DNA of 32,455 bases from SAR202 cluster bacterium. GTDB taxonomy: Bacteria; Chloroflexota; Dehalococcoidia; Lucifugimonadales; UBA826. Made by a program: the position numbers and the translations under genes. Below the pieces are notes generated by a model that was not told the DNA's origin, ran no database searches, and saw nothing but the letters and a program-made list of their open reading frames with translations. Shown piece after piece: positions 1 to 32,455 of this stretch (positions within the stretch are counted from its first letter, which is position 1; each line of letters opens with the position of its first letter). The stretch lies in assembly GCA_009392815.1 (NCBI GenBank), contig VFFS01000044.1, forward strand, positions 1-32,455, in the 5' to 3' direction.

Positions 1-218
1 TGGCCCATGTGGCATTGGGATGGGTGAGGGCGCACGAAGGTGTAAGCTCGGTGTTAGTCGGAGCTCGCAACGCCGACGAGGTTGCCCTGAACCTGCCCGC
101 CTTCGATCTCGCTCTTCCTGACGAGATAATAAAAGAGCTGGATGAGTTGACTGAAGGTATCAAGAGCAACCTGGGCAACAGCCCCGATATGTGGCACGGC
201 GAAAACCGAATGCGATGA
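1..218 (+). CDS. Aldo/keto reductase, C-terminal fragment
   Basis: The gene enters from the left edge; the reading frame is open from base 3 and ends at a TGA at 216-218. The roughly 70 residues visible carry the typical C-terminal pattern of the aldo/keto reductase family: a helix ending in ALGWVRAHEGV, then SSVLVGARNADEV, which in the family forms the last barrel strand and the loop contacting the NADP(H) phosphate, then a helix ending in LDELTEG. Family members reduce aldehydes and ketones with NADPH in the cytoplasm; the substrate cannot be told from this tail. The catalytic Asp/Tyr/Lys/His lie outside the window. A GTG at 9 is in frame but lies inside the conserved helix and is not the true start. 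Confidence 0.75.
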   Translation, partial: AHVALGWVRAHEGVSSVLVGARNADEVALNLPAFDLALPDEIIKELDELTEGIKSNLGNSPDMWHGENRMR

Positions 219-271
219 TTTTCTTAAAAATAACAATGGGATTATTTCACATAACCTAATCGTAATCAGAT

Positions 272-276
272 AAGGA
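272..276 (+). promoter_or_regulatory. Ribosome binding site for the homocysteine methyltransferase-like gene
   Basis: AAGGA lies 5 bases before the ATG at 282 and supports that start over the second in-frame ATG at 288. Confidence 0.5.
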
Positions 277-281
277 AAAAT

Positions 282-1262
282 ATGAATATGATTCTAGATA
301 ATAAACTAAAAAATAAAGAAATCATTGTTCTAGATGGAGCAACTGGCAGTGAAATCTCAAGATTGGGGGCGGCGATGAATTCCTCTGCCTGGTGTGGGGT
401 TGCTAATAAAACCCACCCGGGAATAGTTCGTGAAGTACATGAAGAGTATGTTCGTGCTGGCGCAGATATAGTAACGGCCAATACTTTTTCGACTAGTCGA
501 CATATTTTGGCGAGTGCAGGTCTTGCTGATGAAACTGTCAGCATCAACGCAAGGGCAGTAGAGTTGGCACGCGAAGCGGTGGACAATGTATCACCGGAGC
601 GACCTATTGCTGTCGCAGGTTCTATGTCTAACATGCGTGCTTGGATCCCTGGTACCGTCAGTCCTGACCCACGATTTCTTCCGACACCAGAAGAGGAATC
701 TAACAATTACCAAGAAGTTGCTCAAACACTGGCTGAGTCTGGTGTAGATTTGATCCTGATGGAGATGATGACAGATATTGATCGTTCTAGTATGGCAATA
801 TCGGCTGCTGTGGAAACAGGTTTGCCAGTGTGGATTGGAAATAGTTGCACACTGAGAGATGATGGTAGTGCCTCTGTTTGGAACCAACATTCTGAAGAGC
901 CACAACGTCTTTCACCTGATCACATTAAGTCAGAAGACAAGTCATATGAGACCTTGATAGAGTCTATGCTTTCGTTTCAACCTCAAGTGATGGGTGTCAT
1001 GCACAGCACCATAGAAACAACAAATGCAGGACTCCAGACTCTATTTGAACATTGGCAGGGACCGGTCATGGCATACCCTGAAACTTATTCTGAAGTAGAA
1101 AAAGGAATAATTGACCAAGTAGAACCAGCAATTTTTGCTGAACATTGTCGTGATTGGGTTGAGAGCGGCGTGCAAATTATAGGTGGTTGTTGCGGTACCA
1201 CCATCGAACACATACGTTCCATGGTAAATGAATTACCGGATGTTGTTGGTATTCGTCGCTAG
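282..1262 (+). CDS. Homocysteine S-methyltransferase family protein with altered zinc site
   Basis: This is a 326-residue cytoplasmic TIM-barrel protein of the homocysteine S-methyltransferase family (MmuM/BHMT/MetH N-terminal type), which moves a methyl group from a donor such as S-methylmethionine or betaine to a zinc-bound thiol. The start LDGATGSE (residues 17-24) and ANTFSTSRHIL (66-76) are family hallmarks, and GGCCG (301-305) supplies two of the three zinc cysteines. The third ligand normally comes from a GVNC motif; here the aligned segment reads GVMHS (238-242), so His241 stands where cysteine is expected. The fold call is firm; methylation of homocysteine itself is uncertain because of that change. 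Length is normal. The gene stands alone and ends just before a strong hairpin shared with the convergent neighbour. Confidence 0.85.
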   Translation: MNMILDNKLKNKEIIVLDGATGSEISRLGAAMNSSAWCGVANKTHPGIVREVHEEYVRAGADIVTANTFSTSRHILASAGLADETVSINARAVELAREAVDNVSPERPIAVAGSMSNMRAWIPGTVSPDPRFLPTPEEESNNYQEVAQTLAESGVDLILMEMMTDIDRSSMAISAAVETGLPVWIGNSCTLRDDGSASVWNQHSEEPQRLSPDHIKSEDKSYETLIESMLSFQPQVMGVMHSTIETTNAGLQTLFEHWQGPVMAYPETYSEVEKGIIDQVEPAIFAEHCRDWVESGVQIIGGCCGTTIEHIRSMVNELPDVVGIRR

Positions 1263-1284
1263 TTATTCGAAATTGATCTGTGAT

Positions 1285-1315
1285 ATCTCATGGGTCGCAA
1301 TCCGACCCATGAGAT
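1285..1315. terminator. Perfect 13-bp hairpin between convergent genes
   Basis: ATCTCATGGGTCG at 1285-1297 and CGACCCATGAGAT at 1303-1315 are exact inverted copies around a 5-base loop. The hairpin sits 22 bases past the methyltransferase stop and 24 bases past the end of the minus-strand propeller gene, so it could stop transcripts from both sides. Neither side has a T-tract, so it is not a classical intrinsic terminator and may instead protect 3' ends. Confidence 0.55.
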
Positions 1316-1339
1316 GTTAATGCGCGCTTTAATGAAGCC

Positions 1340-2731
1340 CTACTTTATTACCACTTCCAACCCGTGCGGGTCGGCGGCAGTGATCCTCGATCCACCAGTC
1401 AACCCAAAAGAAATAGTCCTGTCAGGATCTGCCATTGAAGCAAGGTCATTTTGTTCCCAACTAAAGCTCTTGCAATCATCACTGATAGTCAGGACCGCCA
1501 CTCCCGGCGTCCGATCCACGGACTCTAGGGAGCCGATGGCAGTTAGAGGTTTATGACCCCGCAAAGCAATGAACATCTTGTTTCCCACAATGTCTGCCAC
1601 GTCGGGCTTTGGGTCGGGACTGAAGCTCGTTGCCATTGATTGTGTCGCTACAACCTTATTCGTCTGCAGGTCAATGAAGTTGACGTCATTACTGACCCGC
1701 ATACTAGTTACAGCAAAGAGCTTGCCATCCTGGTCAGTGCAGGTAACAGCGCCATGAGTGTCTTCACCCGGGAGTTCGATCTGCACTGGGTTCGGGAATA
1801 CCCCCTCGTCAGCCTTGCTGGCATCAAAGGTATAAAGGAAATCATCTCCGCCTTTAGCCCCACTCTCACCATTGGTCATTATCTTGTCATTGGGGAGGCG
1901 GGCCACACCGCAACCTATACCTGGAACGATATCTTTTCCATATACGTTCACGACAGTCATAGGTGTGGTTCCATCAGCTGAACCTACATCGACAACCAGT
2001 AAACCACCTCCAGCCATGGTTACATAGGCGAACTTACTGTCAGCAGTAAACTCGTGGCAGATAGGCCGGGCCACCGAAGTTCCCAAGTCATTGGCGAACT
2101 GGTTCAATGACAGTGTCTCCACAAAGGCGTAGTTATTATTACTGTAATCAGTCTGAATCTTGTGTAAGAATCCAGATTCACCTTTGGCGCCAATATTGGC
2201 GACTATAACCATTCTGCCATCAGCAGAAGCCGTAGAGGCGTGTGTGTTGCCTGTTCCTCCTGCTCCATTGAAACCACCTATTGTGTTCACGCACCCGACA
2301 ATACTGCGACTGTCAACGTCTATGAAGAACGTGTCACCGGAACCTACATTGGCTAGAACAACGTGGCTAGCACTGCTGTAGCGGAAGTCGAGAGGGTTCT
2401 GGGTAGTGTGGTTGGCTAGAACCATGTGGGGCTTCTTGGGAGCATTACAGCCAGCCTTGGAAGCCGCTTCAGCTAGGTCGATGACCTCCGGATTCGCCTT
2501 GCTGGCATTTTCGGAGATGGCGGCACCGTCCCATATGTAGATGAGCCCACCAGAGTCAGCACTAGGGCCATCGCTAGTCCCAGACTGGTCAACAGCCCAG
2601 ACTTCAAAGTAAGACTGGGAGTCTGCTGAACTTGATGCTGTAGAACTCGATTCATCCTGTGCATCTGCACATGCCACTGCTGTAACAAAAACCAGCAGTA
2701 GAATTAATCCGGATAAAAATCTAAAATTCAT
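1340..2731 (-). CDS. Secreted beta-propeller lipoprotein (YncE/YVTN-like)
   Basis: This 463-residue protein starts with a clear export signal: positive N-terminus, hydrophobic core at about residues 6-20, and Cys21 in the context AVAC, a tolerable but not ideal lipobox. A Ser-rich linker (about 27-40) follows. The rest resembles beta-propellers of the YncE/lactonase-like group: repeated units such as VVLANVGSGDTFFIDVDSRS, FAYVTMAGGGLLVVDV and VNFIDLQTNKVVATQS, each a strand followed by a turn and 'protein-bound parameter' style text. No catalytic signature is evident. It is probably anchored outside the membrane, binding a ligand or metal or acting as a scaffold. The start is supported by AAGGAG eight bases upstream. 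An intrinsic terminator lies in the leader before the gene. Function unknown. Confidence 0.75.
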   Translation of the reverse strand: MNFRFLSGLILLLVFVTAVACADAQDESSSTASSSADSQSYFEVWAVDQSGTSDGPSADSGGLIYIWDGAAISENASKANPEVIDLAEAASKAGCNAPKKPHMVLANHTTQNPLDFRYSSASHVVLANVGSGDTFFIDVDSRSIVGCVNTIGGFNGAGGTGNTHASTASADGRMVIVANIGAKGESGFLHKIQTDYSNNNYAFVETLSLNQFANDLGTSVARPICHEFTADSKFAYVTMAGGGLLVVDVGSADGTTPMTVVNVYGKDIVPGIGCGVARLPNDKIMTNGESGAKGGDDFLYTFDASKADEGVFPNPVQIELPGEDTHGAVTCTDQDGKLFAVTSMRVSNDVNFIDLQTNKVVATQSMATSFSPDPKPDVADIVGNKMFIALRGHKPLTAIGSLESVDRTPGVAVLTISDDCKSFSWEQNDLASMADPDRTISFGLTGGSRITAADPHGLEVVIK

Positions 2732-2738
2732 TTTTCCA

Positions 2739-2745
2739 CTCCTTT
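2739..2745 (-). promoter_or_regulatory. Ribosome binding site of the propeller lipoprotein gene
   Basis: On the minus strand this reads AAAGGAG, about 7-8 bases before the ATG at 2731, and fixes the start that includes the signal peptide. Confidence 0.7.
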
Positions 2746-2768
2746 GGAGGTTTTGACTGTCATGAGGT

Positions 2769-2798
2769 AAAAAAAAAGACCTCTCTGGATGGAGGTCT
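2769..2798 (-). terminator. Intrinsic terminator in the 5' leader of the lipoprotein gene (candidate attenuator)
   Basis: On the minus strand AGACCTC (2798-2792) and GAGGTCT (2783-2777) form a perfect 7-bp stem around an 8-base loop, followed by eight Ts. This is a textbook Rho-independent terminator, yet it ends only 37 bases before the minus-strand start codon at 2731 and no minus-strand gene lies upstream of it. It therefore either ends a short non-coding transcript or works as an attenuator for the lipoprotein gene. A GAGGTC at 2850-2845 could pair with the left arm as an antiterminator. Confidence 0.7.
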
Positions 2799-2986
2799 CA
2801 TTGGAACGTTGAGGTTGTATTTAAATATAGCCTACAAGTCCATGGACCTCACTTTATCCTTACAACAAGAACAAATACAGCAAACATTGCCGTATTCCAT
2901 TTTTTCAATGCTGGTAAAGATTGGTCTCATAACGTTAGTTTGTAAACCTTTGTTTTCCTACACTCATTACGTTCGACGACGAATCG

Positions 2987-3000
2987 TAATTCATGAATTA
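2987..3000. promoter_or_regulatory. 14-bp perfect palindrome, candidate operator
   Basis: TAATTCATGAATTA is identical to its reverse complement and lies mid-way in the divergent intergenic region, a usual place for a dimeric repressor site. No regulator gene is adjacent, and AT-rich palindromes arise by chance, so this is only a candidate. Confidence 0.3.
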
Positions 3001-3156
3001 TTTGTTGTCAATTTACCCTGTATTTTCTGTATACAACTTCAAATTCGCTTTTCGCAAGATCGTTGTGAGGGCAGATCCGTTCCTGAGCAATATTTTTCTT
3101 TCCCTGTCCTGTTGTTATTGTTTACGAACTTATTACATATGTTTAGATAATTCATA

Positions 3157-3185
3157 TTGATGTGTTAAATTTTGCATGATGTAAG
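3157..3185 (+). promoter_or_regulatory. Weak sigma70-like promoter for the acyl-CoA ligase
   Basis: TTGATG (3157-3162) and TGTAAG (3180-3185) are spaced by 17 bases, each matching four of six consensus positions, and would start RNA about 36 bases before the ligase ATG. Confidence 0.3.
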
Positions 3186-3227
3186 CAAGGTGCAAGCGTA
3201 GCAACCGACGTTTTGGGAGGATGAAGC

Positions 3228-4850
3228 ATGACTACTGATCCATTTTATAAAGACTTAAACCCTGTTTCGTTTCTGGACAGATCTGTCCATGTGTACCCAG
3301 ATAAACCTGCACTGATTTATGGCGATATTACCTATACATATCAAGACTTTTACAATCGGGTAAACAAACTTGCGGGGGCGCTACAAAAGCAAGGTATAAA
3401 AAAAGGCGACAGAGTTGGATTCCTAGTTCCTAACATACCAGCCATGTTTGAAGGGCATTATGGCCCATTAAAAATTGGAGCTGTTCTTGTAGCAATAAAT
3501 ACCAGACTATCAGCCAGAGAGGTTTCGTACATACTCAACCATTCGGGAGCAAAAGTACTAGTTTTTGACTCAGAATATGCTGAGCTCGTTAGTCAAATTC
3601 AAAATGAGTTACCTAAAATAACAAGCTTCGTCCAAGTAGCTGACATCTTTCCCAAATCTACCCTAGTGGAAGGACCTGAATATGAAGAATTTCTTGATTC
3701 TGCGGATCCAGGAGAACATCGAGTCTCCTTAGAATCCGAATCAGACCCTATAACGATCAACTACACCTCTGGGACTACCGGTATGCCCAAAGGGGTTCAA
3801 TACCACTCTAGAGGGGCCTATTTGTCCGCCTTGGGAGAAGTTGTTGAAAGCGGCATGAATTACGAATCAAAATATCTTTGGACTTTACCTATGTTCCATT
3901 GCAACGGCTGGTGTTTCACATGGGCTACAACTGCAGTGGGAGCCACCAATATCTGCCTCCGAAGGGTAGATCCACTTGAGGTGTATAGGCTAATTGATAA
4001 AGAATCTGTTACCCATATGTGTTGCGCACCCACTGTTCTTACGTCGATGTACTCTATTCCAGATGCTGACCAGCAAGATCTCACAGGAGTAACCATAATG
4101 ACTGCTGGAGCCCCACCGGCCCCTCAAGTAATACGCAGCATGGAGAATATGGGCGCAGATATATTGCATACCTATGGCCTGACCGAAACTTATGGGCCGA
4201 CCGCTATATGCGCGATTCAGCCGGACTGGAAGGAAAAAAGTTCTGATGAGGTAGCAAATTTGAAGGCTAGACAGGGCGTCGCCTATGTCGTCGCTGACAC
4301 AGGAATGCGAGTAGTGGACACCGAAATGAACGATGTGGAAAGGAATGGCTCTCAAATGGGTGAGGTCGTAATGAGCGGCAACATGGTGATGTCCGGATAT
4401 TTCGATGATGAAGATGCCACTAATAAGGCTTTTGAGGGAGGGTGGTTTCACAGTGGTGACCTGGCTGTTTGGCATCCTGACGGATATATTGAACTGAAAG
4501 ATAGAGCCAAAGACATCATAATTTCAGGCGGAGAGAATATATCTAGTCAAGAAGTTGAAAAGGTAATTATGGAACATGATGGAGTACTTGAAGTCAGCGT
4601 TGTAGGGGTACCTGACGAAAGATGGGGGGAAGTTCCAAAGGCTTTTATAGTCTCAAGAGAGGGGGTATCAGTTTCGGAAGAGGAAATAGTTAGTTTTACA
4701 AGGGACCGGATAGCTCATTTTAAAGCACCAAAATACGTTGAATTCGGAGAACTACCGAAGACAGCCACTGGGAAAATTCAGAAGTACGTCCTTAGGGAAA
4801 AGGAATGGGAAGGAAAGGAGAACAGAATCCAAGGATCGTCTCTCACATAA
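3228..4850 (+). CDS. Acyl-CoA ligase (AMP-forming), DmdB/AAE-like
   Basis: A 540-residue ANL-superfamily enzyme that activates a carboxylic acid to its acyl-CoA through an acyl-adenylate. All core motifs are present: the phosphate loop YTSGTTGMPKG (179-189), YGLTET (316-321), GWFHSGD (405-411) with the adenosine-binding Asp, the hinge region DRAKDIIISGGENIS (425-439) and the catalytic lysine K516 in KTATGK. The segment MFHCNGWCFTW (222-232) is typical of the branch holding medium-chain ligases, plant acyl-activating enzymes and the methylmercaptopropionyl-CoA ligase DmdB. Substrate is therefore likely a short or medium acid, but DmdB activity is not established. No signal peptide: cytoplasmic. 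GGGAGG at 3215-3220 lies 7 bases before the ATG. It is a single-gene unit. Confidence 0.9.
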   Translation: MTTDPFYKDLNPVSFLDRSVHVYPDKPALIYGDITYTYQDFYNRVNKLAGALQKQGIKKGDRVGFLVPNIPAMFEGHYGPLKIGAVLVAINTRLSAREVSYILNHSGAKVLVFDSEYAELVSQIQNELPKITSFVQVADIFPKSTLVEGPEYEEFLDSADPGEHRVSLESESDPITINYTSGTTGMPKGVQYHSRGAYLSALGEVVESGMNYESKYLWTLPMFHCNGWCFTWATTAVGATNICLRRVDPLEVYRLIDKESVTHMCCAPTVLTSMYSIPDADQQDLTGVTIMTAGAPPAPQVIRSMENMGADILHTYGLTETYGPTAICAIQPDWKEKSSDEVANLKARQGVAYVVADTGMRVVDTEMNDVERNGSQMGEVVMSGNMVMSGYFDDEDATNKAFEGGWFHSGDLAVWHPDGYIELKDRAKDIIISGGENISSQEVEKVIMEHDGVLEVSVVGVPDERWGEVPKAFIVSREGVSVSEEEIVSFTRDRIAHFKAPKYVEFGELPKTATGKIQKYVLREKEWEGKENRIQGSSLT

Positions 4851-4965
4851 GTAATAGATCTATCTTTACCACCTGCTGATCGTTCAGATTGAAGCCAGTA
4901 TTTGACTGATTAGAATCTCATCTCTCAGAGTTCCAGATATGTTTCTTAACACTCATGGTAATTTC

Positions 4966-4981
4966 AGTGAATCAATTCACT
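4966..4981. repeat. 7-bp inverted repeat at the end of the 2-hydroxyacid dehydrogenase gene
   Basis: AGTGAAT (4966-4972) and ATTCACT (4975-4981) flank two bases and overlap the minus-strand stop codon at 4972-4974. No T-tract follows on either strand, so a terminator role is doubtful. Confidence 0.25.
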
Positions 4982-5949
4982 TGTGCATGAAGTTTCTGAT
5001 CCGAGGCATAACGATTCAGATTTTCGAGAGCGAAAACCGCTCGTTTGCGTGATGTTCCATCCGTTCCTGAGACGGTGTGGGGCTGAACAAAAACATTTGG
5101 CAGTTGATATACGGGAAGTTCAAATTTTGGAGGCTCCTCGGCGAATGCATCGAGGCCAGCACCAGCTAATTTATTGTCCAACAAGGCTTTATATAGCGCA
5201 TCCTCGTCAATTAATCCGCCCCTTGCTACGTTAACAACGAATGAACTAGGCTTCATGAGACCTATTCTTCTCGCATCAATAATGTGGCGTGTCTCATCAG
5301 TGAGATGCAGGTGGACTGACAGAAAGTCGCACTCCGATAGCACGTGATCCAGGTCCTCTGGACCACCCAGGAAGTCTGGCTGAATTTCGTCGAGGACTTC
5401 CTGCTCAATGGAGCGGACGTCAATGCCCATGATTTCCATTCCAAAGGCTTTGGCTCTCTTTGCTAACTGCTGGCCGCTGTTACCGAAACCAACAATTGCC
5501 AGCTTGCGTCCTAGAATTTCCATGCCCATTGGGAAAAAGATTTTTCCCCTTGCGAAGTTTTCTCTGGCGTCACCGTAACGGTGTGCGAGCATGAGTATGA
5601 ACATCATTGCACCTTCAGCCAGAGACACGCTGCTGAGTTCGCCGGGGCAGTGGGTCAGAGTCATTCCAGATTCTAGGATTGCACTCACTTCAACATGATC
5701 GAGGCCGTTGGTCGAGGCATGAAGGTATTTAACGCCTGCATTCGCGGCTACCTGGGCAAGTTCTTTTCCGATGTTGCCGCCCATATCGACCACAGCTTCG
5801 ATGTTTTCAAACTGAGGTTCTGAGGCTTTGCTGCTGTCAAAAATACGTAGGTCGTGGTGTGGATCTATGGCTGTTATCAGGTCCATACCCCAATTATTAT
5901 TCACCTCTTCTAATGGGTGAGGCAGAAATAGTACTTTTAGTCGTCGCAT
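4972..5949 (-). CDS. D-isomer-specific 2-hydroxyacid dehydrogenase
   Basis: A 325-residue NAD-dependent dehydrogenase of the D-2-hydroxyacid family (phosphoglycerate/glycerate/formate dehydrogenase relatives), interconverting a 2-oxoacid and a D-2-hydroxyacid in the cytoplasm. The Rossmann motif GFGNSG (154-159) precedes Asp177, which favours NAD over NADP. The catalytic Arg is R243 in VNVARGGLIDE, the Glu lies in DAFAEEP (267-273), and the catalytic His is H291 in QPHTVSGT. Length is normal. It starts 2 bases after the stop of the HpaI-type aldolase gene, with GGGAG inside the end of that gene, so the two are translationally coupled. Pairing suggests that the oxoacid made or used by the aldolase is reduced or oxidised here; the exact substrate is unknown. 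Confidence 0.88.
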   Translation of the reverse strand: MRRLKVLFLPHPLEEVNNNWGMDLITAIDPHHDLRIFDSSKASEPQFENIEAVVDMGGNIGKELAQVAANAGVKYLHASTNGLDHVEVSAILESGMTLTHCPGELSSVSLAEGAMMFILMLAHRYGDARENFARGKIFFPMGMEILGRKLAIVGFGNSGQQLAKRAKAFGMEIMGIDVRSIEQEVLDEIQPDFLGGPEDLDHVLSECDFLSVHLHLTDETRHIIDARRIGLMKPSSFVVNVARGGLIDEDALYKALLDNKLAGAGLDAFAEEPPKFELPVYQLPNVFVQPHTVSGTDGTSRKRAVFALENLNRYASDQKLHAQVN

Positions 5950-5951
5950 AT

Positions 5952-6737
5952 CTAATCGCTCCCACGTGAAATGCCCTGCCGGAGCTGGTCTACAGATGTG
6001 TCAATGGAATTGGCGAGATGCCACCAGTCCACGCCGATCTGTACCCATTGGATGCCCTTGTCGAGCCACTTCTGAAATGCCTCGGCATCGCCCACCATCC
6101 CGATGCCGGGATAAATTCCCGCATCTTTTGCTGTGGTGACTATTCTCTCTATGGCGCTCTGTACCTCTGGATGCTGTGGATTGCCCATGTGCCCCATTGA
6201 ACCTGCTAGGTCATTGCCTCCGATCACGACTGCAGTCAACCCGTCTACTTTTACGATCTCGTCCATGGCTTCGACCGCATCAATATGTTCAATCTGAGCG
6301 ATACATATTATTTCGTCGTTGGCTCTCTGACAGTATTCAGCATCGTTAATACGCCCGTATCGAATGGGGCGACGGGGACCAAAGCCGCGAATTCCTAGCG
6401 GTGGATAGCGGCAGGCCGAAACTGCAAGTTCTACATCTTCAGCAGAGCGAACCAGAGGGGCTATGATGCCGTCTGCTCCGATGTCGAGAACTGGTTTTAT
6501 CAATACTGGATCATTCCAAGGAACCCTAACAATTGCTGCTGAGTCGCTTCCTCTGGTTGCCATGATGTGGTCCTGCACAGATTCCAGAGAAAGGGCATTG
6601 TGCTCCATGTCTATCCAGACGAAGTCTAAGACATGGGAGAAAAGCTCCGTTACCGTGGGATCTTTGAAACTAACACCACAACCAAGCGGTACTTGCCCAT
6701 TACTTAGTTTTTCTCTGAATTTGACCGCGTTTTCCAT
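5952..6737 (-). CDS. HpcH/HpaI-family aldolase
   Basis: A 261-residue class II pyruvate-type aldolase of the HpaI family, which reversibly splits 2-oxo-4-hydroxy acids into pyruvate (or a similar oxoacid) and an aldehyde using a divalent metal. Expected active-site residues are all present: His46 in IDMEHNALS, Arg71 in VRVPWND, metal ligand Glu150 in AQIEHIDAVEAM, and metal ligand Asp176 in IGGNDLAGSMG. The GIRGFGPRR stretch (116-123) is also typical. No export signal. GGAGG sits 5 bases before the ATG. It is the first gene of a two-gene operon with a D-2-hydroxyacid dehydrogenase, resembling pathways for sugar acids or aromatic breakdown products. Which 2-oxo acid is cleaved cannot be read from the sequence. 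Confidence 0.9.
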   Translation of the reverse strand: MENAVKFREKLSNGQVPLGCGVSFKDPTVTELFSHVLDFVWIDMEHNALSLESVQDHIMATRGSDSAAIVRVPWNDPVLIKPVLDIGADGIIAPLVRSAEDVELAVSACRYPPLGIRGFGPRRPIRYGRINDAEYCQRANDEIICIAQIEHIDAVEAMDEIVKVDGLTAVVIGGNDLAGSMGHMGNPQHPEVQSAIERIVTTAKDAGIYPGIGMVGDAEAFQKWLDKGIQWVQIGVDWWHLANSIDTSVDQLRQGISRGSD

Positions 6738-7051
6738 CGCATCCTCCTCATTCCGCTTACTATTGATCTCGTGAAAAATACAACTAATGTGAACAACTAA
6801 ACTGATATTTCCCAGATTGCATGTTGTTCTGCAGTTCTCTGGTTAGCTCTCTCTTAAGTATCGCAAACAATATGAGTAAGCATTGTGGGCTGTCAAGAGT
6901 GACATAAAGGGTTTTAATGGATCACTTCAAAGAAAAAGTTGGCTAATCAACTTGAAAGGTAACTGTCGAGCGAAGACAGTGTTTTGGAAGCTAAAATAAC
7001 CATATACCGTCATGCTGGAGCAATTGAATTGATTAAAGGTGAAGAATATAA
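6738..7051. other. 314-base divergent intergenic region
   Basis: It lies between the minus-strand aldolase operon and the plus-strand methyltransferase, so promoters for both should be here, but I see no convincing -35/-10 pair. It contains a small hairpin at 6962-6980. No gene or tRNA is visible. Confidence 0.5.
6962..6980 (+). terminator. Small hairpin followed by GTTTT
   Basis: ACTGTC (6962-6967) and GACAGT (6975-6980) pair around a 7-base loop and are followed by GTTTTGG. The short stem and imperfect T-run make it a weak terminator, or a leader structure upstream of the methyltransferase gene at 7052. Confidence 0.3.
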
Positions 7052-7690
7052 ATGAACAAAAGAAATCAAGATCGTGTCCAATGGATTTATTCTTCGGAAA
7101 ACAATGCGGAATTATCCGAAAGATACGATGAATGGGCTAAAGATTATGATGCGGACTTATCAGAAGTTTTTGGCTGGATTGCTCCCAAAACTGCATCTTC
7201 ATACTTGGCAAAATATGTTCATCCTCATTCTGTCGTTCTGGATGCTGGAGCTGGTACAGGGTTGGTGGGCCTAGCATTAGCAGAACACGGATTCGAAAAT
7301 CTCACCGCAATGGATCTATCAGAGGGAATGCTTCGTGAAGCACGGAATAAAAATGTTTATAAGGAATTAGATCAAATGGTTCTCGGCGAACCGCTGAGCT
7401 ATGCAACTGACTCTTTTGACGCTGTGATAAGTGTTGGAGTTATGACTCTAGGACATGCAGGTCCGGACTCTTTCGACGAACTACTGAGGATCACCAAACC
7501 TCTAGGTTACATAGTCTTTACGATAAGAACAGATGTATATCTTAAAAACGGATTTAAAGAAAAACAGGAAGCAATGGAATGTGAAAAGTTGTGGGAAGTA
7601 GTCGACGTCAGTGATGACTTTCAGCCACTACCTATAGGTGAACCCGAAGTTTTGCATCAAGTATGGGTATATCGGGTTATAAATAAGTAG
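7052..7690 (+). CDS. Class I SAM-dependent methyltransferase
   Basis: A 212-residue small methyltransferase with a single Rossmann-like domain. The SAM-binding motif I is VVLDAGAGTG (61-70); Asp88 in TAMDLSEGM is the acidic residue that binds the ribose; the later segment SFDAVISVGVMTLGH corresponds to motifs IV/V. The N-terminal WIYSSENNAELSERYDEWAKDYD pattern resembles the METTL27-like group of small methyltransferases. The methyl acceptor is unknown. It is cytoplasmic, without signal or membrane segments. The ATG at 7052 is preceded by AAAGGTGAAG. It appears monocistronic: 314 bases separate it from the next start. Confidence 0.85.
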   Translation: MNKRNQDRVQWIYSSENNAELSERYDEWAKDYDADLSEVFGWIAPKTASSYLAKYVHPHSVVLDAGAGTGLVGLALAEHGFENLTAMDLSEGMLREARNKNVYKELDQMVLGEPLSYATDSFDAVISVGVMTLGHAGPDSFDELLRITKPLGYIVFTIRTDVYLKNGFKEKQEAMECEKLWEVVDVSDDFQPLPIGEPEVLHQVWVYRVINK

Positions 7691-8004
7691 CTCATTATTC
7701 TTAGGGTAAGTTCTCGCAAGTATAAAAACGATGGCAAGACACAGTAATGTGAGTTAATAATCAGTTAATGCAACGTCAATTTCTTTCATAAAGGTACTAT
7801 CTCGAATTTGTCATAAAATATCGTTAATCTGCTGGCCCACTATGCGATATCTGTACGGTTGGAGCATGTAACTGCTGTGATATGGAAGAACTTGATTTTC
7901 GGGCTGGGCCTTATTCGCAGTATAATGCGCTCCTGAGGGAAATAGAATACGCCCACACAGGAATAAATACGACATATATAAATACTTATCCAAGGGGGAG
8001 TTGC
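7691..8004. other. 314-base intergenic region before the Ldh2-type dehydrogenase
   Basis: No gene with recognisable protein pattern is present. The frame of the following dehydrogenase stays open back to an ATG at 7882, but those 41 extra residues match nothing in the family, and a TATAAT at 7921-7926 lies inside that stretch. Confidence 0.5.
7921..7926 (+). promoter_or_regulatory. Candidate -10 box for the Ldh2-type dehydrogenase
   Basis: TATAAT is a perfect -10 hexamer about 78 bases before the ATG at 8005, but no good -35 lies at the proper distance, so support is limited. Confidence 0.3.
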
Positions 8005-9105
8005 ATGTTAGAAAGGTTCAAGCCAAAAGCAGGAGATTCAGAACGAGTTACGGTTGAATCACTTCACGAAGTGGTCACTGCCATCTTCGAAAAAATGGGG
8101 GTTTCACGGCCGGACTCTGAAGAAGCTGCGAATGTACTGACAATGACAGATCTACGTGGGGTGGAGACTCACGGAGTATCGAATATGCTTCGTGCCTATG
8201 TGGATCAGTATACCAGTGGCCAAGTTAATCCTAACCCCAAGTGGGAGATAGAACGGGAAACTCCAGGAACCGCCGTGATTAACGCTGATCGAGGGTTGGG
8301 AATAATTCTTGGTCGCAGAGCAATGGACATAGCGATAGAAAAGGCGAAAACAGTAGGCGTGGGAATAGTCACCATGAATAACGGTGGTCATCTTGGTGCT
8401 GTTGGTCATTTTTCTATGCATGCTGCAAAAAATGACATGGTAGGAATGTGCGCCACAGCGGCAGGTACAGGAGTGCTCCCCACGTTTGCATCCGAACCAC
8501 GGTTTGGTACTAATCCAATATCAATAGCGGCTCCTGGGAATGAAGAAGCGCCGCTGCTTTTTGACGCTGCTACATCCCAGATTGCAGGGAATAAATTTTC
8601 CCTAGCGAGAAGGGTGGGATCAGATCTGTTACCAGGATGGATTGCTGATAAGGAAGGTACGCCGATACTAGAGGAAACTCCTGTACCGGAAGATGGTTGG
8701 TATGGCAGTTTACTTCCTGTTGGCGGCACCAGAGAAAATGGTTCTCACAAAGGCTATGGATTCATGCTTATGGTAGAAGTACTCGGAGCATTTCTGTCCG
8801 GTTCGGTGCCCGGCATGTTTGATACAGAGCGTTTTGAGAGCGGATACAAACACTATTTTGCAGCATACAACATTGCAGCCTTTACAGACGTGGATCAGTT
8901 CAAAGCAAAAATGGATAAGATGCTACAAATGCTTAGAGAAACTAGGCCGGCCGCAGGGCACGACAGGGTTCTTTATCCCGGACTTGCTGAATATGAAGAT
9001 GAACAAGATAGACGGGCCAACGGGGTGCCTCTGCACAAGGAAGTTATGGAATGGTTCGATCTCATGACTGGTGAACTTGGAGTGCCAGCTTTAGAACGGG
9101 TCTAG
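8005..9105 (+). CDS. Ldh2/MdlDH-family malate/L-lactate-type dehydrogenase
   Basis: A 366-residue NAD(P)-dependent 2-hydroxyacid dehydrogenase of the Ldh2 (malate/L-lactate/ureidoglycolate/sulfolactate) family, which has a fold unlike Rossmann dehydrogenases and oxidises (S)-2-hydroxyacids to 2-oxoacids. Family marks are RGVETHGV (51-58), NNGGHLGAVGHF (125-136) with the catalytic-region histidines, FGTNPISIAAPG (167-178), LFDAATSQIA, and GSHKGYGFMLMVEVLGAFLSG near the C-terminus. I start at 8005 because GGGGGAG lies 4 bases upstream and family length then fits; the longer start at 7882 adds unrelated residues. Substrate is undetermined. It converges with an SDR gene 173 bases downstream. Confidence 0.88.
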   Translation: MLERFKPKAGDSERVTVESLHEVVTAIFEKMGVSRPDSEEAANVLTMTDLRGVETHGVSNMLRAYVDQYTSGQVNPNPKWEIERETPGTAVINADRGLGIILGRRAMDIAIEKAKTVGVGIVTMNNGGHLGAVGHFSMHAAKNDMVGMCATAAGTGVLPTFASEPRFGTNPISIAAPGNEEAPLLFDAATSQIAGNKFSLARRVGSDLLPGWIADKEGTPILEETPVPEDGWYGSLLPVGGTRENGSHKGYGFMLMVEVLGAFLSGSVPGMFDTERFESGYKHYFAAYNIAAFTDVDQFKAKMDKMLQMLRETRPAAGHDRVLYPGLAEYEDEQDRRANGVPLHKEVMEWFDLMTGELGVPALERV

Positions 9106-9152
9106 TTCTACCCCTAGCAAACGTTGGTTCAGACAATAGTCTTTTGTTTGTG

Positions 9153-9172
9153 GGACAGTGACCTATCTGTCC
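9153..9172. terminator. Hairpin between convergent dehydrogenase and SDR genes
   Basis: GGACAG (9153-9158) and CTGTCC (9167-9172) form a perfect 6-bp stem with an 8-base loop in the 173-base convergent gap. No T-tract is present, so this is a weak call. Confidence 0.3.
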
Positions 9173-9278
9173 TGCAACCAAAAGATCTCTGATACCTGCA
9201 ATACTATGGAGTTTAAAAGGATTCTTTAGTTGCTTCACCTGACCAAAATTTGGTGGCCATTCCTGCTTTGAATAAGAA

Positions 9279-10043
9279 TTAGCGGCCTCCCATAACGGCA
9301 AGTGTATGGCCTGAGACATATGATGCTTCATCTGAAGCTAAGAATAAAACCGCATCTGCGACTTCACTCGGCAGTCCCAGTCGGCCAAACGGGGTCATAC
9401 GGTTGGGACTAAATTCGACAGTATTATTAAGTTTACGTAACTTTGCCCCGGCTATTTCGGTATCAATTGGACCTGGAGCGACGCAATTAACATTGATGTT
9501 ATGTTCTGCAAGCTCGAGGGCCAAATCACGCATGAATCCATGAACCGCGGCCTTAGAAGCTGAGTAAGCGGCCCCACCTTCGTAATAGGCCGTCCAAGGT
9601 GTTCCCTCGCGAGCACCAGAGGATAAACAAATAATCTTTCCCTGTTTTCTTTCTATCATGTGTGGTACAGCGGCTTTAGTGCAAAGAAATGTGCCACGTA
9701 GGTTTAATCTAATGGTGTAGTCCCAATCTTCTACTGGCATTTCCCAAATTTTTGAATTTCGGCTGCCCCCCACGTTGTTAACCAGAATATCGATCTGCCC
9801 ATAGTGTTTAATTGCACACTCAACCAGTTGACATGCTATTTCTTCTTCCGTGACGTCACCAACTAGTGTTATGACCTCACCGTCACTATCACGGATTTTC
9901 GTTGCTGTAATCTCCAAACCTACTTCGTCTATATCCCCTAAGACTAGCCTCGCCCCTTCTTGTGCCAAGCGGTATGAGATAGCTTGGCCTAACCCTCTGG
10001 CAGCTCCTGTTACTACAGCGACCCGACCCTGAACTCGTCCCAT
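9279..10043 (-). CDS. Short-chain dehydrogenase/reductase (FabG-like)
   Basis: A 254-residue classical SDR with an NAD(P)-binding Rossmann fold. Visible motifs are TGAARGLG (12-19) for the cofactor pyrophosphate, Asp37 in LGDIDEVG hinting at NAD, NNVGG (89-93), catalytic Ser at 141/142, and Tyr160 and Lys164 in YSASK, followed by NCVAPGPIDTE. It oxidises or reduces a hydroxyl/keto group on an unknown cytoplasmic substrate. Two ATGs are adjacent; AGGAG lies 6 bases before the one at 10043 and only 3 before the one at 10046, so I prefer 10043. It follows the DUF336 gene by about 55 bases on the same strand and is probably co-transcribed with it. Confidence 0.9.
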   Translation of the reverse strand: MGRVQGRVAVVTGAARGLGQAISYRLAQEGARLVLGDIDEVGLEITATKIRDSDGEVITLVGDVTEEEIACQLVECAIKHYGQIDILVNNVGGSRNSKIWEMPVEDWDYTIRLNLRGTFLCTKAAVPHMIERKQGKIICLSSGAREGTPWTAYYEGGAAYSASKAAVHGFMRDLALELAEHNINVNCVAPGPIDTEIAGAKLRKLNNTVEFSPNRMTPFGRLGLPSEVADAVLFLASDEASYVSGHTLAVMGGR

Positions 10044-10100
10044 CATAGTCTCCTTTCCAGAAAAACCAGGATTATAAATTTTTGGCCAAATAGATTTCAG

Positions 10101-10514
10101 TTAGGAGGATTTTAAACCCGCATGTGCAAGGGCAGCTCTACAAACATCTTCATCTTCCTGGGATTTACCTCCACTCGCCCCTACTGCACCGGCTATTTCT
10201 CCGTCCTTGTAAATTGGGACTGCACCCTGCCCCATTATGAAATGCCCATCTTGAAGAACGGTGAACGCCTCGAATACTGGCCATCGCGATCTGTCTTCAA
10301 GTTCTCCAGATGGCTCTCCAAAACAAGCAGATGCAACAGCCTTTCCTCTTGATATGAATGGCGTCCGCCATGAGGCACCATCTGTGCGGATCATAGCAAT
10401 GAGATCCCCTCTAGAGTCGGTAACAGACACGCTCATTTTCACGCCAAGTTCTTGTATTTTATTTTTTGCTCCTTCAATTATTGTTTCGGCTTCGTGCAAA
10501 GTAATTGTAGGCAT
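10101..10514 (-). CDS. DUF336 / GlcG-HbpS-like protein
   Basis: A 137-residue protein of the GlcG/HbpS (DUF336, PduO C-terminal-like) family. Typical segments are the N-terminal ITLHEAETIIEGA helix, MSVSVTDSRGDLIAMIRTDGA, the GKAVASACFG helix and the C-terminal IAGAVGASGGKSQEDEDVC. Members bind small ligands such as haem or corrinoids, or are found next to hydroxyacid oxidation genes (GlcG beside glycolate oxidase); their biochemical role is poorly defined. I start at 10514, where GGGAG lies 5 bases upstream, rather than at 10562, because the 16 extra residues are not family-like. It leads a two-gene unit with the SDR. No signal peptide. Confidence 0.85.
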   Translation of the reverse strand: MPTITLHEAETIIEGAKNKIQELGVKMSVSVTDSRGDLIAMIRTDGASWRTPFISRGKAVASACFGEPSGELEDRSRWPVFEAFTVLQDGHFIMGQGAVPIYKDGEIAGAVGASGGKSQEDEDVCRAALAHAGLKSS

Positions 10515-10587
10515 AATACTCCCTTTGTTTGACGTATTAAGTCGATAGTTTTTCCAGTTCATAGACCAAAAGTTATGAGTCTTTAAT

Positions 10588-10602
10588 TGTCTATGTTAGA
10601 CA
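10588..10602. promoter_or_regulatory. Inverted repeat in divergent promoter region, candidate operator
   Basis: TGTCTA (10588-10593) and TAGACA (10597-10602) are exact inverted arms around TGT. The site is between the divergent DUF336-SDR unit and the asparaginase-like unit, so one regulator could control both. Neither a regulator gene nor a second copy is seen nearby. Confidence 0.35.
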
Positions 10603-10663
10603 TCGATATTAAGGCCAGAATGTCTCATATGCAATCAAGCAAATTTCTACCATGAGGATTGGT

Positions 10664-10669
10664 TATAAT
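10664..10669 (+). promoter_or_regulatory. Candidate -10 box for the asparaginase-like unit
   Basis: TATAAT lies 71 bases before the ATG at 10741. No strong -35 hexamer is at 16-18 bases upstream, so this rests on the -10 alone. Confidence 0.3.
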
Positions 10670-10740
10670 CCAGATCGTTGGTATGAAACTTTATAGAAAT
10701 TTGAGTTTGCTAATCTCAGTGAATATTGGAGACAGGCTAT

Positions 10741-11745
10741 ATGTCAAAATCGAGACCTAAAATTAACGTCATAGGTACTGGTGGAAGCATTGCTGGTATC
10801 GGTCCGCATAGGTTCGATTACACGCAATATGCAGAGATAGGAAATAAGCTGACCATCGAAGAGTCTTTACAGAGAATTCCTGAGGTTGAAGAAATAGCTG
10901 ATATTCAGAGTGAAAATCTCATCAGCATTGGCAGTGGGGCGATAGGACCTAAGGAGTGGCTACAGCTAGGTCAACGTATTAACAACATATTGAAGACAGA
11001 TGGTGCCGACGGAGTGGTAGTTACACATGGGACTGCGACACTTGAAGAGACTGCGTACTTTCTTCACCTTACTGTTAAGTCCATGAAGCCCGTGGTTGTC
11101 ACAGGCGCCATGAGGCCCCCGACGGCAGTCGGGACAGATGCTGATTTAAATTTAATTGATGCGATAAGAGTTGCTGCTAGTCCGGATGCAACAGGTAAAG
11201 GGGTTCTGACCGTACTTAATAATGAAATTCACAGCGCTCGGGACGTTTATAAAGCTAATACGTTGCGCGTTGAGACATTTCGAGCAAACGAACTGGGATT
11301 TTTAGGCTATTCTGATTCAGATGGAAAGGTAGTGTTTTACCGATCACCTACTCGTCGTCATACTTTCTCAACAGCTTTCGATATTGACGCACTGGTAGAT
11401 CTGCCAAGAGTAGATATTGTGTACGCCTACGGCGGATCCGATAGCCTGCTCATTGATGCAGTACGTCGCCACAAGTCTGATGGGATGGTCATGACAGGGT
11501 TTGGTGCCGGAACATTCCCGCCAGAAATGCTAGATGCTGGATCTGAGGCGGTTAAGGAGGGCATTCCGGTGGTGGTTGCCTCGAGGTCTAGCGCCGGAAG
11601 AACTGTTGTTACTCCACGAATAACTAAGTTAGGTTTCATAGTTTCTGACAATTTACAGCCGCCCAAAGCCAGAGTGCTTTTAATGCTTGGTTTAACAATC
11701 ACGAAAGATAAAGATATTTTGCAACAAATGTATTTGGAGTACTGA
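10741..11745 (+). CDS. Asparaginase/glutaminase-family protein with altered active site
   Basis: A 334-residue member of the bacterial L-asparaginase fold (N-terminal domain plus small C-terminal domain). It keeps the scaffold motifs: GTGGSIAG (12-19), THGTATLEETAYF (95-107), VTGAMRPPTAVGTDADLNL (120-138) and IHSARDVYKANT (163-174) with the active-site Lys171. Two catalytic positions differ from E. coli AnsB: the nucleophile Thr12 is Ser16, and Asp90, which holds the substrate amino group, is Ala99; Thr98 (Thr89 in AnsB) and Lys171 (Lys162) remain. It may hydrolyse another amide or lactam rather than asparagine. No signal peptide, so cytoplasmic. I start at the ATG at 10741 with GGAG 9 bases upstream, not at the TTG at 10726. 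The next gene begins one base after its stop. Confidence 0.82.
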   Translation: MSKSRPKINVIGTGGSIAGIGPHRFDYTQYAEIGNKLTIEESLQRIPEVEEIADIQSENLISIGSGAIGPKEWLQLGQRINNILKTDGADGVVVTHGTATLEETAYFLHLTVKSMKPVVVTGAMRPPTAVGTDADLNLIDAIRVAASPDATGKGVLTVLNNEIHSARDVYKANTLRVETFRANELGFLGYSDSDGKVVFYRSPTRRHTFSTAFDIDALVDLPRVDIVYAYGGSDSLLIDAVRRHKSDGMVMTGFGAGTFPPEMLDAGSEAVKEGIPVVVASRSSAGRTVVTPRITKLGFIVSDNLQPPKARVLLMLGLTITKDKDILQQMYLEY

Positions 11746-11746
11746 C

Positions 11747-13123
11747 ATGTCTTTGAGACCAATTATGCTTACTCGCCCACCGGTAGAGATAATGATCAAC
11801 GAAGGGTTTTGGGATGAATTGATTGAGGCTGGGTTTAGAGATGTGTGTGTAAGTTGGATGACATTTCTCAATGAAGTTGAAGGTGGAGAGCCCTTGCCGT
11901 CCCATGAAGAGGCTAGACCCAGAGTACTTTCATTTTTTGATAACAAGTGTGGTACATACGAATACATACCAGTTATCAGTCCTGATAATGAACTTTATGA
12001 TGGTCTAAATCTCCTACCCCCTCATCGTTCAAATGAATACGACTCGTTATTTAAGGATCTTTATAGCGCCTTTGAACAAGCTAAGTCTAAAGGTATGAAT
12101 CTTTATCTCTTCGATGACAAAAGCTATTTCGAAGAGGTTGGTTATCCTGCGAATGAGGATGGTAGCCGTGGCTTCCGATGCTGGAATGACCCCGAGGTTG
12201 CTGACTACTTGATATCACGGACAAGAGATTATTCGAATCAGCTCCCTATGTTCTCAGGGATTGTGCTCGATGGACCGGATTATAAGTGGGAGATTGCTCC
12301 CGGTGAAAGAGATGATCTTTTTGCGGAACAATGTGATTGCCGTCACTGTGTAAATGCTGCCCATGAGATGGGCCTAGATTTACTAGAAATGATTGGTGCC
12401 TTGGACTCATTTAAACTCGAGTTGCAGCAATTAGACGATGAAAGAGTCGAAGGATTCCTGTTGACCACCAGGGGATTTCTCGGCGCTGTTGACTGGTGGT
12501 TATCACATCCTGACTTGCTCAATCTACTGAGATTTAAATACTCAACAATTGAAGATCATTTGGAGAGAGTATACGAAGGAATAAAAAAGTATTTGCCTGA
12601 ATATCAGGTTATGGCTAGCTCTAGAACTCCTTCTTACATTTCTCTCACAGGGCATGCTCTTCCTAGACGTGTCGGATATACAGATTTCCAGCTGCCTAAG
12701 CTCTATCTGTGGGCCGGGAATCAGCCTGGGTTTAGGTATACAGTTAAGAATTATGTTGACACGATTTCTGCTTGGAATCCGAATCTCTCTAAGAAAAATG
12801 TAGTGGCATTAACTGAGAGAATTTTAGGAATAGAGTTCCCTGAAGATTATCCTGTTGAACGATTTAATGATCCTGCTCCGAGCTCTTTCTATAAGGAGAT
12901 CGCAGGTGATGAGATGAAGAAAATGATTCATCTTGTGAAAGACCCGGATAAGCTAATACCGTTTATCGCTCTCGAGCATTTCGGTGGTCCACAGATAGAG
13001 CCTAGGGAAGTGAGGGATCTCCTTACATCTTTGGAAGAAAGTGGCATTAGTCGATATATATTCTTCCATTACGGCGTTATAACCGACCCAGTGTGGGATG
13101 TACTTACTGAATTTACAGAATAG
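11747..13123 (+). CDS. Unknown protein, glycoside-hydrolase-like TIM barrel with CxCxxC
   Basis: A 458-residue cytoplasmic protein without a recognised family. Features resemble uncharacterised glycoside-hydrolase-like TIM barrels: a strand then acid in FSGIVLDGPDYKW (about 168-180), followed by a cysteine cluster CDCRHC (197-202) and a helix AAHEMGLDLLEM, an arrangement often seen just after a barrel strand in proteins of that kind. Further strands include LYLFDDKSYFEE near residue 120 and IALEHFGG near residue 409, and the C-terminus has ISRYIFFHYG. It begins one base after the asparaginase-like stop, so it is translationally coupled and probably acts on the same compound. CDCRHC might bind zinc or iron. 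I infer a hydrolase-like fold, not a function. Confidence 0.7.
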   Translation: MSLRPIMLTRPPVEIMINEGFWDELIEAGFRDVCVSWMTFLNEVEGGEPLPSHEEARPRVLSFFDNKCGTYEYIPVISPDNELYDGLNLLPPHRSNEYDSLFKDLYSAFEQAKSKGMNLYLFDDKSYFEEVGYPANEDGSRGFRCWNDPEVADYLISRTRDYSNQLPMFSGIVLDGPDYKWEIAPGERDDLFAEQCDCRHCVNAAHEMGLDLLEMIGALDSFKLELQQLDDERVEGFLLTTRGFLGAVDWWLSHPDLLNLLRFKYSTIEDHLERVYEGIKKYLPEYQVMASSRTPSYISLTGHALPRRVGYTDFQLPKLYLWAGNQPGFRYTVKNYVDTISAWNPNLSKKNVVALTERILGIEFPEDYPVERFNDPAPSSFYKEIAGDEMKKMIHLVKDPDKLIPFIALEHFGGPQIEPREVRDLLTSLEESGISRYIFFHYGVITDPVWDVLTEFTE

Positions 13124-13178
13124 ATTGCCTTGTATGTTAATAACTACCGAGACTTACTGTTCATGAGAGAATATAGCT

Positions 13179-14492
13179 ATGAAACGGCAATTACACCTCA
13201 ATTTATTCATTAGTGGCAAAGGACATCACGAAGCTTCATGGCGACATCCTGATTCATCAGGGTTGGCTTCAACTGACATACGATATCTTCAGGGACTTAC
13301 TCAGCGTGCTGAGCAAGGGTTGTTTGATTCAATTTTTTTAGCTGATCAGCTTGCGTTTCAGGGTGGGGGTGCGCAAATAGGATTAGAGCCATTGACGGCT
13401 TTGGCGGCGCTCGCGGTATCCACAAAAAAAATTGGACTAATTGCAACTGCATCAACGACCTATACTGAGCCCTTTAACCTGGTCAGGCAGTTTGCCTCCT
13501 TAGATCACATCAGTAAGGGTCGTGTAGGCTGGAATATTGTGACTTCCTGGTCTGCTCCAGCTGCAAAAAATTATGGCTATGAAACCCAGATTAGCCATAC
13601 AGATCGCTACGCCAAAGCAGATGAATTTATGGAAGTTGCGAAATGTCTTTGGGATAGCTGGTCCGATGATGCCATCGTTGATGACAAGAAAAGTGGGAAA
13701 TACATATACCGCAATCGTATCCGTACGATAGATCATAAAGGTGAACATTACAGTGTGGAAGGCCCATTAAATATTCCTCGTGGGCCTCAAGGATGGCCCG
13801 TGCTTGTTCAGGCGGGATCATCCGACACCGGACGTCAATTTGCTTCTCAATATGCGGAAGCTGTGTTTACCGCCCACATGCAAGAATCTACAGCCAGAGC
13901 ATTTTATAGTGATCTTAAATCGCTGGTTAAATCTAGAGGTCGAGCCCAAAGCCATTGTTTGATATTACCTGGGCTCAGTCCGGTTATTGCATCGACGGAA
14001 TCTGAAGCCAAGATCTATAGTGAAGATCTAAATGGTTTGGCAGACACCAATGAGGGATTAGCTAGACTGTCATCCAGATTTGGTGGCACAGATTTTTCCC
14101 ATCTGCCGCTAGATCAACCTCTCAGACCTGAGGATTTTCCGGACCCAGCTACCGTAGAATCTGCTCGTAGCCGCACTGAAGTTATAGTGGGTGTTGTGCG
14201 GAGTGAAAAACCTACAATGAGGCAACTGCTGGCAAAAATGTCCGGAGCACGTGGGCACTATGTTTTTGCGGGAACTCCTGAACAGGTTGCCGACTTGATA
14301 GAAGATTGGTTCCTAAACGGGGTAGCGGATGGAATCAATCTAATGCCCCCAGTTTTGCCAAAAATGTTGGATGTGTTTATCGATGAGGTAGTCCCATTGC
14401 TTCAGGCCAAGGGCATTTTTCGCACGAGTTATGAAGGAGATACATTGAGACAACATTACGGTCTAGATAGACCTAATAATGTCTTCGGGTAA
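13179..14492 (+). CDS. Luciferase-like FMN-dependent monooxygenase (NtaA/SnaA/DszA family)
   Basis: A 437-residue two-component flavin monooxygenase of the NtaA/SnaA/DszA/DmoA family, which uses reduced FMN supplied by a separate reductase and O2 to oxygenate and often cleave C-N or C-S bonds. Signature parts are LNLFISGKGHHEASWRHP near the N-terminus, LFDSIFLADQ (48-57), the conserved GRVGWNIVTSWS (114-125) with N131-YG, and GPLNIPRGPQGWPVLVQAGSS mid-protein. Length fits the family. No reductase gene is in the window. SAR202-type genomes carry many paralogues, proposed to attack recalcitrant organic matter. The ribosome site is weak (GAGA). It is 55 bases after the TIM-barrel gene and could belong to the same transcript, while downstream it converges with the GMC gene. 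Confidence 0.92.
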   Translation: MKRQLHLNLFISGKGHHEASWRHPDSSGLASTDIRYLQGLTQRAEQGLFDSIFLADQLAFQGGGAQIGLEPLTALAALAVSTKKIGLIATASTTYTEPFNLVRQFASLDHISKGRVGWNIVTSWSAPAAKNYGYETQISHTDRYAKADEFMEVAKCLWDSWSDDAIVDDKKSGKYIYRNRIRTIDHKGEHYSVEGPLNIPRGPQGWPVLVQAGSSDTGRQFASQYAEAVFTAHMQESTARAFYSDLKSLVKSRGRAQSHCLILPGLSPVIASTESEAKIYSEDLNGLADTNEGLARLSSRFGGTDFSHLPLDQPLRPEDFPDPATVESARSRTEVIVGVVRSEKPTMRQLLAKMSGARGHYVFAGTPEQVADLIEDWFLNGVADGINLMPPVLPKMLDVFIDEVVPLLQAKGIFRTSYEGDTLRQHYGLDRPNNVFG

Positions 14493-14625
14493 TTATTTGT
14501 AGAATGGACCGAACTAACTAACAAGTCTGATGGAATGGATTATTTCCCTTGTTATTGTCTGCGCCCTACCCTACTTTTGTACCATTCTCTCAAAGAACTG
14601 TATGGGTCGTGACTAGCTAAACCGG

Positions 14626-16191
14626 TTAAGTTTTTGAGGTAGACATCTCATTTTTTACAAACTGAGCCATTCTTTCGCCAATCATGATAATGGTAGCGTT
14701 TGTATTTGCCCTCACGGTGTTTGGCATAATGGATGCATCCGCAATACTTAGTCCATTTACACCATGGACATTTAGATACTCATCAACTACCGCCAGGGGG
14801 TCAGATATGGGCCCCATTTTGCAGGTCCCCGTCAAATGTTGCCCTGTCGTAACCTCTTTTAGCAACCATTCATCTAATTTCACGTCCGACTCCAGAGCAG
14901 AATCAGGGGGATCTATCCTCTCCTCTATGATCGAATCAAAATCCGGATGCTCCAAAAGGCTGGCTGCCATCCTGACGGACTCTCGCAATCGTTTTCGGTC
15001 TTCAGCGCTTTCCAATAGATGGAAATCCAAGAAAGGTTGTTCGCTAGGGTCGGTTGAGGTTAGAGTTATCTCTCCCTTGCTTTCGGCAACAAATACTGAA
15101 GATATGATTCTAATTCCTGATCCCTGCATCTTATCCCCGCTACGATTTACTCTTTGATTAATGAATGATTGCATCCACATCATCATGTCGTTAGGATCGT
15201 TCGAATCTGAGGATGTGTACCTCAAGCCAACCTGGAATCTCGGAGCTATGGGGTCAAGCTTAATCCCATCTTTCACACTGGCAGTTATGAATATCAAAGG
15301 ATGGTCACTGAAGTTTTGTCCAACTCCTTGCAGGTTAGTGTGAACTTTTATACCGAGCTGGTTTAGATGGTTTTTAGGTCCGATACCCGATAAAAGTAAA
15401 AGCTGGGTATTTGCTATCGTGCCGCCACTCAGAATAATCCGATCAGATTCAACGACAAATTTTTCACCACCGCTCTCAACCTCTACACCTACAACTGACT
15501 TCCCATCAAACAATAATTTGCCGACTATGCATTCAGCTTTTATGGTGAGATTTACGCGATGTCTAATGTGCGACAAATAGCCTAGGGCACTACTAAATCT
15601 GATTCCATCCGGGTTGTTAAAAGGTATGGGCCCCACTCCATGAGATTCGGGGTTGTTGAAATCATAAGTTTCAGGAAAACCGGCATCTATGCATGCTCTA
15701 TGAAACGCTTTTTGTGAAGGAAGCCAATCTTCCCTTTTAAATCGGTGACAAACGATAGGTCCATTACTGCCATGAAAGTCATCATGAAAATCCATATCAG
15801 TCTCAAGTTTTCGAAAAAAAGGTAGAACCTCTTCAAAAGACCATATTTCGTTTCCCTGAGATGACCAATGATCAAAATCTTCAGGCAGACCTCGTAGAAA
15901 TACTTGGCCGTTTATAGAACTGGTTCCCCCCATGACTTTACCTCGTGGAACTAGTAGGGGGTCGGCTACATCGTTTGCTTTGCCAGTAAATTTCCAGTTG
16001 TGCTTGTCGCTCACTGTGACGTCAGCCCCGGAGGAATATCCGAGTTTAATTTCTTCAGGGATCGACTCAAAGTTTGGATAGTCAGGCCCAGCTTCCAATA
16101 AGAGTACTGAAATATCTTGGTCTTCAGATAGTCTTGCGGCCACAGCTGAACCAGCTGATCCAGCTCCTACCACAATGACGTCATATTTCAT
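14626..16191 (-). CDS. GMC-family FAD oxidoreductase (choline dehydrogenase-like)
   Basis: A 521-residue FAD enzyme of the glucose-methanol-choline family that oxidises a primary or secondary alcohol, passing electrons to O2 or a quinone/cytochrome acceptor. FAD-binding motifs are VVGAGSAGSAVAARL (7-21), Glu33 for the ribose, and VPRGKVMGGTSSING (81-95). The C-terminal domain holds the catalytic-base histidine His452 in GQHLTGTCKMG and the partner Asn in RANTNAT (494-500), with IADASIMPN before it. No signal peptide or membrane helix is seen. GAGGA lies 9 bases before the ATG. It follows an NHL-propeller gene by 155 bases on the same strand and may share its transcript. Substrate is unknown. 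Confidence 0.92.
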   Translation of the reverse strand: MKYDVIVVGAGSAGSAVAARLSEDQDISVLLLEAGPDYPNFESIPEEIKLGYSSGADVTVSDKHNWKFTGKANDVADPLLVPRGKVMGGTSSINGQVFLRGLPEDFDHWSSQGNEIWSFEEVLPFFRKLETDMDFHDDFHGSNGPIVCHRFKREDWLPSQKAFHRACIDAGFPETYDFNNPESHGVGPIPFNNPDGIRFSSALGYLSHIRHRVNLTIKAECIVGKLLFDGKSVVGVEVESGGEKFVVESDRIILSGGTIANTQLLLLSGIGPKNHLNQLGIKVHTNLQGVGQNFSDHPLIFITASVKDGIKLDPIAPRFQVGLRYTSSDSNDPNDMMMWMQSFINQRVNRSGDKMQGSGIRIISSVFVAESKGEITLTSTDPSEQPFLDFHLLESAEDRKRLRESVRMAASLLEHPDFDSIIEERIDPPDSALESDVKLDEWLLKEVTTGQHLTGTCKMGPISDPLAVVDEYLNVHGVNGLSIADASIMPNTVRANTNATIIMIGERMAQFVKNEMSTSKT

Positions 16192-16255
16192 TGGTTTTTA
16201 TCCTCGGTTTGGCCTAAATATTGTTGTTTTGTGATTCAAGATTGCCCTGTGATCC

Positions 16256-16268
16256 TAGGTTGAACCTA
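16256..16268. promoter_or_regulatory. 13-base inverted repeat upstream of the GMC gene
   Basis: TAGGTT (16256-16261) and AACCTA (16263-16268) are exact inverted arms around one base, 65 bases before the GMC start codon. The site could be an operator for an internal promoter between the NHL and GMC genes; there is no further support. Confidence 0.3.
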
Positions 16269-16346
16269 ATTTCAGATCAACGCTTCTGACAGACGATGTT
16301 TACTAGTGGTTAATTCTAAGTTTGCTCCTTCATAAAGGGTGACAGG

Positions 16347-17231
16347 CTAAATTCGAATGAATTTGTGGATTGCTTTTTCAGCAGCCACTTCTGCGACATA
16401 AATATCTCCATTGGCATCTATCCACAATCCGTGTGGTGCCCCTTTGAAACACCCGGGCCTATTTCCTCTTTCCCCCCACCTTCCCAGAATCTTTCCATCA
16501 GGTGACATGACACAGATGGAAGCTATCTCCTGGTACCAACCTTCAGCGACATGAAAATATCCAGATTCGTCTATAACCATGTCATTAGGAGAACGCAGCC
16601 CTTCGAATTCACGTATGTAGTTGCCATCTTGATCAAATACTTGGCATCTCCGATTTTCTCTATCCAATACGTAGACTTGGTCGTCATCACCTATAGTCAC
16701 ATCATGGGGCAAATTTATATACCCAGATCCTTTGCCGGTTTCGCCAAAAGACATTATCCACTCTCCTTTGCCTGTGAATTTATGAATTCTGTCTTGTCCA
16801 TATCCATCAGCTACAAAAAGTGTTCCTGAATTGGATAGTGCTGCACGTGTCGGCCTATTGAAGGGAGAACCTGGGATTCCGGTTTTTCCTTGAGTACCAA
16901 TAGTAAATATCAGTTGACCGTCCGTAGTGTATGAACGGACAGTATGATCGCTGGAGTCGGCGAGAAGAATTTCGTCTTTTCTGCTGATCCAGATCCCGTG
17001 AGGTGTTTCGAACAGGTCTTGTCCCCATGAGTCCAATATATTGCCGTCCCGATCCAAAACTAATATGTATCCTCCCGGATTTTCAGGGTGAGGGGTATTT
17101 CTTACTGCCAGATACACGTTGTCATTCGAGTCAGTCGCGACATCTGAAACGATCCCTAATTCAGTACTGATTCCCCAATTTGGGACCACTTCATATTGAA
17201 AATCTCCAAAACCAAATCTATTTGTTTTCAT
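16347..17231 (-). CDS. NHL-repeat beta-propeller protein (peptidylglycine-lyase-like)
   Basis: A 294-residue soluble six-bladed beta-propeller built of NHL-type repeats, for example ENPGGYILVLDRDGNILDSW, LFVADGYGQDRIHKF and QVYVLDRENRRCQVFDQDG, ending in DIYVAEVAAEKAIHKF. The pattern is closest to the lyase domain of peptidylglycine alpha-amidating enzymes and similar environmental propellers. Catalytic function is not demonstrated; NHL propellers also act as binding platforms. No signal peptide, so probably cytoplasmic. An ATG at 17231 is preceded by GGAGG at 10 bases; a TTG one codon earlier would have 7-base spacing and is an alternative. It heads a minus-strand unit with the GMC oxidoreductase. 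It is much less similar to the two NHL genes at 21134 and 24993 than those are to each other. Confidence 0.82.
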   Translation of the reverse strand: MKTNRFGFGDFQYEVVPNWGISTELGIVSDVATDSNDNVYLAVRNTPHPENPGGYILVLDRDGNILDSWGQDLFETPHGIWISRKDEILLADSSDHTVRSYTTDGQLIFTIGTQGKTGIPGSPFNRPTRAALSNSGTLFVADGYGQDRIHKFTGKGEWIMSFGETGKGSGYINLPHDVTIGDDDQVYVLDRENRRCQVFDQDGNYIREFEGLRSPNDMVIDESGYFHVAEGWYQEIASICVMSPDGKILGRWGERGNRPGCFKGAPHGLWIDANGDIYVAEVAAEKAIHKFIRI

Positions 17232-17551
17232 CAAGGAGTAGCCTCCGGCAAGTTGTGGCGTTAATTCTTTTACAAGATTTTATGGCCCTGTCTCCAATTT
17301 TTTCAATCCAATGGGTGCATGTTACCCAAATTAAGCGGTCTATCAATCCTAAAAATGGTATTTTTTGAAAAATGACCTTGATTGGTACTAATAAAGTTTT
17401 GCGACCGTTTGATTTTTGGTTAGTTGCCTAAATGGCCCAATAAATTTCCCGATAAGCAATACAGAAATCGATGATAGGAATTGCCCCTTAACTTCCTGAC
17501 TGATATCCTCTCGTACGCAATCCAGCACAGCAAGAAATACGAGGATTTATC
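17232..17551. other. 320-base divergent intergenic region
   Basis: This region separates the minus-strand NHL-GMC unit from the plus-strand oxidase. It contains the promoter described at 17481-17509 for the plus side; I see no clear promoter for the minus side and no gene, tRNA or repeat. Confidence 0.5.
17481..17509 (+). promoter_or_regulatory. Extended -10 promoter for the 2-hydroxyacid oxidase gene
   Basis: TTGCCC (17481-17486) and TATCCT (17504-17509) are spaced by 17 bases, and a TG at 17501-17502 gives an extended -10. RNA would start near 17516, about 36 bases before the GTG at 17552. Confidence 0.45.
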
Positions 17552-18664
17552 GTGACGAAGAGACAGCCCATTAATTTGTATGAATATGAGAAATTAGCGG
17601 CAGATTTAATACCTCATCCTGAATGGGATTTTGTGGAGGGTGGAGCCACAGATGAAATAACTGTCAGAAGAACGCGTGATGCTTTCGATTCCATTATGTT
17701 GCGTCCCAGGATGTTGGTAGATGTCGATCAAAGAGACCTCACAACTACCGTTTTAGGGGAAAAAATAGATTTTCCGGTGATGTTGTGCCCGGCGGGTCAT
17801 CATGGTAGAGCTCACTCTGAGGGCGAAATAGCAACTGTCAGAGCCGCAAACGAAATGAATGTGGGCATGATTCTCAGTTCTGGATCTAGCGTGGTAATGG
17901 AGGATGTAGCTAGTGCATCAACTCGCCCTATTTGGTTTCAACAATATTTTTACAGGGATAGAGCGATGACTGAACTCATGGCGCATAGAGCAGAAGAGTC
18001 GGGTTACTCTGCCTTATGTGTCACGTTGGATGCTTCCGTTCAATCAAAGCGAGAAAGAAATATTCGAAATAACTATACTGGTCTGTCAACTCCAAATTAC
18101 GATGGCATGGGGAATGAAGAGGACTTTTCTGTACGTAGTACTTATCGTCCATCAAGCGACGATGCTCCAACCAATGTGAGTGGCTTGGTCAGTCCTAAAG
18201 TTACATGGGAAGAATTTGGTTGGTTAGCTTCTAAAACAGATCTTCCTCTTATAGCAAAAGGTGTGATGACCGCTGAAGATGCGCAACTCGCGGTTGATCA
18301 TGGTGTCAAAGCGATAATAGTTTCGAACCATGGTGGTCGAAGCCTAGATTCTACGTTTGCCACGATAGAGGTTCTCCCGGAAGTTGCGGACATAGTGAAT
18401 GGTAGGGCAGAAATTTACATCGATGGGGGTATTCGTCGCGGGGCAGATATACTCAAAGCCATTGCCTTGGGTGCGGATGCTGTATTGATTGGGCGCCCGA
18501 TATTTTGGGGCTTGGCTGTAGACGGTTCAGATGGATTGAAACATTTACTCAGTATATTGAGGGATGAGCTGGATTCAACTATGGGGCTGTGTGGGAAACC
18601 AGATATTCAAAGTATAGATCGTACCGTGGTAGGTAGGAAATCTCCCCTGTTAGATCTAATCTAG
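17552..18664 (+). CDS. FMN-dependent 2-hydroxyacid oxidase/dehydrogenase
   Basis: A 370-residue FMN enzyme of the lactate/glycolate oxidase family, oxidising an (S)-2-hydroxyacid to the 2-oxoacid with O2 or a membrane acceptor. The barrel carries QQYFYRDR (130-137) with Tyr134 (GOX Tyr129), Arg167 in SKRERN, Lys236 in IAKG, catalytic His260 and Arg263 in SNHGGRSLD, and the phosphate-binding YIDGGIRRGADI and GADAVLIGRP. In spinach glycolate oxidase Tyr24 binds the substrate carboxylate; the aligned site here is Phe27 (DFVEGG), so the substrate set may differ. It starts with GTG, supported by GAGGA 7 bases upstream. An SDR follows 43 bases after its stop and is likely co-transcribed. Confidence 0.9.
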   Translation: MTKRQPINLYEYEKLAADLIPHPEWDFVEGGATDEITVRRTRDAFDSIMLRPRMLVDVDQRDLTTTVLGEKIDFPVMLCPAGHHGRAHSEGEIATVRAANEMNVGMILSSGSSVVMEDVASASTRPIWFQQYFYRDRAMTELMAHRAEESGYSALCVTLDASVQSKRERNIRNNYTGLSTPNYDGMGNEEDFSVRSTYRPSSDDAPTNVSGLVSPKVTWEEFGWLASKTDLPLIAKGVMTAEDAQLAVDHGVKAIIVSNHGGRSLDSTFATIEVLPEVADIVNGRAEIYIDGGIRRGADILKAIALGADAVLIGRPIFWGLAVDGSDGLKHLLSILRDELDSTMGLCGKPDIQSIDRTVVGRKSPLLDLI

Positions 18665-18707
18665 GTAGACTGCACAAAAAAATACACAGAACCATTAGAG
18701 GTGTTAT

Positions 18708-19502
18708 ATGCCGAGGCTCGAAGGTAAAGTAGCGATAATAACTGGTGGTGCTGGAGGTATTGGTAGAGCTGCAGGGAAGCTTTTCGTTGAAGAGGGCGCG
18801 CATGTCATTTTAGTTGATCTGGATGAGTCAGCGTTACAGGATGTGGTGCAAGCGATTGGAGATGAAAATGCTACTTATGTTGTCGCCGACACTTCTCATC
18901 CTGACCAAGTCCAAGGTTTCGTGAACGAAGCAGTTCAACGATATGGTGGAGTTGACATATTTCTTGCCAACGCTGGAATTGAAGGTGAATTAAATTCGAT
19001 AGTTGATACCCCCGTTGAAATGTTTGATCAAGTCATGTCAGTCAATGTAAAAGGAGTATGGCTGGGTTTAAAGTATGTTATGCCTGTTATGCGTGAGCGA
19101 GGGGGAGGTAGCATAGTGATAACTTCCTCAACGGCAGGTGTGAGAGGTTCACCTGGAATGGCTCCTTACTCGACTAGTAAACATGCGGTAATTGGTCTTA
19201 TGCGTTCCGCTGCCATGGAAGGAGCCTCTATGGGTATTCGAGTTAATACCGTTAATCCAGCCCCAATACAGACAAGAATGATGAGATCAATTGAAGAACA
19301 GCGGGTTTCTGATGGAAGAGAAGGATTTTTAACAGTGGAGGAAGCTCAAGAATCGTACGCTTCCACGATGCCTCTCGGTCGATATGGGGAACCTGAAGAA
19401 GTTAGCCGTCTAATGTTGTTTCTTGCCAGTGATGAAAGCAGTTACTGTAATGGTGGTGTTTACATGGTTGATGGTGGAGCAACGGCTGGAAGAGCCGGTT
19501 GA
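18708..19502 (+). CDS. Short-chain dehydrogenase/reductase
   Basis: A 264-residue classical SDR. TGGAGGIG (12-19) binds the cofactor, Asp37 in LVDLDESA suggests NAD, LANAG (86-90) is the structural motif, and Ser141, Tyr154 and Lys158 (YSTSK) form the catalytic set, followed by NTVNPAPIQT and a C-terminal SYCNGGVYMVDGG. AGAGGTG lies shortly before the ATG. It probably shares the transcript of the 2-hydroxyacid oxidase 43 bases upstream, which suggests consecutive oxidations of a hydroxylated compound. Substrate not identifiable. A hairpin follows its stop and a strong promoter for the next unit comes after. Confidence 0.9.
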   Translation: MPRLEGKVAIITGGAGGIGRAAGKLFVEEGAHVILVDLDESALQDVVQAIGDENATYVVADTSHPDQVQGFVNEAVQRYGGVDIFLANAGIEGELNSIVDTPVEMFDQVMSVNVKGVWLGLKYVMPVMRERGGGSIVITSSTAGVRGSPGMAPYSTSKHAVIGLMRSAAMEGASMGIRVNTVNPAPIQTRMMRSIEEQRVSDGREGFLTVEEAQESYASTMPLGRYGEPEEVSRLMLFLASDESSYCNGGVYMVDGGATAGRAG

Positions 19503-19511
19503 TGATCCGTA

Positions 19512-19528
19512 GTCTTATTGCTTAAGAC
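19512..19528 (+). terminator. Hairpin after the SDR gene
   Basis: GTCTTA (19512-19517) and TAAGAC (19523-19528) pair around five bases, 10 bases past the SDR stop and just before the next promoter. There is no T-tract, so its terminator role is uncertain. Confidence 0.35.
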
Positions 19529-19538
19529 CTAGAAAATA

Positions 19539-19567
19539 TTGACCCTTTTGTCACCAATTCGTAAAAT
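19539..19567 (+). promoter_or_regulatory. Sigma70-like promoter of the DUF1800-NHL-DUF1501 unit
   Basis: TTGACC (19539-19544) and TAAAAT (19562-19567) each match five of six consensus bases with an ideal 17-base spacer. RNA would start near 19574, about 60 bases before the DUF1800 start. This is the best promoter seen in the window. Confidence 0.6.
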
Positions 19568-19633
19568 CCTGTGGATAGCTATGTTTATTCATGATGTAAT
19601 GGTTCTTACTCCAATGGAGAAGGAGGCGTAACG

Positions 19634-21073
19634 ATGCCTGAAAACCAGATAGAGTTAATTGCTCATCTAGCACGGAGGGCCGGATTTGGGGCTACTAGAG
19701 AAGAGCTCGAAGAATACGCTGGGATAGGTTACGAGGCTACTGTAGATAAGCTATTGGATACATCTAGTCCAAAATGGATGTCAGAGTACCTGATAAGAAG
19801 ATACCACCCAGATGAATCCAGTATGTTGGCGGGATTGAGCGGTTTGGAAGCATGGCTCTACAGGATGATTACTACCGACACGCCGCTACTTGAAAAAATG
19901 ACTCTTTTTTGGCATGGCATTTTTGCGACTGGTTACCCCAAGGTGCTTAACGCCAAGCCACTCTCAGATCAAATACGGATGTTTAAAAAATACGCAATGG
20001 GGGATTTCCGAAATCTTCTTGTAGAAATGGCAAAGGATCCGGCCATGATTATATGGCTGGATAATCAGCAAAACCACAAAGATTCCATTAACGAGAATTT
20101 TGGGCGAGAGCTTTTGGAGCTTTTTTCCATGGGAGTTGGTAATTACACAGAGGATGATGTGAAAGAATGTGCCCGGGCTTTCACAGGATGGACGATTGGT
20201 AATTGTGAGTATATGGAGTTGCGTTCAGCCCGTGATTCAGATTGGCCTTATGGTCGGATTTCCTGGCATTATGAATTTGATGCTAACGATCATGATAACG
20301 GAGAGAAGGAATTTCTTGGGCGCAAAGGGACTTTCAATGGTGAAGACATAGTTGAAATTATTTGCGAACAAGAGGCAACCGCTCGTTTCATAGCTCGGCA
20401 TATTTACCATTTCTTTGTTGCTGACGAACCTCCAGTCCCTCAATGGCCGTATCAAGCCCCCAGAGATCCTGAGGCAATTGATCAGATAGTACAGGCGTAT
20501 TTTGACAACAAATATGACATAAGGTCGGTAATGAAATTTGTGTTCAACTCGGATTTCTTCAAATCTGAGGACTGCTGGTATGAAAAGGTTAAAAGCCCTG
20601 CCGAGTTGGTTACTGGAGTTATGAGGCTGACTGAATCGGTTGATAGGCCACAATATGAGCATTCGAGTCGACAACTGCGTATGCAGTACATGGGCCAGAC
20701 GTTGAGTAATCCACCATCGGTGGAAGGCTGGGACGGAGGTACGACATGGATCGACACTGGCGCCCTCGTGGAGAGGATGAATTTTGCATCCGAAGAACTT
20801 GGTAGAGTAGAAACTCCTGGATCCAATGAATTGTTCAACAAAATAGCTTTTGAAGGGAGCGGGGACATAGACGCAGATCGCATTGTTGATATATGTCTCA
20901 AACATTTAGGAACTATAAACGTAAAAGATGATACGAGGTCAAAGCTTGTTAACTACGTTTCTAAAAATGGAGTTATAAAGGTTGAAGACCAGGGAATCGA
21001 TGAAATAGGTAAAGAGAAGATTGCAGGAGTTGTAAAACTCATAGCATCGACACCTGAATTCCAGCGGGCTTGA
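19634..21073 (+). CDS. DUF1800 family protein, copy A
   Basis: A 479-residue DUF1800 protein, a family of unknown function usually found next to DUF1501. The N-terminal ARRAGFGAT (13-21), the FWHGIFATG segment (92-100) and the core SINENFGRELLELFSMGVG (151-169) with CARAFTGW (179-186) define the family, as does NPPSVEGWDGG in the C-terminal part. Related proteins in other phyla are usually secreted; here residue 1 leads straight into the domain with no signal peptide or Tat motif, so it is predicted cytoplasmic. AAGGAGG lies 6 bases before the ATG. It is the first gene of a unit with an NHL propeller and DUF1501. A second copy of the same length is at 26064. The biochemical role is unknown. 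Confidence 0.9.
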   Translation: MPENQIELIAHLARRAGFGATREELEEYAGIGYEATVDKLLDTSSPKWMSEYLIRRYHPDESSMLAGLSGLEAWLYRMITTDTPLLEKMTLFWHGIFATGYPKVLNAKPLSDQIRMFKKYAMGDFRNLLVEMAKDPAMIIWLDNQQNHKDSINENFGRELLELFSMGVGNYTEDDVKECARAFTGWTIGNCEYMELRSARDSDWPYGRISWHYEFDANDHDNGEKEFLGRKGTFNGEDIVEIICEQEATARFIARHIYHFFVADEPPVPQWPYQAPRDPEAIDQIVQAYFDNKYDIRSVMKFVFNSDFFKSEDCWYEKVKSPAELVTGVMRLTESVDRPQYEHSSRQLRMQYMGQTLSNPPSVEGWDGGTTWIDTGALVERMNFASEELGRVETPGSNELFNKIAFEGSGDIDADRIVDICLKHLGTINVKDDTRSKLVNYVSKNGVIKVEDQGIDEIGKEKIAGVVKLIASTPEFQRA

Positions 21074-21133
21074 TTCATATAGAGACGCAAATGAACCAAA
21101 ACAGGTGACTCTGTAACTTTTCAAAGGGGAAGT

Positions 21134-22162
21134 ATGGCCACACAAGGATTAGAACAAGGGCAGTCATTAAGATATGTCCGAACGGTCGGAATGACCACAA
21201 TGCGTGGGCGTGGGTTCTACTATCCGATTGATTCAGCAATGTCCAATAGCGGCCGCCTCTATGTTCTTAGTAGGTCGTTTGAAAGAGCTGTGTCCGACAG
21301 TATGAGGGTCACGATGCTAAACGAGGATGGGGAATATTATGGGGTGTTTGGGAGTGCCGGTATCGGGGACGGTCAGTTTAGATGGCCCTGTGGCATCGCA
21401 ATAAACGATCAGAATCGCGTATTTGTAACAGATGAATATCTCAATCGTGTCTCTGTTTTCAACGAATCAGGTGAGTTTCTAAAGCATTGGGGATCTGGAG
21501 GGGAAATTGATGGAATGCTTAATGGGCCGTCTGGAATAGTATTTGATCAAGATAACAACGTGTTGATAGCGGATTCTAGGAACCATAGAATCCAAAAATT
21601 TACGAGTGATGGCGAATTTCTCCAATCATTTGGTGAGTATGGAAATGGAGACGGTTGTTTAAACTTGCCTTGGGGGCTGGGTGTAGATCAACAAGGGGAG
21701 ATTTTTGTAGCTGATTGGGGTAACGACCGTATCCAGCGTTTTACCCCTAATGGAGAGTTTGTAGCGAAGTATGGTTCTCCTGGACGTCAGGAAGGAGAAT
21801 TGATTAAACCCGCTGGAGTCATAGTGAACCAGGAGGGATATATATATGTAGCAGATTGGGGAAATGAGAGGGTACAAGTATTCGGTCCTGACGGAGAATT
21901 TGTACAAAAGATTCGGGGACAGGCTACTAATTCTGAATGGGCTGAGGATTTTTTGGGAGTAAATGTTGAGGAGGCTGGGGCTAGAGAACGTGCAAATTTG
22001 GAACCTGATATAGACTACTTCAACGACGATCCCCACGAAGAATCCTCGCATATTGAAAAACTTTTTTGGGGACCTGTATCCCTCATGCTAGATAGTGAAA
22101 GCCGACTTTTCATTACAGAAACAAATAGACATCGGATTCAAGTGTACGAGAGAGATAATTGA
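21134..22162 (+). CDS. NHL-repeat beta-propeller protein, copy A
   Basis: A 342-residue soluble NHL propeller. Blades are visible at about 80-110, 130-157, 178-205 and 225-252, with repeated phrases such as LIADSRNHRIQKF, FVADWGNDRIQRF and YVADWGNERVQVF, and a last blade ending HRIQVY that closes the ring. Between blades 5 and 6 lies a charged insert (about 260-315) present in the paralogue at 24993 and absent from the NHL protein at 16347. No signal peptide. NHL propellers commonly bind proteins, RNA or small ligands. It lies 60 bases after DUF1800 copy A and 57 bases before DUF1501, on one strand, so a complex of the three is plausible but inferred. GGGGA precedes the ATG. Confidence 0.88.
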   Translation: MATQGLEQGQSLRYVRTVGMTTMRGRGFYYPIDSAMSNSGRLYVLSRSFERAVSDSMRVTMLNEDGEYYGVFGSAGIGDGQFRWPCGIAINDQNRVFVTDEYLNRVSVFNESGEFLKHWGSGGEIDGMLNGPSGIVFDQDNNVLIADSRNHRIQKFTSDGEFLQSFGEYGNGDGCLNLPWGLGVDQQGEIFVADWGNDRIQRFTPNGEFVAKYGSPGRQEGELIKPAGVIVNQEGYIYVADWGNERVQVFGPDGEFVQKIRGQATNSEWAEDFLGVNVEEAGARERANLEPDIDYFNDDPHEESSHIEKLFWGPVSLMLDSESRLFITETNRHRIQVYERDN

Positions 22163-22219
22163 AAGGCTATATCCCACAAACCTAAGTAGTTAATTGAAGG
22201 GATAATGAGGAGAATACAA

Positions 22220-23365
22220 ATGGTAGCAGAAGTGAAACCACGTTCCTTAGTGATCGTTCAACTTTCCGGTGGAAATGATGCCCTTAACACGGTGATCCCG
22301 TACGGTGACGGTCTCTACTACGACTGGCGAAAAGAAGTTCGTATAGAACAGGACAGAGTTCTTAAAATTAATAACCATTTGGGATTCAATCCCGCCCTTA
22401 GATCTATCAAAAACCTATGGGACAATGAAAAAGTTGCTGTGATAAATGGAGTGGGATACCCGGAACCCAATAGATCTCATTTTCGGTCGATAGACATATG
22501 GAACACAGGTGAGTCTGTTGGAATAGGTGAATCAGGATGGTTGGGTCGAGCTTTAAGGGAAATTGATCCAAATGGTGAAAATCCTATAGCAGGTGTGAAT
22601 TTTGGGAAGGGGCTACCCAGGGCGCTGTCCTGCAAAGGTGTGCCCGTTGCTTCTGTTAGTGATCTCGAGAATTATGGATTATTTCCTGACATACAGGGAG
22701 AACGATCACGTGACCTAGCATTAAGCGCTTTTTCGCAGATATATGGTAGTGCGATGGCACATGACAACGTGGCCCAATTCATTGGGCAAACTGGAATTGA
22801 CGCACTTAAAGGGGCGGATATACTGCGGACGGCTCCCGCACAGTATTCATCGGCGGTTGAATATGCGAATAATCCGATCGCCCAATCCATGAAAAGTATC
22901 GCTCAAGTTCTTACTGCAGATATCGGCACCAGAGTGTTTTACACTCAACACGGAAGTTTTGACACCCATGCGGCCGAATTGGATACTCACACTAAACTAT
23001 GGACAGAAACTTCGGATGCCATTGGTGATTTTATGGAAGATATGAAAGAGCACAATCTGGAAGATGATGTGCTCGTATTGGTATGGTCAGAATTTGGACG
23101 TCGAATCAAAGATAATTCAGCTGGGACTGATCATGGATCAGGGGGAACCGCTTTTGTTATAGGTGGAACAGTAAATGGTGGGTTGTATGGTGATTATCCA
23201 TCTTTGAAAGAGACTGACCAACTCGAAGGCGATCTCCACTTCAACAATGATTTTCGCAGTATTTACTCAACCATAGCCGAGAGGTGGTTAGGGGTAGATC
23301 CGAGCATAGTTTCTAATGGATACTTCGAACAGCATGAGTTTATTTCGCCCCTCGCCTACAATTGA
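22220..23365 (+). CDS. DUF1501 family protein (alkaline-phosphatase-like fold)
   Basis: A 381-residue DUF1501 protein, related to sulfatase/alkaline-phosphatase-type metal hydrolases. Family marks are QLSGGNDALNTVIPY (14-28), the histidine-rich QHGSFDTHAAELDTH, and VWSEFGRRIKDNSAGTDHG with the SEFGR and TDHG signatures, then VIGGTVNGGLYGDYP. Substrate and activity are unknown. DUF1501 proteins usually carry a Tat signal at the N-terminus; none is seen. I place the start at the ATG at 22220 because GAGGAGA lies 6 bases upstream; an ATG at 22205 is in frame with GAAGGG very close before it and would add five residues. It is the only DUF1501 in a block with two DUF1800 genes, and so may serve both. 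Confidence 0.88.
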   Translation: MVAEVKPRSLVIVQLSGGNDALNTVIPYGDGLYYDWRKEVRIEQDRVLKINNHLGFNPALRSIKNLWDNEKVAVINGVGYPEPNRSHFRSIDIWNTGESVGIGESGWLGRALREIDPNGENPIAGVNFGKGLPRALSCKGVPVASVSDLENYGLFPDIQGERSRDLALSAFSQIYGSAMAHDNVAQFIGQTGIDALKGADILRTAPAQYSSAVEYANNPIAQSMKSIAQVLTADIGTRVFYTQHGSFDTHAAELDTHTKLWTETSDAIGDFMEDMKEHNLEDDVLVLVWSEFGRRIKDNSAGTDHGSGGTAFVIGGTVNGGLYGDYPSLKETDQLEGDLHFNNDFRSIYSTIAERWLGVDPSIVSNGYFEQHEFISPLAYN

Positions 23366-23501
23366 TTTAAGTCAGTCGCTAGTCTGAACATATTTGTTTA
23401 GTCAGATGTTTTCGTTGGTGGTTGATTCAGGTAGATAAATTGTCGTATCCCTAGAATCCCGTTGCTCAGCTTATGCCTCCAAACGGTGTTAGCATTCTGA
23501 A

Positions 23502-24797
23502 ATGAAAATTTTCGGCGACGTTAAAAATTGGACTCCTAGAACCAAAATTTATTATGGGTGGATAATTTTGGGTGTTGCTTCTCTAGGAACGTTCGCTTCT
23601 ACAGGTTCAGCCCAAGTGACTCTTGCTGGAGTACAGAGTTTTATATTGTCAGAAACTGGTTGGGATAGAGGTTCCTTAGCTATCGGTGTGACAATAGGAA
23701 CTTGGACGGCTGGTATTTTGACTCCCCTAGTCGGTCATTTAGCAGACACGAGAGGACCAAGAATATTTATGCCAGTCGCGGCAATAGTGATCGGTTTGTG
23801 CTTCTACTTTTTGGCAGGGGCGTCGACATTGTGGCAGTTTACGATCGCTTATGTGATTGCGAGAGGTATCGGGACTCCTGTCCTAATAAGTGTTATGCCA
23901 AGAACTGCTGCTGTAAATTTTTTTTACAAAAGGAGAAATCTCGCTTTAGGTCTTATATCCATGGCAAGACCTTTTTATGGAGCCATAAATGTCCAAATAA
24001 TATCTCTACTGGCGATCCAATCAAGCTGGAGATCGGGTTATAGGGTGATTGGGACGTACTCAATTCTACTGTCTCTTCCATTGATTCTATTTATGAGAAG
24101 AACTCCTGAAGATATTGGTCTTCTACCTGATGGAGAGCGCAAAGATATTACTGAAACAAGGATTATAAAAGGTGGAACACCAGTTGCCGAAGAGGTTAGC
24201 TGGACCTCCTCAGAGGCTATGAAAACCAGATCTCTTTGGCTTATTGGAGTATCGCAGTTCCTAATAATACTTACTTTGGGGAATGTAAGTTTTCAATTAG
24301 TCCCGTTTCTAAATTTCTTGGGTATGTCGCTACCAGTTGCGGCATTGGCATGGAGCCTAACCTCCGTATTGGATTCTTTCTCTCACCCTTTTTGGGGATT
24401 CATGTCTGATAAATATTCTCCCAGGCAACTAATGTTCGTTGCTTTACCTTCTGTAATAGTGGCAACTTTTTTGTTTTTGCTGGTGGGTGACAAAAAAGTT
24501 GCGTTTGGTTTGGTTTTGCTTTGGGGAATGGCTAGCGGTGGATTAGAGGTACTTGGTGGAATGTTGTTGGCCAGTTACTACGGACGTAACTCTTATGGCA
24601 CTATCTCCGGTATTGTCGGGCCGTTCCAGATTGTGGGTCTTGGCTTGGGTCCGACTTTGGGAGCATTCATGTTCAAGGTGACAAATGGATACGAAACTAT
24701 GTTCTTGTTTTCCGTAGTATCTTACGTGATTGCAACCTTACTAATCATTGTTGCGAAAAGGCCTATTAAGTCCTTAGAAGTAGCCAAATTATCGTAG
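23502..24797 (+). CDS. MFS transporter, monocarboxylate/oxalate-formate antiporter-like
   Basis: A 431-residue integral membrane protein with about 12 hydrophobic segments in two halves. The start YYGWIILGVASLGTFAS, the loop motif GHLADTRGPR between segments 2 and 3, and the mid-loop RRTPEDIGLLPDG (about 200-212) are typical of the MFS branch holding OxlT-like and monocarboxylate porters. A likely role is uptake of an organic acid at the inner membrane. No good ribosome site precedes the ATG and 136 bases separate it from DUF1501, so it may have its own promoter. Its position between the two NHL/DUF1800 sets suggests that it feeds the substrate of that system; this is inference. Confidence 0.88.
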   Translation: MKIFGDVKNWTPRTKIYYGWIILGVASLGTFASTGSAQVTLAGVQSFILSETGWDRGSLAIGVTIGTWTAGILTPLVGHLADTRGPRIFMPVAAIVIGLCFYFLAGASTLWQFTIAYVIARGIGTPVLISVMPRTAAVNFFYKRRNLALGLISMARPFYGAINVQIISLLAIQSSWRSGYRVIGTYSILLSLPLILFMRRTPEDIGLLPDGERKDITETRIIKGGTPVAEEVSWTSSEAMKTRSLWLIGVSQFLIILTLGNVSFQLVPFLNFLGMSLPVAALAWSLTSVLDSFSHPFWGFMSDKYSPRQLMFVALPSVIVATFLFLLVGDKKVAFGLVLLWGMASGGLEVLGGMLLASYYGRNSYGTISGIVGPFQIVGLGLGPTLGAFMFKVTNGYETMFLFSVVSYVIATLLIIVAKRPIKSLEVAKLS

Positions 24798-24946
24798 AGG
24801 AAGCCTAGCGCATATTTATAGTAGCGGGATATGTATTTTATTATGGTGATAACAGATATGAAAAGAGAACATTAAATTTTAGTATTCCATAATCAGATGT
24901 GTTGAAACTCCGATTTTAGGACATCGAATTTTGGGTAAGAGTAATT

Positions 24947-24952
24947 TATAAT
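24947..24952 (+). promoter_or_regulatory. Candidate -10 box before NHL copy B
   Basis: TATAAT lies 40 bases before the ATG at 24993 in a 195-base gap after the MFS gene. No proper -35 is visible at the right distance. Confidence 0.3.
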
Positions 24953-24992
24953 TTGTGCTTACGACGAATATTTATCTAGAGAAAGTGAAAAA

Positions 24993-26021
24993 ATGAAAAC
25001 TGTTAAGACGATAGGTATAAATAGTAATCAGCCAGTCGGAAGGGGTTTCAACTTTCCTTATGATATTGCTATTAATGATGATCTTGGGAAGTCCCGAATC
25101 ATCTACCTTTTAAATAGACCCAATTCTGCCACGCGGCTTGGAACACGAATTCAGTACTTTACCTTTGAAGAAGAGTGGATTGGCGAGTTTGGAAATCCAC
25201 TTGATGATGACGAGGCAAAATTTACCAGGCCTGTCACTTTGGATTTCAACAGTAAGAATCAGCTTCACGTAACTGATGAGGCTACGGATGAAATAAAAAT
25301 TTTTGACAGTGATGGTAATTTTCAACGCTTCATTAAGTTGGATTCAGATAGTCATAGGAACGCAGATCAATTTGGTCCAGCAGGTATAGCGATAGACTCT
25401 GATGACTTTATATATGTGTCATCCCGTTATTTGAATGTGATTCAAAAACTCACATCAGAAGGTAGAGTTGTGACGGAATGGGGAGGTGCTGGAAGTGGGC
25501 CTGGGGAGTTTGAAATGCCGTGGGGTATGGATGTAGATGCTCAAGGAAATCTATATGTTGCAGATTGGAGAAATGATCGCATTCAAAAATTCGATTCTGA
25601 AGGGAATTTGCTACATATTTTTGGTGAATCGGGCGTAGCTATTGGACAGTTTAATAGACCCTCCTCTGTAGCGGTGGATACTAATATGAACATTGCAGTC
25701 GCAGATTGGGGAAATGAAAGAGTACAGATATTGGATGAGGGTGGTTCGGTTCTAAATGTTTTGGAAGGTGATGCCACTCTTTCCAAGTGGTCTCATGAGT
25801 GGCTTGACGTGAATTTGGATGAGAGGGAGGCTAGGAACCGGGCAGATTTGAAAGCTCTGGATCTTCCTGAACATTTGAAGAATGCCTACCATGAAGCATC
25901 CCAAACTGAACACAAATTTTGGGGGCCTGTTTCAGTAAAATTTGATTCAGATAATCAACTCTATGTTACAGAACATAGCAGACACAGGATTCAGGTGTTT
26001 GAACCGGTGAATCTAAAATAG
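24993..26021 (+). CDS. NHL-repeat beta-propeller protein, copy B
   Basis: A 342-residue soluble NHL propeller, equal in length and parallel in structure to the one at 21134. Shared phrases include VADWGNERVQ, FWGPVS and the closing HRIQV. It has blades with LYVADWRNDRIQKF and IYVSSRYLNVIQKL, the charged insert before the last blade, and no signal peptide. It is followed by DUF1800 copy B after 42 bases, the reverse of the order in the first set. Binding partner or ligand is unknown. A GAGAAAG stretch precedes the ATG as a modest ribosome site. Confidence 0.88.
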   Translation: MKTVKTIGINSNQPVGRGFNFPYDIAINDDLGKSRIIYLLNRPNSATRLGTRIQYFTFEEEWIGEFGNPLDDDEAKFTRPVTLDFNSKNQLHVTDEATDEIKIFDSDGNFQRFIKLDSDSHRNADQFGPAGIAIDSDDFIYVSSRYLNVIQKLTSEGRVVTEWGGAGSGPGEFEMPWGMDVDAQGNLYVADWRNDRIQKFDSEGNLLHIFGESGVAIGQFNRPSSVAVDTNMNIAVADWGNERVQILDEGGSVLNVLEGDATLSKWSHEWLDVNLDEREARNRADLKALDLPEHLKNAYHEASQTEHKFWGPVSVKFDSDNQLYVTEHSRHRIQVFEPVNLK

Positions 26022-26063
26022 TTTTTCAGATTTAATGGAAGCTGAGAATTAGGGAGTAATACG

Positions 26064-27503
26064 ATGGTAAGCACTAGTACTGAATTGATAATTCATCTTA
26101 TGAATCGGGCCGGGTTTGGCATAACCCCTGATGAATTGGATGCCTGTTCTCTAATGACCTACGAGGATCTAGTAGAGAACCTACTTAATCCATCCGAATC
26201 TGCACATATATCTGACGACATACTTTTTCGCGATCATGTCGATCTTCATGCGTCGAGGAGTGGGGTGCCCGCATATTGGGCCTATAGGATGATTTCTACT
26301 CAGTCGCCACTTGAAGAAAAGATGTCGCTGTTTTGGCATGGTATTTTTGCAACAGGGAATTCAAAACTGAATAACCTCAGAACTCTCCTGAATCAAATTG
26401 AGATGTTCAGAAGGTCCGGTACCGGGAAGTTTGATGATCTTCTTATTAAACTGTCTCAAGACCCTGCGATGCTGATCTGGTTGGACAATCAGGACAATCT
26501 CAACGAATCAATTAATGAAAACTATGGGCGAGAGATTCTCGAACTATTTTCAATGGGCGTCGGGAACTATACGGAAGATGATATAAAAGAGTGTGCGAGA
26601 GCTTTTACCGGATGGTCAGTGGCTAATTCCGAATACATGTCCTTGATGGCTCAAAAAGATTCAATTTGGCCTTATGGAAGAATAGTTTGGCACTATGATT
26701 TTAAGCCAGGCATACACGATGTAGACAACAAAGAATTCCTCGGTGAGGCGGGTCCGTTTAATGGTGACGACGTAATCCGAATTATTTGTAATCAGGAAGC
26801 GACTGCAAGGTTCATCGCAAGGCATATGTACAATTTTTTTGTAGCGGATGAGGTGCCGGTCCCACAATGGAAAGATACACCGCCTAAGGATCCGGCTGCT
26901 ATAGATACTTTAGTTGAAGCGTATTTCAAGTACGAACATGATATTAAATCTGTATTGAGAGTACTTCTGACGTCAGATTTTTTCAAAGAGTCGAGATATC
27001 AGAAAATCAAAAGTCCCGTCGAGCTAGTTATCGGAACCCTCCGCCTTAGTGGGGAATATAACGATGATTCGAAAGTTGACTCCAGCATTTTTGGAGTAAT
27101 TGCCGAGTCTGACTATATGGGACAGGCTTTATGCAACCCACCATCTGTCGAAGGATGGCATACCGGAGAGGAATGGATATCGAGCGGAGCACTTGTGGAT
27201 AGGGTCAATTTTGCTTCCCAGCATATTGGTAATCCTGATAACGACGGAGTTAAACATATCCTCAATAGGATTCACGCCGACCTAAAAAATGATACGCACA
27301 CAATAGGTGAGTTGATCGAATCTTGTGGCAATTCGGTCGGAATAACTCGAATTTCCGGAGACACCGCTGACGGTGTGCTGGACCTCTTTACTCAAGAGGA
27401 AGTCCAGACAAATGGGCAGGATACCGATATTGCAATTGAAGATGGCACCATCCTTAGGGTATTGGAATTTATGGTTTCCAGTCGAGAATATCAGCTCTGC
27501 TAA
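26064..27503 (+). CDS. DUF1800 family protein, copy B
   Basis: A 479-residue DUF1800 protein, paralogue of the one at 19634 with identical length. It carries NRAGFGITPDEL (14-25), FWHGIFATG (90-98), SINENYGREILELFSMGVG (149-167), CARAFTGW and NPPSVEGW. Over a 44-residue core block (151-194 in copy A, 149-192 here) I count 37 identical residues, whereas the last 100 residues are poorly conserved. No signal peptide. GGGAG lies shortly before the ATG. No second DUF1501 gene follows; the next gene is an enolase-family gene. The unit NHL-DUF1800 probably works with the DUF1501 at 22220. Function unknown. Confidence 0.9.
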   Translation: MVSTSTELIIHLMNRAGFGITPDELDACSLMTYEDLVENLLNPSESAHISDDILFRDHVDLHASRSGVPAYWAYRMISTQSPLEEKMSLFWHGIFATGNSKLNNLRTLLNQIEMFRRSGTGKFDDLLIKLSQDPAMLIWLDNQDNLNESINENYGREILELFSMGVGNYTEDDIKECARAFTGWSVANSEYMSLMAQKDSIWPYGRIVWHYDFKPGIHDVDNKEFLGEAGPFNGDDVIRIICNQEATARFIARHMYNFFVADEVPVPQWKDTPPKDPAAIDTLVEAYFKYEHDIKSVLRVLLTSDFFKESRYQKIKSPVELVIGTLRLSGEYNDDSKVDSSIFGVIAESDYMGQALCNPPSVEGWHTGEEWISSGALVDRVNFASQHIGNPDNDGVKHILNRIHADLKNDTHTIGELIESCGNSVGITRISGDTADGVLDLFTQEEVQTNGQDTDIAIEDGTILRVLEFMVSSREYQLC

Positions 27504-27571
27504 ATGAGTTTTTGTAAAAATCAAATGATTGGGGTTGCTCATCTGGAGAGGGTGTGCGTGAGTGGGATATT

Positions 27572-27601
27572 GGATTTGCCATTAATATGAATTGGAAATC
27601 C
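27572..27601 (+). terminator. Bulged hairpin after DUF1800 copy B
   Basis: GGATTT (27572-27577) pairs with AAATCC (27596-27601), and CCA (27579-27581) with TGG (27593-27595) inside, giving a 9-bp stem with one bulge, then GCCGATTTTATT. It may end the DUF1800 transcript; the T-run is short and displaced. Confidence 0.35.
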
Positions 27602-27653
27602 GCCGATTTTATTAGGATGAAACAACTCTAATCACGACATCTCGAGGTGCAGT

Positions 27654-28796
27654 ATGCCGACAGACAAGATTAATATCACCAAGATAGAAGTGGTTGAATT
27701 CAACTGTGAATTGGGACGACCTAGTATGGGTGATGGAAGCGGATACTGGAGAATTCTCGGTGGAATCAAAATCCATACCAATGCTGGTATTACAGGTGAA
27801 TATGTAGGAAGACACCCATCTGAATACGCGGGTCTTCGTCATTACGCCTCAAGCCTGATGGGCCTTAATCCTCTTGAACGGGAAAAAATTTACACTATTT
27901 CCAAACTGGCAACGAGACAAATTGGGTTTCTTAGTATGGGGGTGTTAGATATAGCCCTGTGGGATGTGGCAGGTAAGTTTTACGGATCCCCGGTTTATGA
28001 ATTATTAGGCGGATATAGAAAAAAACTACCTACCTACGCCAGTACTTATCAGGGAGAACTAGGCACCTCCTTAGGAAGCCCTGAAGCCTATGCAGACTTT
28101 GCAATCCAGTGTAAGGAACTTGGTTATCCCGGCTTCAAAATCCATCCCATAAAAGGCGAAAATATTGATTTGGATATCAAAACGGTCTTGGATGTTAGGT
28201 CCGCCGTTGGGGATGATATGGACCTAATGATAGATCCGGCTTGCAACTATCGAACATTCTTAGATGCCCTCAAGGTAGGAAAGGCTTGTGATGAGGCCAA
28301 CTACTTATGGTATGAGGATCCATATAGTGATGGAGGAATTTCCTCGCATGGGCACTTTCAGCTGAAATCTCTCATTAAAACTCCACTCCTTCAGGGAGAA
28401 CATGTGAGAATGCTTGAACCGAATGTAAATTTCATGAAGTCTGGAGGAACAGACTTAATTCGTGTGGATCCTGATTTTGACGGTGGTATAACTGGAGCGA
28501 TGAAGATTGGGCACGCCGCAGAAGGGTTTGGTTTGGATGCTGAAATACATAACTGTGGTCCTGCTCATCGCCATGTGATGGCATCTCTCAGAAACAGTAA
28601 CTACTATGAAATGGCTCTTCTTCATCCCGAAGCACCACCAAGCTCCGTCCCTGTCTACATCAATGGATATTCAGATGATCTGAACTCAATTGACGAGCAA
28701 GGATGCGTATCGGTGCCTGACGGGCCAGGTTTGGGAGTCGAATACGATTGGGAATACATTAAGAAAAATCAAGTTACCTCAACAAATTATTGTTGA
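27654..28796 (+). CDS. Enolase-superfamily protein, mandelate racemase/muconate cycloisomerase type
   Basis: A 380-residue member of the mandelate racemase branch of the enolase superfamily, which abstracts the alpha-proton of a carboxylate stabilised by Mg2+ and then racemises or dehydrates it. Metal ligands fit at Asp194 (MIDPACN), Glu221 (WYEDPY) and Glu249 (LQGEH). The acid/base site K-x-K is here K162-I-H164 (GFKIHP), and the His-Asp dyad is His299 in EIHNCGP with Asp272 in IRVDPDFDGG. The substrate is probably a hydroxy- or sugar-acid, but cannot be set. Ribosome site GAGGTG precedes the ATG. The gamma-glutamyltransferase-like gene follows after 49 bases on the same strand, which suggests co-transcription. 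Confidence 0.9.
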   Translation: MPTDKINITKIEVVEFNCELGRPSMGDGSGYWRILGGIKIHTNAGITGEYVGRHPSEYAGLRHYASSLMGLNPLEREKIYTISKLATRQIGFLSMGVLDIALWDVAGKFYGSPVYELLGGYRKKLPTYASTYQGELGTSLGSPEAYADFAIQCKELGYPGFKIHPIKGENIDLDIKTVLDVRSAVGDDMDLMIDPACNYRTFLDALKVGKACDEANYLWYEDPYSDGGISSHGHFQLKSLIKTPLLQGEHVRMLEPNVNFMKSGGTDLIRVDPDFDGGITGAMKIGHAAEGFGLDAEIHNCGPAHRHVMASLRNSNYYEMALLHPEAPPSSVPVYINGYSDDLNSIDEQGCVSVPDGPGLGVEYDWEYIKKNQVTSTNYC

Positions 28797-28845
28797 ATTT
28801 TGAGTAGTATTATGCTTTCTTGCCCCAAGATTGATCTGATCTAGA

Positions 28846-30528
28846 TTGAATAAGGAAATCTACCCTTCGGTTTCTGGAAGTTTTTCAAATGGGATGGTCG
28901 CTGCCGGCCATCCACTGGAAGCTAAAGCTGGCCTTGATATTCTTCAGAAGGGTGGAAATGCTGTTGATGCCGCTATCACTGCCGCTTTTGTCGCTGACCT
29001 GGCAGAGCCTGCCATGTGCGGCTTAGGAGCCCATGGGGTAATGTCTATTTACTGGGCGGCTACTGGTAAAACTACGATCATTGACTTTTATGACGTTGCG
29101 CCGGCTACTGCTGCTACATCCATGTTTCGGACGTCTCTTGGTAAATCATCTCCAGAAAAGACAGGGGCTCTTGGGTACCCCTCGGTTGAAAATGATGAAC
29201 AATTCTATGGTCATAAGTCTGTTATGGTCCCTAGCCAAGTAGCTGGACTTTGCTCGGCTTATGACTTATTTGCTTGTCTTCCGCTTACTACCTTGATGGG
29301 TCCCGCGATAACCTTGGCACGAGAAGGTGTACCCGTCGATACGATAATGGACAGATATATCCAGGATACAAAGCATCTTTGGAATATATATCCCGAAATG
29401 GAAGCCACGTTTGGTAAGAATATAGGTGACTATGTTGTGCGGAGTGATCTCGCTAAAACCTTGGAGCTTATAGCGAATGAAGGGGGGGACGCGTTCTATA
29501 GGGGGGTTGTAGCAGAGCGAATAGCCCGAAATATGCTTGATAACGGGGGAATTCTTTCAGCAGAAGACTTAGACAACTATAGTCCGCTAATTTACGAGTC
29601 GGACCAATACACTTATAGGGATATCAGTTACGTAACTGGTGGAAACGTAACCCTGGTCGAAGCTCTTAATATATTGGAAAACTTCGATATTTCACCCTCA
29701 GGTCATCAAACCATAGAGGCTGTCCATCTTATGATTGAGTCAATGAAGCTTTCCTGGGCTGATACATTGGCTCACGTTGGAGATCCTAGGGGAAGCGATA
29801 GTCCTTGGAACGCCTTGGTGTCGAAGGATTATGCTAGACAAAGAGCCTCACTTATAGATCCTGACAAGGTTTCCTCCTTCCCCAATTTTGGCAATCCCTG
29901 GACGTTCGAAAATAAAGAAAACCCAAACTTGAATACAATTCCGGTCGACGACTCAGGAAAAATCAGTGGGAATACGACGAAAGTAGTAGTTATGGATCGA
30001 GACAATAACGTGGTTTCGTTGATAACTAGCTTGGGGACATACTTTGGTTCGCAAGTTATTGTTCCCGGCACGGGAATTCTTTTGAATAACAGCATGCACA
30101 GGCTCGACCCTAGGCCCGGATATCTGAATTCCATAATGCCTGGTAAAGGAATGCAAAGATTAACTTCCAGTGTGATTGCCTTTAACGATGATGCTCCGGT
30201 TTCTGCCCTCGCCGGTTCTCTCAGTATATTTCTTGGAGGAATGGGGATTCATCCCTTGGTGAACATGGTCGATTTTGGTATGGGTATACATGACTCGATT
30301 AATTCATTGAGATTTCACCCTTCTGGTGAAGATATATGGGTTGATAGTCGGATGAATAGTGATCTTATTGATGGTCTTTCAAAAATGGGGCATAAGTTGG
30401 TCAAAAGAAGCTCAACTTACGGTAATACATCGTTTGGTAATCACGTCGGATTGAGTTTTTCTAAAGATAATTCCCTAATTTCAGGCGGTATGGACGTTCT
30501 TCACAACAACTGGGTCAAGGGTTTTTGA
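28846..30528 (+). CDS. Gamma-glutamyltransferase-like Ntn hydrolase with altered substrate site
   Basis: A 560-residue protein of the gamma-glutamyltransferase family, whose members self-cleave to expose an N-terminal threonine and then transfer or hydrolyse acyl groups. The N-terminal LEAKAGLDILQKGGNAVDAA and the catalytic region SGNTTKVVVMD (374-384) are clear, with the likely nucleophile at Thr377. Three conserved positions differ: the Arg binding the glutamyl carboxylate (E. coli Arg114) is Tyr82 in FYDVAP; the His of the TTH motif is Lys379; and the SPGG-like oxyanion segment near residue 457 reads AGSLSIFLGG. It may still self-cleave but act on another amide. No signal peptide, whereas E. 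coli GGT is periplasmic. The start is a TTG at 28846, as a stop lies nine bases upstream in frame. Confidence 0.85.
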   Translation: MNKEIYPSVSGSFSNGMVAAGHPLEAKAGLDILQKGGNAVDAAITAAFVADLAEPAMCGLGAHGVMSIYWAATGKTTIIDFYDVAPATAATSMFRTSLGKSSPEKTGALGYPSVENDEQFYGHKSVMVPSQVAGLCSAYDLFACLPLTTLMGPAITLAREGVPVDTIMDRYIQDTKHLWNIYPEMEATFGKNIGDYVVRSDLAKTLELIANEGGDAFYRGVVAERIARNMLDNGGILSAEDLDNYSPLIYESDQYTYRDISYVTGGNVTLVEALNILENFDISPSGHQTIEAVHLMIESMKLSWADTLAHVGDPRGSDSPWNALVSKDYARQRASLIDPDKVSSFPNFGNPWTFENKENPNLNTIPVDDSGKISGNTTKVVVMDRDNNVVSLITSLGTYFGSQVIVPGTGILLNNSMHRLDPRPGYLNSIMPGKGMQRLTSSVIAFNDDAPVSALAGSLSIFLGGMGIHPLVNMVDFGMGIHDSINSLRFHPSGEDIWVDSRMNSDLIDGLSKMGHKLVKRSSTYGNTSFGNHVGLSFSKDNSLISGGMDVLHNNWVKGF

Positions 30529-30624
30529 GTTGAACAGGACAATCAAAACAGAGATTTGTACTACCCTGCCCTAGCCTTCTTGTTAGTAAACTTGTAAGTT
30601 TGCTTTTATGTTAGGCTGGCTTTT

Positions 30625-31317
30625 ATGAATGACTCGAACCAAACCTATCCTTCTCCTTTGCAGCAATTTGCAGATATGGCATCATCTGACGAGCTCGACT
30701 TAACCCAAATGGCCCTTCTAATTGCTCTGACGGAGTACCCTAACCTAGACATAAAGGTTGAACGTGGGTATTTGGACTCCCTCGCTGAGGGGGTTTCCCG
30801 TAGAGTTGAAGAACAAGGGGATCTTCTAGGGAAAGCCAATGTTCTGAGTGAATATCTTTTTGATGAGGTAGGTTTCAGTGGTGATCAGGAAAATTATTAT
30901 GATCCTCGAAACTCCTACCTGAATGATGTCTTGGAGAGACGGAGGGGGATACCCATAACGTTATCTTTGGTTTACATGGAGGTTGGGAAGCGACTAGGTA
31001 TGGATTTAGAAGGCGTGGGTATGCCCGGGCATTTTCTTGTGCGGGTGAGGTCCAGTCAGGACGAGGTATTGGTGGATCCGTTTCACCGGGGAATTTTTAT
31101 ATCAGAACAAGAGTGTGCCATAAGGCTTCAGCAATTTGTTGGAGAGACTGTTTCTTGGGACAGACGGTATGTTGATGGGGTAAGCGATAGAGAGCTTATT
31201 ATGAGGAAATTAAGAAATCTTCTTGCCATTTATTCTTCCAGAAAGGATCACATAAGGATCAAAATACTTGAACAATGGATGGATGCTTTGCGGGTGCCAA
31301 ATTCTGACAAATACTAA
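30625..31317 (+). CDS. SirB1-family (transglutaminase-like fold) protein
   Basis: A 230-residue cytoplasmic protein of the SirB1 N-terminal domain family, which has a transglutaminase-like fold. The best-preserved block is RRGIPITLSLVYMEVGKRLG (112-131 approximately), then VGMPGHFLVRV and VDPFHRGIFIS, which are diagnostic. The catalytic Cys of true transglutaminases is Ser in this family (TLSLVY), so it is probably not a classical enzyme. In other bacteria SirB1 genes accompany protoporphyrinogen oxidase or release-factor genes, but not here. No strong ribosome site precedes the ATG. Function is unknown. It lies 96 bases after the GGT-like gene. Confidence 0.85.
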   Translation: MNDSNQTYPSPLQQFADMASSDELDLTQMALLIALTEYPNLDIKVERGYLDSLAEGVSRRVEEQGDLLGKANVLSEYLFDEVGFSGDQENYYDPRNSYLNDVLERRRGIPITLSLVYMEVGKRLGMDLEGVGMPGHFLVRVRSSQDEVLVDPFHRGIFISEQECAIRLQQFVGETVSWDRRYVDGVSDRELIMRKLRNLLAIYSSRKDHIRIKILEQWMDALRVPNSDKY

Positions 31318-31452
31318 GAGTTTCCGTAGGCGTGTTGATGAAATGATAGATACAATTATGTCGACAAAGTTTCTGACTTCAGTGTGGTGACTCATTGGAA
31401 CCGACAGACAACAAATTCTACGACTGAAACAGCAAAAGTTTTATAGGATAGC

Positions 31453-31476
31453 ATAGGTTAGAAATGTCTAATCTAT
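31453..31476 (+). promoter_or_regulatory. 10-bp hairpin just upstream of the RraA-like gene
   Basis: ATAGGTTAGA (31453-31462) can pair with TCTAATCTAT (31467-31476) around AATG, with one G-U pair. It ends 21 bases before the ATG, just ahead of the GGAGG ribosome site. It could be a DNA operator or an RNA leader element. Confidence 0.4.
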
Positions 31477-31497
31477 CCAGCAAATGGAGGAAAATTC

Positions 31498-32238
31498 ATG
31501 GCAAATTCTGATATGGAACCAGTAGAGGTATCCCAGGAAATTCTGGACGGTCTCAAAGCTATTCCTACGGCAACCGTATACAACGCCCTACGGTCGTTTG
31601 GGTCTTTATTTTGTGTCTGTGAGGGTATTCAAAATTTCACGCCGTTTACACCTGGCAAAGAACGATTTGCAGCAAGAGCACGTACGCTTAGGTTTATGCC
31701 CGTTCGTCCTGATATTGCAAATGACAAGCCGGATGGTGTTGATTCCCCTGAATATATCGCTATGGGTCGGTGTGGCCCGGGAGACGTGCTTGTGGCAGAT
31801 ATAGGTGGAAGAGTCCAGGATGTGGTTGCCGGAGACGTAAAATTGCTTCAACTTGCGATGAATAACGCTGATGGAGTAGTGATTGACGGCGCGATACGGG
31901 ATTTGGATGTACTACTTGATGAAGATTACGCCCTTTCCGTGTATGCAAAAGCTCGTAGTTTTCACGGTAATCCAAGTAGTCTTCCCGCAGAAGAAAATGT
32001 TCAAATTCAGTGTGGGGGCGCCTTAGTGCGTCCAGGTGATGTCATGGTCGGAGATAATGATGGCGTCCTCGTAGTTCCATCATGGATGGCTGAAAAAGTC
32101 TTAGAGTGGGCTGTCGAGCATGAGGGCGCTGAGAACTTGGTGAAAGAAAAGATAAAGGCAGAGAACGTTCCCCCGGGGAAATATTATCCTCCCACCCAAG
32201 AAACCATAGAGGAATGGCGAAGACGGAATTCTAGATAA
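31498..32238 (+). CDS. RraA-like / HMG-type aldolase-decarboxylase family protein
   Basis: A 246-residue protein of the RraA/MenG-like fold (old name: dimethylmenaquinone methyltransferase family). Enzymes of this group split 4-carboxy-4-hydroxy-2-oxoadipate or decarboxylate oxaloacetate with a divalent metal; the RNase E inhibitor RraA shares the fold. GPGDVLVADIGG, VVAGDVKLLQLAMNNADGVV and IDGAIRDLDVL follow the family order, including the Arg-Asp (RD) pair that positions substrate and metal in the aldolases, and VMVGDNDGVLVVPS is the conserved C-terminal strand. It therefore looks like an enzyme rather than the RNase regulator. GGAGG lies close before the ATG. Substrate is unknown; it lies in a cluster of oxo- and hydroxyacid enzymes. 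Confidence 0.88.
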   Translation: MANSDMEPVEVSQEILDGLKAIPTATVYNALRSFGSLFCVCEGIQNFTPFTPGKERFAARARTLRFMPVRPDIANDKPDGVDSPEYIAMGRCGPGDVLVADIGGRVQDVVAGDVKLLQLAMNNADGVVIDGAIRDLDVLLDEDYALSVYAKARSFHGNPSSLPAEENVQIQCGGALVRPGDVMVGDNDGVLVVPSWMAEKVLEWAVEHEGAENLVKEKIKAENVPPGKYYPPTQETIEEWRRRNSR

Positions 32239-32298
32239 TAGGCCCTCTTCCAAAATGTTGACTCTATATAAATTTTCTGACCTTAAATATTTTTTGGT

Positions 32299-32455
32299 AT
32301 GAAAATTTCTTCCCCTGTCTTAAAGTTACGGGACTTTAGGATGTTGATCGCTGCTACTTTTTTTGAGAGTTTTATGCGAGGGGAAAACGTGGTTTTGGGT
32401 TGGGTAGTTCTGGAGATGACGGATTCTCCTTTTATGGTTGGTTTAACCATGGGGA
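32299..32455 (+). CDS. MFS transporter, N-terminal fragment
   Basis: An open frame from an ATG at 32299 runs off the right edge. Its 52 residues begin with a short cytoplasmic stretch ending LRDFRMLIAATFFES, then ENVVLGWVVLEMTDSPFMVG, the pattern of the first transmembrane segment and loop of MFS efflux-type transporters (EntS/MFS_3-like). This fits the family well, but only the first segment and a half are visible, so substrate and true start are uncertain. No convincing ribosome site precedes the ATG. TTGACT at 32258 is a possible -35, but its best -10 candidate is 19 bases away. Confidence 0.6.
   Translation, partial: MKISSPVLKLRDFRMLIAATFFESFMRGENVVLGWVVLEMTDSPFMVGLTMG

Follow-up and report, generated by a model that had tools for sequence, protein, structure and literature searches.

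The L-asparaginases of type II, exemplified by the E. coli enzyme EcAII (ansB), are the closest described relatives of the first of the two genes considered here, and their residue numbering is used below. In L-asparaginases, Asp90 takes part in substrate binding and is the third member of the Thr89-Lys162-Asp90 triad. In the passages of PMC6667453 used here, Asp90 is described as invariant in L-asparaginases and critical for binding canonical substrates, Ser58 holds the substrate alpha-carboxylate, EcAII mutants of Asp90 plus Lys162 are called catalytically dead, and EcAI has no equivalent of Glu283. Asp90 is also named among the key residues in the sections consulted of PMC8948990 and PMC8256714. 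A residue-pattern survey of bacterial type II enzymes (PMC9500103) spells out, in the part available, two further patterns that keep D, and finds Q59 retained in just 14% of the surveyed enzymes and Thr12, where changed, mostly replaced by Ser. No natural asparaginase lacking Asp90 was found in the literature searched, which came mostly from outside subscription journals. For the second gene, the nearest described proteins are those of the glycoside-hydrolase-like family GHL10 (PF02638), with the structure of Cwp19 (PDB 5oq2). According to the portion of PMC5765458 used, Cwp19 is a TIM barrel, most similar in fold to PgaB, GH42 and GH5, and the GH42/GH5 relatives carry their second catalytic acid at the end of strand 7.

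Marine heterotrophs of the SAR202 group are abundant, and what they consume has mostly been deduced from the names of their genes; carboxyl-rich dissolved organic matter is their proposed food. Their ansA/ansB genes have been counted as nitrogen genes (PMC11994032, in the part seen), and the word asparaginase is absent from the main text of PMC5395668, PMC6946804 and PMC10444878.

The two genes, ORF1 and ORF2, lie in a 32,455-nucleotide stretch of SAR202 DNA, hereafter the window, which is contig C44 of a draft genome of 1.78 Mb that is 88% complete (Table 1). The surroundings are catabolic, with genes for Ldh_2, HpcH/HpaI aldolase, D-2-hydroxyacid dehydrogenase, FMN-dependent dehydrogenase, GMC oxidoreductase and SDRs; the HbpS-like and SDR genes upstream of ORF1 are divergent. 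ORF1 may start at TTG 10726 or ATG 10741, with its stop ending at 11745, and the GGAG sequences at ribosome-binding distance favour ATG 10741 and ATG 11747 as the starts of the two genes. The junction reads TAC TGA C ATG, and the stop of ORF1 and the ATG of ORF2 are indeed one base apart, as the first-pass annotation had noted. The ribosome site of ORF2 lies inside ORF1. The further suggestion of that annotation, that the two proteins are made together, is likely to hold in this genome. Judging from the spacing, ORF1 and ORF2, perhaps together with the following FMN-dependent monooxygenase gene (515.7 bits against the TIGR03860 cut-off of 279.7), are probably co-transcribed here as part of the catabolic region. 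Promoter and terminator predictions in the window gave matches at chance level only. GC content is 0.40-0.49 across the window, with no foreign island seen.

Table 1. Positions of the ORF1-ORF2 features in the window.
Feature	Position	Strand	Basis
ORF1, asparaginase-fold protein, 334 aa, without EcAII Asp90	10741..11745	+	PF00710, PF17763, TIGR00520, PDB matches
ORF2, 458 aa, putative distant relative of GHL10 glycoside-hydrolase-like barrels	11747..13123	+	A1 alignment, profile comparison
Shine-Dalgarno-like GGAG, 9 nt before ATG 10741	10728..10731	+	sequence
Shine-Dalgarno-like GGAG for ORF2, within the end of ORF1, 7 nt before ATG 11747	11736..11739	+	sequence
Ala99 codon of ORF1, equivalent to the EcAII Asp90 position	11035..11037	+	alignments
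Asp175 codon of ORF2, invariant in A1, aligned with a GHL10 strand-end Asp; possible catalytic residue	12269..12271	+	A1 alignment, profile comparison
Glu410 codon of ORF2 (in IALEHFG), a possible second acid that is invariant in A1	12974..12976	+	A1 alignment
NtaA/DmoA-type FMN-dependent monooxygenase, possible third operon gene	13179..14492	+	TIGR03860, 55 nt spacing after ORF2

Several other features of the window were recorded. A gene set for an NHL beta-propeller and a DUF1800 protein is present in two copies (19634-22162 and 24993-27503), 3 kb apart and in opposite gene order, with identities of 49% for the DUF1800 pair and 36% for the NHL pair; a DUF1501 gene comes after the first copy. 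The GMC oxidoreductase and FMN dehydrogenase genes are near each other (14626-16191 and 17552-18664); the former protein exceeds the cut-off of the mycofactocin dehydrogenase MftG (404.5 vs 387.45 bits), while the latter is below that of MftD (247 vs 470.85). A 463-aa ORF on the minus strand (1340-2731) has no Pfam match to E 0.01, and its kinship with ORF2 was ruled out, no relation being found in sequence comparison.

ORF1 matched PF00710 (E 7.6e-55) and PF17763 and scored above the cut-off of the type II asparaginase model TIGR00520 (335.8 bits vs 314.3), in agreement with its initial description as asparaginase-like; its score was below that of the E. coli ansB equivalog NF008304 (304.9 bits vs 506). 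It matched 89 PDB sequences, the best being an L-asparaginase 2, and its identity to asparaginases is 38-45%. Within the order, matches were found in 87 of 250 genomes, remote ones at about 30% identity included, the closest (70-76%) being in the window's own family. A PF00710 gene occurs once in the window genome (ORF1) and once in each of seven of the nine other genomes searched, and the six window-family relatives with a match have one each; none was found in G231 (55% complete) or G067. Viral contigs contained no ORF1 relative.

The active site was read after aligning ORF1 with 125 sequences from fetched loci (126 in total), with columns numbered by E. coli ansB, in which T12, Y25, S58, Q59, T89, D90, K162 and E283 all fell as expected. 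The order set comprises 103 sequences, 46 of them at least 60% identical to ORF1 and 57 at 45-60%, with the window duplicate removed; it includes a small number of incomplete sequences and a single broken copy (L054, from G239), and short fragments and most matches below 45% identity were left out. In ORF1, Thr12 is represented by Ser16, Tyr25 is kept as Tyr, Thr89 corresponds to Thr98 and Lys162 to Lys171, and the position of Asp90 is occupied by Ala99, so that the earlier remark on an unusual active site was well founded. Asp is found at this column in none of the 103 order sequences: Ala is present in 92 and Gly, Ser, Asn or Tyr in 11 (A in 46 of 46 in the closer group; A 46, G 5, S 4, N 1 and Y 1 in the more distant one). 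The rest of the catalytic apparatus is kept, with T at column 89 and K at column 162 in all 103, S at column 58 in 102, and Y at column 25 and S or T at column 12 in all 102 sequences reaching each column. ORF1 and its relatives differ from EcAII also in that Q never occurs at column 59 in the order set, that no ORF1 residue is aligned with Glu283, whose loop is shorter, and that the close group has a two-residue insertion in the lid beside the segment of Tyr25, with an invariant Glu (ORF1 residue 32) and a Gly at EcAII position 27. The changes at Q59 and Thr12 carry no weight, because both positions vary in the surveyed type II enzymes (PMC9500103), and the missing Glu283 is not unusual, since EcAI also lacks an equivalent; since neither Q59 nor E283 is constant in true asparaginases, the case depends on Asp90 alone. 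Outside the 103, fetched sequences of the order or class have N (L118), A (L119), D (L122 and L217) or F (L147, L215 and L216) at column 90 (24-39% identity); two more, L218 and L219, are partial and misaligned.

In a tree of 60 chosen rows, the 42 order rows fell together with support (88/64) under the threshold set by the tool itself; a separate clade (97/97) comprised six Asp rows. The label A needs six changes on this tree, and a single origin of Ala is thus not indicated. In the column counts, the eight-row comparison group was picked as Asp-bearing, so its uniform Asp is not evidence; the evidence comes from the plasmid homologues. Among 13 of these, drawn from a list of 60 spread over 216 records, nine have Asp at position 90, including all four with an annotation as ansB (E. 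coli), type II asparaginase (Azospirillum lipoferum and Priestia) or FraE (Klebsiella). The other four carry A (Roseomonas, where the gene comes after pcaF and 3-oxoacid CoA-transferase genes, and Azospirillum ramasamyi), G (Agrobacterium plasmid pTi1D1108) or N (Arthrobacter), and the loss of Asp90 is therefore not unique to this order. The Agrobacterium gene is located 303 nt after genes for hydantoinase/oxoprolinase A and B, with LysR regulator and ABC transporter genes next, a context that is a possible lead to the substrate class. FraE, a fructose-asparagine asparaginase with, by its annotated name, a modified-asparagine substrate, has the same fold as ORF1 at 42% identity and, unlike ORF1, retains Asp90; a sugar on that nitrogen alone does not, therefore, account for the loss.

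ORF2 had no Pfam match to E 0.1 and no NCBIfam match, and comparison with PDB sequences, as a single sequence and as a profile, gave no credible match above chance level, PgaB (4p7l) at E 0.12 being of a related kind and not significant; the protein is, as first supposed, of no recognised family. Its 25 aligned relatives, searched against Pfam to E 0.5, gave single chance matches only, none of them to GHL10. This alignment (A1) conserves RPP 10-12, DDKxYF 123-128, RxRD 158-161, DGPDxKWEIxPGxRDD 175-190, WW 250-251, PKxYxW 317-322, WN 343-344 and EHF 410-412, and such strong conservation has the look of an enzyme. When the phylum was searched by profile, 16 of 400 genomes had an ORF2 match, and a different family (f109) accounted for many of these. 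The relatives furthest removed (L136-L138) are marginal, and L138 has sub-threshold Pfam matches to GHL10, GH42 and GHL6; viral contigs and plasmids held no ORF2 relative.

A link to GHL10 emerged from profile comparison. An alignment of 21 rows with remote relatives added and L136-L138 left out (A3core) matched a profile of 20 GHL10 sequences at 94.9% with a single-comparison E-value of 4.7e-8 over ORF2 positions 145-328, Asp175 falling in the column of a GHL10 strand-end Asp and PKxYxW being aligned with PMxYF. One GHL10 sequence, L153, matches Cwp19 at E 2.5e-17. Forty-eight other families of the same loci served as controls, and none exceeded 4.3% with either ORF2 profile; they include an aldo-keto-reductase-like family and an HpcH aldolase family, both barrel folds. 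Against the GHL10 assignment, the match is partial and strongest only with the remote relatives added, A1 alone giving 81.1% or 55.2% depending on the column rule; ORF2 is below detection by the Pfam model, the N-terminal third is unmatched in the best alignment, there is no whole-barrel signal, and single GHL6 and GHL10 templates matched weakly. An AlphaFold model from three sequences (pLDDT 40, pTM 0.29) was of too low confidence for fold comparison. From the profiles we infer that ORF2 is a distant barrel protein of the GHL10 clan, so that the TIM barrel, originally a guess, becomes probable; the conserved acids suggest that it probably hydrolyses glycosidic bonds or bonds like them. By analogy with GH42/GH5, Glu410 might take the place of the second catalytic acid at the end of strand 7; it is not kept in the remote relatives.

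ORF2 matches were found in 37 of the 250 genomes of the order, the window genome included, and in no other genome of the window's family; the two closest relatives (75-76%) belong to families f26 and f33 and the remainder (30-42%) to f27. Thirty-nine ORF2 places were found in these genomes and 34, window included, were examined with flanks, those of G118, G123 and G116 and two G098 fragments being left out. At none of the 33 other places was an asparaginase gene located beside ORF2, an ORF1 relative being seen at the window only. Some flanks are short, with 278 nt (G067) or 205 nt (G103) of upstream DNA; a directly adjacent asparaginase gene should show even in the 278 nt of G067. Genome G153 has both genes on different contigs, its ORF2 being flanked on both sides by complete unrelated genes, and in further members of the window's family ORF1 is present and ORF2 absent. 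In 19 loci (L083-L102 minus L093, in which no ORF1 was called), the next same-strand gene after ORF1 encodes an MFS transporter (seven loci), an alpha/beta hydrolase (five, all in f1, where a sixth locus ends at this point) or, by sequence reading, an HpcH-like protein (two), and is never ORF2. The first-pass annotation had proposed checking the conservation of the pair; among the 250 order genomes, with flanks examined, adjacency occurs in the window alone, and the pair is found together only in this lineage, which that annotation had itself named as counting against its proposal.

A conserved link of a different kind was observed in f27, where 12 of the 18 loci with longer flanks (L035-L052) have a gene for an ABC exporter (F3, with PF00664 and PF00005) directly next to ORF2 on the same strand, either before or after it and overlapping it by 4 nt in three cases.

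The explanation that we favour, and consider somewhat better than even, is that ORF1 is an amidohydrolase other than an L-asparaginase, acting on an amine-free amide, and ORF2 a distant GHL10-clan barrel, the two being probably co-transcribed locally. By its sequences, the group of ORF1 forms an order-level branch of the type II asparaginase fold, conserved among SAR202-type bacteria and devoid of Asp90. Retention of the nucleophile (Ser/Thr12), Thr89 and Lys162 over deep divergence, with Asp90 absent throughout, points to an enzyme whose specificity has shifted to a substrate that lacks a cationic alpha-amino group. Such an enzyme, with lid Tyr25 and carboxylate-binding Ser58 also kept, would work through the usual acyl-enzyme on a substrate offering a carboxylate to Ser58. 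Tyr25, Ser58 and the fold are, on the other hand, as in L-asparaginases, TIGR00520 accepts ORF1, its identity to asparaginases reaches 45%, and it is the genome's only PF00710 gene in a group whose ansA/ansB are already counted for nitrogen. ORF1 may thus still be an L-asparaginase or glutaminase, gaining nitrogen from asparagine with water or another group in place of Asp90; the absence in all 103 sequences of a residue described as critical for canonical substrates makes this unlikely. A catalytically dead or regulatory relic would fit the inactive EcAII mutants of Asp90 plus Lys162 and the broken gene in one relative, yet the nucleophile, Thr89, Lys162 and Tyr25 are kept down to 45% identity and a dead protein would not need these, so we regard this as very improbable.

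The one-base spacing, the ribosome site within ORF1, the glycoside-hydrolase-like appearance of ORF2 and its position in the 76% relative L031, 38 nt after another hydrolase gene (Amidohydro_2), could be taken to mean that the two proteins act one after the other in a dedicated pathway for an amide or a glycosylated compound, as was first suggested. That the compound is glycosylated stays conceivable solely on account of the resemblance of ORF2 to glycoside hydrolases. Among the loci examined, adjacency of the genes is confined to the window, their usual neighbours differ, G153 has them unlinked, and family members dispense with ORF2; the pathway is not supported beyond this genome and seems improbable, though a little less so than the relic. 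ORF2, which would be a glycosidic-type hydrolase in changing gene contexts, sits beside ORF1 by local arrangement. A more specific version of the amine-free reading of ORF1, which we put forward tentatively and hold no likelier than a true L-asparaginase, is that the enzymes of the order have a new amidohydrolase specificity, for mono-amides of amine-free di- or tricarboxylates, releasing ammonia from carboxyl-rich dissolved organic matter. A pocket that has lost two acidic groups of EcAII, Asp90 and Glu283, while retaining Lys162 and Ser58 would be suited to amine-free mono-amides, and a carboxylate of the substrate would perhaps stand in for Asp90 in substrate-assisted catalysis.

If this specificity is real, the asparaginase counts that surveys give for SAR202 would carry the wrong label. 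If most SAR202 ansA/ansB genes lack the asparagine-recognising residue, their reading as L-asparaginases, as given in the part seen of PMC11994032, becomes doubtful, and a conserved SAR202 enzyme for another amide would be there to be assayed. The branch would also offer a natural test of the role of Asp90 in a clinically used enzyme family.
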